Source: Verrucomicrobiota bacterium (GTDB taxonomy: Bacteria > Verrucomicrobiota > Verrucomicrobiia > Chthoniobacterales > Terrimicrobiaceae). Taken from it: DNA of 64,000 nt. The notes below the pieces were generated by a model, which saw nothing but the letters and a program-made list of their open reading frames with translations, was not told where the DNA came from and made no database searches. Positions 1 to 64,000 of this stretch are shown in pieces. Position numbers and translations under genes: made by a program. The DNA is taken from NCBI GenBank assembly GCA_026398255.1, contig JAPLTG010000011.1:1-64000 (forward strand), read 5' to 3'. Numbering within the stretch: position 1 is the stretch's first letter; each line of letters opens with the position of its first letter.

Positions 1-1
1 C

Positions 2-154
2 ACGATCGCCTTCGAAGCCGACGGCCTCCTCGCCCGCGCCATCCAGCACGAACTCGACCACACGAAAGGCATTCTCTTCATCGACCGCGCCACCCCCGAA
101 ACCCGCGCCGAACTCGACCCCTCCATCCGCCACCTCGCCCGCTCCTTAGCTTGA
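2..154 (+). CDS. def: Peptide deformylase, C-terminal fragment
   Basis: The gene enters from the left edge, and only the last 50 residues are present. Peptide deformylase removes the formyl group from the initiator methionine of nascent proteins. The fragment carries the zinc-site motif HELDH followed by TKGILFIDR, which matches the HExxH-type motif 3 of the family (two His ligands and the catalytic Glu). The normal C-terminal tail follows and ends at a TGA. The start and motifs 1 and 2 lie outside the window. Confidence 0.88.
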   Translation, partial: TIAFEADGLLARAIQHELDHTKGILFIDRATPETRAELDPSIRHLARSLA

Positions 155-267
155 GCCGGATTTCCGATGCCGTTCTACGTGATATTGCCAATGACGGCTA
201 ATTTTCGGCGGTTGCTTGCCTTGGCATAGGGTTGGAGTATTGGTTGTTCATGGTTGCCGATCTGGAC

Positions 268-474
268 ATGAAAAAAATGTCGAAAGTCGAAAAGCTTCAG
301 CTGCTAGAGGCGCTTTGGATGGATTTATCCGTCGAGGAGCACGAAATTGTTTCGCCCGATTGGCATCAAGAAGCGCTTCTTGAAGCCGAACGCCTCCACG
401 CTGAAGGCAAATCAAAATTCTCCGATTGGAACGATGCCAAGGAGAGGGTTCGAGCAGCCGTGTCTGCCCGGTGA
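268..474 (+). CDS. Addiction-module antitoxin (TIGR02574-like)
   Basis: A small acidic helical protein of 68 residues. The N-terminus, KVEKLQLLEALWMDLS, resembles the putative addiction module component family, whose members neutralise RelE/ParE-type toxins. I chose the ATG at 268. An ATG at 250 and a TTG at 232 are alternatives in the same frame, but the family is normally 60-75 residues long. Its stop overlaps the downstream toxin's GTG as GTGA, which fits translational coupling of an antitoxin-toxin pair. The assignment rests on family resemblance and gene order. Confidence 0.7.
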   Translation: MKKMSKVEKLQLLEALWMDLSVEEHEIVSPDWHQEALLEAERLHAEGKSKFSDWNDAKERVRAAVSAR

Positions 475-770
475 AAATCAGAATCCTCGATCTCGCTGAG
501 CGGGATTTGCAAGCGGGCTTTAGTTTTTATGAAGCCCAACAAATTGGCATCGGAGATTTTTTTCTCGACTCCATCTATTCGGAAATCGACTCGCTCCTGC
601 TCTACGCGGGAATTCATAGAAAGATTTTTGGCTACCATCGCCAGCTGTGCAGGAGGTTTCCGTTTGCCATCTACTACAAACTAGATGGGGGAGAGGTTTT
701 CGTCTGGCGGGTCTTGGATTTGCGCCGCGATCCCATCTGGATTCAAAAACAAATTCGGTCCTCAGGATAA
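471..770 (+). CDS. RelE/ParE-family toxin
   Basis: A basic protein of 99 residues starting VKIRILDLAERDL. It has the family pattern of an N-terminal strand, two helices and a beta-sheet ending in VFVWRVLDLRRDP. ParE/RelE toxins poison gyrase or cleave ribosome-bound mRNA; the target cannot be told from sequence here. The GTG at 471 is preferred because it overlaps the antitoxin stop by 4 bases. An upstream ATG at 426 would need a long overlap. It forms TA module 1 with the preceding gene. Confidence 0.72.
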   Translation: MKIRILDLAERDLQAGFSFYEAQQIGIGDFFLDSIYSEIDSLLLYAGIHRKIFGYHRQLCRRFPFAIYYKLDGGEVFVWRVLDLRRDPIWIQKQIRSSG

Positions 771-798
771 GCCCGCCGTTGGCTTTTTCTAATCTGAG

Positions 799-1839
799 TT
801 ACGAAAGTCTCCCCGCGGCGAGTTGATAAACCTTTTCGATGGGGTGACCTTCCGCCCAATTCAGAAAAGTTGTCGTAATGATCGTTTGAGCGCCGGCAGG
901 CAGATTGGCGAGAAGGCGATTCCGGCGGGCGGCGTCGAGTTCGCCGAAGATGTCGTCCAGCAACAGCACCGGTGGCTTTTCATGCAAGGCCTCGAGGTAG
1001 CGGGCCTGGGCGATTTTGAGGGCCAAGACGATGCTGCGCTGCTGACCCTCCGAGGCGAAGGCGGAGGCTTTGAGACAGTTCAGGGAGATTTCCAAATCGT
1101 CGCGGTGAGGTCCGCGCACCGTCTGGCGCAAACGCTCCTCATCCCCGCGCGAGGCGGCGAGGCTTTCAGCGAAAGGCTCCGCGCAGCCGGGCACATAAAC
1201 GAGCGACAACGCATCCACCGCCCCGCTGATTCCGGTGCAGGCTGTTTGCGCCAATGGTGTGATCGCCTCGAGCAGCGCGCGTCGGGCGTTAACCAAAACC
1301 TCCCCGGCTTCGATCAGCGGCGAGTCGAATGCCAAAACCTCGCGTCGCGGACGGCCTTCTTTCAGCAGGGCGTTTCGGGAGCGAAGCGTGCGCTCGTAGT
1401 CGCGCAGTGCCTTGCGGTAGCCGGGAACCGATTGGACACCCAAAAAATCCAAGAACCTCCGCCGGACCGAACCGCTACCCTTCACAAGTTCGAGGTCCGA
1501 GTTGGCGAACCAAGTGATGCGCGCCACGGAAAGGTAGTCGTCCGACCTCGACTGCGGCTTCGAATCGAGCGTCAACTCGCGCGATCCCGGCGCGAAGCGG
1601 CACGCGAGGTGAGAGTCGCCCACCCGGCCCTCGATCGCGCAGGCCGACTCGCCGGCTTGGATCATTTCCACCGGCGCGGAAGTGCGAGGCGATTGAAGCC
1701 GGAGCAGGACGCAGACGGCTTCGAGGATCGAAGTTTTCCCCTGCGCGTTTTGGCCAACGATACATGTCCGCCCCGGCCCAGGCTGGAAATCCAGCGCGTC
1801 GAAACAGCGGAAATGTCGCAGGCGAACCTCGGTGATCAC
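799..1839 (-). CDS. recF: DNA replication and repair protein RecF
   Basis: SMC-like ATPase that helps load RecA at single-stranded gaps together with RecO and RecR. Visible features are a Walker A (GQNAQGKTS) near the N-terminus, an ABC-type signature region (FASEGQQRS) and a Walker B (VLLLDDIFGELD) near the C-terminus. The frame is open to an ATG at 1902. Family N-termini, however, match from the GTG at 1839 (VITEVRLRHFRCF), giving 346 residues, close to the usual ~360. The longer start would place 21 unconserved residues in front and crowd the divergent GNAT gene. dnaA, dnaN and gyrB are not adjacent. Confidence 0.9.
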   Translation of the reverse strand: MITEVRLRHFRCFDALDFQPGPGRTCIVGQNAQGKTSILEAVCVLLRLQSPRTSAPVEMIQAGESACAIEGRVGDSHLACRFAPGSRELTLDSKPQSRSDDYLSVARITWFANSDLELVKGSGSVRRRFLDFLGVQSVPGYRKALRDYERTLRSRNALLKEGRPRREVLAFDSPLIEAGEVLVNARRALLEAITPLAQTACTGISGAVDALSLVYVPGCAEPFAESLAASRGDEERLRQTVRGPHRDDLEISLNCLKASAFASEGQQRSIVLALKIAQARYLEALHEKPPVLLLDDIFGELDAARRNRLLANLPAGAQTIITTTFLNWAEGHPIEKVYQLAAGRLS

Positions 1840-1934
1840 GCGAGGGATTCTGCCCGTCTCGCGCGGGGCGTCAAATGCGTTGCCGGGATTTCGGTTTGCC
1901 ATGGAAAACCATCCCGCGCATTCTTCGCGCCATT

Positions 1935-2603
1935 GTGGCCCTACCCGAAGGCATTTCCGTCCGCTCCTACGAAGCCCGCGACCGCGAGGCGATTCGCCGC
2001 TTGTGCTGCGAAACCGGGTTTTTGGGCAACCCGATCGACCCGGTTTTCCAGGACCGCGATCTCTTCGCCGACTACCTCACCGCCTACTACACCGATGTGG
2101 AGCCCGAGGCGTCTTTCGTCCTCGAGCAAAACGGCGTCGTCAAAGGCTACCTCCTCGGCTCCCGGCGTCCGCTGCGCCAGCAGTGGTTTGGTTTTTTCCA
2201 AAACCTAAGCCTCTTTGCGATCGGCATGTGGCGCTACCGTGGCTACAACCGCGCCACCCGCGAATTCATCCATTGGATTCTCAAAAACTCCTGGCGTGAA
2301 GTCCCCGCCGCACCGCGCCGCACCGCCCATTTCCACATCAACATCCTCCCCGAGGCCAAGGGTCTCGCCGGGTCGCATGAAATGATGACGCGTTATTGCG
2401 ACTTCCTCCGCTCGAAGGGCGAGACGCAGGTCTTCGGCCAGATGGTGACCTTTGAATCCCGCCGGGGCGCGAAGGTTTTCGAGCGCTTCGGATTCCGCGT
2501 GGTCGAGAAGCGCGAAATCACCAAATACCGAGGCAAACACCCAGAACCGGTCTACCTCACAACCGTCATCAAACAACTCACCAACCCCGTTCCCGCCCGC
2601 TGA
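1935..2603 (+). CDS. GNAT-fold N-acetyltransferase
   Basis: The protein starts ISVRSYEARDREAIRRLC, the typical beta-1/alpha-1 opening of a Gcn5-related acetyltransferase. The C-terminal part (GAKVFERFGFRVV) fits the final strand-helix of the fold. The middle (residues ~80-150) is longer than in minimal GNATs. The substrate is unknown. I chose the GTG at 1935 because it immediately precedes the first conserved strand. An in-frame ATG at 1875 exists but would collide with the longest form of divergent recF. fabG follows 7 bases after the stop. Confidence 0.68.
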   Translation: MALPEGISVRSYEARDREAIRRLCCETGFLGNPIDPVFQDRDLFADYLTAYYTDVEPEASFVLEQNGVVKGYLLGSRRPLRQQWFGFFQNLSLFAIGMWRYRGYNRATREFIHWILKNSWREVPAAPRRTAHFHINILPEAKGLAGSHEMMTRYCDFLRSKGETQVFGQMVTFESRRGAKVFERFGFRVVEKREITKYRGKHPEPVYLTTVIKQLTNPVPAR

Positions 2604-2610
2604 ATTTCCC

Positions 2611-3363
2611 ATGAGCAACAAACGATTCGAAAACCAAGTCGCCGTCGTGACCGGAGCCGGTCGCGGAATCGGCGAAGCCATCGCCAAACGCCTCGCCGCC
2701 GAGGGAGCCAAAATCGCCGTCGTCAGCCGCACAGAGGCGAACTCCGCCAAAGTCGCCGAAGCCATCAACGCCCTCGCTCCCGACACCGCCAAACCCTACG
2801 CGGTCGATGTCGCTGATTTCGACGCCGTCCAAAAAGCGGGCGACCAAATCCTCGCAGACTTCGGCCGTTGCGACATCCTCGTGAACAACGCCGGCATTAC
2901 CCGTGACACCCTCGCGATGCGCATGTCGAGCGAGGACTGGGATCTCGTCCTCCAAACCAACCTCAAGGGTGCCTTCAATTTCACCCGCGCCGTCCTCCGC
3001 GCGATGGTCAAACAACGCTCGGGCCGCATCATCAATATTAGCTCCGTGAGCGGCCTCATGGGCCTCGCCGGTCAAGCGAACTACGCCGCCAGCAAGGCCG
3101 GCCTCATTGGCATGACCAAAAGCATCGCCCGCGAGATCGCCAGCCGCGGCATCACCGTGAATGTCGTCGCGCCGGGTTTCATCGAAACCGACATGACCTC
3201 CGTGCTGAACGAGGAAGTCCGCAAGGGCGCGCTTGCGCAGATTCCCGTCTCGCGCTTCGGTGCGGTGGATGACATTGCCTCCGCCGTGGCTTTCCTCTCG
3301 AGCGCCGAGGCAGGCTACATCAGCGGCCAAGTCCTCGCGGTGGATGGCGGGATGAGCATGTAA
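2611..3363 (+). CDS. fabG: 3-oxoacyl-[acyl-carrier-protein] reductase
   Basis: Short-chain dehydrogenase that reduces 3-oxoacyl-ACP with NADPH in fatty-acid elongation. The 250 residues contain the nucleotide motif TGAGRGIG, the NNAG motif, and the catalytic Ser (NISSVSG) with YAASKAG providing Tyr and Lys. The C-terminus VDGGMSM is the standard FabG ending. Start ATG at 2611. A longer open frame to 2452 only overlaps the GNAT gene. No other fab genes are nearby; sixA follows after 15 bases. Confidence 0.92.
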   Translation: MSNKRFENQVAVVTGAGRGIGEAIAKRLAAEGAKIAVVSRTEANSAKVAEAINALAPDTAKPYAVDVADFDAVQKAGDQILADFGRCDILVNNAGITRDTLAMRMSSEDWDLVLQTNLKGAFNFTRAVLRAMVKQRSGRIINISSVSGLMGLAGQANYAASKAGLIGMTKSIAREIASRGITVNVVAPGFIETDMTSVLNEEVRKGALAQIPVSRFGAVDDIASAVAFLSSAEAGYISGQVLAVDGGMSM

Positions 3364-3378
3364 AAATCCTGCCCCCGG

Positions 3379-3846
3379 ATGATCATCTACTTTCTTCGCC
3401 ACGCGGACGCCGAGGATTTCTCGGGAAACGATTTCGAGCGCAAACTCACTCCCAAAGGCCACGACCAAGCCGAGCGCGTTGGAAATTTCTGCGATAAATA
3501 CAGCATCACGCCCGAGGTTTTCCTGACCAGCCCGCTCGTCCGCGCCCGCCAAACCGCCGAGATCGTCGGCAAAAAAACCGGCGTCACCCCCGTCATCGCC
3601 GACTGGCTGGCCTGCGGAATGACCCCCGCGACCTTGATCGAAAAACTCCAACCGCTCGCCACCAAATCCTCGGTTCTGCTCGTCGGCCATGAACCCGATC
3701 TCAGCACCGCCGTGAGCCATCTCCTCGGCTTGCCCGAGCCCGGCAATTTCCCGATCCGCAAAGCCTCCCTCACCGCCATCGACGCGCCTTGGCTCGAGAA
3801 AGGCTCCGGCGCGCTGGAATTCAGCATCCCTCCCAAACTTCTTTGA
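3379..3846 (+). CDS. sixA: Phosphohistidine phosphatase SixA-like
   Basis: A histidine-phosphatase-superfamily protein of 155 residues. The RHG-type motif is LRHADAE at residues 6-12, with the basic residue and second catalytic histidine in VGHEPDLS. SixA enzymes dephosphorylate phosphohistidine on signalling or phosphotransfer proteins. The length and the short RHG variant (RHAD) fit SixA better than phosphoglycerate mutase. It lies between fabG and glgA with gaps of 15 and 4 bases, so the three may be co-transcribed. Confidence 0.85.
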   Translation: MIIYFLRHADAEDFSGNDFERKLTPKGHDQAERVGNFCDKYSITPEVFLTSPLVRARQTAEIVGKKTGVTPVIADWLACGMTPATLIEKLQPLATKSSVLLVGHEPDLSTAVSHLLGLPEPGNFPIRKASLTAIDAPWLEKGSGALEFSIPPKLL

Positions 3847-3850
3847 TCCC

Positions 3851-5053
3851 ATGAAAGCCCTGTTCCTCACCAACGAGTATCCACCCCACATCTACGGCGG
3901 CGCCGGCGTTCATGTGGAATACCTCTGCCGCGAACTCGCGAAACTCATGCCTGTCGAGGTGCGCTGCTTCGGCGACCAGAACAGCCCCGCTTCCAACCCC
4001 GCCGCGCGAGGTTTTGGTCTCGACGCCTCCGACTGGACCGCGCCGAAAAAACTCCAATCCGCCTTCGGCGCGCTCCAGCGCTGCCTCGACTTCAACACCA
4101 CCGCCGTCGATGCCCAAGTCGTCCACTGCCACACCTGGTATTCCCACTTCGGCGGCATCCTCGCGAAGCTCAACTACGGCATCCCCCTCGTCATCACCGT
4201 CCACTCGCTCGAACCCCTCCGCCCCTGGAAACGGGAGCAACTCGGCGGTGGCTACGATTTCACCTGCTGGCTCGAAAAAACCGCCCTTGAAATGGCTGAC
4301 GCCGTGATTTGCGTCTCGGAGGGAACCCGCCGCGATGTCGAAGCGCTTTTCCAGATCGAACCTTCGCGCCTCCACATCATCCACAACGGCATCGACCCCG
4401 ACGAATACCAACCAGCCAAAACCCACGCCGTCCTCGATCGCTTCGGCATCGACCGCTCGAAGCCCTATGTCCTCTTCGTCGGCCGCATCACGCGCCAGAA
4501 GGGCATCATCCATCTCGTTAATGCCATCCAGCATTTCGACCCCGGTTTCCAAGTCGTCCTCTGCGCCGGCGCACCTGACACACCCGAGATCGCCGAGGAA
4601 ATGAAAACCGCCGTCGCCGCCGCCCAAGCCAAGCGTGACGGCATCATCTGGATCGGCGAAATGATCGACAACCCCTCGAAAATCGAACTCTACAGCCACG
4701 CTGCCGTTTTCGTCTGTCCCTCGATCTACGAACCCTTCGGCATCATCAATCTCGAAGCCATGGCCTGCGGCCGCCCCGTCGTCGCCGCCGCCGTGGGCGG
4801 AATTCCCGAGGTCGTGGTCGATGGCGAAACCGGCTACCTCGTGCCCGTTCAGCAAATGAACGAAAGCCCGTTCGAACCCGTCGAACCCGCCAAATTCTCC
4901 CGCGACCTCGCCGCGCGCATCAACGAACTCATGGCCAACCCCGCAAAGCGCGAAGCCTTCGGCCAAGCCGGCCGCCGCCGCGCTGCCGAGGTCTTCTCGT
5001 GGTCCGCCATCGCCCAGAAGACCAAGTCTCTCTACGATTCGCTGGTGAAGTAG
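3851..5053 (+). CDS. glgA: Glycogen synthase, Corynebacterium type (GT4)
   Basis: A 400-residue GT4 glycosyltransferase. The N-terminus LFLTNEYPPHIYGGAGVHV is characteristic of the actinobacterial-type glycogen synthase family (TIGR02149), which uses nucleotide-glucose and is distinct from the GT5 E. coli GlgA. The sugar-nucleotide site shows FVGRITRQKG and the E-x7-E motif region EPFGIINLEAMACG. A glycogen debranching gene (glgX, 21520) in the same window supports a glycogen or related alpha-glucan role. Exact donor specificity is not visible. Confidence 0.87.
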   Translation: MKALFLTNEYPPHIYGGAGVHVEYLCRELAKLMPVEVRCFGDQNSPASNPAARGFGLDASDWTAPKKLQSAFGALQRCLDFNTTAVDAQVVHCHTWYSHFGGILAKLNYGIPLVITVHSLEPLRPWKREQLGGGYDFTCWLEKTALEMADAVICVSEGTRRDVEALFQIEPSRLHIIHNGIDPDEYQPAKTHAVLDRFGIDRSKPYVLFVGRITRQKGIIHLVNAIQHFDPGFQVVLCAGAPDTPEIAEEMKTAVAAAQAKRDGIIWIGEMIDNPSKIELYSHAAVFVCPSIYEPFGIINLEAMACGRPVVAAAVGGIPEVVVDGETGYLVPVQQMNESPFEPVEPAKFSRDLAARINELMANPAKREAFGQAGRRRAAEVFSWSAIAQKTKSLYDSLVK

Positions 5054-5120
5054 CCACACGGCCCCTCGCATTTTTTGAAACTGCGGGTAACTTTCGCGCG
5101 CATCCCGTGTTCCATTCCGC

Positions 5121-6224
5121 ATGAATCTAAAATTCCTCGCCACCCTTTTTGTTGCCCTCGCCGCTGCGGCTTGGTGGATGGATTGGATTCCCTTCCTGCC
5201 CCGAAATGCCAAGGCAGAAACACCGCCACCCAGCGCGAAGGTCGTCCGCGCCAGCGTCAAACCCGTCCTCCCGCTCGCCGGTCAAATCACTCCCGCCTTC
5301 CAAGTCGAGGTGAAACCCGAGATCGGCGGCAAGGTGGCCACCATCCATGTCCAGGCCGGCCAGGAGGTCAAAAAAGGCGAACCGCTCGTGACGATCGACG
5401 ACAAGGATCTCGTCAACGAACGCGCCGGGGTCGATGCCGAGATCGAGGGCGCGCGCCTCGCCGTGGACCGGATTCGAGGGAACTACCAACGCGCTGAAAA
5501 ACTCTTCTCCGGCAAACTTCTCAGCAAAGAGGAATTCGTGAATCTCGAAGCCGACTGGCGCATCGCCGAGAACGACCTTGAGCGCTCCCGCCGCCGCCGC
5601 CAACTCGTGGACGACCGCATTTCGAAAACCCGGATTCTCGCACCTTTCGATGGCACTGTTTTGCAAATCCCCATCATCCAAGGCCAAGTCGTGGTCGGAG
5701 CTGCGAGCATCAATTCCGGAACCACCCTCATGACACTCGCCGACCTTTCCCGCCTGCTCATTAACGCCCATGTGAACCAACTCGACGCCGGCAAACTCTC
5801 CACCGGCCAGCGAATGAGCGTCACCCCGCCCGATGGGCAGCCGAACCCCGCCGATGACGGCCAAGGTGCCGAAGCCGTCGTGAGCTTCATTGCTCCGCTG
5901 GCCACCGTGAAAAACAACATCAAGGGCTTCGAAGTCACCGGCACGCTCGAAGGCACGCGGGACGGCTTGAAACCCGGCGTCTCCGTGAGCATGAGCATCC
6001 CTCTCGGCACCGCCGAAAATGTCCTCACCGTGCCGATCACCGCCGTTTTCGAGGAGAAGGGAACCAAGGTCGTTTATGTGCCAAAGGAATCCGGACCCGA
6101 ACGCCGCGAGGTTGCCGTTGGCCTTTCGGACCTCTCCTTGGTGGAAATCCAATCCGGCCTCACGGAGGGCGAGGAGGTTCTTCTCGCCAAGCCGGAGATG
6201 CCTGAAAAAACCGTGACCCGGTGA
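5121..6224 (+). CDS. Efflux periplasmic adaptor subunit (HlyD/MacA family)
   Basis: A 367-residue membrane-fusion protein linking an inner-membrane pump to an outer-membrane channel. It has an uncleaved N-terminal membrane segment (residues ~4-22) and a lipoyl/barrel-sandwich half (VKPEIGGKVATIHVQAGQEV). A helical hairpin (~100-170) follows, then the second lipoyl half (TRILAPFDGTVLQ) and a beta-barrel plus membrane-proximal domain. It is the first gene of a three-gene operon: its TGA overlaps the next gene's GTG by 4 bases. The substrate is unknown. No outer-membrane factor is encoded nearby. Confidence 0.88.
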   Translation: MNLKFLATLFVALAAAAWWMDWIPFLPRNAKAETPPPSAKVVRASVKPVLPLAGQITPAFQVEVKPEIGGKVATIHVQAGQEVKKGEPLVTIDDKDLVNERAGVDAEIEGARLAVDRIRGNYQRAEKLFSGKLLSKEEFVNLEADWRIAENDLERSRRRRQLVDDRISKTRILAPFDGTVLQIPIIQGQVVVGAASINSGTTLMTLADLSRLLINAHVNQLDAGKLSTGQRMSVTPPDGQPNPADDGQGAEAVVSFIAPLATVKNNIKGFEVTGTLEGTRDGLKPGVSVSMSIPLGTAENVLTVPITAVFEEKGTKVVYVPKESGPERREVAVGLSDLSLVEIQSGLTEGEEVLLAKPEMPEKTVTR

Positions 6225-6901
6225 GCATTATCGAGTTCGAGGGAGTTCGGAAAACCTACCGCGTCGGCGAGCAGGAAATCCACGCCCTTGCGGGGATCGA
6301 CCTCCGAATCGAGGAGGGAGAATTTGTCGCGATCATCGGCCCGAGTGGCAGTGGCAAATCCACGCTCATGCACCTGCTCAGTTGTCTCGATACACCCACG
6401 GAGGGCCGCATGGTGGTTTGCGGCACCGACCTGAGCCGATCCACACCAGACACCCTCGCTCGGATGCGAAACCGCGAGATCGGCTTCGTCTTTCAATCCT
6501 TCAACCTCCTCCCCCAACTCGATGTGGTCGCCAACATCGCACTTCCTCTCGTCTACTCGGGAGTTCCGCGCCGCGAGCAGCGCGCCCGCGCCGAGGAGGC
6601 CGCCCGTCGTGTGGGACTCGGCGACCGGTTGGCGAACCGCCCACCCCAACTCAGCGGCGGCCAGTGCCAGCGCGTCGCCATCGCCCGCGCCCTCGTCAAC
6701 AACCCCCGCATCGTCTTCGGCGACGAACCCACCGGAAACCTCGACTCCACGACGGGGCGAAACATCCTTTCGATCTTCAAGGAACTCCACGCCGCCGGGA
6801 AAACCATCATCCTCGTCACCCATGATCCCGCCATCGCCGCCGAGGCGCCGCGCGTGATCGAGCTTTGCGACGGCCGCATCGTCAAGGAGGTGCGGGCATG
6901 A
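6221..6901 (+). CDS. ABC transporter ATP-binding protein (MacB/LolD type)
   Basis: A 226-residue nucleotide-binding subunit. Walker A is GPSGSGKST, the Q-loop follows in VFQSFNLLPQ, the signature is LSGGQCQRVAIARAL and Walker B is IVFGDEPTGNLDS, with the H-loop in VTHD. This subfamily (MacB/LolD/FtsE-like) works by mechanotransmission rather than classic transport. The GTG start overlaps the adaptor stop, and the stop overlaps the permease ATG (ATGA). ATPase and permease are separate proteins here, unlike fused E. coli MacB. Confidence 0.93.
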   Translation: MSIIEFEGVRKTYRVGEQEIHALAGIDLRIEEGEFVAIIGPSGSGKSTLMHLLSCLDTPTEGRMVVCGTDLSRSTPDTLARMRNREIGFVFQSFNLLPQLDVVANIALPLVYSGVPRREQRARAEEAARRVGLGDRLANRPPQLSGGQCQRVAIARALVNNPRIVFGDEPTGNLDSTTGRNILSIFKELHAAGKTIILVTHDPAIAAEAPRVIELCDGRIVKEVRA

Positions 6902-8202
6902 GTTTTCTCGCCGCAGTTGCCATCGGGTTCCGTGAAATTTTTTCACACAAATTCCGGAGCTTCTTGTCGATGCTCGGCGTGGTGCTGGGCGTCAGCAGCC
7001 TCATCGCCACGATGTCACTCACTCGCGGCATCGAGGAGGGAATGCGTGTGTTCATGCAACAACTCGGCGGACTCGAACTCGTCAGCGTCGTGCCGAGTGA
7101 ACCCTCGAGCCTCATGCTCGAATTCGCCAACCTCTCGCCAGGACTGACCTTGCGCGACGCTCGCTCACTCCGAAATTCCGCGACGCTCGTTTCCCACATC
7201 TCGCCCGAAATCACGCACACCGTTTCGGTCGCCTGCGGGGATGCCGGGAATTCCGAGCGCCGCAATACCAGAGGCATCCTGCCCGACCATTTTGTGATCG
7301 GCATGCACGGACTCGCCGCAGGTCGCTGGCTCGTGGACCTCGATATCGAACGCGGCACCCGCTGCGCGGTCATCGGCCACACCGTCGCCAACCAACTCTG
7401 GCCGGGAACTCCTGCCGCCGACATCGTGGGCCGCACGATCCTCCTCGACCAAACCCCGTTCGAGGTGGTCGGCGTGTTGCCCCTCTACGAGCGGGAGGAG
7501 GACGCCCGTGCGCGCCAACTCGGGAAAAAGCCCCGCCCGCGCCGCTGGGATCCCTTCCGCCAAAAAAACGAAGCGGTGCTGATTCCCTTCAGCACGATGT
7601 TCCACGAATTCCGCTCCGGGGCATTTCCACAGGATTCGATGGACTCGCTCAAACTCAACGCGCTGAGTGTGCGCATCGGAAATCTCGACCACTTTCGCGC
7701 CGCCCTCGGCCAGGTCCGCTCGGTGCTCGACATCTCCCACCGGGGAGTGGACGACTATGATCTAGAAACCCGCGAGGATTGGTTCGACCGCGTGGAATCA
7801 AGCGTCCGCGCCACCCGGCTCAGCGGCGGGTTGATTTCTGCCATCAGCCTGATCGTCGGCGGAATCGGGATCATGAACATCATGCTCGCCAGTATCTCCG
7901 AGCGCATCCGCGAATTCGGCATCCGCCTCGCTGTCGGCGCCCGGCCTCGCGATATTTTCCGCCAAATCCTCGTCGAGAGCATGCTCATATCCCTCCTCGG
8001 CGGCCTGCTCGGCGTCGGAGCCTCTCTGGGCCTCATCGAAATTCTCAAAATGATCTCCCCCACCGAGAATGTCCCGGTGCTCACCACCGGAAGCATCGTT
8101 TTCAGCGTCGCCTTCGCCCTGGTCTCCGGCCTGATCTCAGGCCTCTACCCCGCCTCCAAAGCCGCCCACCTCGACCCCATCACCGCGCTGAGATACGAGT
8201 AA
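6898..8202 (+). CDS. ABC transporter permease (MacB/FtsX type)
   Basis: A 434-residue protein with the MacB arrangement. There is one transmembrane helix near residues 20-40 (SFLSMLGVVLGVSSLIA), then a large periplasmic core of about 230 residues. Three C-terminal helices follow in the FtsX-like domain (IGIMNIMLASISERIREFG, a cytoplasmic coupling helix, and the final helix before SKAAHLDPITALRYE). ATG at 6898 was chosen for its ATGA overlap with the ATPase stop; a frame extension to 6865 has no support. The stop is 8 bases before an inverted-repeat arm (8211-8236). Confidence 0.92.
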   Translation: MSFLAAVAIGFREIFSHKFRSFLSMLGVVLGVSSLIATMSLTRGIEEGMRVFMQQLGGLELVSVVPSEPSSLMLEFANLSPGLTLRDARSLRNSATLVSHISPEITHTVSVACGDAGNSERRNTRGILPDHFVIGMHGLAAGRWLVDLDIERGTRCAVIGHTVANQLWPGTPAADIVGRTILLDQTPFEVVGVLPLYEREEDARARQLGKKPRPRRWDPFRQKNEAVLIPFSTMFHEFRSGAFPQDSMDSLKLNALSVRIGNLDHFRAALGQVRSVLDISHRGVDDYDLETREDWFDRVESSVRATRLSGGLISAISLIVGGIGIMNIMLASISERIREFGIRLAVGARPRDIFRQILVESMLISLLGGLLGVGASLGLIEILKMISPTENVPVLTTGSIVFSVAFALVSGLISGLYPASKAAHLDPITALRYE

Positions 8203-8555
8203 GCCAATGGCTCACACGATGGCACGAAGCCACGAATTGAAAAACCAAAGCTAGGGGCGGCTCGCCGAGCGGACCCAAACTTCAGGCGCGAACACGCCGC
8301 TCCCCCACAACCCAAATCCTCCCGCAGAGGCGCCGGGACGCGGAGGAGGGAATTTTGGAAACACCGGGGATTCTGCCACGCTGCACTGCCGAGCCTTATG
8401 AAGCTAACCCGCAAATATTTTAATGGGTGAGACTAACGCCTTTTCTTGAGTTCATATTTAAGATTCTCATTCCATCAGTCAAAACGGCAGAGGGATGCCG
8501 TTGCTACAATGCACCCCCCTGTGTCCCCGTGCCTCTGTGAGAAACCCCTGTTTTT
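8203..8555. other. Non-coding spacer with recurrent-type repeat motifs
   Basis: I see no credible gene in these 353 bases. Besides the left arm of the 26-bp inverted repeat, it holds two repeat-like stretches: 8323-8346 (cgcagaggcg followed by a related copy) and, in reverse orientation, 8519-8541. In my recollection such gcagagg/cacagagg phrases recur in intergenic DNA of several phyla including Verrucomicrobiota. Short open frames here (for example minus 8145-8414) have no recognisable protein. Confidence 0.6.
8211..8236 (+). repeat. Left arm of 26-bp inverted repeat
   Basis: The 26 bases beginning ctcacacgat are the reverse complement of 8580-8605 with one mismatch (25 of 26 identical). 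The arm starts 8 bases after the stop of the ABC permease gene. The arms are 343 bases apart. No transposase lies between them. This looks like a dispersed non-autonomous repeat rather than an insertion sequence. Confidence 0.75.
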
Positions 8556-10448
8556 CTACACGACGGCTGCTTCTTCCTTTTCGTGGCTTCGTGCCTTCGT
8601 GTGAGCCCAAGAGGGCATCGGGGACTCGAAGCGCATGAGGTCGTTTTCGAGTGGGTGGCGGAAGGCGAGGCGGTGGGCGTGGAGGCACATTGGGGGGGCG
8701 GACAGGGGGAGGGTCTGGCTCGTCCCGAGGCTGGCGTTTTCTAAATAGACAGGATCGCCGACGATGGGATGGCCGAGGTGCCAGAGGTGCGCTCGGATTT
8801 GGTTGGTGCGGCCGGTGAGCGGGCGGGCTTCGACCAAGGTGGTGCCGTCGGGGTCACGGCGCAGGAGGCGGAATTCGGTTTTCGCGGGGAGGCCGGCGGG
8901 GTCGATGTCGCGGGCGCCGGCTTTGGTGGGCGCGGAGGCGATCGGGGCGTCGCACGAAAATTCCTCCGCCGTCGGATGGCCGTGGATGCGGGCGAGGTAG
9001 ATTTTTTCGACTTCGCCGCGCTCGAATTGGGGCTGCACGAGTTTGGCGAAATGCCGCGTGCGGGTGAAAACGATGAGACCGCTGGTGTTGGCGTCGAGCC
9101 GGTGCGCGGGGCGGGGTTTCAGCGGATGGCAGGCCGTGTGCAGGATGGAGAGCAGCGTGTTGCGGTTGAATCGCCCGCTTGGGTGGACCGGCAACGGCGC
9201 GGGCTTGTCGATTACGATTAAGGCTTCGTCCTCGTGGAGGATGCGGATGTCGGCATTCACATCCGGCTCGATGTCGGCGGGAGTTTTTCGGAGGTAGCGT
9301 TCTGCGGCGCGGACGCGATGGCCCGGAGAAACAGGCACGCGCGCGGCGGAGAGGATTTGGTTTTTCTCGAAAATTCCGAGCCATTCGGCGGGTTCGGTGT
9401 GGGGAAAAATCGTGCTGAGGGTTTCCAAAATCTCCCTCCCGTCGCACTCCGCGGGAATCGCGATGGGGCGGAAATTGTCGGTGGGGACGCTGCCGGGCAG
9501 CGGCGTGGCGGCGGCGTGGATCGCGGCCTCCAGCGCGGCGATGCGATCCGCCATTTTCTCGGCACCGGTCTTGAAACAAAATGGACAACTTTCGCCGGCG
9601 ACAAATCGCTCGTCGGACTGATCCTCGGCGGTGAGCGGGGCGAGGCAGCGGTAGCATTGTGAGGAGCCGGTCTCGCGCAGCGCGGGATCGACGCCCACCC
9701 GCTGGTCGAAGACGAAACACTCGCCGTCGTAATGCGCGCCGCCGACTTCCTCGAAGTATTTCAGGATGCCGCCGTCGAGTTGGTAAATTTCGCGGAAGCC
9801 CTGCGACTCCATGTAGGGGCCGGCTTTTTCGCAACGAATGCCGCCGGTGCAAAACATCACCACCGGCTGGCTTTTCATTGACTCGGGAAGCTTTTGCACG
9901 GCTCCGGGAAAATCCCGGAAGTGGTCGATCCCCGCTGGAATTGCACCCCGGAAGGTGCCGAGCTTCACCTCATAATCGTTGCGCGTGTCGAGCAGCGCGA
10001 TGTTGCGGCCTTCGTCGAGCCATTGCTTGAGCGTGGCGGCGTCGAGCTTGGGCGAGGTGCGCACGCCCGGACGGATGCCTTCGACTCCAAAGGCGATGAT
10101 CTCTTTTTTGATCCGCACCAACATTCGGGTGAAGGGTTGGTCGGCGCTCTCGCTGAATTTTGGAGCCAAGCCGCCGAGGCCCGGAACGGCGCGGAGTTCG
10201 GCAACCAATTCCTCGACCTCCGCCGCGACCCCGGCGACGAACAAATTCACGCCCTCGGTGCTCAGCAGGATCGTGCCTTTCAGTCCCCTCGCCTTGCAAA
10301 AATCCATCAGGCGCGTGCGAAGGGGCTTAAGATCCGACAACTCGGCGAAGCGGTAGGCAGCAATGTTGGTGACGGGAGCGGTGGATGTTTTCAAAGGTGG
10401 TGCGTCGTGGATTCGGGAAATACCCGGCTTGACCGTCCGAGACGGCAC
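8556..10448 (-). CDS. Fusion: tRNA uridine hydroxylase TrhO + RluA-type pseudouridine synthase
   Basis: A 630-residue two-enzyme protein. Residues ~28-295 match TrhO/YceA (rhodanese family), which makes 5-hydroxyuridine at wobble U34 of tRNA. The catalytic Cys is C200 in FCTGGIRCEKA, and a Cys-rich end follows (CYRC, CPFC). After a linker of ~100 residues, ~400-600 is an RluA-family pseudouridine synthase with VIDKPAPLPVH, the catalytic Asp D452 in HRLDANTSG, and GRTNQIRAHL. The start is the GTG at 10448, though a TTG at residue 19 is possible; the gene abuts divergent accB. The last ~12 residues come from an inverted-repeat element. Confidence 0.9.
   Translation of the reverse strand: MPSRTVKPGISRIHDAPPLKTSTAPVTNIAAYRFAELSDLKPLRTRLMDFCKARGLKGTILLSTEGVNLFVAGVAAEVEELVAELRAVPGLGGLAPKFSESADQPFTRMLVRIKKEIIAFGVEGIRPGVRTSPKLDAATLKQWLDEGRNIALLDTRNDYEVKLGTFRGAIPAGIDHFRDFPGAVQKLPESMKSQPVVMFCTGGIRCEKAGPYMESQGFREIYQLDGGILKYFEEVGGAHYDGECFVFDQRVGVDPALRETGSSQCYRCLAPLTAEDQSDERFVAGESCPFCFKTGAEKMADRIAALEAAIHAAATPLPGSVPTDNFRPIAIPAECDGREILETLSTIFPHTEPAEWLGIFEKNQILSAARVPVSPGHRVRAAERYLRKTPADIEPDVNADIRILHEDEALIVIDKPAPLPVHPSGRFNRNTLLSILHTACHPLKPRPAHRLDANTSGLIVFTRTRHFAKLVQPQFERGEVEKIYLARIHGHPTAEEFSCDAPIASAPTKAGARDIDPAGLPAKTEFRLLRRDPDGTTLVEARPLTGRTNQIRAHLWHLGHPIVGDPVYLENASLGTSQTLPLSAPPMCLHAHRLAFRHPLENDLMRFESPMPSWAHTKARSHEKEEAAVV
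8580..8605 (-). repeat. Right arm of 26-bp inverted repeat, inside coding end
   Basis: Reverse complement of 8211-8236 apart from one base. It lies wholly within the last codons of the TrhO-RluA fusion gene and encodes most of the tail HTKARSHEKEE. Protein-family alignment would be expected to end before this tail, so the repeat probably supplied a new C-terminus and stop codon. Confidence 0.75.
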
Positions 10449-10487
10449 ATGACAGGATTCACCTCGTTCAAAAAACCCTTACCTACC

Positions 10488-10961
10488 GTGGACATCAAAG
10501 AAATTCGCACACTCATCGACCTCATGAAGAAGAACGGCGTCGCCGTCTTCAAAATGGAACGGGAGGGATTTAAAATCACCCTCAAAACCTCGGAGGCCAC
10601 GGTCTCCCACTCGGTCGTTACCTCCCAGCCGATGCTTGCCTACAACGGACCAGCAGCCCAGCCCGCCTCCGCGCCGGCACCGACTGCATCGGCTCCAGCA
10701 CCTGCTGCGGCCCCAGCGGCCTCGGGCGGCATCGAAATCAAATCCCCCATGGTGGGCACCTTCTATTCCTCCCCCTCACCGGACTCTCCGGCCTTCGTCT
10801 CAGTCGGCCAAGAAATCACTCCCGACACGGTCATTTGCATCATCGAAGCCATGAAGGTGATGAACGAAGTCAAGGCCGAGGTCGCCGGAACGGTCACCGA
10901 AATTTGCGCCGATAACGGCAAGCCCGTTCAATTCGGCCAAGTGATGTTCCGTTTGAAATAA
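10488..10961 (+). CDS. accB: Biotin carboxyl carrier protein of acetyl-CoA carboxylase
   Basis: Carries the biotin that shuttles CO2 in malonyl-CoA synthesis. The N-terminal helix ([17 protein letters not shown]) is followed by an Ala/Pro-rich linker (residues ~45-75), then the biotinyl domain with the biotin attachment site EAMKVMN. I chose the GTG at 10488 because homologues begin at this aspartate-isoleucine. The ATG at 10449 is in frame but adds 13 unconserved residues and would abut the divergent gene's start with no spacing. accC follows after 19 bases. Confidence 0.9.
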
Positions 10962-10980
10962 TCCCCTTCGGCCTCCCGCC

Positions 10981-12342
10981 ATGTTCAAAAAAATCCTGAT
11001 CGCCAACCGGGGCGAGATCGCACTGCGCATCATCCGGGCCTGCAAGGAACTCGGTGTTCAATCGGTCGCCATCTACTCCGAGCCCGACATTCACAGCCTG
11101 CATGTGCAACTCGCCGACGAGGCGATTTGCATCGGGCCCGCCCCCAGCAACGAGAGCTATCTCAAAATCGACCGCATCATCAGCGCGGCCGAGATCGCCG
11201 ATGTGGATGCGATCCATCCCGGCTATGGATTCCTCGCCGAGAACGCCCACTTCGCCGAGGTCTGCGCCAGCTGCAATATCAAGTTCATCGGTCCCACCTC
11301 GAATGCGATTCGTTTGATGGGCGATAAAAATTCCGCCCGCGACAGCGCGCGCAAGGCCGGCGTCCCCATTTCCCCCGGCAGCGATGGCACAGTGGATACC
11401 GAAGACGAGGCGCTCAAGATCGCCCGCAAGATTGGCTTCCCTGTCATGATCAAAGCGGTAGCCGGCGGCGGCGGTCGCGGCATGCGCATCGCGCACAACG
11501 ACTCGAGCCTCGTGCAGGGCTACCACGCCGCCCGTATGGAAGCCGACAAGGCTTTTGGCAACGGCGCCGTCTACATCGAGAAGTTCATCGTCAATCCCCA
11601 CCACATCGAATTCCAGGTCTTCGGCGACGAACACGGCCGGGTCGTCCACCTCGGGGAGCGCGACTGCTCACTCCAACGCCGCAACCAGAAGATCGTTGAG
11701 GAATGCCCCTCGCCGCTCATGACCGAGGAACTCCGCAAGCGCATGGGCGACGCCTCGATCAAACTTTGCGAAAGCGTCGGCTATACGAACGCCGGCACGA
11801 TCGAATACCTCGTGGATGACGACGGGAATTTCTACTTCATGGAAATGAACACCCGCATCCAGGTGGAGCACCCGATCACCGAGGAGGTCTATGGATGCGA
11901 TCTCGTGAAGCAGCAAATCCAAGTCGCCGCCGGCGAACATCTCGGCAAGCATGTGCTGGAAGCCCGCCCGCGCGGACATGCCATGGAGTGCCGCATCAAC
12001 GCCGAGGATCCCGAGAAAAATTTCATGCCCTGCCCCGGCAATATCGAACTCTACTACGCGCCAGGCGGCCGCGGCGTTCGCATCGATTCCCACGCTTACG
12101 CCGGCTACCCGATCCCGCCGAATTACGATTCGATGATCGCCAAGGTCATCGCCACCGCCTCCAGCCGCTCCGCCTGCATCAGCCGCATGTCTCGAGCTCT
12201 GAGCGAATACATGATTACCGGTATCAAGACGACGATCCCGTTCCAGCAGGCGATCATGCAAAATTCGTCCTTCCGTGAGGGCAAATACCACACCGGCTTC
12301 GTCGAGCAGCTCCTGCGCGACGGTGTGCCAGTGATCCGCTAA
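10981..12342 (+). CDS. accC: Biotin carboxylase subunit of acetyl-CoA carboxylase
   Basis: A 453-residue ATP-grasp enzyme that carboxylates AccB-bound biotin. The N-terminus [16 protein letters not shown] is diagnostic. The glycine-rich ATP loop [12 protein letters not shown], the Mg/ATP residues in [13 protein letters not shown] and the ending typical of AccC are present. Length is standard (E. coli 449). It forms an operon with accB; the carboxyltransferase genes accA and accD are not in the window. Confidence 0.96.
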
Positions 12343-12408
12343 GAGAGCCAAGCAGGGAAAACCTCCCATCGGCTTTGCGTTGCGGCGCCGGCCTGTCAGG
12401 CTGGGCCA

Positions 12409-13149
12409 ATGCGAGATGGCGTTCAGACGAGTTTTTTAATCCCGGCCTACAACGAGCAGGCGTTGGTGGGCCGCGCGATTTCCTCGATTCACGAATCCGC
12501 CTCGCTCTGTGGACTCGATCGTTACGAGATTGTCGTCTGTGACAATGATTCGACCGATCGCACGGCAGAGATCGCCGAGACTTTGGGAGCGCGTGTCATC
12601 CACGAACCCCACCGCCAGATCGCCCGGGCACGCAACGCGGCGGCGGAAGCCTCGATGGGATCGCGCCTTGTTTGGCTTGATGCGGATGCGACCCTGCCGC
12701 CGGAAGTCCTCCGTGGAACGATCGAGGCGTTCGATACGGGGAAATTTTGCGGCGGAGGTGCCCAAGTGGAGTTGGAGGGCGAGGATTTGGATTGGGGGCC
12801 GCGCTGCGCCATCGCGACATGGAACTGGGTGGCGCGGACTTTCCACCTCGCCGCCGGGTCCTATTTTTTCTCCACGCGGGAGGCGTGGTCGGAAACCGGC
12901 GGCTTCGACGAACGCGTTTACGCCGCCGAGGAAATCGGATTTGCGCGCGCCCTGAAACGCTGGGGCAAAAAACACAGTCTCGAATTCTGCGTTATCAAAT
13001 CCCCCGTCCCCTCCTCCGCCCGGAAAATCCAGCAGTTCACTGTGCGCCAAACCCTCTGGCAAATGGCCGTCTGCGCCTGGCCCGGCAATCTCAGTCGGCG
13101 CGACCGCTGCGCCTATTGGTATGAAAGGCCGGAAACCAGCGGAGACTGA
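12409..13149 (+). CDS. Glycosyltransferase family 2
   Basis: A 246-residue GT-A fold enzyme. The N-terminus is SFLIPAYNEQALVGRAI, the nucleotide-binding region EIVVCDNDSTDRTAEIA, and the metal-binding DxD motif is VWLDADATLPP. No transmembrane segment is evident after the catalytic domain, so it is likely cytoplasmic or peripheral. Donor and acceptor cannot be inferred. The nearest neighbours, accC and the convergent chalcone-isomerase-like gene, give no pathway hint. Confidence 0.82.
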   Translation: MRDGVQTSFLIPAYNEQALVGRAISSIHESASLCGLDRYEIVVCDNDSTDRTAEIAETLGARVIHEPHRQIARARNAAAEASMGSRLVWLDADATLPPEVLRGTIEAFDTGKFCGGGAQVELEGEDLDWGPRCAIATWNWVARTFHLAAGSYFFSTREAWSETGGFDERVYAAEEIGFARALKRWGKKHSLEFCVIKSPVPSSARKIQQFTVRQTLWQMAVCAWPGNLSRRDRCAYWYERPETSGD

Positions 13150-13163
13150 TCAAGGCGCGGGGT

Positions 13164-13724
13164 TCAATTCCCCAAGAGGGAGGATTTCAGGTCGCTGGCC
13201 ACGGGATCCGAGCCGAACCACAGGCTGAGAAAGGCCTTTTGAAAATCCCGCCCGGCGATCGTTCCTTTCAGCGTGCCTTGGTCATAGACGAGCGTGTCGG
13301 TTCCGACGAATTGCACCATTTGCACGCCGCCTTGCTGGAGTGAACCAAACATTCCCACGAAGGCATCGCGATCCTTGGCGTAGCCGGGATAGGTGTAGGT
13401 GACACTGTTCGCGAACTGGCTGGACCATGCCTTGGCCACATCGGAGGCCCCAACCGCACGCAGGAAGGTGAAACTGAATTGCATCGGCCCGGGCGAGGCC
13501 AGCACGGCGGCCTCCGAGCGGAGGGGCGCCGGGGTGTAGAAAGCCGCGACATAGATTTTGATCGGGACCAGGAGCAGGGAGAAAGTCCGGAGACCTGCGC
13601 CATTGAGCGCGAGGTTTTGGCCGGAGACCTGGGCGGTGGGAGGGACGACCACCCCTTGAATCTCAAGAGCCCGAGCGAATGGCAACGCCAAAAAAAGCGC
13701 GAGGAGTGCGGCGGTTTTTTTCAT
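13164..13724 (-). CDS. Chalcone isomerase-like exported protein
   Basis: A 186-residue protein with a signal peptide (MKKTAALLALFLALPFARA, cleavage near residue 19). The body resembles bacterial chalcone-isomerase-fold proteins (IKIYVAAFYTPAP, FSFTFLRAVGASDVAKAW, YDQGTLKGTIAGRDFQKAFLSLWFG). These bacterial members are non-catalytic-looking, often periplasmic proteins of unknown role, probably fatty-acid or lipid binding. It lies 9 bases downstream of the BI-1 gene on the same strand, suggesting co-expression. Confidence 0.78.
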   Translation of the reverse strand: MKKTAALLALFLALPFARALEIQGVVVPPTAQVSGQNLALNGAGLRTFSLLLVPIKIYVAAFYTPAPLRSEAAVLASPGPMQFSFTFLRAVGASDVAKAWSSQFANSVTYTYPGYAKDRDAFVGMFGSLQQGGVQMVQFVGTDTLVYDQGTLKGTIAGRDFQKAFLSLWFGSDPVASDLKSSLLGN

Positions 13725-13733
13725 CGGAAAAAC

Positions 13734-14423
13734 TCAGCGGCGGGAGCCGATGAAAAGGCGGAGCACATACCAGAACATCAACGCCACGCCGGCGAAGAGT
13801 TGGATCGCCGCCGCGAGGTCGGCGTTCTCCGGGTAGTCACGCATCACAGCCGAGGTCGTGTGAAGAATCGACCCCCCAGCCAGCAAAACCATCGCGACCG
13901 AAAACCAAGTGCCGAGATCGAATTTGAAGAGCACCGCACAAATGATCGCCCCGATTGCGAAAAGCCCGCCCCAGACGAGAAAGGTGCGGAGGAACGAGAA
14001 GTCCTTGCGCGTCACCACCACCACGCCGGTGAGGAGAAAGAACCCGCCGAGCGTGGCCTGAGCCGCGCTGGCAATCGTGCCGGGCGCGGTTTGGTTCGCC
14101 ACATCCAGAAGCGGCACGGTGATCACGGCCTGGAGCCCGACATACAAAACCAAGCCGAGATATTGAAGGGGGCGAGAAACGCTTGGCTGCGCCAGAAAAG
14201 TGGCCAACCACGAAAGGAGCATGAAGCCACCAAGGACCAGCAGCCAGTTCACGCTCGAGAAGGCGCCAACGAGAGAATCCGCGATGCCGCTTTGGAAAAG
14301 CGCCACCTCGATCCCCACGAAAAGTAAAATTGCCAAAGCGAGGTGCGAATAGGTGCGAACAATAAACGAGCCACGGGCTTCGGCTGGCAACTCGGCGACC
14401 GGCATGGAGTAGGGAGAATTCAT
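13734..14423 (-). CDS. Bax inhibitor-1/YccA-like membrane protein
   Basis: A 229-residue protein with about seven hydrophobic helices, starting near residue 28 (SHLALAILLFVGIEVALF) and ending with a short basic tail (RLFIGSRR). Spacing and sequence resemble the Bax-inhibitor-1 (TMBIM/YccA/YetJ) family, whose bacterial members act as pH-sensitive calcium leak channels or FtsH modulators. Function here is inferred only at family level. It is followed by the chalcone-isomerase-like gene and diverges from dprA. Confidence 0.8.
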   Translation of the reverse strand: MNSPYSMPVAELPAEARGSFIVRTYSHLALAILLFVGIEVALFQSGIADSLVGAFSSVNWLLVLGGFMLLSWLATFLAQPSVSRPLQYLGLVLYVGLQAVITVPLLDVANQTAPGTIASAAQATLGGFFLLTGVVVVTRKDFSFLRTFLVWGGLFAIGAIICAVLFKFDLGTWFSVAMVLLAGGSILHTTSAVMRDYPENADLAAAIQLFAGVALMFWYVLRLFIGSRR

Positions 14424-14546
14424 ATCGACGGAATCTGCTCGGATCGGCCATGGCTCTCAACACAAATCTCTGTCGTTTTACAGGCAGAAACTCGGGGAGA
14501 TATTTTCCTTTGGCTTGCCAGCGACCGGGGCTGTAATGGCGCCGTA

Positions 14547-15635
14547 ATGACCGATGCCGAAGCCTACATCGCCCTGAACATGGTTCCGAAAATCGGCCCG
14601 ATCCGCGTGCGGCGTTTGCTGGAGGCGATTGGCTCTCCGGTTGGTGTTCTCAGCGCCTCCAAGGACCGCCTTTTGTCCGTTCAAGGCATCGGCCCCGATA
14701 CCGCCGAATCGATCCGCTCGTGGGAATCTCATGTGGATCTCTCGGGCGAACTGACTCTCATCCGGGATTTCGGCGCCAAGGCACTCACGCCCGCGTCGCC
14801 TGATTATCCCGCCCTTCTCCGCGAAATCCACGACCCGCCGACCGTGCTCTACATCCTCGGAGACATTCTGGAGCGCGACCGCCATGCGATCGGAGTGATC
14901 GGCACGCGCAAGCCGAGCCACTACGCGAGCGATTGCGCCAAGAAACTTTCCTACCAACTCGCCTACGCCGGAGTGAGCGTCGTGAGCGGCCTCGCGCGGG
15001 GCATCGACACCGCCGCGCACCAAGCCGCCCTCGCGGCGAAAGGCCGGACGATCGCTGTGCTCGGAAGTGGATTGCTTGAGATTTACCCTCCGGAAAACAA
15101 AACCCTCGCCGAAAAAATCGCCACCAGTGGCGCCGTCATCACCGAGTTTTCGATGCGGGTGAAAGCGGATCGCCAAACTTTCCCCATGCGGAATCGCATT
15201 ATTTCCGGCTGTTCCTTCGGCGTTCTCGTGATCGAGGCTGGCGCGACCAGCGGCGCACTCATTAGCGCCAATCAGGCTGGCGAGCAGGGGCGATCGATCT
15301 ACGCCGTGCCGGGACGAATCGACAACCCGAATGCCATCGGCTCGAACCGCCTCATCCAACAAGGCGCGAAACTGGTGACCGGCGCCGAAGACATCCTCGA
15401 CGACATGGGGATTCTTTTTGCCGAGAAACCCCAACTCGTTCCGGCTCGCGCGCCGGAACTTTCAGGAAACGAGCTACAGGTTCACGCTGCTCTGGGAGAC
15501 GATGAAGCGCACATCGATACAATCATCGAGCGCTCAGGATTACCCAGCCAGACGGTTTCCTCGACGCTGTTTGCCTTGGAGTTGAAGAAACTCGTGCGCC
15601 AACGGCCCGGCAGCCATTTCGTGAAAATTTCCTGA
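14547..15635 (+). CDS. dprA: DNA-processing protein DprA
   Basis: Loads RecA on incoming single-stranded DNA during natural transformation. The 362 residues begin with a helix-hairpin-helix-rich N-terminal part (IALNMVPKIGPIRVRRLLEA, VQGIGPDTAESI). The Rossmann-like DprA domain follows with IGTRKPSHYA, SGLARGIDTAAH and RNRIISG, and a winged-helix C-terminus completes it. Start ATG at 14547; the frame is open further upstream into the divergent gene but without homology. It suggests competence or related DNA handling. Confidence 0.93.
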   Translation: MTDAEAYIALNMVPKIGPIRVRRLLEAIGSPVGVLSASKDRLLSVQGIGPDTAESIRSWESHVDLSGELTLIRDFGAKALTPASPDYPALLREIHDPPTVLYILGDILERDRHAIGVIGTRKPSHYASDCAKKLSYQLAYAGVSVVSGLARGIDTAAHQAALAAKGRTIAVLGSGLLEIYPPENKTLAEKIATSGAVITEFSMRVKADRQTFPMRNRIISGCSFGVLVIEAGATSGALISANQAGEQGRSIYAVPGRIDNPNAIGSNRLIQQGAKLVTGAEDILDDMGILFAEKPQLVPARAPELSGNELQVHAALGDDEAHIDTIIERSGLPSQTVSSTLFALELKKLVRQRPGSHFVKIS

Positions 15636-15667
15636 CCTGCGCGATAGCAGCGAGGATTTGGAAAAAC

Positions 15668-15832
15668 TTAGGGCGTGCCCTGCATGGCAGCACCCATGGC
15701 TCCAGCGCCTTCCCAGGATTGGGGGCGATTCCATGGCAGAGTGCCTTCCGCGTGAGCGGCGCTTTTTTCATCGAGTGCACATCCTCCAAGCAAGAGAGCG
15801 GCGGCTAAAATCAGGAGGCTAGTTCGCAACAT
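15668..15832 (-). CDS. Small lipoprotein, 54 residues
   Basis: A reading frame starting with ATG at 15832 encodes a lipoprotein signal peptide (MLRTSLLILAAALLLGGC). The lipobox LGGC is at residues 15-18, with mature Cys at 18. The mature 37-residue peptide contains PWNRPQSWEG and a Met/Ala/Gly-rich tail (GAMGAAMQGTP). Its start overlaps the end of the upstream coiled-coil gene by 14 bases, so the two are probably translationally coupled. I recall similar PWN..SWEG mini-lipoproteins in Verrucomicrobiota; the function is unknown. Confidence 0.75.
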   Translation of the reverse strand: MLRTSLLILAAALLLGGCALDEKSAAHAEGTLPWNRPQSWEGAGAMGAAMQGTP

Positions 15833-16613
15833 ATTCGGTCACCACATAGTCGCCGGGTTGGATGCTGAGGCCGTTGACAAGGCTTCCAGGGATAATGTCC
15901 GCGATGGACGAGGCAGGTTCGACCGAGGTGATGCGAACCCGACCGATCCGCGTGTTGCCACGCTTGACGAGAAGTTCGGTATTGCTCGTGACTCCGCTTT
16001 TGTCGCCAACATTGAGCACCACGAAATTCCAGGCTTCGTTCACTGCAAGGATTCGGCCGGAGAGGTCGTTGGCTTTTTGGATGCGCTTTTTCTCGACGAG
16101 TTGGGACTCGAGATCATTCGCTCGATTTTTGGTCGACTCGAGATTTGCGGTGAGTTGCTCGTTGAGAGTTTCTAGCTCCTTCACCTTGATTTTACTTTGC
16201 TCCAAATCCTCTCGGACTGGCTCATCTTTCAGAGTCGTGAGCTCCTGATTAAGCTTCTCCCCCTCCGTCTTCAACTCGGCGACTTGGCCCTTCAGCATTT
16301 CATTCTCGGTGTTGATCGTGTTTTGCTGGGTCTTCGCTAATTCAATATCGGATTGCTTGGACTCGACTTCCGCCTTGAGCTTGGCGACTTCGGCTTGGGA
16401 GGCTTCGTTTTTTGAAGTCCATTCGGCAACCGACTTTTGCGAATCCGCTAATTTAGCATTCGTATCTTCCAGTGACTTTTTAGTGGCAGCGACCTCGCCT
16501 TGAGAAGTGGCAAGGTCGGTCTTTGTTTGAACGAGCGTATTCCTATTAAGAAGCCCGAGTAACGCTGTGATTGTTGCAAGTGCAATCGTCGCGATGGTGA
16601 GGATTTTTGCCAT
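15819..16613 (-). CDS. Membrane-anchored coiled-coil protein with FlgT-like C-terminal domain
   Basis: A 264-residue protein. An N-terminal membrane anchor or signal (residues 4-22, ILTIATIALATITALLGLL) is followed by a heptad-rich coiled coil (about 30-175, Glu/Lys/Gln-rich). A globular end then contains VVLNVGDKSGV, KRGNTRIGRVRI and IQPGDYVV. The C-terminal domain has the same order of motifs as the protein at 57290-58072 inside the ribosomal operon, so the two are paralogues. The domain pattern is reminiscent of the flagellar FlgT C-terminal domain. It lies downstream of prfB and upstream of the mini-lipoprotein. Codon use is less GC-biased than in its neighbours. Confidence 0.72.
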   Translation of the reverse strand: MAKILTIATIALATITALLGLLNRNTLVQTKTDLATSQGEVAATKKSLEDTNAKLADSQKSVAEWTSKNEASQAEVAKLKAEVESKQSDIELAKTQQNTINTENEMLKGQVAELKTEGEKLNQELTTLKDEPVREDLEQSKIKVKELETLNEQLTANLESTKNRANDLESQLVEKKRIQKANDLSGRILAVNEAWNFVVLNVGDKSGVTSNTELLVKRGNTRIGRVRITSVEPASSIADIIPGSLVNGLSIQPGDYVVTEYVAN

Positions 16614-16717
16614 TAAAGTGGAGGAGCAGGTGGGGCAGGTTTCTAAAGATCAGATGCCACCGGGACAAGAAGGATTTTGAATTTTATTTGGATAGCTCCG
16701 GCCAATTAGCGCCAAGA

Positions 16718-17864
16718 TTATTCCTCCGAATCCTCGTCATTGGTTGAAGCGCCTTTTTTGTAGGTCAGGCCGCGAAGTTTGCCCTCGATGAAAGCATCGA
16801 TCTCCCCGTCCATCACCGCTTGGATGTCGCTGCTCTGCACACCGGTGCGGAGATCCTTCACCATCTGATAGGGCTGAAAGACATAACTGCGGATCTGGTT
16901 TCCCCAGGCCACATCACCCTTCTCGCCGTATTGGCGGTCGATCTCGGCGCGCTTTTTGTCGTTTTCGATTTGGAAAAGTTTCGCCTTGAGCATCTGGAGG
17001 GCCAGTTCGCGGTTGCGGCCTTGGCTGCGCTCGGCCTGGCAGGCCACGACAATGCCGGAAGGCGTGTGCGTGAGGCGCACGGCGGTCTCGACCTTGTTCA
17101 CATTCTGCCCGCCCTTGCCGCCAGCTCGGAAGGTATCGAGCTTGATATCGGCTTCGTTGACCTCGATCGGGACATCCTCGATCTCGGGAACCACATCGAG
17201 GCCAGCGAAGGAAGTGTGGCGGCGTTTATTCGAGTCGAATGGCGAGATCCGGACGAGACGGTGAACTCCGCGCTCGGTCTGCAGGTAGCCATAGGCATTC
17301 TCGCCGGTGACATGCAGCGTGGCGGATTTGATGCCGGCCTCGTCGCCGAGTTGGATGTCGGTAATGGCAAATTTCAGCCCGTGGCGCTCCATCCAGCGCT
17401 GATACATGCGCAAGAGCATATCAGCCCAATCGCAAGATTCCGTGCCGCCCGCGCCGGCGTTGATCGAGAGAAACGCCGAGCAGCCGTCATACTCCCCGGA
17501 AAGCAGCGCCGTGATTTCAAATTTGTCGAGGTCCTTGGAAATGGAATCGAACTCCGAACAGACCTCCTTCTCGGCCGTCGCGCGGTTTTCCGGAGCCTCC
17601 TCGGCGGCCAGTTCACGAAGAACCTCCAAGTCGGCCGCACGGGACTCGAGCACCTGCATGGGCTGGATTTTCCCGCGAAGCGAGGAAACCTCGGCCACAT
17701 CGCGCTGTGCACGCTCGCGGTTATCCCAAAAATCCGGCTCGGACATTCTTGCCTCGATTTCAGCGAGGCGCTGGGTCAGGGCCGGTAAGTCAAAGAAACC
17801 TCCGCAACGAGGCCAAACGGCCTTGAAGAGCGGAGGTATCCAAAGTTTGAAGATCGAAACTCAT
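16718..17864 (-). CDS. prfB: Peptide chain release factor 2, with programmed +1 frameshift
   Basis: Recognises UAA and UGA and triggers peptide release. The first 24 codons start at ATG 17864 ([20 protein letters not shown]...) and run into an in-frame UGA at 17792-17790. Shifting +1 there continues with [16 protein letters not shown] for 357 more residues, about 381 in all. The body carries the GGQ motif ([11 protein letters not shown]) and the anticodon-like tripeptide SPF ([14 protein letters not shown]). A gene call starting at the internal ATG 17746 would miss the true N-terminus. Confidence 0.95.
17789..17804 (-). promoter_or_regulatory. prfB programmed frameshift site
   Basis: Read on the minus strand the site is C-GGAGG-TTT-CTT-TGA-C. 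A Shine-Dalgarno-like GGAGG precedes the slippery CTT codon and the UGA stop with C as the next base. This is the classic autoregulatory element: when RF2 is scarce the ribosome slips +1 and makes full-length RF2. Confidence 0.95.
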
Positions 17865-17910
17865 GAGAAGGGTGGCACGCTATCAGCCCATGCCAATGCG
17901 GCAAAGGAAA

Positions 17911-18273
17911 TCAAGGTGCGTCTGGAACGGCGCGCACCGAAGACTCGGAAGCAACTGGCGCGTCCAAGCGGAAAACCTGCTCGTCGGGTTTCATCACTCC
18001 GATTTTGTCTCTCGCGATGATCTCGACATATTCAGGGTCGGTTTGGAGCAAATGGACCTCGCGCTCCCGCTGGTCGCGATCGAGTTCCTGCGCTTGAAGG
18101 ATGGCACGCTTTTCATCGAGTTCGGAAGCGAGCGAATTGTAGCGCACCCACTCGGGATAAAAGGCCGCTAGAATGACCAACAGCACACCCAAAAGAATGA
18201 ATCCAGAAATCATGCGATTGGCCTTATGCCAAACTTCAGGATTACGGCGTCGTCTGGTGCGGAGTTCTTGCAC
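17911..18273 (-). CDS. Septum formation initiator (DivIC/FtsB-like)
   Basis: A 120-residue bitopic membrane protein. A basic cytoplasmic N-terminus (RTRRRRNPEVWHKANR) precedes one transmembrane helix (residues ~21-41) and a periplasmic coiled coil (SLASELDEKRAILQAQELDRDQ). The conserved end DPEYVEIIARDKIGVMKPDEQVF is typical of DivIC/FtsB, which scaffolds FtsL and FtsQ in the divisome. The start is the GTG at 18273; the ATG at 18213 would cut into the membrane segment. It lies upstream of prfB on the same strand. Confidence 0.85.
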   Translation of the reverse strand: MQELRTRRRRNPEVWHKANRMISGFILLGVLLVILAAFYPEWVRYNSLASELDEKRAILQAQELDRDQREREVHLLQTDPEYVEIIARDKIGVMKPDEQVFRLDAPVASESSVRAVPDAP

Positions 18274-18396
18274 AAATCAACCCCTTAGCCCAGGAGCGCG
18301 TGGATTCCAATAAGGAGTTTTTGGATACCATCCGAACATCGCCACATTTTCTCGTGTGCGCGGCCGACTCATCTGCTAAATGCCCACACCACTGCT

Positions 18397-19680
18397 GTGA
18401 AAGTCTCCGACCTGCGCGAAATCCTCCAATATGTCCCGCTCTTCCGCGAGCGCATCTTCGTGGTCGCGATCGACGGCGAGGTCGCGGCCTCTGAGAATTT
18501 TCCAAACCTTCTACTCGACCTCGCGGTGCTGCGCTCTCTCAGCATCAAAGTCGTCCTCGTCCACGGCGCGAGCCACCAAATCCAAAACCTCGCCAAACAA
18601 CGCGGCCTCGCGATCACGAACTCCGATGGCATTGGCATTACCGACGAGCCGACACTCCAAGTCAGCATCGACGCCGCGATTCGGCTCACCAACGAGATCA
18701 TGGAAGGCCTCAGCTCGGTCGACCTCCGCGCCGCCTACATCAACGCCATCATTGCCCATCCCACCGGCATCCTAGCCGGGGTGGACCAACAATTCACCGG
18801 CAGGGTCGAGCGCGTGGATGTGAAGGCCCTCAAGCTCCTGCTCGACGAAGGCATCATCCCCGTCGTTCCGCCGCTCGGCTTCGACGGCGAAGGCCGCACC
18901 TATCGCGTGAATTCCGACAGCACCGCGCTCGAAGTCGCCGTGGAACTCAACGCCGCGAAAATCCTCTACCTCGCCCCCGGGCATGCCTTCGAGACCCCCG
19001 CTACCTTGCCTAGACAGCTGGCGATCTCCGAGGCCGAGGAACTCGTGAAAAAACGGAAATCCGATTTCACCCCGGGCATCATTTCCAAGCTGGAAAACAG
19101 CGCCGGCGCCTGCCGCCAAGGCGTGGCCCGCGCCCATGTGCTCGACGGTGGAATCAACGAAGCCCTGCTCAGTGAGATTTTCAGCCACGAAGGCATCGGC
19201 ACGATGGTTTATTCGAACGAGTATCAGCAAATCCGCCGCATCTTCAAAAAGGATGTCCGCGCTGTCATTTCTCTCATCCGCCAGTCGGTGCAGAACGAGG
19301 AACTCGTCCGGCGCTCCCGCACCGAAATCCTCGAATCTCTCAGCGACTACTGGCTTCTCGAAATCGACCGCACTCCGGTCGCCTGCGTCGCCCTGCACAT
19401 CTACCCCGAGCACGGATCGGCCGAACTCGCCTGCCTGCATGTCGGCAAGTCCCATGAGAACCAAGGCTACGGACGCAAGCTCATGGCCTTCGTCGAAAAT
19501 CTCGCCCGCGAAAAAAGCGTGAAGACCCTCTTCGCGCTCTCCACCCAGGCCTTCAACTACCTTCAGCAAAAAGGCGGCTTCTCCGCTGCCGAGCCTTCCG
19601 AGCTACCCCCCGCGCGCCTGAAAAAATACGAGGCCAGCGGGCGCAACTCCGTCGTTCTGGTTAAGACCCTCCGGGCCTGA
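18397..19680 (+). CDS. argA: Amino-acid N-acetyltransferase (N-acetylglutamate synthase)
   Basis: First step of arginine biosynthesis: acetyl-CoA plus glutamate to N-acetylglutamate. The 427 residues have the ArgA arrangement of an N-terminal amino-acid-kinase-like domain (VVLVHGASHQIQ, residues 1-~250) and a C-terminal GNAT domain (AELACLHVGKSHENQGYGRKL). The kinase-like domain usually binds arginine for feedback inhibition. Start GTG at 18397 (KVSDLREILQYVPLF). The TGA overlaps the ATG of the symporter gene by one base. Confidence 0.9.
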   Translation: MKVSDLREILQYVPLFRERIFVVAIDGEVAASENFPNLLLDLAVLRSLSIKVVLVHGASHQIQNLAKQRGLAITNSDGIGITDEPTLQVSIDAAIRLTNEIMEGLSSVDLRAAYINAIIAHPTGILAGVDQQFTGRVERVDVKALKLLLDEGIIPVVPPLGFDGEGRTYRVNSDSTALEVAVELNAAKILYLAPGHAFETPATLPRQLAISEAEELVKKRKSDFTPGIISKLENSAGACRQGVARAHVLDGGINEALLSEIFSHEGIGTMVYSNEYQQIRRIFKKDVRAVISLIRQSVQNEELVRRSRTEILESLSDYWLLEIDRTPVACVALHIYPEHGSAELACLHVGKSHENQGYGRKLMAFVENLAREKSVKTLFALSTQAFNYLQQKGGFSAAEPSELPPARLKKYEASGRNSVVLVKTLRA

Positions 19681-21293
19681 TGAACAGCTTCTCCCTGGCG
19701 ATCGACGCCGCAGTGATCCTCGCCTACTTCGTCATCATCGTCGGCATCGGCCTCTACGCCGGACGCAAAAACGACACACTCCAAGAGTTCGCGCTTGGCG
19801 GGCACAAAATCCCCTGGTGGGCCGTGCTCGCCTCGATCATCGCGGCCGAGACCAGCGCCGCGACATTTCTCGGCACTCCCGCCGAAGGCTTCAAAACCCT
19901 CGGCTTCGCCTACGCCCAACTCGCCATCGGCACCATCCTTGCCCGCATCATCATCGCCTACCTCTTCATCGCCCCCTATTTCCAATTCAAGGTCCAAAGC
20001 ATCTACGAATACCTCACACTCCGCTTCGGCCCCCGCACGAAAAACATGGCGAGCGGGATCTTCCTCCTCGGCCGCGTGCTCGGCATCGGGGTCCGCCTCT
20101 ACCTCGGCGGCGTGATACTCGTCGTCATCTGGCGCTACCTTTTCCCCGGAGCCGAGATCACGCTCTGGACCTACTTCTGGGGCATCGTCTTCGTCACCGC
20201 CATCACCACGCTCTACACCGCCATCGGCGGCATCAAGGCCGTCATCTGGACCGACCTCATCCAAGCCTGCCTCATGTGCGGCGCTGTGGTTTTCGCCATC
20301 TTTGCCATCCTTGGAAAAATCCCTGGCGGCTTTGCCACTGTGGACTCCATGCTCGACGACCGGAAAGTCGCGATGTTCCAAACCGGCTGGGAGGCGACCA
20401 AACCCTTCGGCGAGGCCCTCAAAGCCATGCTGGAAAATCCCTACACGATTCTCGCGGCGCTGCTCGGCTCGACATTCCTCACCATGGCCACCCACGGCAC
20501 CGACCAGGACATGGTCCAACGCATGCTCACCGCCGAGAACATCAAGAAAAGCCGATTCAGCCTGATCCTCAGCGGATTTGCGGACATCCCAATCGTCCTC
20601 GCGTTCCTTGCTGTCGGCATCCTCCTATGGGTCCACTACCAATGCTCGCCCGACCCCTCACTGCCCGCCGCGCACAACGAAATCTTCGCTCACTACATCG
20701 TCCATGAAATGCCCGTCGGCATCCGCGGCCTCATCGTCGCTGGCGTCTTCGCCACCATGATGGGCTCCACCTCCGCCGCCCTGAACGCCCTCGCCACCTC
20801 ATTCATCCGCGATTTTTACCAACCCTACTTCAACAAAACCTCGACCGACTCCGAGTCCATCCGCGCCGCCCGCACCGCCACCGCCGTCTTCGGCGGGCTC
20901 ATGATTCTCGTGGCCACCGCCTCCGCCTACGCCGTGCTCGAGACGAATATCACCATCATCCCTCTCGCTCTCGGAGTGCTCGGCTACGGCTACGGATCCC
21001 TGCTCGGCATCTTCCTCCTCGGCGTCCTCACCAAATCGCGCGGCAACGACGCCACCAATGTCATCGCCATGCTTTTCGGCATCGCCGCCGTCCTCATCCT
21101 CGGCAAAGTCAAAATCCCCGCCATCGACCCCACCGCCCTTCTGCGCTTCGAACTCGTCCCCGCCGAGTGGAATTTCGGCATCCTCATGCCCGAGTGGTGG
21201 CCAGCCATCGCGTGGCCCTACTATGTTTTCATCGGCAGCACCGTGACTCTCGCTCTCGGCGTCCTCTTCAAATCCAACCGCACCGCCGAATAA
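19680..21293 (+). CDS. Sodium:solute symporter family protein
   Basis: A 537-residue membrane protein with about 13 predicted helices. Family motifs are the N-terminal FALGGHKIPWWAVLASIIAAE (cf. the SSS pattern GGR..pWW..g.S..A) and RFGPRTKNMASGIFLLGRVLG. The Na2-site-like stretch GVFATMMGSTSAALNALATSF is also present. SSS carriers import sugars, inositol, amino acids or organic acids with Na+. The substrate is not evident. Translationally coupled to argA (TGATG), which may be chance operon packing. Confidence 0.88.
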   Translation: MNSFSLAIDAAVILAYFVIIVGIGLYAGRKNDTLQEFALGGHKIPWWAVLASIIAAETSAATFLGTPAEGFKTLGFAYAQLAIGTILARIIIAYLFIAPYFQFKVQSIYEYLTLRFGPRTKNMASGIFLLGRVLGIGVRLYLGGVILVVIWRYLFPGAEITLWTYFWGIVFVTAITTLYTAIGGIKAVIWTDLIQACLMCGAVVFAIFAILGKIPGGFATVDSMLDDRKVAMFQTGWEATKPFGEALKAMLENPYTILAALLGSTFLTMATHGTDQDMVQRMLTAENIKKSRFSLILSGFADIPIVLAFLAVGILLWVHYQCSPDPSLPAAHNEIFAHYIVHEMPVGIRGLIVAGVFATMMGSTSAALNALATSFIRDFYQPYFNKTSTDSESIRAARTATAVFGGLMILVATASAYAVLETNITIIPLALGVLGYGYGSLLGIFLLGVLTKSRGNDATNVIAMLFGIAAVLILGKVKIPAIDPTALLRFELVPAEWNFGILMPEWWPAIAWPYYVFIGSTVTLALGVLFKSNRTAE

Positions 21294-21298
21294 AAAAC

Positions 21299-21374
21299 TG
21301 GCGCACCCGGCTGGGATCGAACCAGCGACCATCGGTTTAGAAGACCGGTGCTCTATCCACTGAGCTACGGGTGC
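21299..21374 (-). tRNA. tRNA-Arg (anticodon UCU)
   Basis: 76 nucleotides including an encoded CCA end. The acceptor stem GCACCCG pairs with CGGGTGC, the D arm is GCTCAGTGGATAGAGC, and the anticodon loop CTTCTAA sits in a closed stem. The T arm is GCTGG-TTCGATC-CCAGC. The anticodon TCT reads AGA/AGG codons. Both ends of the cloverleaf were checked base by base. Confidence 0.96.
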
Positions 21375-21519
21375 TTAGCAAAAGGCGCTGCGAGTTCTTA
21401 AAAAAACCGAGGCCCATGCATCAACGCGTAACACGGCCAGACCGACGCCTCAAGTTCGGCGTGCTGGTATGTCCCCATTCCACTCCCTGGCTTCCCGCTC
21501 CACGCTCTCGGCCAGCAAG

Positions 21520-23631
21520 ATGATCAACCACCACACGATCTGGCCCGGCAAGCCCTCACCCCTCGGCGCGACCTGGGATGGCAAGGGCGTGAATTTTGCG
21601 CTGTTCTCTGAAAATGCCACGCAGGTCGAACTCTGCTTGTTCGACTCCCCCGACTCATCCACCGAGGCGCGCTGCATTTCCCTGCCGGAAAAAACCAACC
21701 AAGTCTGGCATGGCTACCTCCACGGCGCACGACCCGGCCTCATCTACGGCTACCGCGTTCATGGCCCACATGCTTCAGCCGACGGCCAGTATTTCAACCC
21801 GAACAAAATCCTCCTCGATCCCTATGCAAAATCCATCGCGCGAGATTTTCGATGGGACCCTCGACTTCTCGATCCAGCGGCGAACACCGCACCGTGCGCT
21901 CCCCTAGCCCGCGTGCACGATCCCACTTTCCACTGGAATGGCACCCCGCCGCCAAACACTCCTTGGCACGAAACCATCCTCTACGAACTTCATGTGAAGG
22001 GCTTCACCAAGTGTCACCCCGAGGTTCCTGAAAAACTCCGAGGCACCTACGCGGGGCTCGCCTGCGAGGCTCCCATCGCCCATCTCCAAAGCCTCGGAGT
22101 CACCGCCGTCGAGTTGATGCCGGTTCATTTCCGCGCCGATGAAAAGCATGTCGTCGATCGCGGCCTCACGAATTATTGGGGCTACAACACCCTTGGCTAC
22201 TTCGCGCCGGACCCGCGCTTTTGCTCCAGTGGACCCGAAAATGCCGTCGCCGAATTCAAGGAAATGGTTCGCTCCCTCCACGCAGCGGGCATCGAGGTGA
22301 TTCTGGATGTCGTTTACAACCACACCGCCGAGGGCGACCACACCGGCCCAGTCCTCTCCATGCGCGGAATCGATAACGCCAGCTACTACCGGCTCGATGC
22401 CGCCGACCGCTCGCGCTACATCGACTTCACCGGCTGCGGAAATTCGCTCAATGTCGCTCATCCCCGCGTTCTCCAACTCATCATGGACTCGCTTCGATAT
22501 TGGGTTCAGGAAATGCATGTGGACGGCTTCCGCTTCGATCTCGCCAGCGCCCTCGCCCGCGAACTTTGGGAGGTGGACCGCCTTGGATCGTTCTTCGACA
22601 TCATCCACCAAGACCCCGTCCTCTCGAATGTGAAACTCATCGCGGAACCCTGGGACCTTGGCCCAAATGGCTACCAAGTCGGCAATTTTCCGGTGCTCTG
22701 GACTGAGTGGAACGGTCGCTACCGCGATTGCATTCGCCGTTTCTGGAAAGGCACCGGCACCAGTGTCGGCGAACTAGCCACCCGACTCGCCGGCAGCAGC
22801 GACCTCTACCTCCACAATGGGCGCCGCCCCCACGCGAGCCTGAATTTCATCACCTGCCATGATGGGTTCACCCTTACCGACCTCGTCACCTACGACCAAA
22901 AGCACAATGAAGCCAACAGTGAACAAAATCGGGACGGCAGCGACTTGAACGACAGTTGGAATTGCGGCACCGAAGGCCCCACCACCGACCCCGGAATTCT
23001 TGCTCTCCGCGCCCGCCAGCGTCGGAATTTCCTCACGCTTCTTTTCCTTTCCCAAGGTGTTCCCATGCTTCTCGCCGGCGACGAATTCGGCCGCACCCAG
23101 TCCGGAAACAACAATGCCTACTGCCAGGACAACACCCTCTCGTGGGTCGATTGGTCACTTGATGCCGAACGCCTCGACCTCCTCGAATTCGTTCGCTCGC
23201 TCATCAAGCTCCGCCGCGCCCAACCCGTCTTCCGTCGCCGCCACTTCTTCCAAGGCCGCGCCATCCACGGCACCGACATCAAGGATATCTACTGGCTCCG
23301 GCCCGATGGCGCCGAGATGTCGGATGTCGATTGGGCCTGCACCCACGCCTGCAGCCTCGGCATGGGCCTAGTTGGTGACCAGATCACCGAAAGCGACGAT
23401 CACGGCCAAGCGATACGCGGCGACTCCTTCCTTATTCTTATGAACGCCCGCGATGCCGTCATACCCTACCGCCTCGGCGCACGCCGCCGCGAAGTGAATT
23501 GGTCTCTCCTCATCGACACCACATATTCCCACGGCAAAAACCCACCGCTTGTCTTCCAGCACATGAGCATCTACCGGCTCCAACCCCGCTCCATCGTCAT
23601 ACTAGAAGGTCACTACGCCCCGCTGCCGTGA
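21520..23631 (+). CDS. glgX: Glycogen debranching enzyme GlgX
   Basis: A 703-residue GH13 isoamylase-type enzyme that cleaves alpha-1,6 branches of phosphorylase-limited glycogen. An N-terminal CBM48-like domain ([20 protein letters not shown]) is followed by the catalytic barrel. Visible barrel motifs are [10 protein letters not shown], the nucleophile region [10 protein letters not shown], the acid/base Glu in LIAEPWD, and TCHDGFTL. Start ATG at 21520. An upstream ATG at 21469 adds 17 unconserved residues. It fits functionally with glgA at 3851. Confidence 0.92.
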
Positions 23632-23644
23632 GGGGGCAATGCTT

Positions 23645-24085
23645 TTACGCGTCTCCTAAAAGTGGATTCCAAACTTTCTCGAAACCCAAATTCTGAAAAT
23701 CCCTGACATTCGAGGTGGCGAAATGAGTGACGCCGGAATGCAGCAATGTCATCGCCAATCGCAGATCGATGATCCGCCTAAATGCAAAGTTCTCCTGTCC
23801 TGTCGACTTCCAGACATTTTCCATGACTGGAGCCGCCTCCACGATTTTCCATAGTCTGTTTTGCCGATAGGATTGGCACACCGCTGTGGCTTGCGATGCC
23901 GACAAGGGCCTCGGAAAAATCCGCTCGTTTCTTAGCTTGAGATATAGCTCCACCAGCACGAGTTCACACACGACCACATCCTTTCTTTTCGCCAAGGAGG
24001 TCATAAATCCAAGCGCGGAGCTGTGAAATTCAGAGGCCGTATTCATCGCATAAACGGCCAGATTGGTGTCAAAACTCACCATCAT
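23645..24085 (-). CDS. PIN-domain toxin, VapC-like
   Basis: A ribonuclease-type toxin of about 146 residues. The first acidic residue lies in VSFDTNLAVYAMN, the middle Glu in CELVLVELYLKLRN, and the later Asp in IIDLRLAMTLLHSG, with a final DF near VRDFQNLGF, in PIN order. The start is the ATG at 24085, overlapping the antitoxin stop as ATGA. Longer frame starts to 24166 run over the antitoxin gene. PIN toxins usually cleave tRNA or rRNA. Module 2 of three TA pairs in the window. Confidence 0.8.
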   Translation of the reverse strand: MMVSFDTNLAVYAMNTASEFHSSALGFMTSLAKRKDVVVCELVLVELYLKLRNERIFPRPLSASQATAVCQSYRQNRLWKIVEAAPVMENVWKSTGQENFAFRRIIDLRLAMTLLHSGVTHFATSNVRDFQNLGFEKVWNPLLGDA

Positions 24086-24318
24086 TCTTCCCCATGGCAA
24101 AGCGCATCCCACTGCTCCTCCGGCACCCGAGGCGCTCCCATGTCCACAGGCCCAGGCGGACGCCACTCATCAGGAGACAGGCGAGCGGCAGGAAATTGAC
24201 GAACCACTCCCTCCAACCCCATTCGCACCACTTGGGCAAAACTCATCTCACACTCCCCTGCAATCCGCTTGGCCTCCCTAAAAAGGTGGTCGGGAATCTG
24301 TATCTGTGTTTTTACCAT
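24082..24318 (-). CDS. VapB-like antitoxin (ribbon-helix-helix type)
   Basis: 78 residues starting MVKTQIQIPDHLFREAKRIA, with the short strand then helix-helix layout of a ribbon-helix-helix DNA-binding domain. A C-terminal tail rich in Pro, Trp and acidic residues probably wraps the toxin. A perfect 11-base palindrome (ggcaatttgcc, 24322-24332) lies 3 bases upstream of the start and is a candidate operator. A possible promoter (TTGAAA-16 bp-TATGAC on the minus strand) is just upstream of it. Confidence 0.75.
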   Translation of the reverse strand: MVKTQIQIPDHLFREAKRIAGECEMSFAQVVRMGLEGVVRQFPAARLSPDEWRPPGPVDMGAPRVPEEQWDALCHGEE

Positions 24319-24431
24319 GATGGCAATTTGCCAGCCGTCATAAGGTCGTCAATTTTTATTTCAAATTCAGAAATGGCACAACCTGAACATGATTAGATTT
24401 TAGTAACTGAATGCAAAAAATATTCCGTGCA

Positions 24432-26318
24432 TCAATCCCGAAAATCCACCTTGGGATAAGTCTCGAGATAGGCGGCGATTTCGCGGGTAAAAACTTCTCC
24501 GAACTCGGCGAGTTTTCTTTCACCGATGCCGCCGACGCCCTGCAGATCGGAAACTCGAAGGGGATACTCACGGGCCATTTGGCGGAGGGCGTTGTCGCCG
24601 AGGATGACATAGGCCGGCACGCCGCGCTCGTCGGCCAGGCGTTTGCGGAGCTTGCGCAGGCGGTCGAAGAGGGTTTCGTCGCACTCGATCTCGCCGGCAC
24701 GGGGGGCGGTGGTTTTTTTCGAGGCCATGGGCTTCGTGAGGCTGATCACGCGGCGGGATTTCAGAGCTTCAAGTCCGGCGTCCGTGAGGGCGATAACGGG
24801 AAATTGACCCGCCTCCTGCTCGAGTAGGCCGGAGCGCATGAGTTCGCGACCGATCGCGCCCCATTCAGAGCGGGCGAGTTCCTTGCCGATGCCATAGGTG
24901 CTGAGTTGGTCGTGGCCCCAGCGGCGGATTTTTTCGGTGTCGGCGCCAGTGAGGATTTCGATGAGGTGGTTCATGCCCACGCCGAAGCGGCCGCCTTGGC
25001 GAACCCGATAAACACAAGAGAGAAGCTTCTGGGCTTGGGTGGTGGCGTTGTAGCTCTCGCGGGGCTGGAGGCAGTTGTCGCAGGAGTTGCAGTTCGGCTC
25101 GGTGTAGCTTTCCGCGAAATACTCCAAAAGCTCGCGGCGGCGGCAGCTCGGACACTCGGCGTAGTGGAGCATCAACCGCAATTGCTCGCGGGCCACGCGC
25201 TGCTCGTGGTCGTTCGTGATTTCGTCAATGAAATGGGTCTGCTTGGCGGCGTCCCCCGCACTGAAGAGCAGGAGACAATCAGCGGGGAGACCATCGCGAC
25301 CGCCGCGGCCGGTTTCCTGATAGTAGCCTTCGATATTTTTGGGGAGGTCATGGTGAATGACCCAGCGGACATTGGGTTTATTGATGCCCATGCCGAAAGC
25401 GATCGTGGCACAAACGATGCGGGTCTCGTCGCGAATGAAGAGTTCCTGGTTCTGCGCGCGCTCGGAGTTGGTTAGCCCGGCGTGGTAGGGCACCGCAGGA
25501 AAGCCTCGCTCGGAGAGACTCTCGGCGACGCGGTCTGCGGTCGCTCGGGTAGCGCAATAGACGATGCCGCCATCCATCGGGCGCTTGCGGACGAACTCGA
25601 CGATCTGGCGGATCGGCTGGTCCTTTGCGATCACGCGGTAGGAGAGGTTCGGCCGGTTGAAGCTGGCCACAAAAACAGCAGGGTCTTTGAGCTGGAGGTG
25701 GTGGATGATGTCCTTGCGCACGCGCTCAGTGGCGGTGGCGGTGAGCGCCATCACGGGAATATCGGGCAACAACCCGCGCAGACTCGCGATCCGGCGGTAT
25801 TCGGGCCGGAAATCATGCCCCCACTCGGAGATGCAATGCGCCTCGTCGATCGCGATGCGGGTGACATTCCACGCGAGAAGGTTTTCCTTCCAATGGTCTA
25901 GCATGAGCCGCTCGGGCGCGGCATAGAGCAGGCGGTAGCGGCCTTGGTGCAAATCCGCCAATCGGGCCTTCGTCTCCTTCACGCCGAGCGAGGAATTCAG
26001 AAAAGTCGCCTCCACACCGGCCGCCTCGAGTTGGCTCACTTGGTCCTTCATGAGCGCAATCAGCGGCGAGACGACGAGCGTCAACCCCTCGCCCATCAGC
26101 GCGGGGAGTTGGAAGCAAAGGGACTTTCCACCACCCGTAGGCAGGAGCGCGAAGGTGTCGCGGCCGCCCAGCGTGGTTTCGATGATCTCGCGCTGCATAG
26201 GACGGAACGCATCGTAGCCGAATACGGATTTGAGTTTTTGAGCAAGTGGGTCAGCAGTCGGCACGCGGGGAAATTCGGGGATTGCCTCCCGCGAATCGAG
26301 TGGAAAACTCGTCTCCAT
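24432..26318 (-). CDS. recQ: ATP-dependent DNA helicase RecQ
   Basis: A 3'-5' helicase in recombination and fork repair, about 628 residues from the ATG at 26318. Motifs in order: Walker A LLPTGGGKSLCFQL; DEAH box DEAHCISEWGHDFRPEYRR; motif VI QETGRGGRDG; zinc-binding cysteines CPSC...CNSCDNC in the RQC part; C-terminal HRDC domain (VGGIGERKLAEFGEVF). A GTG at 26264 could be the real start, since the first ~18 residues are unconserved. The ATG overlaps the divergent CDGSH gene's ATG in a CCATGG palindrome. Confidence 0.94.
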   Translation of the reverse strand: METSFPLDSREAIPEFPRVPTADPLAQKLKSVFGYDAFRPMQREIIETTLGGRDTFALLPTGGGKSLCFQLPALMGEGLTLVVSPLIALMKDQVSQLEAAGVEATFLNSSLGVKETKARLADLHQGRYRLLYAAPERLMLDHWKENLLAWNVTRIAIDEAHCISEWGHDFRPEYRRIASLRGLLPDIPVMALTATATERVRKDIIHHLQLKDPAVFVASFNRPNLSYRVIAKDQPIRQIVEFVRKRPMDGGIVYCATRATADRVAESLSERGFPAVPYHAGLTNSERAQNQELFIRDETRIVCATIAFGMGINKPNVRWVIHHDLPKNIEGYYQETGRGGRDGLPADCLLLFSAGDAAKQTHFIDEITNDHEQRVAREQLRLMLHYAECPSCRRRELLEYFAESYTEPNCNSCDNCLQPRESYNATTQAQKLLSCVYRVRQGGRFGVGMNHLIEILTGADTEKIRRWGHDQLSTYGIGKELARSEWGAIGRELMRSGLLEQEAGQFPVIALTDAGLEALKSRRVISLTKPMASKKTTAPRAGEIECDETLFDRLRKLRKRLADERGVPAYVILGDNALRQMAREYPLRVSDLQGVGGIGERKLAEFGEVFTREIAAYLETYPKVDFRD

Positions 26319-26559
26319 GGAAAACACACCACACAGCGCCGCCAAAGCCCCCGCGAAAGTCACCCTCGAGGAAGGCAAGGACTACTGGTATTGCACCTGC
26401 GGACTCTCCGCAAACCAGCCCTTCTGCGACGGCTCCCACAAAGGCAGCGGCTTCGCCCCACAAAAATTCACCGCAGAAAAATCCGGCGACGCCTGGCTCT
26501 GCCAGTGCAAGCAAACGAAAAACGCCCCCTACTGCGACGGTTCGCACAAGGGGCTGTGA
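26317..26559 (+). CDS. CDGSH iron-sulfur domain protein
   Basis: An 80-residue protein with two CDGSH motifs, CTCGLSANQPFCDGSHKG and CQCKQTKNAPYCDGSHKG. Each provides the 3Cys-1His ligands of a 2Fe-2S cluster (mitoNEET/Miner2 type, tandem-domain class). Bacterial tandem CDGSH proteins are thought to act in redox sensing or Fe-S transfer. It diverges from recQ with overlapping start codons and faces the class V aminotransferase gene. Confidence 0.9.
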   Translation: MENTPHSAAKAPAKVTLEEGKDYWYCTCGLSANQPFCDGSHKGSGFAPQKFTAEKSGDAWLCQCKQTKNAPYCDGSHKGL

Positions 26560-26577
26560 GCGAGGTCAGCGCAGCAC

Positions 26578-27657
26578 TTACGCCAGCGTGTCGTCGAGGG
26601 CGGCGAGGAGTTCGGTGATCGTCTCCTTCGTTTCGTCGCCCATGTTCGAGAGGCGGAAGGTTTTCCCCTTGAGCTTGCCGTAGCCACCGTCGATCGCGAT
26701 GCGGTGTTTCTCGCGGAGGCGCTTCACCCACTCGGCGAGGTCGATTTCGCGGTTGTTGGCGACGCAGGTGAGCGAGACGGAGCGGTAGCCCTCGGGGGCG
26801 AAAAACTCGAAGCCGCGAGCTTTCACCCAGTCGTGAACCATGGCGTTCAGCGCGGCGTGGCGGGCATGGCGGGCTTCGACGCCCTCGGTGAAGATGTCCT
26901 CGAGCTTCGACTCGAGCGCGTAGATGAGCGAGATGCACGGCGTGCTGGGCGTCATGTCCTGCTCTTGGTTTTTGGCGAATTCCACGAAGTCGAAATAGTA
27001 GCCGCGGTCGCCCATCGTCTTGGCGCGTTCCATGGCGCGCTCGGAGACGGCAAAAAGCGCGAGGCCCGGAGGCAGCGCGAGGGCCTTCTGGCTGCCGGTG
27101 AGGAGGACATCGATTCCGAGTTCATCCATCGAGATCGGCATGGTGGAAAAGGATGAGACGCTATCCACGATGAACATTACCTCGGGGAATTCGCGCACGA
27201 CGGCGGCGATTTCCTTGAGCGGGTTGAGCACGCCGCAGGAGGTTTCGTTGTGAATGAGCGTGATGGCATCGAACCCGCCTTGGGCGAGCTTTTCGCGAAC
27301 GAGCTCCGGTGTGATCGGACTGCCCCACTCGACCTGCAAGGCCTCGGCCTGCTTGCCGCAGCGCTTCGAAACATCAAGCCACTTGTCGGAAAAAGCGCCG
27401 CACATGCAGTTCAGGACTTTTTTCGAAACAAGATTGCGGATCGCGCCCTCCATCACGCCCCAGGCGGAGGAGGTGGAGAGAAAGACGGGGCGGGTGGTGC
27501 CGAAAAGCGTCTGCAGGCGGGGTTGGATGCCGCCGTAGAGTTTTTTAAAGTCGCCGCTGCGGTGGCCGATCATCGGACGGCACATCGCACGGTAGGTTTT
27601 TTCGGAGACCTCGATCGGGCCGGGAATGAAAAGCTTGGTGTGGTTGCGTTGTGACAT
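26578..27657 (-). CDS. Class V aminotransferase (alanine-glyoxylate/serine-glyoxylate type)
   Basis: A 359-residue PLP enzyme. The N-terminus KLFIPGPIEVSEKTYRAM is typical of the serine/alanine-glyoxylate and phosphonate aminotransferase branch. The PLP Lys is in LLTGSQKALALPPGLALF, preceded by the Asp motif VDSVSSFSTMPI. It could be a serine-pyruvate, alanine-glyoxylate or 2-aminoethylphosphonate enzyme. No phosphonate or photorespiratory genes adjoin it, so the substrate is unresolved. Start ATG at 27657; upstream in-frame ATGs overlap the region divergent to holA. Confidence 0.85.
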   Translation of the reverse strand: MSQRNHTKLFIPGPIEVSEKTYRAMCRPMIGHRSGDFKKLYGGIQPRLQTLFGTTRPVFLSTSSAWGVMEGAIRNLVSKKVLNCMCGAFSDKWLDVSKRCGKQAEALQVEWGSPITPELVREKLAQGGFDAITLIHNETSCGVLNPLKEIAAVVREFPEVMFIVDSVSSFSTMPISMDELGIDVLLTGSQKALALPPGLALFAVSERAMERAKTMGDRGYYFDFVEFAKNQEQDMTPSTPCISLIYALESKLEDIFTEGVEARHARHAALNAMVHDWVKARGFEFFAPEGYRSVSLTCVANNREIDLAEWVKRLREKHRIAIDGGYGKLKGKTFRLSNMGDETKETITELLAALDDTLA

Positions 27658-27752
27658 GGTTGAGCAGACTACAAAAACCCTCGCCCGCGCCACGAAGAAA
27701 TTTTGCAATCGTCCGGCGGGCGGGGCATGGTTCGCCCCGAATTCCAACCGCC

Positions 27753-28865
27753 GTGCCCGCCAAAAAAACCACATCGCCCATCCATTTCGTCAGCGGATCG
27801 GACGAGGCGGCCGTCAAAAAAACAGCCTCCGAACTCGCTGCTAAGCTCGCGCCCGGAGCCGATGCGTTTGGTTTGGAAACGATCGATGGCGCGGTGGAAA
27901 CGGTCGATCCCTCGATCTCCCGCATCCGCGAAACAACGCAGGCCCTCTCCACACTCCCCTTCCTCGGCGGCACAAAACTTGTGTGGTTGAAAAGCGCCTC
28001 ATTCCTCGCCGACACCGTTGCGGGGCGTTCCGAAGCTGTCATAGAAGAACTCGAACACCTCTGCGACCTCGTGGAGGGCGGATTGCCGGACGGCGTGACT
28101 TTTTTGATGAGCGCCCCGGCAGCCGACAAACGCCGCAGCGCCTACAAACGACTCACGAAGGCCGGCAACACCTTGATGTGCGATAAGCCCTCGCTCGGCT
28201 TCGGCGCCGGCGAGGAGGAAGTGGTTACTTGGACCGCCCAGCAACTCCGCTCGCGAGGGATCAAAATTTCTCACGACGCCGTGGAAATGCTCGCCGCCCG
28301 GATCGGTCTGGAGACCGTCCAACTCCACTCCGAACTCGACAAGCTGGAGGTCTCCCTTGGCACCGGTCACGAGATCACAGCCGAGGACATCCGCGAGTTG
28401 GTTCCCGCCACGCGAGAGAGCGGTATTTTCGATCTCGGCAATGCCATCTCCGCCCGAAACCTCCCGCTGGCCCTGGAAACGCTCGAGCATCTTTTCCACC
28501 AAGGCGAAAAAGGCGTCGGCATACTGCTCGCCTCGATCGTCCCCACGACGCGAAATCTGCTCTTGGCTAAAAGCCTTCTCGTGCGCCACAAACTCCACCC
28601 ACCAGCAGAGGCTCAATTTTTCGCCCGTGACTTGAATCGCCTTCCAGCCCACGAGACCAATCACCTGCCCCGCAAAAAAGACGGCACGCTCAATACCTAC
28701 GGGCTCGGCCTCGCCGCCAAACACTCGGTCCACTACACGCTCGAGGAACTCCTACACGGCTTCCAAGGCTGCGCCGAGGCGAACCAAAAACTCGTTACCA
28801 GCCAAGGCTCCGAAAGCGTGGTGCTCACCCGCCTCCTCGTAGGCCTCATGCAGCGGGTTGCGTAG
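27753..28865 (+). CDS. holA: DNA polymerase III subunit delta
   Basis: Clamp-loader delta subunit that opens the beta sliding clamp. The 370 residues show the HolA pattern: IHFVSGSDEAAVKK at the start (domain I), a region ending in TFLMSAPAADKRRSAYKRL, and a collar domain (SGIFDLGNAISARNLPLALE, EKGVGILLASIVPTTRNLLLAK). I chose the GTG at 27753. The open frame reaches an ATG at 27651 but the first 34 residues look non-homologous and overlap the divergent aminotransferase start. Remote sequence similarity is typical for this subunit. Confidence 0.82.
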   Translation: MPAKKTTSPIHFVSGSDEAAVKKTASELAAKLAPGADAFGLETIDGAVETVDPSISRIRETTQALSTLPFLGGTKLVWLKSASFLADTVAGRSEAVIEELEHLCDLVEGGLPDGVTFLMSAPAADKRRSAYKRLTKAGNTLMCDKPSLGFGAGEEEVVTWTAQQLRSRGIKISHDAVEMLAARIGLETVQLHSELDKLEVSLGTGHEITAEDIRELVPATRESGIFDLGNAISARNLPLALETLEHLFHQGEKGVGILLASIVPTTRNLLLAKSLLVRHKLHPPAEAQFFARDLNRLPAHETNHLPRKKDGTLNTYGLGLAAKHSVHYTLEELLHGFQGCAEANQKLVTSQGSESVVLTRLLVGLMQRVA

Positions 28866-28871
28866 GCGCGC

Positions 28872-29504
28872 TTACCGGTTTCGCGCCGCAAGTCGGGCGC
28901 GAGTCATGCGTTCGCGCAAGCCTCCTTCTTTCAAAAAATCCTGTTCGAGCCGGCGGAGTTGCTGGTCGAGCAGATAGTTGGTGAGCTTGATCAAGCCGAT
29001 CATCACATTGGCAGCGATCGCCGGATCGGAATGCTCGATGCCCTTTTGGAAGGTCTCGTAGGAGGGGTTGGGTTGGCGGTTGAGTTCGCGGAGGCGGCGC
29101 GTGTGGGGATGCTCCTTGGGCCATTCGGCGATTCCGCGCACACGCAGGAAATCGCGATAGTCCTCCAGCAATTCCTCGAGACTGGCCCGGGCGACATTGG
29201 TGAGTTTGATTTCGGTTTCCTTGGAAGTGCCGCTCGCCTGGCTGCCCTCGAGTATGTTCTGCTTGCCCGAGCGGGCGGCCTGCACCATTTGGTCGTGGGT
29301 GCGTGACCTTTTGTCGATAAACCGGTCGCAAAATTTCACAGTGCCATCGTAGACAATTCGGGCTTTCTGAAAGGAGTGGAGTTGCTCATAGCCCCCGTGT
29401 GGCGGGATGAAGCCTTTGGGCGAGGACGAAAGGGACTCAGGGGACGAAAGTTGTTTTTCGTCCCTGAAAGTCCCTTCTGTCCCTTGAGGCTTACGCTCAG
29501 CCAT
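28872..29504 (-). CDS. Four-helix bundle suffix-domain protein (S23-like)
   Basis: A 210-residue protein. Residues ~39-200 (YEQLHSFQKARIVYDGTVKFCDRFI, SRTHDQMVQAARSGKQNILEG) match the four-helix-bundle suffix family related to proteins encoded in 23S rRNA intervening sequences. The function is unknown; relatives may bind RNA. The first ~38 residues are low complexity and are encoded by an imperfect palindromic DNA repeat. The conserved domain starts around GGYEQL. It is convergent with holA. Confidence 0.8.
   Translation of the reverse strand: MAERKPQGTEGTFRDEKQLSSPESLSSSPKGFIPPHGGYEQLHSFQKARIVYDGTVKFCDRFIDKRSRTHDQMVQAARSGKQNILEGSQASGTSKETEIKLTNVARASLEELLEDYRDFLRVRGIAEWPKEHPHTRRLRELNRQPNPSYETFQKGIEHSDPAIAANVMIGLIKLTNYLLDQQLRRLEQDFLKEGGLRERMTRARLAARNR
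29429..29476. repeat. Imperfect palindrome with gggac units, inside coding N-terminus
   Basis: The left arm (29429-29449) and right arm (29456-29476) are imperfect inverted copies built of agggac/cagggac units, and further gtcccttctgtccctt copies follow. It encodes the low-complexity N-terminal tail of the four-helix suffix protein. The element looks like a dispersed repeat that has been captured in a reading frame. Confidence 0.6.
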
Positions 29505-29514
29505 AACCCCTCCC

Positions 29515-30207
29515 CTAACTCGAGGGAGTCGGGCTCGGTGTCGGAGTCGGGCCGGGGATGCCGCGATCGGAGAGGTATTTTTCGAGAAAATCGACCGCCC
29601 CGGAGGCGTCGAGGGATTGGTTGTTCACTTCCTTGGTAAGTCCTTTGTTGAATTCCGCCTTCGCCTTACTGAAGCCTGCATAGCCATACTCAAAACCGGT
29701 TGTCGTGCCGTTGGTCGTTGTGGCTTCAACTTCTGGGCCGGAGGCGAGCAAATAGCCGCGCATTTTATCGGAATACTCGGAGCGAAAGCCGCCGCCCACT
29801 TTGCTACTGTTATCGATGGGTCCGATAACCTGCAGGGCCGCATTATCGGTGGTGGCAGTGGTCCCAGATGTGGTTCCAAAAAGGACTACATTCCGACGGT
29901 CGGCGTAATCCAAAATCTCGCTGTAGCTGCCAGAAACAAAATCTGCTGCCTGATAAAAATTGAAGGTGTTCGGGTCGGTGAGCACGACGATCAAGGAAAA
30001 GGTGGCTGTCTCGGGATCGACGACGAGGAAACCATCCTTGAAAAAGGTATAGTTCACGCTGCGCCCGGTTTTCTCCAATTCGAGGTCGTAAATCAAAACG
30101 GGCGACGGCGTGGGGCTCGGGGTTGGCGTGGCGGTCTGGGAAAAAGCGACGAGAGGGAGGAGGAAAACGAGGGCTGCGAAAAGTGGAAATGGCGAGCGGG
30201 GTTTCAT
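29515..30207 (-). CDS. Exported protein of unknown function with P/T/S-rich ends
   Basis: A 230-residue protein not assigned to a family. A signal peptide (residues 1-23, FPLFAALVFLLPLVAFS) precedes a short TPTPSPTPSP linker. A globular part with alternating strands follows (SVNYTFFKDGFLVVDPETATFSLIVVL; VVLFGTTSG), and a second PTPTPSPTPSS tail ends it. The mirrored proline linkers suggest a secreted or surface protein whose N- and C-termini are flexible. It lies 10 bases before the four-helix gene on the same strand. Confidence 0.6.
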   Translation of the reverse strand: MKPRSPFPLFAALVFLLPLVAFSQTATPTPSPTPSPVLIYDLELEKTGRSVNYTFFKDGFLVVDPETATFSLIVVLTDPNTFNFYQAADFVSGSYSEILDYADRRNVVLFGTTSGTTATTDNAALQVIGPIDNSSKVGGGFRSEYSDKMRGYLLASGPEVEATTTNGTTTGFEYGYAGFSKAKAEFNKGLTKEVNNQSLDASGAVDFLEKYLSDRGIPGPTPTPSPTPSS

Positions 30208-30260
30208 ATGAAAATTTTTAATCCGCTAAAATGCAGCGGTCAATCAGCGGAAACCCTGCC

Positions 30261-31181
30261 TCAAAAAAGCTCCCCTTGGACTCGGGCAGGCTCTGAGTCT
30301 TTTTTGGAAACGCCGGCTTCGTCCTCGATTTCCTTAAGCAGGGATTTGAATTCGCAGTCGCGAATGGCGGCGATCAATTCGGGATAGCGGGGGTGTATTT
30401 CGAGCGAGGGCCACGGCGCGGGGAGGTCCAAGTGGTCGTCGAGGCGGACCATCTCTCGGTTGGCGAGGATGAGGTCGCGGTGGGTGGTGATTTTCTCGCG
30501 GAGCTTGGGATTCGGGATGGCGTCGGGGTTGGCGAGGATTTGGGTTATTCCTCCATGGGCATTGATGAGTCCTGCGGCGGTTTTTTCTCCGATGCCGGGA
30601 ACTCCTGGGATGTTGTCCGAACTGTCGCCAGTGAGTGCCAAAACATCGGCGATGTGCGTGGGATCGACGCCCCACTTTCCACGCACGGCTTCGATCCCGA
30701 GGAGCGCGAACCCACCTTCCTTGATGTCATTTTTTACCGTTGAATAGATCGAAATCCCCTCGCCTACGATTTGCAGGATGTCCTTGTCGTTCGTCGCGAT
30801 CACGACCTCGGCGCCCTCGCGGCGGGCTTGAACGGCATAGGCGGCAATGAGGTCATCAGCCTCGGTGTTTTGGATTTCCAGGCAGGTCACGCCGAGAAGC
30901 GGGGTGTTTTTCTGGAGCCAATCCTCCTGCGGGCGGAGGTCGTTGGGCATTTCGGTGCGGTTTTGTTTGTAGGCGGGCTGGAGTTCCGTGCGGCGCGCCG
31001 GAAGACCGCAGTCCCAGATGACAGCGGCGCGGTCGGGCTTCACATCGGCGAGCATTTTCCGGAGGGCTTTGAGGAATCCGTAGATGGCGTTCGTTGGTTC
31101 GCCTCGAGAGTTTTTTAGGCCTCGGATCGCGAAGAAGGACCGGTAGAGATAATAGTGACCGTCGACGAGGAGGAGTCTCAT
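30261..31181 (-). CDS. 5'-3' exonuclease (PolA N-terminal type)
   Basis: A 306-residue flap-endonuclease-fold protein resembling the stand-alone 5'-nuclease domain of DNA polymerase I. It has RLLLVDGHYYLYRSFFA with the first metal-binding Asp, a KQNRTEMPNDL segment, the acidic cluster EADDLIAAYA, and the helix-3-turn-helix LTGDSSDNIPGVPGIGEKTA. Such proteins remove RNA primers and flaps. The ATG at 31181 overlaps the upstream gene's stop as ATGA; extension to 31361 only repeats that gene's sequence in another frame. Confidence 0.88.
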   Translation of the reverse strand: MRLLLVDGHYYLYRSFFAIRGLKNSRGEPTNAIYGFLKALRKMLADVKPDRAAVIWDCGLPARRTELQPAYKQNRTEMPNDLRPQEDWLQKNTPLLGVTCLEIQNTEADDLIAAYAVQARREGAEVVIATNDKDILQIVGEGISIYSTVKNDIKEGGFALLGIEAVRGKWGVDPTHIADVLALTGDSSDNIPGVPGIGEKTAAGLINAHGGITQILANPDAIPNPKLREKITTHRDLILANREMVRLDDHLDLPAPWPSLEIHPRYPELIAAIRDCEFKSLLKEIEDEAGVSKKDSEPARVQGELF

Positions 31182-31813
31182 GGGGCTTTGGATTTTTGAA
31201 TGACCAAGGCGCAATCGGCTTGGGCGGCGATCGCTTGAATACGGGCGAGGAATTCGCGATCGGCTTCGGCAAGGAGACCCTCCTCGAGAATGAGCTTTCG
31301 AGCAGCGAGTCGGAGTTGGCGAAGGACGCGGGCCTGGGTGCGATCTGGAAGGTTTTCCCAAGAAGTCTTGGAGGAATCCACGATGGGCGAGCCGATCAAT
31401 TGGAGGTCGAGAATTTTGTTGGCCGGGATTCGGGCATCCACTTGGCGACCACCACGGCGAACATTCATCTCGAGGGTTTCCCGCCCGGCGATTCCGGCTC
31501 CGGCTCGAAATTCAGCGCTCACGATTGGCTGACTCCCATCTTCGAGTGGCATATCGATAGGCAATTGGATGGCGGTTTTTCGGCGGGCCGTGACCAGATT
31601 TTCCACACGGGAGGTTTGGGAAAACAGCACGCCGGCATTCGCGGAAATTCTCGGCGTGATTTCAAATTGCTCGGAAAAAATCTGCTGGAGCCGGTTGGCG
31701 GTTTTGACGGCCTCGTCCATCGGGCGGATGAAAAAAAACCAAGCACCCCAGCAAATCATTGCTGTCACCAGCGCCGCTCCACCAAAGACCGCCAAGAAAA
31801 TCGCTCGTTGCAT
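31178..31813 (-). CDS. Membrane-anchored DUF4230-like protein
   Basis: 211 residues: an N-terminal membrane helix (residues ~5-29, FLAVFGGAALVTAMICWGAWFFF) and an extracytoplasmic domain. The order LVTARRKTAIQL, FRAGAGIAGRE, VDARIPANKILDLQLIGSPIV and a C-terminal amphipathic helix (ARKLILEEGLLAEADREFLARIQAI) resembles DUF4230. The family role is unknown. Operon with the 5'-3' exonuclease (ATGA overlap) and 6 bases from ispA, which is upstream. Confidence 0.55.
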   Translation of the reverse strand: MQRAIFLAVFGGAALVTAMICWGAWFFFIRPMDEAVKTANRLQQIFSEQFEITPRISANAGVLFSQTSRVENLVTARRKTAIQLPIDMPLEDGSQPIVSAEFRAGAGIAGRETLEMNVRRGGRQVDARIPANKILDLQLIGSPIVDSSKTSWENLPDRTQARVLRQLRLAARKLILEEGLLAEADREFLARIQAIAAQADCALVIQKSKAP

Positions 31814-31819
31814 AGAAGG

Positions 31820-32701
31820 CTAGTTCTCGCGACCGAGAAGCTGGTCGGCGATGGCGTGAAGGAAGTCGGCTTTTTTACCAAACGGCTCAAGGGCCTTGCG
31901 GGCCGCCTTGGTGAGTCGAGCAGCCTCTCGGCGGGATTTCTCGATTCCAAAAACAGCCGGGTAGGTCGCCTTGCCGGCGGCGGCATCTTTGCCAGCACTT
32001 TTACCGAGCTGCTCGCTGGTTTGGGTGATGTCGAGAATGTCGTCAACGATCTGGAAGGCGAGGCCGAGGGATTCCCCGAATTTGCCGATCGCCTCGACCT
32101 TGGCCGTTTTGGCGTTGGCAGTCATCGCCCCGAGTCGCAGGCTTGCAGCGACCATGGCGGCGGTTTTTCCTCGGTGGATAAAAACCAATTCCTCGGGCTT
32201 CGTCAGGCGGTTCTCGGCCTCCATGTCGGCGACTTGTCCACCCACCAGAAACAAACTCCCCGCCGCCCGGGCGAGTTCGGCAACAAGATCTCCAGCGTCG
32301 TAGCGCTTGGTTTTATGAGTGCGGGCGAGAATTTCAAAGGCCACCGTCAACAACGCATCTCCGGCGAGAACAGCCACCGCTTCTCCAAAAACCTTGTGCG
32401 TCGTCAGACGCCCCCGGCGGAGGTCGTCGTCGTCCATGCAGGGCAGATCGTCGTGGATGAGCGAGTAGGTATGGACACACTCCACCGCGCAGGCCGCGGC
32501 CATTGCCTCCGAAATTTTCCCACCACAAGCCTCCGCAGCGGCCAGGCAAAGAACCGGACGCAGCCGCTTGCCGCCGCCAAAAACCGCGTAGCGCATGGCG
32601 CGGTGCAAACTGGCCGGCTTGGTTTTTTCGGAAGGCAGCCAGCGGTCGAGCGCACGGTCCACTTGCTTGTGGAGCGAGGCGAGGCGGGTTTTCACAGTCA
32701 T
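31820..32701 (-). CDS. ispA: Farnesyl/geranyl-type polyprenyl diphosphate synthase
   Basis: A 293-residue trans-prenyltransferase making short-chain prenyl diphosphates for quinones and undecaprenyl carriers. The substrate-binding site includes GGGKRLRPVL, the first Asp-rich motif HDDLPCMDDDDLRRG (bacterial FPPS type with two extra residues), and the second Asp-rich motif FQIVDDILD. Start ATG at 32701; the frame is open to 32794 without family support. It heads a minus-strand group with the DUF4230-like and exonuclease genes. Confidence 0.88.
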   Translation of the reverse strand: MTVKTRLASLHKQVDRALDRWLPSEKTKPASLHRAMRYAVFGGGKRLRPVLCLAAAEACGGKISEAMAAACAVECVHTYSLIHDDLPCMDDDDLRRGRLTTHKVFGEAVAVLAGDALLTVAFEILARTHKTKRYDAGDLVAELARAAGSLFLVGGQVADMEAENRLTKPEELVFIHRGKTAAMVAASLRLGAMTANAKTAKVEAIGKFGESLGLAFQIVDDILDITQTSEQLGKSAGKDAAAGKATYPAVFGIEKSRREAARLTKAARKALEPFGKKADFLHAIADQLLGREN

Positions 32702-32809
32702 TGGCAAGACCGGCACAAATAATCGCGACCCCGCGACTGAACAATCCTCAACTCGGCACGCTTGATTGAAAACTTTTCGAACCGCCGCCGACAATTATAG
32801 TGCCGCGCC

Positions 32810-33397
32810 ATGCAGCCACTGAAGATCGCCGTCCTCGGATCCGGAAAGGGATCAAATTTCCGAGCCATTCTGAATGCCGCGATGGCGGGCCAATTAAAAA
32901 TCCAGCCCGTCCTCGCCATCTCCGACCACCCGGAGGCCGGTCTCCTCTCGCTCGCTGAAAATCTCGGCGTCGCCACGCAAGTCGTCTCCGAACCGAAATT
33001 TCGCACTCGACTCTCCGAGGAAGTCGAGACGGGACTCGTCGAAGACATCCGCGCGAGCGGGGCCGAACTCATCGTCCTCGCTGGCTGGATGCGGTTGGTG
33101 AAATCCCCGATGCTCGAGGCATTCCCCCGCCGGATTATCAACATCCACCCCTCCCTGCTGCCGGCATTCCCCGGTCTGGAGGCTTGGAAACAAGCGCTCG
33201 CAGCGGGTGTCGAAAAAACCGGCTGCACCGTGCATTTCGTGGATGGCGGCATGGACACGGGTGAAATCATTTCTCAGTGCGAAGTCTCGATTCTGCCCGG
33301 CGACACGGCGGAAACCCTCCACGCCCGGATCCAGGATGCCGAGCACCGCCTTTTTCCAGAGGTCATCTCCCGCTTCGCCCGCCGCGAGATTTTGTAG
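32810..33397 (+). CDS. purN: Phosphoribosylglycinamide formyltransferase
   Basis: Third step of purine synthesis, using 10-formyl-THF. The 195 residues contain the N-terminal AVLGSGKGSNFRAIL phosphate loop, the catalytic Asn/His motif INIHPSLLPAFPG and the Asp motif VHFVDGGMDTGEII. The usual formyltransferase H-x-V segment after GCT is present. purB lies at 40337. A small hairpin follows the stop. Confidence 0.93.
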   Translation: MQPLKIAVLGSGKGSNFRAILNAAMAGQLKIQPVLAISDHPEAGLLSLAENLGVATQVVSEPKFRTRLSEEVETGLVEDIRASGAELIVLAGWMRLVKSPMLEAFPRRIINIHPSLLPAFPGLEAWKQALAAGVEKTGCTVHFVDGGMDTGEIISQCEVSILPGDTAETLHARIQDAEHRLFPEVISRFARREIL

Positions 33398-33403
33398 TCT
33401 CAC

Positions 33404-33419
33404 AGGGGTCATCACCCCT
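33404..33419 (+). terminator. Short hairpin after purN
   Basis: aggggt-catc-acccct forms a perfect 6-bp stem with a 4-base loop, 6 bases after the purN stop, followed by ctttcctc. The U-tract is poor, so termination is possible but weak. A second small cccc/gggg hairpin (33437-33452) sits directly before the next ATG. Confidence 0.4.
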
Positions 33420-33454
33420 CTTTCCTCGGCCCAGCGCCCCATCATTTTGGGGTC

Positions 33455-34357
33455 ATGGAAAATGAACTGAAAGCCATCCTGGAAGCCGAGCACCTCGAGC
33501 ACCTCACTCCGAAATTCGAGGAACAGGGCGTCACTGATGCCATCCTCGACCAACTCGAAGACAGCGATCTCCGCGAACTCGGCGTCGAAAAACTCGGCGA
33601 GCGCAAGCGCCTGCTCAGCGCCTTCTCGCAAAACCGCGACATTCCGCTCGCGGGAACCGTGATGATTTCCGTGGGGGACGGAGTGATGCCGGCCGATTCG
33701 GAGCTCAGCGGCTTGCGCGTTGAGGATTTCGAGATCGGCAAATATCCAGTCATGCAGGAGGAGTGGGAGTGGGTGAGGATTTGGGCGCTGGCGAAAGGCT
33801 ATGAACTCGAGACCGGCTACGGCACCGGAAGTTCCCATCCAGTCACGCATGTGAGCTGGTATGACGCCGTGAAGTGGTGCAACGCCAAGAGCGAGCACGA
33901 ACTCCTCGAGCCCGTCTATTACATGGAGGGGAAAATATTTCGCAACGGCGAGTTCGGCGCCGACGGCTCGCGCCTCATCTCGTGGCACAAAAAGGCGAGA
34001 GGTTACCGACTGCCCACCGAGGCCGAATGGGAGTGGGCCGCGCGCGGCGGTCCGCTCAGCAACGGCCACAACTTCAGCGGCAGCGACAAGCCGGAGGAGG
34101 TCGGCTGGTATGAAAAAAACTCCAACGGCGGCGTGAAGCCAGTCGGTCTGAAAAACGCCAACGAGCTCGGTCTCCACGACATGAGCGGCAATGTGTGGGA
34201 ATGGTGCTGGGACATGGATCAAAGTGGCTCCGCGCACCGCATCCGCGGCGGAAGTTGGAACCACCACGCCAACCACGGCACCGTGCGCTACCGCATCAGC
34301 CGCAGCCCGGAGACCCGCTACGGCGTCATCGGTTTCCGCCTCGCACGCAACCAGTGA
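33455..34357 (+). CDS. SAM-domain protein with formylglycine-generating-enzyme-type fold, copy 1
   Basis: 300 residues. Residues ~5-58 form a sterile alpha motif (AEHLEHLTPKFEEQGV, DSDLRELGVEKLGERKRLLSAF), a protein-interaction domain uncommon in bacteria. Residues ~65-300 match the FGE/SUMF1 fold: VSWYDAVKWCN, GYRLPTEAEWEWAARGG, HDMSGNVWEWCWD, IRGGSW, GFRLAR. Genuine FGE has two copper-binding cysteines after GGS(W/Y); here that stretch is SWNHHANHG with none, so sulfatase activation is unlikely. Ligand binding or another oxygenase-like role is possible. Confidence 0.85.
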   Translation: MENELKAILEAEHLEHLTPKFEEQGVTDAILDQLEDSDLRELGVEKLGERKRLLSAFSQNRDIPLAGTVMISVGDGVMPADSELSGLRVEDFEIGKYPVMQEEWEWVRIWALAKGYELETGYGTGSSHPVTHVSWYDAVKWCNAKSEHELLEPVYYMEGKIFRNGEFGADGSRLISWHKKARGYRLPTEAEWEWAARGGPLSNGHNFSGSDKPEEVGWYEKNSNGGVKPVGLKNANELGLHDMSGNVWEWCWDMDQSGSAHRIRGGSWNHHANHGTVRYRISRSPETRYGVIGFRLARNQ

Positions 34358-34370
34358 TTTTTTTACGACG

Positions 34371-35267
34371 ATGAACATCCGACTCAAAACCGCGCTGGAA
34401 ACAACCCATCTCGAGCATCTCCTCCAATCCTTCACGGACGAGGGCGTGACGGACGACATCCTCGCCGAACTCACCGATGCCGACCTTGAAAAACTTGGCG
34501 CTCGCAAGCTGGGTGACCGCAAACGGATTCTTTTGGCCTTTCATAAGACTCCGAAAATAGAAGGCGGCGGCACCATTCTGATCGAGGTGAAAGGCGGAAC
34601 GCTGCCGGAGTTTTCGGAATTGAAGGGAACGGTAGTGAAAACCTTCGAGATCGGAAGATATCCCGTGATGCACGAGGAGTGGGAATGGGTGCGCGTGTGG
34701 GGAGTTTCCAACGGCTACGACCTCGGTGAAGGGCAGCGCAATGGCGACTTCCGCCCGATCACCAAAGTGAGTTGGTATGATGCTGTGAAATGGTGCAACG
34801 CCAAAAGCGAGCACGAGGCCATAGAGCCGGTCTACCACATCGAGGATTCGGTTTTCCGCAAGGGAGACTATGGCGCCAGCGGCTCGAAATGGATCAAGCG
34901 AAACGAAAAGGCGAACGGCTACCGGTTGCCGCTCGAGGCCGAATGGGAATGGGCTGCCAACGGCGGTGTGCTCGCCATCAAATCGGTCACAAGCCCGCCC
35001 CAGAACGACCAAACCGCCGAGCCGAAAATCGAGCTCGGGGACTACCGGCCCTTCGGCGCGTATTTCAATGAACTGGGAATCTACGAGATCACTTCGAATA
35101 TGTGGGAATGGTGCTGGGACCGGGATGAAACCGGCACCGCCCATCGAATTCGCAGCGAGAACAACTGGAACAAGCAAGCCCAACAAGACAAGTGCCAGCG
35201 CCGCGTGAGCCGCAGCCCAGATACCCGATACAGCGTCATCGGATTCCGCCTCGCGAGGAATTATTGA
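34371..35267 (+). CDS. SAM-domain protein with FGE-type fold, copy 2 (diverged)
   Basis: 298 residues, a tandem paralogue of the preceding gene, 13 bases downstream. The SAM domain (TTHLEHLLQSFTDEGV, DADLEKLGARKLGDRKRIL) is well kept. In the FGE-like part several fold motifs are eroded: GNVWEW has become SNMWEW, the AARGG turn is AANGG, and IRGGSW is replaced by RSENNW. The C-terminal VSRSPDTRYSVIGFRLARN remains. It probably acts by binding rather than catalysis, perhaps as a partner of copy 1 through SAM-SAM contacts (inference). Confidence 0.82.
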   Translation: MNIRLKTALETTHLEHLLQSFTDEGVTDDILAELTDADLEKLGARKLGDRKRILLAFHKTPKIEGGGTILIEVKGGTLPEFSELKGTVVKTFEIGRYPVMHEEWEWVRVWGVSNGYDLGEGQRNGDFRPITKVSWYDAVKWCNAKSEHEAIEPVYHIEDSVFRKGDYGASGSKWIKRNEKANGYRLPLEAEWEWAANGGVLAIKSVTSPPQNDQTAEPKIELGDYRPFGAYFNELGIYEITSNMWEWCWDRDETGTAHRIRSENNWNKQAQQDKCQRRVSRSPDTRYSVIGFRLARNY

Positions 35268-35322
35268 GACGGCGACAGCGAAATCTTGAGCGGGTCCGCC
35301 GGAGCGGAGACATTCCCTCACC

Positions 35323-37329
35323 ATGTCCCGCTTCCGACTCTATGACCTCAACCCTGAGCAGCAACGCGCCGCCACCCATGAGAGCGGCCCCCTGCTGATC
35401 CTCGCCGGTGCGGGAACGGGAAAAACCCGCACGATCGTTGCGCGCATCACTTGGCTCGTCTCCACCGGCACCCCGGCCTCGAAAATCCTCGCCGTCACTT
35501 TTACCAACAAGGCCGCCCGCGAGATGAAGGAGCGAATTGCCGGAATGCTCACCGAGGAGCAGGCGGCCGATATCACGGCCTCAACTTTCCACGCCCTCTG
35601 CATGCGCATTCTCAGGGCCGATGCCGATAAGCTTGGATACAAAAATAATTTCACGATTTTCGACGAGGGCGACCAACTCGGGCTCATCAAAAAGGTCATC
35701 AACCGCGTGACGGCGAAGGACGAAAAGCTCGACCCAGGCCTCGCCAAAAATCTCATCAGCAAAGCCAAGAATAATGGCTGGGCCCCGCCGCAGGATGACG
35801 AGACCGTGATCGGCGCCGTCTATTCCCGCTACAACCGCGAACTCCACGCTCTGAATGCCATGGATTTCGACGACCTCCTCGTGCAGGCGGTGAAACTCCT
35901 GAACGACCACCCATCCGTCCGCGAAAAATGGCGCGGAAGGTTTTCCCAAATGCTCGTGGATGAGTTCCAGGACACGAACCGCCTCCAACTCGATTTGGTG
36001 AGCCTTCTCGCCTCGGGCGAACCTCCCAATGTTTGCGTGGTGGGAGATGACGACCAAAGCATCTACGGGTGGCGCGGCGCGGAGGTCTCGAACATCCTCG
36101 AGTTCGAAAAACATTTCCCCAATCCCGAGATCGTCCGGCTCGAGCAAAATTACCGGAGCACCAACCAAATCCTCACCGCCGCGAACCGGCTCATCAAAAA
36201 CAACCCCCGCCGCCGCGCGAAAAACCTCTGGAGCCCGAACCAAGGCGGCGATCCGGTCCATGTTGTCTCTGTGCCCGATGACAAAACCGAGGCGGAGTTT
36301 GTGGTCGCTGAGGCCGGCGCGATCCGTAATGCGAGCGGCCTGCCGTGGGAGCATTTCGCAGTGATCTACCGGATGAACGCCCAATCTCGCCTACTGGAAG
36401 AAAATCTCCGCCGCATGAAAATCCCCTATCGGCTCGTTGGCGGGAAAAGTTTTTTCGACCGCCGCGAGGTGAAGGACATCCTCGCCACGATCACTTGCCT
36501 CGTGAACCCGCAGGACGACATTTCGCTCCTGCGAATCATCAACACCCCCCCGCGCGGCATCGGTGCAACCTCGGTCGAGATCGCCCTCGAGCAAAGCGCC
36601 AAAGCCCATCGCAGCCTGTTCGACACACTCACCGATCCGGCGTTTGAACCCGAGGTTTCGCGCAAGACCGCTGCGGCCATCCGTTCCTTTGCGGAGGATC
36701 TCGCTGCCACTCGCATCCACCTCCTCACACCCGGCGCGGACGCCTGCGCGATCGTCTCGGGTTACCTCGAGGAGTCTGGTTATTTCGACGACCTCAAACG
36801 CAGTTGCAAAACGCCCGAGGAGGCGCTGAACCGCGAGGCCGGAGCGAAAGAAATCCTGAATGCCCTGGCAAATCACCAGTCCAAGCGGCGCGGAACCGTG
36901 CAGGATTTCCTTGATGAACTCTCACTGAACCGCGAACGCGAAGAGGACAAAAAGGACGACGGCAAGGGCGTCACACTCATCACGCTCCACGCCGCGAAAG
37001 GCCTGGAGTTTCCCCATGTGTTTCTAGTCGGCGCCGAGGACGGGCTCCTGCCCCACGAGCGTTCCAAGAGCGAGGGCACGGTGGACGAGGAGCGCCGCCT
37101 ATTCTATGTCGGCATCACCCGTGCGATGAAATCCCTCACGATCACGCATTGCCGCAACCGCATGAAATTCGGCTCCGCCATGCACTGCCGCCCCAGCCCG
37201 TTTCTCAAGGAAATCGAAGGCGAAGGGGTCCACGCCGAGTCCTACGAGGACATCATGTCGAAGCCCGTGGCCGAGGAAGATGTCGCCATGTCCTTCGCGA
37301 ATCTCCGCGCGATGCTCTCGGGCGATTAA
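35323..37329 (+). CDS. UvrD/Rep-family ATP-dependent DNA helicase
   Basis: A 668-residue superfamily 1A helicase. The motifs are Q-motif LNPEQQRAATH, Walker A AGAGTGKTRTI, motif II VDEFQDTNRLQ, motif III DDDQSIYGWRGAE, motif IV region EQNYRST, motif V TLHAAKGLEFPHVFLVGAEDG and motif VI RRLFYVGITRA. It is closest in layout to PcrA/Rep. The C-terminus is short, about 40 residues past motif VI. Role: unwinding in nucleotide-excision or mismatch repair and replication restart. Confidence 0.92.
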   Translation: MSRFRLYDLNPEQQRAATHESGPLLILAGAGTGKTRTIVARITWLVSTGTPASKILAVTFTNKAAREMKERIAGMLTEEQAADITASTFHALCMRILRADADKLGYKNNFTIFDEGDQLGLIKKVINRVTAKDEKLDPGLAKNLISKAKNNGWAPPQDDETVIGAVYSRYNRELHALNAMDFDDLLVQAVKLLNDHPSVREKWRGRFSQMLVDEFQDTNRLQLDLVSLLASGEPPNVCVVGDDDQSIYGWRGAEVSNILEFEKHFPNPEIVRLEQNYRSTNQILTAANRLIKNNPRRRAKNLWSPNQGGDPVHVVSVPDDKTEAEFVVAEAGAIRNASGLPWEHFAVIYRMNAQSRLLEENLRRMKIPYRLVGGKSFFDRREVKDILATITCLVNPQDDISLLRIINTPPRGIGATSVEIALEQSAKAHRSLFDTLTDPAFEPEVSRKTAAAIRSFAEDLAATRIHLLTPGADACAIVSGYLEESGYFDDLKRSCKTPEEALNREAGAKEILNALANHQSKRRGTVQDFLDELSLNREREEDKKDDGKGVTLITLHAAKGLEFPHVFLVGAEDGLLPHERSKSEGTVDEERRLFYVGITRAMKSLTITHCRNRMKFGSAMHCRPSPFLKEIEGEGVHAESYEDIMSKPVAEEDVAMSFANLRAMLSGD

Positions 37330-37330
37330 G

Positions 37331-37390
37331 TAGCGCGGGTGTCCCTCCCGCGTTCAGAAACTATCGATGACAGGCGGGACGCCTGCCCTA
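37331..37390. repeat. Pair of small GC-rich palindromes
   Basis: Two adjacent hairpins: cgcggg/cccgcg (37334-37339 with 37347-37352) and caggcg/cgcctg (37371-37376 with 37380-37385). In my recollection the phrases gcgggacgcctgccctac and gcgggtgtccctcccgcg recur in intergenic DNA of Verrucomicrobiota, which would make this a dispersed REP-like element. Only one copy is present in this window. Confidence 0.5.
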
Positions 37391-37418
37391 CTTTGTGAAG
37401 GTCCGACCCAGCCTGATC

Positions 37419-37453
37419 AAAAAACAACACGCCTCTCGCGGATGTTGTTTTTT
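37419..37453 (+). terminator. Probable terminator downstream of the UvrD-type gene
   Basis: An 11-bp AT-rich stem, aaaaaacaaca (37419-37429) with tgttgtttttt (37443-37453), plus an inner cgc/gcg pairing, followed by further T residues. It lies ~90 bases after the helicase stop and ~40 bases before the sigma-54 promoter of amt. It could alternatively be a dyad bound by the enhancer-binding regulator of that promoter. Confidence 0.5.
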
Positions 37454-37490
37454 TCGCAGTCGAAATCTCCTTTCCCCTACGCACGACTGG

Positions 37491-37507
37491 CTGGCACGGC
37501 GTTTGCT
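37491..37507 (+). promoter_or_regulatory. Sigma-54 (-24/-12) promoter of amt-glnB
   Basis: ctggcacggcgtttgct matches the consensus YTGGCACGRNNNTTGCW at every defined position, with GG at 37493-37494 and GC at 37505-37506, correctly spaced. The predicted transcript start is near 37518, about 35 bases before the amt ATG. The downstream genes, an ammonium transporter and PII, are classic RpoN/NtrC targets. Confidence 0.88.
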
Positions 37508-37552
37508 TAAAGACCGCCCGAACCGCAAAGAGCGGTGCAAAACACAGCATCA

Positions 37553-39031
37553 ATGAAAAAAACAACACTCATCAAATCAGGGATCGCCGCGCTGGCTATT
37601 GCAGCAAGCGGTCTATTCACAATAAACCCCGCCTTCGCGCAGGAAGCCGTCGCCGTCGTCACCGAAACGGTCGTCGTCGAAACCACCGAGGCTGCTCCGG
37701 CCGAGCCGACGATGGAACAACGCATCGCGGACCTCGAGGCCTATGTGAACAACGGGGCTAGAACGCCGGATGTCGCCTCCAAGGTCGCCGGCCCCGGCCC
37801 CGGTCACAGTGCGTGGCAAATGACCAGCACGGCACTCGTGCTTTTCATGACGCTTCCCGGCTTGGCGCTTTTCTACGGTGGCCTCGTCCGTTCCAAGAAT
37901 GTCCTCTCGATCCTCGCGATGACGATGGGCATCGCCGGTTTGGTAACAATTCTTTGGTTCCTCTGCGGCTACAGCCTCACTTTCTCGGGCGGGAACGCCT
38001 TCTTGGGTGACCTCGCCCAAGCCTGCTTCAACGGAATGAAGCCCGGCAATGTCGGCGCGGGCTACTACTGGATCTCGGATTACATCTGGGCCATGTTCCA
38101 ACTGACCTTCGCGATCATCACCCCGGCGCTCATTTTCGGCGCCACGGCAGAGCGCATGAAATTCTCGGCGGTTCTCCTCTTCACCGCGATCTGGATGTTT
38201 GTTGTCTACTTCCCGCTCGCCCACATGGTCTGGGCCGTCAACGGCTTCATGTGCGGCCCGCTCAACCCTGATGCCGGCATCAAGGCGATCGACTTCGCCG
38301 GCGGCACGGTGGTTCACATGAGCTCCGGCTGGTCCGCGCTCGTCCTCTGCATCATCCTCGGGCCACGCCTCGGCTTCGGAAAACAACAGATGGCCCCTCA
38401 CTCGATGGTGCTTTGCATGATCGGCACCGGAATGCTCTTCGTCGGCTGGTTCGGCTTCAACGCGGGCTCCGCGCTCGGCGCCGACGCCATCGCCGCGAAC
38501 GCCTTCACCACCACCTTCCTCTGCGCCGCCACCGCCGGATTCGTCTGGGCCGCGGTCGAATGGATCACCCGGGGCAAACCCAGCGTGCTGGGCTTCTGCT
38601 CGGGCATCGTCTCCGGCCTCGTGGTCATCACACCTGCCGCTGGATTCGTTACCCCGTCGAGCGCCATGATCATGGCGGTCGCCGCTGGTATCATTCCATT
38701 CTTCGCAGTGGTCTACCTGAAGAAAATGCTCGGCTACGATGATGCGCTCGACACCTTCGGCGTCCACGGCGTGGGCGGCACGCTGGGCGCCATCCTCACC
38801 GGCGTCTTCGCCTCCTCCGAGGCCAATGCTGTGGTCGAGGGCCTCAAAGACGGCCTCCTCATGAACCAAATCAAGGCCAGCATTCTGACGATCGTTCTCT
38901 CGGTTGTCGCCACAGCGATCATCGCCTACATCGTGAAATTCACCATCGGACTCCGAGCTTCGGATGAAGTGCAGTCCGAAGGCCTCGACACCGCCGAACA
39001 CGGCGAAGAAGGCTACCTGTTCGACAAATAA
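37553..39031 (+). CDS. amt: Ammonium transporter
   Basis: 492 residues from the ATG at 37553. A signal peptide is followed by an extra periplasmic segment (cleavage near AFA-QE; a coiled TMEQRIADLEAYV stretch), then eleven membrane helices. Amt signatures are ALFYGGLVRSKNVLS, the Phe-gate region, and the twin-histidine motifs with FGVHGVGGTLGAILTGVFA. The long processed N-terminus (~85 residues before the first core helix) is larger than in E. coli AmtB. Preceded by a consensus sigma-54 promoter; glnB follows after 78 bases. Confidence 0.94.
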   Translation: MKKTTLIKSGIAALAIAASGLFTINPAFAQEAVAVVTETVVVETTEAAPAEPTMEQRIADLEAYVNNGARTPDVASKVAGPGPGHSAWQMTSTALVLFMTLPGLALFYGGLVRSKNVLSILAMTMGIAGLVTILWFLCGYSLTFSGGNAFLGDLAQACFNGMKPGNVGAGYYWISDYIWAMFQLTFAIITPALIFGATAERMKFSAVLLFTAIWMFVVYFPLAHMVWAVNGFMCGPLNPDAGIKAIDFAGGTVVHMSSGWSALVLCIILGPRLGFGKQQMAPHSMVLCMIGTGMLFVGWFGFNAGSALGADAIAANAFTTTFLCAATAGFVWAAVEWITRGKPSVLGFCSGIVSGLVVITPAAGFVTPSSAMIMAVAAGIIPFFAVVYLKKMLGYDDALDTFGVHGVGGTLGAILTGVFASSEANAVVEGLKDGLLMNQIKASILTIVLSVVATAIIAYIVKFTIGLRASDEVQSEGLDTAEHGEEGYLFDK

Positions 39032-39448
<417 letters not shown>

Positions 39449-39469
39449 AGATTAGCGGAAACTAAGATC

Positions 39470-39509
39470 AGGCGGCGGAGGTTCTGTGAGTCCTCCGCCG
39501 CCTTTTTTT
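39470..39509 (+). terminator. Rho-independent terminator of amt-glnB
   Basis: A perfect 12-bp stem (39470-39481 with 39492-39503, aggcggcggagg/cctccgccgcct) with a 10-base loop and a run of seven T (39503-39509). It lies 22 bases after the glnB stop. Confidence 0.93.
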
Positions 39510-39534
39510 GCCCCAAGAACAGAGCGTCTTGAGT

Positions 39535-39969
39535 CTAAAACGGCACGACCAACCCCTCGGCCTCAGCGAGTTTTTTCTGCCTCGCGTCAAAAGTTAGGAA
39601 ATGCTTTGTTTTCAAATGCAAACCGGCAGCGACGTGAAGGATATCAAATGCCCGATTTCCCGACCGTAGTGTATGAGTTGCCGAAAGTCGGCGTGCCTCG
39701 GAAATGAGTGCCGCCAGATTGCAGATTTCGATACGAACTCTTCCAGCTTCACGATCGGCTTCATATTGGGCCCAAAAGACCGCTGCATCCCCAACCCTCA
39801 GGCGCTTCGAGAATTCCGCGAAGCGCAAGGCATTGGAAAGCTCGTAATCCGCTAGATCCGAGATCACAATCATGGCTTCTTTTTTACGAAGCCACTCCAA
39901 GGCTCGCGGGGTGTGAATATCGTTTCCGTAAACGGAAAATAGAAAACTCGTATCTGCCGCCGCTACCAT
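39535..39969 (-). CDS. PIN-domain toxin (VapC-like)
   Basis: A 144-residue PIN nuclease. It starts MVAAADTSFLFSVYGND (first Asp). The second acidic residue is in DLADYELSNAL, and the C-terminal acidic cluster is NRAFDILHVAAGLHLKTKHFLTFDARQ. The pattern is typical of PIN toxins that are partnered by Phd-type antitoxins. Its ATG overlaps the antitoxin stop by 7 bases. TA module 3. Confidence 0.82.
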   Translation of the reverse strand: MVAAADTSFLFSVYGNDIHTPRALEWLRKKEAMIVISDLADYELSNALRFAEFSKRLRVGDAAVFWAQYEADREAGRVRIEICNLAALISEARRLSATHTLRSGNRAFDILHVAAGLHLKTKHFLTFDARQKKLAEAEGLVVPF

Positions 39970-40217
39970 TGTCCCCCCGCCTCGTTTCGGATCTTGTTGG
40001 ATTCTTCAGCACTCAGGGTGATTTCTTGGGATCGGTCACGACGCATGGTCGCACTTTCTCCCCAACTGACTCGCGGGGAGGAGGCTGCCGTTGGCTCAGG
40101 ACACAACCTTGCTACCGGACGACCGCGCTGGGTGATCACAATTTCCTCGCCTGCACCAATCCAGGAAAAAAGCTGCGTGTAGTGGTTTCGAAGATCACGG
40201 ACGGAGGCTGTTTTCAT
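39963..40217 (-). CDS. Phd/YefM-family antitoxin
   Basis: 84 residues starting MKTASVRDLRNHYTQLF, with GEEIVITQRGRPVARLCP, the canonical Phd/YefM N-terminal DNA-binding fold. A C-terminal disordered tail contacts the toxin. Start ATG at 40217; a frame extension to 40238 lacks homology. A palindrome overlapping the predicted promoter lies immediately upstream and is the likely autoregulatory operator. Confidence 0.85.
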   Translation of the reverse strand: MKTASVRDLRNHYTQLFSWIGAGEEIVITQRGRPVARLCPEPTAASSPRVSWGESATMRRDRSQEITLSAEESNKIRNEAGGQW

Positions 40218-40224
40218 TGTGCTA

Positions 40225-40253
40225 CAAATATGGAGCATATTTTAGCTTGTCAA
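40225..40253 (-). promoter_or_regulatory. Promoter and palindromic operator of TA module 3
   Basis: On the minus strand, TTGACA (40253-40248) and TATTTG (40230-40225) are separated by 17 bases. A perfect inverted repeat, aaatatg-gag-catattt (40226-40242), overlaps the -10 and spacer. Repressor binding there would block RNA polymerase. This fits the conditional autorepression known for Phd antitoxins. The -10 match is only partial. Confidence 0.55.
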
Positions 40254-40336
40254 ACAATGCTTCGAATTCTTAGGCAAAAACTCCCCCTCACTCCGGTATT
40301 GGCGCGACCGCTCATCGGTGGTTTGATTCGCGATCA

Positions 40337-41632
40337 ATGATCGAACGCTATTCCCTGCCGAAAATGCGGTCCATTTGGACCGAGCAACGAAAACTCGAAA
40401 TCTGGCTCGAGATCGAGACCCTCGCCTGTGAGGCGATGGCCGAACTCGGCACGATCCCGAAATCCGACGCCGCCGAAATCCGCGCCAAGGGAGCTTTCGA
40501 CATCGAAAAAATCCGCGAGATCGAGAAACGCACGAACCATGATGTCATCGCGTTTCTCGAGAATGTCGCCGAGTATGTCGGCCCCGCCTCGCGCTGGATT
40601 CACCAAGGCCTCACCTCGTCCGACCTGCTCGACACCACCATCGCGGTGCAGATGCTCGAGTCCTGCAATTTGCTCGAAGCCGATCTCCTCGCCCTGCGCG
40701 AGGCCGTCGCCATCCGCGCGAAGGAGCACAAATTCACCCCGATGATCGGCCGCAGCCACGGCATCCATGCCGAACCGATCAGTTTCGGCCTGAAGATGGC
40801 GTTGATGTATGACGAATTCTCCCGCTCGCTCGAGCGCCTCCGCGAAATGCGCGAGCGCGTCCGTGTTGGCAAAATCAGCGGCGCCGTCGGCACCCACGCC
40901 CACCTCGACCCCCGCGTGGAAAAATCCGTTTGCGAAAAGCTCGGCCTCAAAGCCGCCGCCCTCTCCACTCAAATCATACAGCGCGACCGCCACGCCGAGT
41001 TCATGACCACGCTCGCAATCATCGCCTCGAGCATCGACCGCTGGGCCACCGAATTCCGCCACCTGCAGCGCACCGAGGTTTTGGAGGTCGAGGAGTATTT
41101 CAGCGAAGGGCAAAAAGGCAGCAGCGCCATGCCCCACAAGCGCAACCCGATCACCGGCGAACGCCTCAGCGGCCTCGCCCGCGTGATCAGAGGAAACGCC
41201 ATGGCCGCCCTCGAAAATGTCGCCCTCTGGCACGAGCGCGACATCAGCCACAGCTCGGTCGAACGCATCATCCTGCCCGACAGCTGCACCCTACTCGACT
41301 ACATGCTCTCCCTTTTGACGAAGCTCGTCTCGAAGCTGATCGTTTATCCCGAAAACATGCGGCGGAACATGGAACTCACCGGCGGCCTCTACGCGAGCCA
41401 GGCCGCGCTGCTCATGCTCACCGAGAAGGGCATGGAGCGCAAAGCCGCCTACGAAGCCGTCCAGCGCGCCGCCATGAAAACCTGGCGAGAAGGCGGCGGC
41501 CTCGCCAAAAACCTCTCCGAGGAACCCACCGTCTCCGCCCACCTCTCGGCCGAGGAAATCCAACACGCCTGCTCGCCCGACCGGCACTTCCGCCATGTGG
41601 AAGACAAACTCCGCGCCGTTGGCATCAACTAA
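40337..41632 (+). CDS. purB: Adenylosuccinate lyase
   Basis: A 431-residue fumarase-superfamily enzyme acting twice in purine synthesis (SAICAR cleavage and adenylosuccinate to AMP). It has RYSLPKMRSIWTEQRKLE at the N-terminus, the catalytic His region IGRSHGIHAEP, and the signature GSSAMPHKRNP carrying the mobile catalytic Ser. The length is normal for the ~430-residue PurB type. queC begins 6 bases downstream. Confidence 0.96.
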   Translation: MIERYSLPKMRSIWTEQRKLEIWLEIETLACEAMAELGTIPKSDAAEIRAKGAFDIEKIREIEKRTNHDVIAFLENVAEYVGPASRWIHQGLTSSDLLDTTIAVQMLESCNLLEADLLALREAVAIRAKEHKFTPMIGRSHGIHAEPISFGLKMALMYDEFSRSLERLREMRERVRVGKISGAVGTHAHLDPRVEKSVCEKLGLKAAALSTQIIQRDRHAEFMTTLAIIASSIDRWATEFRHLQRTEVLEVEEYFSEGQKGSSAMPHKRNPITGERLSGLARVIRGNAMAALENVALWHERDISHSSVERIILPDSCTLLDYMLSLLTKLVSKLIVYPENMRRNMELTGGLYASQAALLMLTEKGMERKAAYEAVQRAAMKTWREGGGLAKNLSEEPTVSAHLSAEEIQHACSPDRHFRHVEDKLRAVGIN

Positions 41633-41638
41633 TCTCGC

Positions 41639-42322
41639 ATGAAAACCGTCGTGCTCCTGAGCGGCGGGATGGATTCCGTCGTCGCGCTTCACCACGCCCA
41701 GCGGGAGCACGAGGTCGTGGCGGCGTTGAGCTTCCACTACGGCGCGAAGCATAACGACCGCGAGATTCCCTTCGCCAAATGGCAGGCCGAATCCTGCGGC
41801 GTTCCGCACATCACGGTGCCGCTGGATTTCATCGGGCGCGAATTCGAGTCCGACCTTCTCCAAAAAGGCGGCGAAATTCCGAAAGGCCACTACGAGGAGG
41901 AGACGATGAAAAAAACCGTCGTTCCCTTTCGCAATGGCATCATGCTCTCAATCGCTGCCGGCTTCGCTGAAAGCAAAAACGCCTCAGGCCTCGTGATCGC
42001 GGCGCATGCCGGCGACCACGCAATCTACCCCGATTGCCGCGAGGAATTCATGCGCGCCATGTCCGACGCCATCCGACTCGGCACCTATGCCGAAGTCTCG
42101 GTGCTTCGCCCGTTCATCGCGATGGACAAAGCCGGAATCGCAGGCCGCGGAGCCGAACTCGGCGTGGATTTTTCCAAAACCTGGTCGTGTTATGTCGGCG
42201 GTGAAACGCACTGCGGCGAGTGCGGCACTTGTGTCGAACGCCGCGAGGCGTTCCAACTCGCGGGCTTACCCGATTCCACCCAATACCTCGCCACCGGCCC
42301 GCTTCCCTCGAAGCCATGCTGA
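41639..42322 (+). CDS. queC: 7-cyano-7-deazaguanine synthase
   Basis: Converts 7-carboxy-7-deazaguanine to preQ0 in queuosine synthesis. The 227 residues have the PP-loop LLSGGMDSVVALHHA at the N-terminus and four zinc cysteines near the C-terminus (CYVGG...HCGECGTCVERREAF). The middle is more acidic-loop rich than usual (QKGGEIPKGHYEEETMKKTVVPFRNG). The stop overlaps the queE start by 7 bases. Confidence 0.94.
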   Translation: MKTVVLLSGGMDSVVALHHAQREHEVVAALSFHYGAKHNDREIPFAKWQAESCGVPHITVPLDFIGREFESDLLQKGGEIPKGHYEEETMKKTVVPFRNGIMLSIAAGFAESKNASGLVIAAHAGDHAIYPDCREEFMRAMSDAIRLGTYAEVSVLRPFIAMDKAGIAGRGAELGVDFSKTWSCYVGGETHCGECGTCVERREAFQLAGLPDSTQYLATGPLPSKPC

Positions 42323-43011
42323 TCTCCGAGATTTTTTATTCGGTGCAGGGCGAGGGCGAACTCACCGGCGTGCCGTCGGTGTTCATCCGAACCTCCGGCT
42401 GCAACCTGCGCTGCCGCTGGTGCGATACTCCTTACGCCTCGTGGAGTCCCGAGGGCACCGAGATGTCGGTCGCCCAAATCCTCGCCGAGGTGGAAAAACA
42501 TCCCGCCGCCCATGTCGTTCTCACCGGCGGCGAGCCGATGGTCGCCCGCGGCATTCACGAACTCGCTGCCCGACTCCGCGCCGCCGGCAAACACATCACG
42601 ATCGAAACCGCCGGCACCGTCGCCCCCGCTCGCATCGCGTGCGACCTCGCCTCAATCAGCCCGAAGCTCTCCGACTCCACCCCACAGCCCGGCTCGATCG
42701 AACCCGCCTGGATCGAGCGCCACGAAAAATCCCGCCAACGCCCCGAAATTCTCCGCGAGTGGCTGACCTCTTATCCGTTCCAGCTCAAGTTCGTCGTTTC
42801 GAGCGAAGCCGACCTCCCCGAAATCCACGCCATCCTCGCCGCGACCGGGCTCTCAGTTTCTTCCTCGAAAATCCTCCTCATGCCCGAGGGCACCGACCCC
42901 GCCACGATCGATTCCCGCCGCGAAATGCTCGTCGGCCTGTGCCTCCGCCACGGCCACCGCCTCTGCGACCGCCTGCACATCCGCCTTTTCGGCAACACGC
43001 GGGGCACTTGA
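42316..43011 (+). CDS. queE: 7-carboxy-7-deazaguanine synthase
   Basis: A radical-SAM enzyme making CDG from 6-carboxytetrahydropterin, the step before QueC. It is 231 residues. EIFYSVQGEGELTGVPSVFIR precedes the cluster motif CNLRCRWC (CX3CX2C), followed by the GGEP motif (LTGGEPMV). Start ATG at 42316 inside the queC end. queD and queF are not in the window. Confidence 0.94.
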   Translation: MLISEIFYSVQGEGELTGVPSVFIRTSGCNLRCRWCDTPYASWSPEGTEMSVAQILAEVEKHPAAHVVLTGGEPMVARGIHELAARLRAAGKHITIETAGTVAPARIACDLASISPKLSDSTPQPGSIEPAWIERHEKSRQRPEILREWLTSYPFQLKFVVSSEADLPEIHAILAATGLSVSSSKILLMPEGTDPATIDSRREMLVGLCLRHGHRLCDRLHIRLFGNTRGT

Positions 43012-43285
43012 ATTGGCGCCAAATTGCTCCTTGAGTTCGCGGGGGATGTGTGGGAGTTTGCACGAGCCTTAGGCGTTTTCGTTTATGCAATTCAGTTCCG
43101 GCGACCCAGTTTTTATTGGTCATTGGTCAGAGTTCATCGCGTCATTCATGTTCCTTGCGGCGTGTGTTCAGCACGCATTTTCAAGGGGATACGCATCGCC
43201 TGAGGCCCAACATGCGGTCGTGCCGTTTTTACGGGGAGGACTCCCCGTCCGCACCGACCGCCAACGCAACGCAATACACACAACC

Positions 43286-43924
43286 ATGTCATCAGAATAC
43301 TCACCGAGCGGTTCACGCCGCTCGCCGCGACGCGGCGGAGGGCGCCGTCAAGATCGCCCGAACCGCACGCCCCGCTCCACACAGCAACACGAAAAACCTG
43401 CTAAAAAAGAGACCTCCTTGATCTCGAAGATCATCGGCTTCTTCACCGGCAAAAAAGACGAACCCGAGCGTCTCGCCCGCACGGAACGCACCGAACGCGA
43501 ACGCCGTCCCCGCTCCTCCGAAAACGACTCCAACGAGCGCGCCCCGCGCGAGCGGAGCAGCCGTTCTGAGCGCCCGACCGGCATGCGCTCACCCGAAGTC
43601 GTCGAGGTCACCTCGCCGCGCCTCTATGTGGGCAACTTGTCGTTCGACGCCGCCGAGAGCGATCTCTTCGAACTCTTCAACGGAGTGGGCAGCGTCCAGA
43701 ATGTCGAGATCGTCGTGAACCGTCACACGATGCGCTCAAAGGGATTCGCCTTCATCCAAATGCAATCCATCGATGAGGCCAAGCGCGCCGTCACCGAACT
43801 CCACGACAAGGAGTTCATGGGCCGCAAGCTCGTCGTCAGCGGAGCCAAAGCCGTCGAGGAGCGTCGCTCCGAGCGCCAGCAGGAATCGGCCGCTCCCGCC
43901 GAGCCCGCCGCCGCCACTGAATAA
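43286..43924 (+). CDS. RRM-domain RNA-binding protein
   Basis: 212 residues. A long Arg/Ser/Gly-rich basic-acidic N-terminal region (~1-110; SRRSPRRGGGRRQDRPNR, repeated RTERTERERRPRS) precedes one RNA-recognition motif at ~113-190 with RNP2 LYVGNL and RNP1 KGFAFIQM. A short Ala/Glu tail ends it. Bacterial RRM proteins (cyanobacterial Rbp-like) are linked to cold or mRNA localisation; function here is unknown. Start ATG at 43286; a 67-residue upstream extension is not protein-like. The preceding 274-base spacer (43012-43285) shows only a small acgggg/ccccgt hairpin. Confidence 0.85.
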   Translation: MSSEYSPSGSRRSPRRGGGRRQDRPNRTPRSTQQHEKPAKKETSLISKIIGFFTGKKDEPERLARTERTERERRPRSSENDSNERAPRERSSRSERPTGMRSPEVVEVTSPRLYVGNLSFDAAESDLFELFNGVGSVQNVEIVVNRHTMRSKGFAFIQMQSIDEAKRAVTELHDKEFMGRKLVVSGAKAVEERRSERQQESAAPAEPAAATE

Positions 43925-44849
43925 GAAAAACTCAAACGCCGAAAGGCCCCGTCCGGTCATCGTGACGGGGCCGACCGGTGTCGGCAAATCCTCCCTCGCC
44001 CTGGCACTCGCCGAGCGCCTCGATGGCGAAATCCTCGGAGCTGACGCCTTCCAGATTTACGCCGGGCTACCTGTTCTCACCGCCCAGCCTACCCCCGAAC
44101 AACTCGACGCCGTTCCCCACCACCTCGTGGGTTTTTTGGATTTGAGCGAAAATTTCGACGCCGCACGCTACGCCAAGGCCGCACGCGAAACCCTCGCCGC
44201 CATTTCCTCGCGCGGCAAACTTCCTATCCTCGTCGGCGGCACCGGCCTTTACCTGAAAGCCCTCACCCACGGCCTCGCCGAAATGCCCCCCGTCGATCCC
44301 GACCTCCGCGCGAGGATTTCCGCCATGCCGCTCGCCCAAGCGGTCGAGGAATTGGGAAAAGCCGACCCCGCCTGTCTGGCAACACTCGACCTGAAAAATC
44401 CCGTCCGCGTCCACCGCGCCCTCGAGATCGTGCTTCAAACCTCACGCCCGCTCGCGGAATTGCGGGGCACCTGGAAAAATCCCTCCAACGATTTTCGCGG
44501 CCTCGTGCTCACTCGCGAACGCGAGGATTTGCGGGACCGCATCGAGGCGAATGTCGCCCAAATGCTCGCCGGCGGAGCGATCGAGGAAGTCCGCCATGCC
44601 GCCAACCGCGCTGGAGACGGCGCCCGCCGGGCGATCGGGTTTCGCGACATCGAGGAATTCCTCGCTGGCAAAACCTCCCTCGACGCCTGCCGCGAGGCGA
44701 TAGCCACTGCGACGAAACGCTACGCCAAGCGCCAATTGACCTGGTGCCGCACGCAATTTCATTTTCCCTCACTCGATTTGAGCACCCTCCCCCAACCCGA
44801 ATCCGCCCTGTCGCGAGCCCTCGAAATCCTCGCGGCCCAAGCCCCATGA
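43917..44849 (+). CDS. miaA: tRNA dimethylallyltransferase
   Basis: Adds the isopentenyl group to A37 of tRNAs reading UNN codons. The P-loop GPTGVGKSSLALALAERLDG, the conserved Asp/Gln region GADAFQIYAGLPVLTAQPT, GGTGLYLKAL and the end TKRYAKRQLTWCRTQ are seen. The start is unclear: no ATG lies between the RRM gene's overlap and the P-loop. CTG at 43917, overlapping the RRM stop, gives 310 residues. GTG at 43962 would remove the first strand. The stop overlaps the hflX ATG as ATGA, the usual miaA-hflX link. Confidence 0.88.
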   Translation: MNKKNSNAERPRPVIVTGPTGVGKSSLALALAERLDGEILGADAFQIYAGLPVLTAQPTPEQLDAVPHHLVGFLDLSENFDAARYAKAARETLAAISSRGKLPILVGGTGLYLKALTHGLAEMPPVDPDLRARISAMPLAQAVEELGKADPACLATLDLKNPVRVHRALEIVLQTSRPLAELRGTWKNPSNDFRGLVLTREREDLRDRIEANVAQMLAGGAIEEVRHAANRAGDGARRAIGFRDIEEFLAGKTSLDACREAIATATKRYAKRQLTWCRTQFHFPSLDLSTLPQPESALSRALEILAAQAP

Positions 44850-45901
44850 TCCCCGCCACCGAGCGCGTCATTCTGGTCGGACTCGAGCACGAGGGCGTCT
44901 CGCGCTGGGATTTGCAGGACTCGCTGGAGGAACTCCGCCTGCTCGCCGATACCGCCGGGGCGAAGGTCGTGGATACGGTCATCCAGCGGTTAGACAAACC
45001 CACTGCACCTTTCTACATCGGCAAAGGCAAGGCCGAGGAAATCGCCAAATCCTCCAAAGAAAAACAGGCGACCTCCGTGATTTTCGACGATGAGCTATCG
45101 CCCGCGCAGAGCCGAAATCTCGAAGAAATCATCCACCGGAAGGTCATCGACCGCAGCCAGCTGATCCTCGACATTTTCGCCGCCCGGGCGCGCACCCGCG
45201 AGGGCCGCCTGCGCCACAACTGGCCGTTCATCTCGCTCGTGGGCTACACGAATGCCGGCAAATCCTCCCTCCTCAACCGGCTCACCGGCGCGACCGTCGA
45301 GGCCCGCGATCGGCTTTTCGAAACGCTCGATCCCACCACCCGCCAGCTGACGCTGCCAAACCATCAGAAGGTGTTGCTCACCGACACCGTGGGTTTCATC
45401 CGCAAGCTCCCGCACACGCTCATCGAATCCTTCAAGGCGACTCTCGAGGAGGTCCAGTTGGCGAACCTCCTCCTGCATGTGGTGGACCTCTCCCATCCAC
45501 GCCACGCCGACCAGATCGAAGCGGTGGATGCCGTGCTCGGCGAACTCGATGCCAAGGGCAAGCAGACGATCATGGTTTTCAACAAATGCGATCTCGTCAC
45601 CGACCCCGAGATCGTTCAGGCCAACCTCGCGCGCCATCCCGGCAGTGTGGCGGTCTCGGCCCGCACCGGCGATGGCATGCCACAACTCATACAGGAACTC
45701 GAAATCCGGCTGGCTGCTTGGCGGATGCAGGGGCGTTTCGAGATTCCGCTCACCGAGCAGGCGCTGCTCGCGGAGATTCACCGTGTCGGCCATGTTCTGG
45801 ATTTGAAATACGGCGAAGCCAGCGCCATGATCACGGCACACATCCCACCCGAGTTGATCGGCCGGTTGTCGAAATACGACGCCGGTTTGCCCCAAAAATG
45901 A
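44846..45901 (+). CDS. hflX: GTPase HflX, short form lacking the inter-domain linker
   Basis: A ribosome-associated GTPase that splits stalled or heat-damaged 70S ribosomes. It is 351 residues, versus the usual ~420. The N-terminal nucleotide-binding domain (FYIGKGKAEEIA, DDELSPAQSRNLE, ILDIFAARARTREG) and the G domain (GYTNAGKSSLLNRL, DTVGFIRKLPH, NKCD) are intact. Between RTREGRL (to residue ~122) and the G domain (from ~127), the roughly 70-residue helical linker, including the invariant GIGxRGPGExxLExDRR segment, is missing. The frame is uninterrupted. Confidence 0.92.
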   Translation: MIPATERVILVGLEHEGVSRWDLQDSLEELRLLADTAGAKVVDTVIQRLDKPTAPFYIGKGKAEEIAKSSKEKQATSVIFDDELSPAQSRNLEEIIHRKVIDRSQLILDIFAARARTREGRLRHNWPFISLVGYTNAGKSSLLNRLTGATVEARDRLFETLDPTTRQLTLPNHQKVLLTDTVGFIRKLPHTLIESFKATLEEVQLANLLLHVVDLSHPRHADQIEAVDAVLGELDAKGKQTIMVFNKCDLVTDPEIVQANLARHPGSVAVSARTGDGMPQLIQELEIRLAAWRMQGRFEIPLTEQALLAEIHRVGHVLDLKYGEASAMITAHIPPELIGRLSKYDAGLPQK

Positions 45902-46407
45902 CCCGAGTCTTTTTCCAAATCACCGCCGCGCTCGCCCTCCTGGCCTTCCTCTCCGGCTGCCAATCGGTGAAGGAAACCTTCGAGCGCATTCCCGGCAAGG
46001 AATCCCATGTCTATGTGGACGCCCCCATCAAGCCCGAGACCGGAATTGCCTCCTGGTATGGCGGACGCTGGATCGGCCGCCTCACCGCGAATGGCGAGAC
46101 CTACCGCCAAGGCGATGTCACCGCCGCGCACAAAAAACTCCCCTTCCACACGCCGGTGCGGGTGACGGATTTGAAAACCGGTAAATCGGTCGTCGTCCGT
46201 ATCAACAACCGCGGGCCGTTCGTGCGGGGGCGCATCATCGACTTGAGCGTCGTCGCCGCCAAGCAACTCGGCACCTACGATCGCGGCATCGCCAAAGTGC
46301 AAATCCAAGCCCTCCGCGAAATTCCCGTCATGCGCTACCCGAACATGCGAGCGATCCCCCGCAAACCGGCCGCGAAGCCGGCTCCAACGCCGACCCAAGA
46401 GCCGTAA
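45898..46407 (+). CDS. rlpA: RlpA-like septal ring lipoprotein
   Basis: 169 residues. A lipoprotein signal (ALALLAFLSGC, lipobox LSGC) precedes a double-psi beta-barrel domain: ASWYGGRWIGRLTANGE, AAHKKLPFHTPVRVTDL, VRINNRGPFVRGRIIDLS (with the catalytic-type Asp). A Pro/Lys tail ends it. RlpA proteins cleave denuded glycan strands at the septum. The SPOR domain of E. coli RlpA is absent here. The ATG overlaps the hflX stop (ATGA). Confidence 0.88.
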   Translation: MTRVFFQITAALALLAFLSGCQSVKETFERIPGKESHVYVDAPIKPETGIASWYGGRWIGRLTANGETYRQGDVTAAHKKLPFHTPVRVTDLKTGKSVVVRINNRGPFVRGRIIDLSVVAAKQLGTYDRGIAKVQIQALREIPVMRYPNMRAIPRKPAAKPAPTPTQEP

Positions 46408-46431
46408 AGACAACCGTGCGCCCTTCTGGCT

Positions 46432-46974
46432 TCAGCGGGCGGCGAGCGGGTGGCTGATTTTGGGGAGGACGCGGGAGGTTTCGACTTCGACTTCGCGCTC
46501 CATGCCGAGGATTTCGAGGAGGACTTTCACGCGCTCTTGGGCGGGGAGGACTTGGGTAACCAGGGCGCGGAGTCCGGTGAAGGGGCCTTCGAGCAACTGC
46601 ACCTCTTCGCCGACTTGAATGATGGTCGGGATTTCGATGGTTTCCTGGTCGACCACGGAGGCGCGCAGGCCGGCGACGATCTCGTCAGGAACGACGGAGG
46701 GGATTCCGCCGAAGCGGACGATGGTGCTCACGCCAAGCGTGCCTTGGACACGGCGGTGCTGGGCGCGGTAGTTGAAGTGGGCGAAAACATAGCCGGGGAA
46801 CATGGCCTCGGTGACCTTCACCTTGCCGCTGCTCCGGGCCCTCTCGAACCGGATCATCGGGCAGAAGACCTCAATGCCGACATCGCGCATGAGCATCCGA
46901 CGGGCGGCGGATTCGCTGCGGGGCTTGGTTTTCACGCAGAACCACCGGAGTTCCTCGTCTTCGAAATGCGTCAT
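46432..46974 (-). CDS. NusG-family antiterminator, RfaH-like
   Basis: 180 residues. The N-terminal NGN domain (RWFCVKTKPRSESAARRML, EAMFPGYVFAHFNY, GVSTIVRFGGIPSVVPDEIV) is followed by a KOW domain (IQVGEEVQLLEGPFTGLRALV). The middle resembles RfaH/UpxY specialised paralogues more than housekeeping NusG, which normally sits beside secE and rplK. It lies just past the terminator of the ribosomal block and is convergent with rlpA. Its target operon is unknown. Confidence 0.82.
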   Translation of the reverse strand: MTHFEDEELRWFCVKTKPRSESAARRMLMRDVGIEVFCPMIRFERARSSGKVKVTEAMFPGYVFAHFNYRAQHRRVQGTLGVSTIVRFGGIPSVVPDEIVAGLRASVVDQETIEIPTIIQVGEEVQLLEGPFTGLRALVTQVLPAQERVKVLLEILGMEREVEVETSRVLPKISHPLAAR

Positions 46975-47034
46975 GGCCCTAATTTCAGAAATGGGTTGGC
47001 GGCTGGCAAGTGCGGGCTATTCCGTGGGCAAAAG

Positions 47035-47066
47035 AAAACGCATCCCACCGGAGCGGGATGCGTTTT
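47035..47066 (-). terminator. Terminator of the ribosomal-protein block
   Basis: A perfect 12-bp stem, aaaacgcatccc (47035-47046) with gggatgcgtttt (47055-47066), and an 8-base loop. On the minus strand the stem ends in TTTT followed by CTTTT. It lies 31 bases after the rpsD stop and ~60 bases before the NusG-like gene's ATG. Weaker termination on the plus strand is possible. Confidence 0.88.
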
Positions 47067-47096
47067 GCATTTGGCGGGAAAGCCAAAAGCGCGGGA

Positions 47097-47708
47097 TTAA
47101 CGCGCGTAAAGTTCGACGACGAGTTGTTCGTTGACGATGGGATTGATCTCCTCGCGGGAGGGGATGCGGACCATGGTGCCGCTGAGGTTTTCCTTATCCA
47201 CGAGCAGCCAATCGGGAACGGTGACGATCTGCGTGAGTTCGACACCGCGCTTGCCGAGGCGCTTGGATTTTTCGCTCTCCTTAACGGCGACGACATCGCC
47301 GGCCTTGAGGTTCATCGAGGAAATGTTGGTCTTGCGGCCGTTGACGGTCACATGGCCGTGGCCGACCATCTGGCGAGCTCCACGAAGGGTTTTCGAGAAG
47401 CCCATTTTTTGAACGACATTGTCGAGGCGGGTCTCGAGGAGTTGGAGCAGGATCACGCCGGTGACGCCACGACGGCGGCTGGCGATCTCGAAGTAGCGGC
47501 GGAACTGGCGCTCGAGGACTCCATACTGGTGGCGGAGTTTTTGCTTTTCAGCGAGGGCGATCGAGTAATCGGTCTGCTTGCGGCGTGAGCCCTTCGGGCC
47601 GTGTTGGCCTGGAGGATAGCTTTTATTTTCGAAGGCCTTCGGCGATCCGCCGAGGAACACGCCATAGCGGCGGCTGATTTTGGTTTTGGGTCCGGTGTAA
47701 CGAGCCAT
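47097..47708 (-). CDS. rpsD: 30S ribosomal protein S4
   Basis: 203 residues. Primary 16S-binding protein that nucleates 30S assembly and represses its operon. It has the N-terminal MARYTGPKTKISRRYGVFL, an S4 RNA-binding domain (RLDNVVQKMGFSKTLRGARQMVGHGHVTVNG) and the ending of the family. It is the last gene of the block; rpoA and rplQ, its usual followers, are absent here. Confidence 0.96.
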   Translation of the reverse strand: MARYTGPKTKISRRYGVFLGGSPKAFENKSYPPGQHGPKGSRRKQTDYSIALAEKQKLRHQYGVLERQFRRYFEIASRRRGVTGVILLQLLETRLDNVVQKMGFSKTLRGARQMVGHGHVTVNGRKTNISSMNLKAGDVVAVKESEKSKRLGKRGVELTQIVTVPDWLLVDKENLSGTMVRIPSREEINPIVNEQLVVELYAR

Positions 47709-47715
47709 TTTTAAT

Positions 47716-47750
47716 TTTTCAGTTGGAAGTTTTCAGTTGGAAGTTTTCAG
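47716..47750. repeat. 14-bp tandem repeat between rpsK and rpsD
   Basis: Two full copies and half of a third of ttttcagttggaag (47716-47729, 47730-47743, 47744-47750) fill the spacer just upstream of the rpsD start. No Shine-Dalgarno-like sequence is visible for rpsD in this repeat. Confidence 0.8.
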
Positions 47751-47755
47751 GAACG

Positions 47756-48349
47756 TCAGACGCGGCGCTGTTTTGGCGGGCGGCAACCGTTGTGCGGGAT
47801 CGGGGTGACATCACGGATGGTGGTGACATCGAGACCGATCGCTTGCATGGCGCGGACGGCGGACTCGCGTCCGGAGCCCGGGCCTTTGACGCGGACTTCG
47901 ACTTCCTTGAGGCCGTGGCCCATGGCTTGGCGGCAGGCGTCCTGCGCGACCATCTGTGCGGCGTAGGCGGTGCTTTTGCGGGAGCCCTTAAAGCCGCATT
48001 TGCCGGCGCTGGACCATCCGATCACACCACCACGGAGGTCGGTGATGCTGACGATGGTGTTGTTGAAGCTGGCTTGCACATGGGCAATGCCCTGGGTGAC
48101 GCCTTTGCTGCCCTTGGCCTTGACGACCTTGATCGGCTCGATGGTGTCATCGAGGGAGATGCTGGCGGCGGAAGGGGCTCCGGATGTGGGTGCGGCGGTT
48201 TCTGCGGCGGCTTTTTTGGCTTTGGGCGCGGCTTTTTTGGCAGGCGCTTTTTTGGCAGGCGCGGCTTCCGCTGTTGCGGCGGGCGCAGGGGCCTCCGTAG
48301 CGGCTGGGGCGGCTGGCTCGGCGGCGGGTGTTTGGTTTTCTTCGCTCAT
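47756..48349 (-). CDS. rpsK: 30S ribosomal protein S11 with long N-terminal extension
   Basis: 197 residues, versus ~129 in E. coli. The core from ~residue 75 ([54 protein letters not shown]) is standard. About 68 extra N-terminal residues are Ala/Pro/Lys-rich ([20 protein letters not shown]) and probably disordered. S11 shapes the 30S platform and mRNA exit site. Confidence 0.95.
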
Positions 48350-48368
48350 GATGATTTAAAATGCGGGA

Positions 48369-48764
48369 TTAGACTTTGCCGGCCTTGGCATCCTTGTTGC
48401 GCTGGACGCCGACGGTTTTGCGAGGGCCTTTGCGGGTGCGGGCGTTGGTGCCGGTGCGCTGACCGCGAACGGGCAGGCCGCGGCGGTGGCGGATGCCACG
48501 GTAGCAATTGATCGCCTGAAGGCGCTTGAGATTGCCTTGAACCTCGCGGCGGAGGTCACCTTCGATCGGAATTTTATTGGCGTTGATCGCGACGATGATG
48601 GCGTTCAGTTGTTCGGGCGAAAGATCCTTGGCACGGATGTTGGGATCAATGTTGGCCTGTTCGAGAATTTTTTTCGAGTTGCTGGGGCCCAAGCCGTAAA
48701 TATACGGCAGGGAGGCTTCGATGCGTTTGTCGCCGGGAATGTCTACTCCAAGTAAGCGGGGCAT
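48369..48764 (-). CDS. rpsM: 30S ribosomal protein S13
   Basis: 131 residues starting [19 protein letters not shown], with [16 protein letters not shown] and the basic tail [20 protein letters not shown]13 contacts the P-site tRNA and the 50S bridge. The start at ATG 48764 matches homologues; the frame is open to 48842 only over rpmJ. Confidence 0.96.
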
Positions 48765-48789
48765 TTTTGATTTTTTTCTGGTTGCGGGC

Positions 48790-48903
48790 TTAGCCCTGTT
48801 TCTGTTTGTGGCGCGGATTTTTGCAAACCACGCGGATGACATTGTTGCGGCGAACGATTTTGCACGCTTCGCACAATCTTTTTACTGAGGCTCGGACTTT
48901 CAT
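48790..48903 (-). CDS. rpmJ: 50S ribosomal protein L36
   Basis: A 37-residue gene: [19 protein letters not shown]... ending RHKQKQG. It has the zinc ligands C11, C14, C27 and H32, so this is the zinc-binding type. Its ATG overlaps the infA stop as ATGA. Confidence 0.95.
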
Positions 48904-49151
48904 TTTCTTCTTTTTGGTTGATGTGACGACGAATCCTTGTGGCGGTAGGTGATGCGGCCCTTGGTCAAATCGTAGGGCGACATTTCCAACATGACACGGT
49001 CTCCAGGGAGAATGCGAATGAAGTGCAGACGCATTTTCCCGGAGATATGAGCAAGCACGCGATGACCGTTTTCCAGTTCAATCCTGAACATAGTGTTCGG
49101 CAGCAACTCGACAACCTTGCCATCTACTTCGATAGCGTCTTTGGTGGCCAT
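48900..49151 (-). CDS. infA: Translation initiation factor IF-1
   Basis: An 83-residue OB-fold protein ([54 protein letters not shown]). It binds the 30S A site during initiation. A Ser/His/Lys tail is slightly longer than in E. coli. The start at 49151 lies inside the end of map (28-base overlap). Confidence 0.95.
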
Positions 49152-49888
49152 GTCAATACTTCGGGTTGATGGTCTGTGACCAGAACGGTGTGCTCGAAAT
49201 GCGCGGAGGGCTGCCCGTCGGCGGTGACGGCGGTCCACTTGTCAGGAAGGATGCGGACTTTTTCGGTTCCCAAATTGATCATGGGCTCGATGGCGAGGGT
49301 CATGCCGGCTTTGAGTTTTGGGCCGACGCCGCGTTTTCCAAAATTGGGAATCTGGGGATCTTCGTGAAGGCGGCGACCGACGCCATGTCCAACAAATTCG
49401 CGAACGACGCTGAAGCCATTTTTTACGGCCTCGGTTTCGACGAAATTGGAAATGTCACCGACGCGATGTCCGGGCCGGGCAAGTTCCACAGCGCCGCGCA
49501 AAATCCGCTCGGTGACTGCGAGGAGTCGCTCGGTTTCGGGGGCGATAATTCCGACGGCGACGGAGGTGGCATTGTCGCCAATCCATCCATCACGAATGAT
49601 GCCGACATCCATTTTGACGATGTCACCATAGGAGATGGGCCGGGAACCGCCGATGCCATGAACGACCTCTTCGTTTAGGCCGATGCAAATGTGGCCGGGG
49701 AATTTTTTATAGCCGAGAAACGCGCTCTTGACTCCAGCCTCCGACATCAATTGGGAGGCGCGGTGGTCGACCTCTCCGGTGGTCACGCCAGGAGCGATCA
49801 TCTCGACGAGATTTTGCAAAATCCAAGCGGCGGTCTCTCCTGCTTGGCGCATTTTTTCTATTTCGTGAGGCCGCTTGATCGGAATCAT
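49124..49888 (-). CDS. map: Type I methionine aminopeptidase
   Basis: 254 residues; removes the initiator methionine. The metal ligands are visible in order: [17 protein letters not shown] (two Asp), [14 protein letters not shown] (His), LAIEPMIN (Glu) and [10 protein letters not shown] (Glu). It replaces adk in position between secY and infA, where map also occurs in many genomes. Confidence 0.95.
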
Positions 49889-49979
49889 TGGCGGGAAATG
49901 AGAGGCTTCAGAGAAATTTCGCCGGGGGACGAAGGGACGGTCAAGTCAGCGAAGTTTTTCAAGGCCGGAAAAAGCGAGG

Positions 49980-51488
49980 CTAGAAACGCGACGCGAAATA
50001 AATAGTCACGCCGGCGATGACCAGGATGCCCAAGGCGGCATACATCCACACGAGGGTCTGGTCGTTGAGAGCCTGCCCGCCGCTGAGACGGCTACGGGAT
50101 TCCTGCGCGCTGCGGATTCTGCCCTTGCGGAGAAATCCATCATAATGGCGCTGGAGCAGGTGGGTTTCCACCTGACGCATCGTATCAAGCACGACACCGA
50201 CAATGATCAGAAGGCCTGTGCCGCCGAAAAATTGGGATGTCATGTAGGGGACTTGCATGCTTTGGCTGAGCAACTGCGGAAGAACAGCAATACCGGTGAG
50301 GAAGATGGCGCCGGCAAAAGTGAGGCGCGTCATCGTGTAATCGAGGAAATCCGCGGTCGGCTTGCCGGGACGAACGCCGGGTATGAAACCGCCGTATTTT
50401 TTAAGGTCGTCAGCGATTTGAACGGGCTGGAACTGGGTTGCCACCCAGAAGTAGCTGAAAAAGAAAATCATCAGCGCGTAGAAGAGGTAATGGAGCCAAC
50501 CGTAAGTGAGCAAGTTGGACAAATCCTGAGCCCACCCGACACCTGGGAATGCCATGTTCAGGATCGTCGAAGGGAAAAGCAGGATGGCTTGAGCGAAAAT
50601 GATCGGCATGACGCCGGCGTAGTTGACTTTCAGCGGCATGTATTGGGTCTGGCCGCCATAGACCTTCCGGCCGACCACACGCTTCGCGTATTGGACGCTG
50701 ATTTTCCTCTGGGCTTGCGTCACGGCAATGACCGCTGCAATCACAAAGATCAAGAAGGCAATCATCAACACAAGAACAACCGGACTTACGGCGCTTTGGA
50801 CCTCGGGACCGGAAGGAACAAATGTCCGCCACGCTTGGATCAAGCCCGCCGGCAGCTGGGCGAGAATACCCACGGTGATAATGATGGACATGCCGTTGCC
50901 AATGCCGCGCTCCGTGATCTGATCACCAAGCCACATCAACAGCATGGTGCCCGATGTCATGGTGATGATCGTAATGATGTGAAAACCGATTCCAGGCGTC
51001 GAAACCAAGGGCAGACCAATCGCATTGATCGTGTCCATGATACCTGGCAGGAATGGGTTTGCTTGGGGGTTCTCAAAGGAACGCGCCAAGAGGTAGGCTT
51101 GGAAAATGCAAAGCCCGATCGTGGTATATCGGGTGTATTGCATGATTTTTTGACGCCCACCATCCTCGCGGGAAAGTTTTCCAAGCTGAGGAATCACAGC
51201 AGTTAGCAGCTGCAACATGATCGATGCGCTGATAAACGGCATGACGCCGAGCGAGAAAATCGCGCAATTGGAAAGAGCGCCGCCGCTGAAGAGGTTGAAC
51301 AGGGCCGCGACACCGCCAGCCGTGGCGGCATCCGCTTGATCGATGAACCATCGGTGGAGAACCTCGGCATTCACGCCGGGGGTCGTGATGCACGAGCCAG
51401 CGCGAATGATAACGATCGCGGCCAAGGTGAACAGCACACGGGTGCGCAGTTCGGGAATTTTAAAAATATTGGCAAACGCGCTGATCAT
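49980..51488 (-). CDS. secY: Protein translocase subunit SecY
   Basis: 502 residues, ten membrane helices. It forms the SecYEG export channel. It starts MISAFANIFKIPELRTRVLFTL, with the plug region NLFSGGALSNCAIFSLGVMPFISASIMLQ, the cytoplasmic loop motifs SVQYAKRVVGRKVYGGQ and NYAGVMPIIFAQ, and FIPGVRPGKPTADFLDY. It is longer than E. coli SecY (443), mainly by insertions in loops. A 90-base gap separates it from map. Confidence 0.95.
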   Translation of the reverse strand: MISAFANIFKIPELRTRVLFTLAAIVIIRAGSCITTPGVNAEVLHRWFIDQADAATAGGVAALFNLFSGGALSNCAIFSLGVMPFISASIMLQLLTAVIPQLGKLSREDGGRQKIMQYTRYTTIGLCIFQAYLLARSFENPQANPFLPGIMDTINAIGLPLVSTPGIGFHIITIITMTSGTMLLMWLGDQITERGIGNGMSIIITVGILAQLPAGLIQAWRTFVPSGPEVQSAVSPVVLVLMIAFLIFVIAAVIAVTQAQRKISVQYAKRVVGRKVYGGQTQYMPLKVNYAGVMPIIFAQAILLFPSTILNMAFPGVGWAQDLSNLLTYGWLHYLFYALMIFFFSYFWVATQFQPVQIADDLKKYGGFIPGVRPGKPTADFLDYTMTRLTFAGAIFLTGIAVLPQLLSQSMQVPYMTSQFFGGTGLLIIVGVVLDTMRQVETHLLQRHYDGFLRKGRIRSAQESRSRLSGGQALNDQTLVWMYAALGILVIAGVTIYFASRF

Positions 51489-51557
51489 GCCTTGGAAGTC
51501 TTACCCAGCCAGAGGATCAGGATGTTCACAGATCGTTGGATCAAGGAATCGAACCGC

Positions 51558-52019
51558 TCAGGCGGCTTCGGCTTTCGGAAGGACAACCTTGCCTCCGGCT
51601 TTCTCGATTTTCGCGCGGGCGGAATCGCTCACCTCGTCAACTTGAACAGTGAGAGCCTTGGTGATCTCGCCACGACCGAGGATTTTCACCCCGTCGAAAC
51701 GGCCATTCACCAGTCCGAGTTTGCGAAGCGTTTCCTCGTTAACCACATCTCCAGCGGAGAATCTTTTCTCCAGCGTGTCGAGATTGACCACACCGTAAAC
51801 GGTCTTGAACGCAGCGTTGTTGAAACCGCGCTTGGGCAAGCGGCGGTAGAGTGGCATCTGACCACCTTCGAATCCGAGGCGGATCGAACCACCCGAACGG
51901 GCTTTTTGACCTTTGTGGCCTTTGCCCGAGGTTTTGCCTTTGCCGGAGCTTTCGCCAATACCGAGGCGCTTGCGGCGGTGCTTGGCACCAGGATTGGGTT
52001 TAAGAGTATGAAGTCTCAT
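51558..52019 (-). CDS. rplO: 50S ribosomal protein L15
   Basis: 153 residues: MRLHTLKPNPGAKHRRKRLGIGESSGKGKTSGKGHKGQ... with the Gly/Lys-rich N-terminus and FEGGQMPLYRRLPKRGF. It follows rpsE directly; rpmD (L30), usually between them, is absent. Confidence 0.95.
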   Translation of the reverse strand: MRLHTLKPNPGAKHRRKRLGIGESSGKGKTSGKGHKGQKARSGGSIRLGFEGGQMPLYRRLPKRGFNNAAFKTVYGVVNLDTLEKRFSAGDVVNEETLRKLGLVNGRFDGVKILGRGEITKALTVQVDEVSDSARAKIEKAGGKVVLPKAEAA

Positions 52020-52024
52020 CGGAT

Positions 52025-52591
52025 TCAGGCAGCAACGGGTTCAGCGGGAGCCGCAGGGACGGCTTTGCGGAGAGTTTTTCCGCGGAGTTTGAAAATTTCC
52101 TCTTTTTGACGGAGTTGAACAAGCGCGGCGATCGTGGCATTGACCACATTCGCGTGATTGCTCGAGCCCAGGGATTTCGCGAGCACATCGCGGATTCCAA
52201 CGGCTTCCAGGACGGCACGGACACCGCCACCTGCGATGACGCCAGTTCCTGGCGATGCAGGACGAAGCAGAACACGACCACCACCGGATTCGCCGGTCAC
52301 TTCGTGCGGGATGGTATTATCCTTCACGGCGACTTTCACCATGCGCTTCTTGGAAGCATCGGTGGCCTTGCGGATGGCTTCGCTGACCTCATTGGCCTTG
52401 CCGAAACCGACGCCGACTTTGGCATTTTTGACGTCTCCAGCCACGATCAAAGCGCTGAAACTGAAACGGCGACCGCCTTTCACGACCTTGGCGCAACGAT
52501 TAATGAAAACCACTTTTTCGGTGATTTCCTTGGGCTCCCTAGGTGTCTCGGGGCGGGAATTTCTTTTTTCTCTGTTGGGTTTCGGAGGCAT
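52025..52591 (-). CDS. rpsE: 30S ribosomal protein S5
   Basis: 188 residues from the ATG at 52591 ([17 protein letters not shown]). The double-stranded RNA-binding domain ([31 protein letters not shown]) and C-terminal fold ([24 protein letters not shown]) are standard. An ATG at 52621 is possible but would overlap rplR. A short Ala/Pro tail ends the protein. Confidence 0.94.
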
Positions 52592-52601
52592 GGTGTCGTT
52601 C

Positions 52602-52958
52602 TTAGAATTGGAATCCGCCATCGCGGGCGGCGTCGGCCAAGGCTTTGACTTTGCCGTGGTATTTAAATCCGCCACGGTCGAAAACGACCTGGGAAATTTT
52701 TTGTGCAGAGCCGCGCTGGGCGATCAACTTGCCGACTTCGGTAGCGATGGCCACATTCGCGCGGGCATTGGCCTTGGCGCGGATTTCGGGTTCCGTCGTG
52801 TGAACCGAGACGAGGGTCTTGCCGATGGAGTCATCGATGACCTGCGCGGTGATGTGACGGCCGGAAAAATGAACGGCGAGACGAGGACGGGCTGGTGTGC
52901 CTGTGAGCTTCTTGCGAAGGCGTGTGTGGCGGAGTTTGCGTTTGTCGATTGCAGACAT
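52602..52958 (-). CDS. rplR: 50S ribosomal protein L18
   Basis: 118 residues: [36 protein letters not shown]... ending [17 protein letters not shown]-type. It binds 5S rRNA with L5 and L25. Spacing to rplF is 3 bases. Confidence 0.95.
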
Positions 52959-52961
52959 GGC

Positions 52962-53501
52962 TTATTGGACGGTTTTGCCTTCTTTGCGGCGGAGTTGCTC
53001 TCCGGCGAATCGCACGCCCTTGCCTTTGTAGGGCTCGGGCGGGTAATAGGCACGGATATTGGCGGCGCACTGACCAACCACTTGGTTGTCAATGCCCTCG
53101 ATGGAGAGTTTGGTGTTATCGGTGACGGTGATTTTCACACCTTCAGGGATATTGAAATGGATGGGATGGGATTTCCCGAGGCTCAGATTCAGGAGTTTGC
53201 CTTGGACAGCGGCCTTGAAACCGACGCCATGGATTTCCATGTCGCGCTTGAATCCATCGGTGACTCCCGTGATCATGTTTGAAAGCAGGGAGCGGGAGAG
53301 TCCGTGGAGTGCCTTGTCTTCGCGTTGCTCACTGGAGCGCTCGACGGCGAGGATTTCGCCATCGACTTTCGCCGAGATGCTTGCAGGGAGTTTCCACTCG
53401 AGTTTTCCCTTAGGGCCTTCGACGAGCACAGAGCTATCGCCGTTGACGGCTACTTTGACCTTTGGTGGGATCGTGATGGGTTTTTTACCGATTCGTGACA
53501 T
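52962..53501 (-). CDS. rplF: 50S ribosomal protein L6
   Basis: 179 residues: MSRIGKKPITIPPKVKVAVNGDS..., with two repeats of the L6 fold and the signature PEPYKGKGVRFAGEQLRRKEGK. It sits at the factor-binding region near the sarcin-ricin loop. Confidence 0.96.
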   Translation of the reverse strand: MSRIGKKPITIPPKVKVAVNGDSSVLVEGPKGKLEWKLPASISAKVDGEILAVERSSEQREDKALHGLSRSLLSNMITGVTDGFKRDMEIHGVGFKAAVQGKLLNLSLGKSHPIHFNIPEGVKITVTDNTKLSIEGIDNQVVGQCAANIRAYYPPEPYKGKGVRFAGEQLRRKEGKTVQ

Positions 53502-53504
53502 GGC

Positions 53505-53894
53505 TTACCAGATGTAGGCGAGCAATTCGCCGCCGACTTTTTGTTTGCGCGCCTCGTGGCCGGTGAGAATTCCACGCGAGGTGGAAAGGACCGCGATGCC
53601 CATGCCGCCGAGGACGCGGGGAATCTCCCCGGCACCTACATAACGACGCAGACCCGGACGGCTCACACGCTTGAGACCGGAGATGGCGCTGGTTTTATTG
53701 ACGAATTTCGTTTGGATTTTGATGGCTTGATGGCCATCGTCGGTCACGAGTTCGGTTTCGTTGATATAGCCTTCCTTTTTCAGGATTTTGGCGATGTCGC
53801 TCTTGAGCTTCGAGTAGGGAAGGGTGAGCGAGGACTGACCGGCCGCAGTGGCATTGCGAAGGCGGGTGAGCATGTCGGCGATGGGATCGTTCAT
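53505..53894 (-). CDS. rpsH: 30S ribosomal protein S8
   Basis: 129 residues: MNDPIADMLTRLRNATAAGQSS..., ending with the family motif GILTGHEARKQKVGGELLAYIW. It binds the 16S central domain. It directly follows rplE (10-base gap); rpsN, normally between them, is not there. Confidence 0.95.
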   Translation of the reverse strand: MNDPIADMLTRLRNATAAGQSSLTLPYSKLKSDIAKILKKEGYINETELVTDDGHQAIKIQTKFVNKTSAISGLKRVSRPGLRRYVGAGEIPRVLGGMGIAVLSTSRGILTGHEARKQKVGGELLAYIW

Positions 53895-53904
53895 AACAGG
53901 ATAA

Positions 53905-54495
53905 TCAGGCGGCGGGTTCCGTGGCTTTGACTGGGGCCTTCTTGGCTTTGTCCACAAATGGCATTCCCATCTCGGTCAGGAGCGATTTGGCCTCGGCATT
54001 GGTTCGGGCGGTGGTAACGATCGTGACATCGAAGCCGATGTTCTTTTTGATTCGGTCGAGCTCGATCTCGGGGAAAATGGACTGATCGGTAACACCGAGT
54101 GTGTAATTTCCATTGCCATCAAAAGCGCGAGTGGAAACGCCACGGAAATCGCGAATGCGGGGAAGAGCGGTCTTGATGAGGCGCTCGAGGAATTCATACA
54201 TGATGCGGCCGCGGAGCGTGACTTTCGCGCCGATGGCTTGCTCTTCGCGGAGCTTGAAGTTCGAGATCGCCTTCTTGGAGATGGTCGTCACCGGGCGTTG
54301 GCCACTGATCGTGGTCAACTCGGATTTGGCGATTTCCAAAGCCTCTTTGGTGTCCTGCGCGGAGCCGATACAGGTATTGATGACAACCTTCGAGATTTTA
54401 GGAATCTGATGGATATTCTTGTAGCCGTGCTTTTCGCGCATCGCGCCAAGGATGCGGGTCTTGTATTCGGTCAGGAGTTCGGGTTCTTGCGTCAT
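53905..54495 (-). CDS. rplE: 50S ribosomal protein L5
   Basis: 196 residues: YKTRILGAMREKHGYKNIHQIPKISKVVINTCIG..., with the P-site loop region GVTDQSIFPEIELDRI and the end LLTEMGMPF. It binds 5S rRNA and contacts S13. A short Lys/Ala tail is extra. Confidence 0.95.
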   Translation of the reverse strand: MTQEPELLTEYKTRILGAMREKHGYKNIHQIPKISKVVINTCIGSAQDTKEALEIAKSELTTISGQRPVTTISKKAISNFKLREEQAIGAKVTLRGRIMYEFLERLIKTALPRIRDFRGVSTRAFDGNGNYTLGVTDQSIFPEIELDRIKKNIGFDVTIVTTARTNAEAKSLLTEMGMPFVDKAKKAPVKATEPAA

Positions 54496-54503
54496 GGCTT
54501 TAC

Positions 54504-54773
54504 TCAGGCGGCTTTCTTGGCCTTCTTGTCAGTGGTGGCTTTCTCCAAGACTTTCACATTGGAAATATGGATAGGACCCTCGCGCTCGATGATCGCGCCG
54601 TTCGGGTGAAGTTGCGATTTGCGCTGATGTTTTTTGATCATGCGAACACCTTCGACGATGACTTGGGCTTTATCGGCCTTGATCTCGAGGATTTTCCCGG
54701 TGGAACCTTTGTGGTTTCCGGAAATCACTTGGATCGTGTCTCCGCGACGGACATGGAACTTGGGCTTGCTCAT
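54504..54773 (-). CDS. rplX: 50S ribosomal protein L24
   Basis: An 89-residue KOW protein: [26 protein letters not shown]... with the end [15 protein letters not shown]. An early 50S assembly initiator. Its ATG overlaps the rplN stop by 4 bases. Confidence 0.94.
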
Positions 54774-55135
54774 AGGACCTCCGGTGCGAGGGAGATGATT
54801 TTCATGAAATTTTTCTCGCGAAGTTCGCGGGCGACTGGGCCGAAAATGCGGGTTCCGCGTGGGTTCGAGTCCTTATCGATGATGACAATGGCGTTGCTAT
54901 CGAAGCGGAGCGCGGAGCCATCTTCGCGGCGGACGGGTTGCTTGGTGCGGACGACCACGGCGCGGACGACATCGCCTTTTTTGACGGTGCCACCAGTGGA
55001 GGCCTCCTTCACGTTGGCGGTGATGATATCACCGATCTCAGCAGTGGAAGTGGCCTTGCCGATGACACCAATCATGGTGGCCATGCGGGCGCCGGTATTG
55101 TCGGCGACATCGATGCGGGAGCGAATCTGAATCAT
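54770..55135 (-). CDS. rplN: 50S ribosomal protein L14
   Basis: 121 residues: [24 protein letters not shown]..., with [49 protein letters not shown]. The family length and ending are exact. The ATG lies 9 bases after the rpsQ stop. Confidence 0.97.
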
Positions 55136-55144
55136 GGCTTGATA

Positions 55145-55423
55145 TTAGTGTTTAAGGACTTCAACGAGGCGCCAGCGCTTGGTTTTGCTGAGCGGGCGGG
55201 TTTCCATGATGCTGACACGGTCGCCAATCTGAGCTTCGTTCTTTTCATCATGAGCATGAAACTTCGTAACATGCTTCATGATTTTGCCGAACTTCGGATG
55301 CGGAACGCGAGTCACGGAACGAACGACGATGGTTTTATCCATTTTATTGGACACGACCTCGCCGAGACGAACCTTGCGGAGCGAACGGTTTTCGACTTTT
55401 TCGGGAGCGGTGGTTTCTGCCAT
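55145..55423 (-). CDS. rpsQ: 30S ribosomal protein S17
   Basis: A 92-residue OB-fold protein: [41 protein letters not shown]..., [25 protein letters not shown] primary 16S binder. The N-terminal ~12 residues ([13 protein letters not shown]) are extra. Confidence 0.95.
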
Positions 55424-55429
55424 GGCTGG

Positions 55430-55633
55430 TTATTTCTTGGATGCCTCGGCGGCCTTGCGGCTGAGGACGGTTTCGACGCGGGCGATATTTCGACGGGCCA
55501 CGCGGATGAGGTGGGGCTTCTCGAGTTGGCTGCTCTGCTGTTGCATGCGCAGATTGAAAATTTCTTCCTTCAACTCGCGCTTGCGGGTGAGAAGTTCTTT
55601 TGGAGTGAGTTCCTGGATTTCCTGAATCTTCAT
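55430..55633 (-). CDS. rpmC: 50S ribosomal protein L29
   Basis: A 67-residue helical hairpin: MKIQEIQELTPKELLTRKRELKEEIFNLRMQQQ..., HLIRVARRNIARVETVLSRKAAE. It lies at the tunnel exit near L23, where SRP and trigger factor dock. Confidence 0.95.
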   Translation of the reverse strand: MKIQEIQELTPKELLTRKRELKEEIFNLRMQQQSSQLEKPHLIRVARRNIARVETVLSRKAAEASKK

Positions 55634-55640
55634 GGCGTAA

Positions 55641-56060
55641 TCAGCTGGCGTGGTGGCGGGTGATGAAGCGGGTGCGGACCGGTAGCTTGTTGGCTGCCAG
55701 GCGAAGGGACTCGCGGGCTATGGTCTCGGAGACACCATCCAATTCAAAAAGGATATTGCCGGGTTTAATGACAGCGACCCAATATTCGGGCTGACCTTTA
55801 CCTTTACCCATTCGGGTTTCCGGTGGACGGGCGGTGACGGATTTGTCTGGAAAAATACGAATCCAGAGCTTGCCTTTGCGCTTCATGTTACGGGTGAGGG
55901 CAACACGGGCGGCCTCGATTTGCGTGTTGGTGATCCACCCACGCTCGAGGGTCTGAAGTCCGAATTCACCGAAGTCGATCTTAAGATTGCGAGAAGCGAT
56001 CCCCTTGCGGCTACCCCGCTGGGTTTTGCGATACTTCACGCGTTTTGGCATCAATGGCAT
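55641..56060 (-). CDS. rplP: 50S ribosomal protein L16
   Basis: 139 residues: [24 protein letters not shown]..., [34 protein letters not shown]. It helps position A-site tRNA. The start at 56060 is preferred; an internal ATG at 56051 is equally close to some homologues. Confidence 0.95.
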
Positions 56061-56093
56061 AACTTTGTCCTTTTACTTGAATTCTTTATGATC

Positions 56094-56795
56094 TCAGACT
56101 GCCGCTGGTGCCTCGACCTCAGGGGTCGGGTTGGAACGAACGGTTTCCTTAGGTTTATCCAGCACTTCTTCTTCAACTTTCTTGCAAATCCAGCACTTAA
56201 CTCCGATTTTTCCGGCAACGGTCTCGGCTTCCGCAAACCCATAGTCGATCGGGATACGGAGGGTGTGGAGAGGGACTTTGCCTTCGTGATAACGCTCGGT
56301 GCGGGCAATTTCAGCGCCACCCAAACGACCGGCGCAACGGATTTTGATACCAAGAGCACCTTGGTCCATCGTGAGTTGCACAGCGCGCTTCATGGCGCGG
56401 CGGAAGGAAATACGGCGCTCAAGCTGGGAGGCGACATTCTCGGCCACGAGTTGGGCGTCGAGGTCGGGATTCTTGATTTCGACGATGTCGATCTTCACCT
56501 GCTTGCCGCCGGCGAGATCACTGACTTCCTTGGTGAGGTTCTCGATTTCCTGGCCACGGCGACCGATCACCACACCTGGACGGGCGGTGTGGATTGTGAC
56601 TCGGACGCTATTCCAAGCGCGCTCGATCACGATACGGGCCACGGCGGCTTGTTTAAGCTTTTTCTTGAGAGTGGTGCGAATTTTGTCGTCGGCGATCAGG
56701 TAGTCGGCGAAGTCTTTGCGCGAGGCATACCAGCGGGAACCCCAGTCACGAGTGATGGGTAGACGGAATCCGATCGGGTTTACTTTTTGTCCCAT
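56094..56795 (-). CDS. rpsC: 30S ribosomal protein S3
   Basis: 233 residues: [24 protein letters not shown]..., with the KH domain ([22 protein letters not shown]) and the C-terminal [16 protein letters not shown]-type fold (here [21 protein letters not shown]). It has mRNA helicase activity at the entry site. A short acidic tail ([10 protein letters not shown]) ends it. Confidence 0.96.
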
Positions 56796-56797
56796 GA

Positions 56798-57277
56798 TTA
56801 CTCCTTGGTTTCCGCGGCGGGTGCGGCGGATTCGGTTTCAGTCGCCGGGGCGGGCTCGGCGGCTGGAGCCTTCGACTTAGCGGAGGCTTTTTTAGTTGTT
56901 TTTTGTTTCTTCTTCTTGAGTTTGTCCTCGCGCCGGACGATTTCAATCTCGTCGGTTAGGACGACACGAATATGGCTGGAGCGTTTGCGGATCGGACCGG
57001 CACTTCCGCGAGCTTTGGGTTGGGAACGATTCAATGTCGGCCCCTCGCCTACAACGGCTTCTTTCACGACGAGATCGGAAACATTCAGGCTATTGTTGTT
57101 CTCGGCGTTGGCGATCGCGCTACGCAGTGTCTTAAGAATCAAGCCAGCGGCTTTTTTCGGAGTGAAACGCAAAAGATCAAGGGCGTCCGTGGCGGGAAGA
57201 CCTTGAATGGCGCGTGTGACCTCGCGAGCCTTGAAGGCTGAGATCTTGGCGAACCTGTGTGTCGATTTTACCTGCAT
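56798..57277 (-). CDS. rplV: 50S ribosomal protein L22 with C-terminal extension
   Basis: 159 residues, versus 110 in E. coli. The core ([20 protein letters not shown], tunnel-loop region [28 protein letters not shown]) is standard. About 40 extra residues are first Lys-rich, then Ala/Glu/Thr-rich. L22 lines the exit tunnel. It is separated from rpsS, its usual direct neighbour, by an exported coiled-coil gene. Confidence 0.95.
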
Positions 57278-57289
57278 GTCTTTTGTTGT

Positions 57290-58072
57290 TTATTTTTTGG
57301 CGTCCACTTTAAGGGTGTCGCCTTTTTCCACTCGCGTGTTATCCGAACTAAGATTTTGAATCACAGCACCGCTGATGCGTTCTCGCACATCGATGACTTT
57401 GGCATTTCCTATGATTTGACCATCCCGAAGGATGATAAAGGGCAATCCTACTTTGACGCCGTTGGTCGAGCCGACATTGGCGACAATGAGGGAAAGGTCT
57501 TCTTTGAAATCCACCACCCGCGCCTGCTGAAGACTAGTGCTTGCATCGCTACTTATGTTTTCGGTCACTCCGAGGATTTGGGCTGTTTCCCGCAATTCTG
57601 CTTCCACAGCTACTCTTGCCTCGGTTTTGATTTCACCGGAGGTTTTTACAAGTATTGTAATGGACTCGCTGAGTTTTACCAACTGCTCGATGGCTGCTTG
57701 ATGTTTTTCCTTGAGAACACGAAGTTCTCGAATGGCTTGGAGCAATCTGGCTTCCAGTAGGGAAGGATCGTTGTCTATATTGGACAATCCGATCGCTTCC
57801 AATCGGAGTTGGGCCTCTAAAAGTTGACGCTTAAAGATTTCTGCCTCGGTATTTGCGGCCGCGATGCCCTCTGTGAGGTTTTTCATCTGCGATCGCGCCA
57901 TGAGGAGTTGCTCTTTCAGCGCGGCAACATCATTGGTGTCTGGGTCGGGAAGTGTGTATCCCTGATCCGGACTGCCTGATTCAAAATCTGTCAAAGATCG
58001 GTCGTCCCTTGCCGATGCCCCAGAGAGCGACAGCAGGAACGCGAGAGATGCCGCCGTGGCGACAACCCTCAT
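57290..58072 (-). CDS. Exported coiled-coil protein inserted in the ribosomal operon
   Basis: 260 residues, no known family I can name. A signal peptide (AASLAFLLSLSGASA, cleavage near residue 21) and an acidic stretch precede a coiled coil (~50-155). A C-terminal domain follows (VVDFKEDLSLIVANVG, GVKVGLPFIILRDGQIIG, VEKGDTLKV) with the same motif order as the protein at 15819-16613. Gaps are 3 bases from rpsS and 12 bases to rplV, so it must be co-transcribed with the ribosomal genes. Base and codon use is less GC-biased than in the flanking genes. Confidence 0.78.
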   Translation of the reverse strand: MRVVATAASLAFLLSLSGASARDDRSLTDFESGSPDQGYTLPDPDTNDVAALKEQLLMARSQMKNLTEGIAAANTEAEIFKRQLLEAQLRLEAIGLSNIDNDPSLLEARLLQAIRELRVLKEKHQAAIEQLVKLSESITILVKTSGEIKTEARVAVEAELRETAQILGVTENISSDASTSLQQARVVDFKEDLSLIVANVGSTNGVKVGLPFIILRDGQIIGNAKVIDVRERISGAVIQNLSSDNTRVEKGDTLKVDAKK

Positions 58073-58075
58073 TAT

Positions 58076-58354
58076 TTATTTTGTCACTTTTGCGGTGTGA
58101 GAACCGTGTTTCTTGAAAATTCGTGTTGGCGAAAATTCGCCCAATTTGTGTCCGACCATATTTTCGGTCACGAAGACGGGGATGAAAGTCTTGCCGTTGT
58201 GCACATTGAAGGTGTGGCCAACGAAGTCCGGCGTAATCGTGCTGCGGCGGGACCATGTTTTGATGGGTTTTTTTGTTCCGGAGTCGTTGATCCGGTCGAT
58301 CTTGTCGAGGAGCTTCCACTCCACAAATGGGCCTTTTTTCAGTGAGCGTGCCAT
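58076..58354 (-). CDS. rpsS: 30S ribosomal protein S19
   Basis: 92 residues: [19 protein letters not shown]..., with [44 protein letters not shown]. It sits in the 30S head with S13. Complete, normal length. Confidence 0.97.
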
Positions 58355-58357
58355 GGA

Positions 58358-59206
58358 TTAGTTCTTCGATTTGGCCTTGCGGCGCTGGATAATAAAGGTG
58401 TCGCTGGGTTTGTGCTTCGCGCGGGTCTTGAAGCCCTTGGCGAGCTGACCCCAAGGGGACATCGGATGGTGACGACCGCCACCGCCCTTGCTCTTGCCTT
58501 GACCTCCACCCATCGGGTGATCGACCGGGTTCATGACCATGCCGCGGACATGGGGGCGAACCCCGAGCCAACGGCTGCGACCTGCCTTGCCGGACGAGAC
58601 ATTCATGTGGTCGGTGTTACCGACTTGGCCGATCGTGGCGTAGCAATTTTCATTGATGCGGCGGATTTCGCCGGAGGCGAGTTTCAAAAGACCGTATCCG
58701 CCCTCGCGGTTGGCGAGTGTGGCGTAGGATCCCGCGCTGCGGATCATCTGGCCGCCACGGCCTGGAACGAGTTCCACATTGTGGACTTGAGTTCCCAGCG
58801 GGATAAATTTCAAAGGAAGGGCATTGCCGACACTGGGTTCGGCTTTTTCGCCGGCGCTCACCTTCATGCCAACAGTCAAACCGACTGGAGCAAGAATATA
58901 AGCACGCTCCCCATCAGGAAATTGGATCAATGCGATACGCGAAGTGCGGTTCGGATCATACTCGATGGCCACCACGCTGGCGACCACATCCCTGTGGAGG
59001 CGCTTGAAATCAATGATACGATAGCGGCGTTTGTGGCCACCGCCGACATGACGCATCGTGATGCGACCTTGGTTGTTGCGGCCACCGGTGCGCTTGATGG
59101 ACTCGGTGAGTTTTTTCTCCGGCTTGGTTTTGGTGATCTCCGCGAAATCCGGAAGGATTTTGAAGCGGGCAGCCGGGGTGAGTGGACGGAATGTTTTGAG
59201 TGCCAT
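58358..59206 (-). CDS. rplB: 50S ribosomal protein L2
   Basis: 282 residues: [20 protein letters not shown]..., [26 protein letters not shown], and the peptidyl-transferase signature [18 protein letters not shown]. Subunit association and the peptidyl-transferase centre depend on it. It is a little longer than E. coli (273). Confidence 0.97.
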
Positions 59207-59218
59207 GGCTAGTTTCCC

Positions 59219-59503
59219 TTAGACGATATCGAGTTTCTCACCCTCCTTGAGGGTGACGATGGCTTTTTTCCAGTTTGGGCGGCGGCCAAAGTCGGCGCGG
59301 CGTTCGCGCTTTTTTTTGCCCGCGTAGTTTGCGGTATTCACATCGGCGACCTTCTTTTTAAAGATCACTTCGATGGCTCGCTTGATCTGGAGCTTGTTTG
59401 CCGAAGGAGGGACTCGGAAGACATACTTGTTGAGCTTTTCGGAAAGCAGGGTCGCTTTCTCGGTCAGCAGGACGGATTGGATATGGTCGTAAACATCGCT
59501 CAT
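59219..59503 (-). CDS. rplW: 50S ribosomal protein L23
   Basis: 94 residues: DHIQSVLLTEKATLLSEKLNKYVFRV..., KRAIEVIFKKKVADVNTANYAGKKKRERRADFGRRPNWKKAIVTL. It binds trigger factor at the tunnel exit. The ATG overlaps the rplD stop (ATGA). Confidence 0.95.
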   Translation of the reverse strand: MSDVYDHIQSVLLTEKATLLSEKLNKYVFRVPPSANKLQIKRAIEVIFKKKVADVNTANYAGKKKRERRADFGRRPNWKKAIVTLKEGEKLDIV

Positions 59504-60117
59504 TTTGCCAGCCTTTCGGAAATTTTATCCAACGCGCCACGGGTGACGATGATCTTATCGAACTTGAGGAGGTCCTCGGTGTTGACATCCGCTGCGCGGG
59601 TGAGTTGGGCCTTCGCCACATTGCGGGCGGCCTTGAAAGTATTTTCATCAAAACCCTCGGAAACGACGAGGGTGGTTTTGGAATCCGGGGAAGCAGACTT
59701 GAGAAGAGTGACAAATCGCTTTGTCTTGGGTTCGGCGACGGCGAAGGCATCGACGAGGAGAACATCGCCAAGAGCGATTCGGGCGCTGAGAGCTTTGCGA
59801 AATGCGAGTTTCTTAACAGCCTTTGGAGTATTCTTCGTATAATCGCGTGGCACGGGGCCGTGAGCGACACCACCACCAACCCAAACGGGGCTGGAAAAAT
59901 ATCCCGCACGGGCGCGGCCGGTGCCTTTTTGGCGCCACGGCTTGCGACCCGAGAGATTCACATCGCCCTTGGTCTTGGCGCAGGCTGTTCCACTGCGGCG
60001 GGCGGCTTGGATCGCCACGACGACATCGTGCACGGCTTGGTTGCCCTTGGCCTCGTCGGTGATGAGTTCAATCTTTGCCTTCTCGGCGTCCTTGGCGGTG
60101 AAAACTGTCGCGCTCAT
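59500..60117 (-). CDS. rplD: 50S ribosomal protein L4
   Basis: 205 residues starting MSATVFTAKDAEKAKIELI. The tunnel loop (KTKGDVNLSGRKPWRQKGTGRARAGY) and globular part (RKALSARIALGDVLLVDAFA) are standard. L4 is the known autoregulator of S10 operons. The gene is first in this block; rpsJ and rplC, which normally precede it, are missing. The ATG overlaps a 27-codon upstream frame as ATGA. Confidence 0.95.
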   Translation of the reverse strand: MSATVFTAKDAEKAKIELITDEAKGNQAVHDVVVAIQAARRSGTACAKTKGDVNLSGRKPWRQKGTGRARAGYFSSPVWVGGGVAHGPVPRDYTKNTPKAVKKLAFRKALSARIALGDVLLVDAFAVAEPKTKRFVTLLKSASPDSKTTLVVSEGFDENTFKAARNVAKAQLTRAADVNTEDLLKFDKIIVTRGALDKISERLAK

Positions 60118-60197
60118 GAGTTGGAAACGGAAACGGCACAAGCCTTCAATCCCGCTTTGTAAGCGGTTTCGGAGATGATGTGCGGTTGGAAATTCAT
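60114..60197 (-). CDS. Possible 27-residue leader peptide upstream of rplD
   Basis: ATG at 60197 opens MNFQPHIISETAYKAGLKAC..., ending TGA at 60114-60116, overlapping the rplD ATG by 4 bases. No homology is recognised. The coupling geometry is the same as for real gene pairs in this operon, so it may set rplD translation. It could equally be a chance frame. Confidence 0.4.
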   Translation of the reverse strand: MNFQPHIISETAYKAGLKACAVSVSNS

Positions 60198-60219
60198 TGT
60201 TGTTGACCGTTGTTTTCGC

Positions 60220-60275
60220 CCTTCATCGGGGGACAAAAAAACCACGCTTGCGTGGTCATTAAGCTACCCCCAAGG
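60220..60275 (-). promoter_or_regulatory. Structured leader of the ribosomal block (attenuator-like)
   Basis: On the minus strand, an inner hairpin ACCACG-CAAG-CGTGGT (60256-60241) is followed directly by a T run (60241-60235), a terminator shape. An outer clamp CCTTGGGGG (60275-60267) can pair with CCCCC-gatg-AAGG (60232-60220). The two foldings use overlapping sequence and could switch. It lies ~110 bases before rplD, whose product L4 regulates S10 operons by attenuation in other bacteria. A weak promoter (TTGCCT-16-TAGTTT, 60319-60292) would start transcription just upstream. Confidence 0.5.
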
Positions 60276-60330
60276 ACTAACGGGAAGTGGGAAACTACAG
60301 GCCGCTGAAAATGAGGCAAGATAAAAAACG

Positions 60331-60374
60331 AAAAAAACTCGACTAGTGATTCCATGAGGTTTTTCCCGAGTTTT
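60331..60374 (-). terminator. Terminator after the nucleotidyltransferase gene
   Basis: On the minus strand, AAAACTCG (60374-60367) pairs with CGAGTTTT (60341-60334) across a 25-base loop and runs into T residues to 60331. The stem begins at the stop codon of the sugar-nucleotidyltransferase gene. It would insulate the ribosomal block from the upstream operon. Confidence 0.6.
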
Positions 60375-61354
60375 TATCCGACCGATTCGCACATGCGACC
60401 AGCCGCTAGAACTACGCGGCAGAGCCTCGTGGATGGCTCGACAATTTCTCCCGGCCACACCACCACATCCTCGAGAATCGCCCCTTTCCCAACACGAGCT
60501 CCTTCCCCCACAGCGGTGCCTCCAGTCAGGGTCGCCGAGGGATCGAGCACCGCGCCAGGCGCCACAACTTGCCTCCAATCTTCGGGCAGATAAGAGAAGC
60601 GATGAGGGTCTTCGGCGAGGATTTGGTGGACCTCGAGATAAGCCCCGATATTTCCAATATCAAACCACACGCCTTCATCCACGACGACTCCCCCCACCCG
60701 CGCGCCGCGTCTCATGAGATCAATCAGCACGGGGATGATCGAAATGATTTGGCCGTCGCCGATGTGCCTGTGGATTTCTGGAGAAATGATGCTCACTCCG
60801 GTGAAAAGAAAAGCCGGCTCGGGGCGTCCACCAATCAAGCCGCGCATGTCCGTGACGAGCCCCGAGTCCGCATCAAATTGGATGCGGCGTTCAGCTCCCG
60901 AGGAGCGCAGCGCGAGCGTGGCGATATTGCCGGATCCGCTGTGCGCGCGGATCAGCGGGCCCAGTGGAAAGTCCGCGAGCACATCGCCATTATAAACAAG
61001 GAACGGTTCATCGCCGAGAAGGTCGGCCGCATTTTTGATGCCGCCTCCGGTTTCGAGGAGAACGGGTTCGTGGCGGAAAAAAACTTCACGCCCCCGGTAG
61101 TCGCCGCGCCCCTGCGAAGTGCCCAGCAAGCTTCCGTAGGCCTCGGGGCGATGGTGTGTATTGACGACGAATTTTTGCACTCCGGCCTCTATCAGGTGAT
61201 CGAATGCAAAAGTGATGAGCGGCTTGTTAAAGACCGGCACGAGCGGCTTCGGCCGCGAATCCGTAAGCGGCCTCAGTCGTGTTCCCAGGCCCGCTCCCAG
61301 CACGAACGCCGTGGAGATCGAGCCCGCCGCGTGATCGACTGGCTTGTCACTCAT
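60374..61354 (-). CDS. Sugar-phosphate nucleotidyltransferase (mannose-1-phosphate guanylyltransferase-like)
   Basis: 326 residues. Residues 14-240 form the nucleotidyltransferase domain: AFVLGAGLGTRLRPLTDSRPKPLVP, VLLETGGGIKNAADLLG, FLVYNGDVLADF. The C-terminal ~70 residues are left-handed beta-helix-like repeats (APGAVLDPSATLTGGTAVGEG). It joins an NTP to a sugar 1-phosphate; GDP-mannose or related activation is likely but not provable. The ATG overlaps the GNAT gene's stop by 8 bases. Confidence 0.85.
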   Translation of the reverse strand: MSDKPVDHAAGSISTAFVLGAGLGTRLRPLTDSRPKPLVPVFNKPLITFAFDHLIEAGVQKFVVNTHHRPEAYGSLLGTSQGRGDYRGREVFFRHEPVLLETGGGIKNAADLLGDEPFLVYNGDVLADFPLGPLIRAHSGSGNIATLALRSSGAERRIQFDADSGLVTDMRGLIGGRPEPAFLFTGVSIISPEIHRHIGDGQIISIIPVLIDLMRRGARVGGVVVDEGVWFDIGNIGAYLEVHQILAEDPHRFSYLPEDWRQVVAPGAVLDPSATLTGGTAVGEGARVGKGAILEDVVVWPGEIVEPSTRLCRVVLAAGRMCESVG

Positions 61355-61808
61355 CAGCGCTCAACAAGTAGCGCATCGGATGCAGCGTGCTATCCACAAA
61401 ACCATGGCGCCGGTAGAACCCCGCGCTCTTCTCTCCCGGATCGGTCAGGAGCGTGATGCGAAGAAATTTTTTCTCCCGCGCAAAGGCGATCGCATGCTCG
61501 AGGAGCTTCACTCCCAGCCGATGCCCTCGGTGATCCTGGTGAATCACCAAATCCTCCAGCATCAGAACAAATCCTCCCTCGGCGGTGCTGATCGTGATCA
61601 GGAGATTGATCATGCCGACGATCATCCGGTCATTGCGCATCACAAAAATCCTGCCGCGCGAGGGCTGCTCGAGGATCAGGCGCAAGCCGCGGATTTGCTT
61701 CTCACGGTCAGGCGTAAAGTCGGCCTCCTGCGAGAAAAGGTCGGCGAGCAAGTCCGCAAGCTCGGAAAGATCATCGACTGTCGCAGGCTCTATCCTCAAG
61801 TCAGGCAT
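61347..61808 (-). CDS. GNAT-family N-acetyltransferase
   Basis: 153 residues: LRIEPATVDDLSELADLLADLF at the start, the acetyl-CoA loop in LVIHQDHRGHRLGVKLLEHA, and the C-terminal AGFYRRHGFVDS. The substrate is unknown. Start ATG at 61808; an ATG at 61826 adds six residues. It lies between mutL and the nucleotidyltransferase on the same strand. Confidence 0.82.
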   Translation of the reverse strand: MPDLRIEPATVDDLSELADLLADLFSQEADFTPDREKQIRGLRLILEQPSRGRIFVMRNDRMIVGMINLLITISTAEGGFVLMLEDLVIHQDHRGHRLGVKLLEHAIAFAREKKFLRITLLTDPGEKSAGFYRRHGFVDSTLHPMRYLLSADE

Positions 61809-61863
61809 GGCCCTCCTATCCCACATCCCGCGCCGGGAGGCAATCCGCCGCCGCCAGTTTTTT

Positions 61864-63561
61864 TCAGCGGCCGAACTTCCGCTCGAGTTCGGAAAACGAC
61901 CACTGGATCATGGTCGGCCGCCCCTGCGGACACGCGTAGGGGAGCTCGCAACCGAGCAATTCGCTGACGAGCAGTCGCGCGCGCGATTCCTCGTAAGGAA
62001 ACGCATCGAGCGCCGCAAACCGCGAAACCGAGCGGATCAGCGCATCGAGCACGGGTTGACCACCGCCGAGCAGACCAGTCGCTTTCAGAGTTTCGCAAAC
62101 ATCGACCAGCGTCTCGCGCGGATCGCGGTCCCCGACACACGCAGGCATGGCCTCGATTTTGAAAGATCCGCCGCCGAAGGGTTCCAACAAAAAACCCGCT
62201 CGCGAGAGAGCGTCCAAATTTTCCGAGATCCACACCGCATCCTTCGGCGTCATTTCGAGCACGATGGGCAGAAGGAGTCTTTGGGAATGCGTCCCGCCCG
62301 CCGCCGCCTCGCGTCGCATGGTTTCAAAAATGATCCGTTCTGAAGCCGCGCGGATATCGAGGAGCACCAAGCCATCCGCTCCCTCCATGAGAATCCACCG
62401 TCCACCAAGTCCTCCCATGAGCCGAAACTCCGCCCCGGGCTTCGCCGGTTCCGGCGCGCGCACGGCGGGCAAATCCAGTTGGGGAGCCTCCTTGAACGGT
62501 TTCGCCGCAGCCTGAGGCACAGGCTCCTCACGCCTTGGCGTCGGCGGGGAACTCGGCGGCGCAGGCTTGCGGAGTTTTTCGAGAGTTTTTCCCGCCGCCA
62601 GATACACGGCCTGACGGAGCTGGTCCGGACGATGAAGCCGCACCTCGCGCTTGGCGGGATGCACATTGCAATCGAAGGCCAAGGGGTCCATCGAAATCCT
62701 CAACACCGCCAGCGGATGCCGACCTTTCGGCAAAGCCTCGACATAAGCCTCGCGCAGCGATTGGAACACGGCCGGGCACTGAACGACTCGCTTGTTTAGA
62801 ACAACGAATTGCAATTCGCGGTCTGGCCTCCCCTCGCCCGGCTTCGAAATGAACCCCTCGATTCGAATTCCATTTTCCTCCACCGGTTCGACCGGCAGCA
62901 GCCTCGCCATGAAGTCCGCGCCGAACAAATCTCGCAACCTCACGCCCAAATCCTCGGTCGGCGCCGCCTGCCAAAGTCGACGCCCCTCGCGCACGAGCGT
63001 CATGCCGACCCCGGGATGCGCGACGGCGAGTGATTGCATCTGGTGAATGATATGAGCCGACTCGGTCTCCTCGCCTCGCAGAAATTTTTTTCGAGCCGGG
63101 AGATTATAGAAAAGAGATTCGACCTCGATCGTGGTTCCCGGGGCGCCGCCACTATCCGAGACGGACTCGATTTTCCCACCCCCCACGCGGATTTCGGTTC
63201 CGGCGTCGGAATCGTGCGGACGGGTCGCAAGGCGAAACCTCGAAACGCTCGCGATGCTTGGCAAGGCCTCGCCACGAAAGCCCATCGTCGCCACCGAGGC
63301 TAGATCAGTGGCGGTTCGGATCTTGCTCGTGGCGTGGCGCTCGAGGCTCAGCAGCGCGTCCTCGCGGTCCATGCCGCATCCATCGTCGCCCACGCGAAGC
63401 AGGCGCGACCCGCCGCCGACAAATTCCACGGTGACCCGCCGGGCTCCGGAATCGATGCTGTTTTCCACCAATTCCTTCACCACGGAGGCTGGACGCTCGA
63501 CGACTTCGCCTGCCGCGACTTGGCTGGCGACTTCATCGGCGAGCAATCGAATCCTTCCCAT
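61864..63561 (-). CDS. mutL: DNA mismatch repair protein MutL with altered endonuclease motifs
   Basis: 565 residues. The GHKL ATPase domain is complete: VVKELVENSIDSGA, VGDDGCGM, TMGFRGEALPSIASV. A Pro-rich linker (~330-375) precedes the C-terminal dimerisation domain. Endonuclease-type MutL carries DQHAxxExxxxE and CPHGRP; here they read DIRAASERIIFE (D402, with Arg404 for His) and CPQGRP (Gln546 for His), while the final FGR (FxR motif) is kept. Nicking activity is therefore doubtful. No mutS or mutH in the window. Confidence 0.93.
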   Translation of the reverse strand: MGRIRLLADEVASQVAAGEVVERPASVVKELVENSIDSGARRVTVEFVGGGSRLLRVGDDGCGMDREDALLSLERHATSKIRTATDLASVATMGFRGEALPSIASVSRFRLATRPHDSDAGTEIRVGGGKIESVSDSGGAPGTTIEVESLFYNLPARKKFLRGEETESAHIIHQMQSLAVAHPGVGMTLVREGRRLWQAAPTEDLGVRLRDLFGADFMARLLPVEPVEENGIRIEGFISKPGEGRPDRELQFVVLNKRVVQCPAVFQSLREAYVEALPKGRHPLAVLRISMDPLAFDCNVHPAKREVRLHRPDQLRQAVYLAAGKTLEKLRKPAPPSSPPTPRREEPVPQAAAKPFKEAPQLDLPAVRAPEPAKPGAEFRLMGGLGGRWILMEGADGLVLLDIRAASERIIFETMRREAAAGGTHSQRLLLPIVLEMTPKDAVWISENLDALSRAGFLLEPFGGGSFKIEAMPACVGDRDPRETLVDVCETLKATGLLGGGQPVLDALIRSVSRFAALDAFPYEESRARLLVSELLGCELPYACPQGRPTMIQWSFSELERKFGR

Positions 63562-63566
63562 GCCGT

Positions 63567-63595
63567 TTGACTTTGCACGGATTCGTTTTTAAGAA
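63567..63595 (+). promoter_or_regulatory. Possible promoter of the IscA-type gene
   Basis: TTGACT (63567-63572) and TAAGAA (63590-63595) are 17 bases apart. The expected transcript start would coincide with the GTG start codon at 63603, implying a leaderless or nearly leaderless mRNA. The -10 match is only moderate. Confidence 0.35.
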
Positions 63596-63602
63596 AAGGG
63601 CC

Positions 63603-63935
63603 GTGATCACGATTACCGACCAAGCCGCGCGCGCGTTATTGGATTTGATCGCCGCGAAGGGAACCGGCGATGGCTTGCGCTTGGGAGTCGAAAAAGGCGG
63701 CTGCGCTGGCCTCCAATATATCATGGAGACCGGCTCCCCACGCGGCGGAGACATCACGATCGAGCATGCTGGCGCCAAGGTTTTCATTGATGCCGAGAGC
63801 ACGGCGCACTTGAGCGGAAGCGTGCTGGATTATGAGGACGGCCTCTCCGGCGCGGGCTTTCGCATTAGAAATCCCCAAGCCTCCCGATCCTGCGGCTGCG
63901 GCACTTCCTTCGAACCCGCCGCGATCGACACCTGA
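63603..63935 (+). CDS. HesB/IscA-family iron-sulfur cluster assembly protein
   Basis: 110 residues from the GTG at 63603: ITITDQAARALLDLIAAKG..., with the three conserved cysteines in VEKGGCAGLQY and SRSCGCGTSF. A-type carriers accept and deliver Fe-S clusters. The open frame reaches 63567 but the preceding 12 residues overlap the promoter-like region and lack homology. It diverges from mutL with a 41-base gap. Confidence 0.88.
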   Translation: MITITDQAARALLDLIAAKGTGDGLRLGVEKGGCAGLQYIMETGSPRGGDITIEHAGAKVFIDAESTAHLSGSVLDYEDGLSGAGFRIRNPQASRSCGCGTSFEPAAIDT

Positions 63936-63943
63936 CCCCCCAG

Positions 63944-64000
63944 ATGCCACACGACGAGGAAACGAAAAACAGCCGCGCTTGGTTTAAGGACCCCGACACC
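63944..64000 (+). CDS. Start of an unidentified gene (truncated by window edge)
   Basis: ATG at 63944, 8 bases after the IscA-type stop, opens MPHDEETKNSRAWFKDPDT and runs to the end of the window. The spacing suggests an operon with the preceding gene. Nineteen residues are too few to name a family. Confidence 0.5.
   Translation, partial: MPHDEETKNSRAWFKDPDT

Follow-up and report, generated by a model that had tools for sequence, protein, structure and literature searches.

A predicted exported coiled-coil and beta-barrel protein encoded between rpsS and rplV in the S10 cluster of Verrucomicrobiota

The S10 ribosomal protein cluster in the 64,000-nt stretch of DNA analyzed here (referred to as the window) contains a gene for a 260-aa protein, here called X, that lies between rpsS and rplV and is predicted to be exported and to combine a coiled coil with a small C-terminal beta barrel (Table 1). 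The adjacency of rpsS and rplV is among the most stable ones in bacteria. The position of X in the cluster is conserved in the order and class, and the gene evolves under purifying selection. We see an even chance that X is an extracytoplasmic coiled-coil/barrel scaffold of the cell envelope, the dosage of which would follow ribosome synthesis. No description of the X gene was found in the literature searched, which took in few subscription papers; this agrees with the first-pass annotation of the sequence, in which no exported protein was known at this site. Neither Pfam nor NCBIfam has a name for the family.

All genes of the locus are on one strand, in the order rplD, rplW, rplB, rpsS, X, rplV, rpsC, rplP, rpmC, rpsQ, rplN, rplX, rplE. 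The rpsS stop codon is followed by three nucleotides (ATA) and the start of X, and the end of X is separated from the ATG of rplV by 12 nucleotides (ACAACAAAAGAC). The open reading frame reported in the first-pass annotation was thus reproduced in coordinates, strand and layout. As the spacing is tight and all genes have the same orientation, X is likely co-transcribed with rpsS and rplV. No Rfam elements were found at this site in the window. The S10 cluster here apparently starts at rplD (window positions 60141-60374; G000:C6:57927-58544), and rplC of the source genome is on another contig.

Table 1. Features of the X locus and of the paralogue Y (window coordinates)
Feature	Coordinates	Strand	Basis
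X, 260-aa predicted exported coiled-coil/beta-barrel protein	57290..58072	-	ORF, ATG start, TAA stop
Predicted signal peptide of X, residues 1-21, MRVVATAASLAFLLSLSGASA	58010..58072	-	inspection, plausible
RSLTD motif, residues 25-29, just after the predicted signal peptide	57986..58000	-	inspection of family sequences
Long helical, probably coiled-coil region, residues 49-144	57641..57928	-	AlphaFold2 with low confidence, weak heptads
C-terminal six-stranded beta-barrel domain, residues 181-256, FlgT_C-like	57305..57532	-	alignment A1, AlphaFold2, VIA-align, hhalign
rpsS, upstream neighbor of X, 3-nt gap	58076..58354	-	
rplV, downstream neighbor of X, 12-nt gap	56798..57277	-	
rplB, S10 cluster, 5' of rpsS	58358..59206	-	synteny marker
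rpsC, S10 cluster, 3' of rplV	56094..56795	-	synteny marker
Y, 264-aa membrane-anchored coiled-coil paralogue with the same C-terminal domain	15819..16613	-	A1 profile match, E 5.6e-10

The protein search detected X in 48 of 58 relatives, and a class-wide search with a single-sequence query detected it in 156 of 286 genomes, while a scan of genome contigs yielded one close relative only. All fetched homologues from the order and class with E < 1e-7 are situated at the rpsS-rplV site. Both flanks are present in 94 distinct loci, and a few more are cut by the contig end; since the loci were fetched for having an X match, presence is given in this sample and place is the result (L003 and L032 are one contig and were counted once). 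Five weaker matches located elsewhere (L050, L051, L052, L084, L085) look like paralogues. The homologous reading frames encode 207-558 aa, with median gaps of 11.5 nt to rpsS and 20 nt to rplV. Among them is the protein of the gut bacterium Akkermansia muciniphila (236 aa, L212:1731-2441, minus strand, 20 nt from rpsS and 38 nt from rplV); we take this genome (G134) to be A. muciniphila, as the Amuc_1100 sequence matches it at 100% over 317 aa. The search across genomes proposed in the first-pass annotation has thus shown that the site recurs in both the class and the phylum. Two 0.9-Mb genomes from the order of the source genome (G031 and G040; loci L200 and L201) are without X, and no remnant of it is detectable in their rpsS-rplV spacers of 148 or 313 nt, which would be compatible with loss of the gene as these genomes shrank.

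A second genome (L003) has a homologue that is 96% identical and flanked in the same way, and its comparison with X gives dN 0.021 and dS 0.138 (dN/dS about 0.15). Together with the 94 recurrences in the order and class, this excludes chance or an artefact, the latter being what the first-pass annotation had regarded as fatal to its claim. The annotation also noted that the codon usage of X is less GC-biased, which is confirmed (GC3 of 0.52, compared to 0.60-0.73 in the neighboring ribosomal protein genes), and took it as a sign of insertion into the operon, which does not stand. GC3 of X is below that of the ribosomal neighbors in 84 of the 94 loci across the class, so it is a standing trait of the family and not a mark of recent arrival; the difference in the source genome (0.12) exceeds the mean (0.05). 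Moreover, pairwise distances of X correlate with those of concatenated RpsS, RplV, RplB and RpsC at r = 0.81 (86 loci), within the range observed for the ribosomal proteins among themselves (0.71-0.87), and X has no match in 72,556 plasmid records. Hence the explanation by recent insertion or an assembly artefact, based on the codon argument, has practically no chance of being correct: the low GC3 in the window speaks for it, and the 94 loci with the same site, the class-wide GC3 trait, the distance correlation and the plasmid search rule it out together with horizontal gain. By these sequence comparisons, X is of ancient origin and its inheritance is largely vertical, because its distances track those of ribosomal proteins, its site is the same class-wide, and it is found directly 5' of rplV elsewhere.

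The latter is seen at the level of the phylum, where RpsS, RplV and the X profile (alignment A1 of 68 sequences) were located in the same 145 genomes. The rpsS-X-rplV arrangement is present in 46 of them, rpsS adjoins rplV without X in 43, and one more has an rpsS-rplV gap of 317 nt with no X match. In 50 further genomes, which represent many families of the phylum, with or without X, the cluster is broken at this junction; the break is genuine in G311, G362, G383, G388 and G397, where both genes are on one very long contig. An X profile match lies directly 5' of rplV in 30 of the 50 split genomes, and the gene ahead of it is unrelated and variable (e.g. topA, trpB, tatC, aroC, galE-like). On reading the DNA, G344, which the profile had placed among the genomes without X, proved to have a divergent copy at this position, and X is absent upstream of rplV in four other inspected genomes, all of them split (L122-L125). 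In several families X at the same site consists of the signal peptide and the C-terminal domain only (111-129 aa, no coiled coil), which indicates that an exported C-terminal barrel 5' of rplV is the conserved core. The family is found in the phylum including Akkermansia, and is known here from Verrucomicrobiota alone. In one family (f23, Opitutales-like; L202, L204, L205, L206, L142, L143) a conserved, putatively structured RNA was noticed just 5' of rplV, with the layout AAAGGGYAGGG, hairpin, CTRTCGCC, second possible hairpin, GGAATC. RNAalifold proposes 11 pairs for it, five of them with changes on both sides (six sequences only), and the motif has no match in Rfam at E up to 1; it is a candidate ribosomal-protein leader.

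These arrangements bear on the chief rival of the dosage reading, according to which X serves the envelope in a way that has nothing to do with ribosomes, landed by chance in an operon that happens to be strongly expressed, and is kept there since moving it would disturb ribosomal genes, so that its position has no regulatory meaning. We consider such hitch-hiking possible, though somewhat doubtful. It is in accord with the 43 of 145 genomes where the junction is intact and X is absent, with proteins of the same type encoded outside ribosomal operons (see below), and with the far lower conservation of X compared to its neighbors (mean pairwise distance of 0.69 vs 0.22-0.35). On the other hand, 30 of the 50 split genomes have kept X immediately ahead of rplV, so that the linkage outlives rearrangement, although inertia could also explain it. 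The 43 genomes weigh against the scaffold reading as well, as they show that X is not universally required.

The anatomy of the protein was largely foreseen in the first-pass annotation, which described an exported coiled-coil protein with a small C-terminal domain. An N-terminal hydrophobic segment of 15 residues followed by an AxA-like site was found in 107 of 126 family members by a crude hydropathy test, and X itself has the hydropathy of an exported or membrane-anchored protein; 19 members have no clear segment with the start chosen here, which counts against export as a general feature. From these sequences, X is predicted to be exported, or anchored by the N-terminal helix in some lineages. 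RSLT or RSLK recurs just after the signal peptide in many relatives. In the full-length AlphaFold2 model (two sequences, pLDDT 42, used for helix assignment only) helices span residues 49-93, 103-144 and 151-166, and heptad periodicity over residues 49-166 is weakly above that of shuffled sequences (p = 0.03). Relatives match coiled-coil Pfam models below the cut-off, and the helical coiled coil is missing in some lineages. The charge of mature X is -8. No Pfam or NCBIfam cut-off is passed by X; in particular, no ribosomal protein family scores above its cut-off in either database. Matches to KIF9, L31e and SMC were rejected as due to coiled coil or chance.

The strongest conservation is in the C-terminal domain, where Gly201 is invariant and Gly209, Arg216, Arg230, Gly251 and Asp252 are near-invariant (A1). 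The structure prediction suggested in the first-pass annotation gives a confident all-beta model of this domain, a barrel of six strands (AlphaFold2 from three sequences, pLDDT 84, pTM 0.76). The top VIA-align match is the flagellar LPHT ring (8z5n_0; Z 11.0, rmsd 2.3, 79 residues, 19% identity), and FlgT (3w1e) is similar (Z 10.1, rmsd 2.6, 80 residues, 18% identity). Thus, X is predicted to have the fold of FlgT_C-type domains, though this fold is not exclusive to them, many N-terminal barrels of F1-ATPases having Z in the same range, tied with 3w1e, at lower identity. Foldseek alone places F1/V1-ATPase barrels first (E about 0.01), which we read as a shared small barrel and not as shared function; at the same time, the occurrence of the barrel in these N-terminal domains means that the fold alone is no proof of an envelope-scaffold role. 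Profile comparison with hhalign relates the domain over its whole length to FlgT_C proteins of the class itself (94-95%), compared to at most 0.6% for control ribosomal-protein blocks. Pfam FlgT_C (PF16538, cut-off of 27 bits) does not match the window protein, but it matches 27 of 68 relatives at E up to 0.1 (best 6e-5), and X loci are seen below the cut-off in the genome scan with this model (G126:C36, 21.2 bits; G075:C1:440307, 19.3 bits).

In Vibrio, FlgT belongs to the H ring, a periplasmic part of the flagellar motor. X shares with FlgT_C (PF16538; 3w1e, 8z5n) the predicted six-stranded barrel and extracytoplasmic setting, while the other FlgT domains are replaced in X by the coiled coil (residues 1-180 give only coiled-coil-type matches, so X is not a full FlgT), and X is encoded in a ribosomal operon. 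By analogy, the likeness supports a barrel that docks onto the envelope and is carried by a coiled-coil stalk; it does not point to a function in flagella. The best PDB sequence-profile match is TsaP of the type IV pilus machine (3jc8; E 0.0027, with a single-domain i-Evalue of 0.12, which is weak alone), the C-terminal part of which aligns to the X barrel; TsaP has a LysM domain and X has none.

The barrel also bears on an explanation that recalls SecM upstream of secA, in which translation and export of X bring polysomes of the S10 operon to the Sec translocon, or export pausing adjusts rplV and later genes. The predicted export of X, its place 12 nt before rplV, and its location immediately ahead of rplV in split clusters are what one would expect under such targeting or sensing. 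However, a pure targeting signal would not need a conserved folded barrel, no conserved arrest-like C-terminus is seen (the folded barrel is followed by a variable tail), and the window has no Rfam element here, so that we regard this explanation as very unlikely.

The window also encodes Y, which like X joins an anchored coiled coil to this type of C-terminal domain and differs from it in lying outside ribosomal operons. Y adjoins prfB in the window, and the neighbors of its relatives differ between genomes. A. muciniphila has two Y-type genes in tandem (L213:1984-2760 and 2808-3623). Such paralogues count against a scaffold that depends on the operon, since they show that proteins of this type can in general do without a place in the operon.

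A similar layout of anchor, coiled coil and periplasmic beta domain is known for MreC (PF04085), and X could be imagined as an MreC-like elongasome component tying rod-type wall growth to ribosome synthesis. Apart from the layout, weak PF04085 matches in three of 68 members point in this direction; X itself has no match to the model, and the consensus C-terminal domain reaches 14.0 bits at a cut-off of 28. The true MreC of the source genome is encoded separately (C17:193791, E 2e-39, 135 bits), the four Akkermansia-genus genomes tested have X without a PF04085 match, and hhalign of the X domain with MreC gives 0.7-2.6%, that is, no significant profile-profile match. X as the rod-shape MreC is thereby ruled out, and an MreC-like role in a looser sense is left with a very slight probability, lower than that of targeting or sensing.

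Returning to the envelope scaffold with ribosome-linked dosage, the following scheme would account for the data. Entry of the X gene into the S10 cluster, at the rpsS-rplV junction, would predate the divergence of the main classes of the phylum, and surviving copies would mostly have stayed directly 5' of rplV. The protein would be exported by its signal peptide, or anchored by the N-terminal helix in some lineages; the coiled coil would oligomerise, and the barrel would dock onto a partner in the envelope, so that X would most likely act in the periplasm as a scaffold or adaptor when the envelope is built. Provided that X is co-transcribed with rpsS and rplV and coupled to them in translation, which we infer, as we do the scaffold role, the amount of X would follow ribosome synthesis and hence growth rate. 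A more far-reaching proposal, made tentatively and less probable than the scaffold role with such dosage as such, is that of an old circuit peculiar to this lineage, in which ribosome synthesis directly sets the dose of an exported scaffold encoded in the S10 operon and thereby of one extracytoplasmic step in the growth of the envelope.

Non-ribosomal genes in ribosomal operons are already known. In particular, secY in the spc operon and secE near rplK are, like X, export- or envelope-related genes carried in or beside ribosomal operons. Still, these are universal components of the Sec system found elsewhere in the clusters, while X is known here from one phylum only, is itself a predicted exported protein, and is situated between rpsS and rplV. 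Judged by the literature searched, a predicted exported protein at this junction throughout the class and beyond appears to be new. How envelope growth is matched to ribosome production in bacteria is a long-standing question, and X is a candidate link between the two inside one of the most conserved operons of a phylum that includes Akkermansia. Moreover, given how stable the rpsS-rplV adjacency is among bacteria, presence of the insertion could help to trace descent within the phylum.
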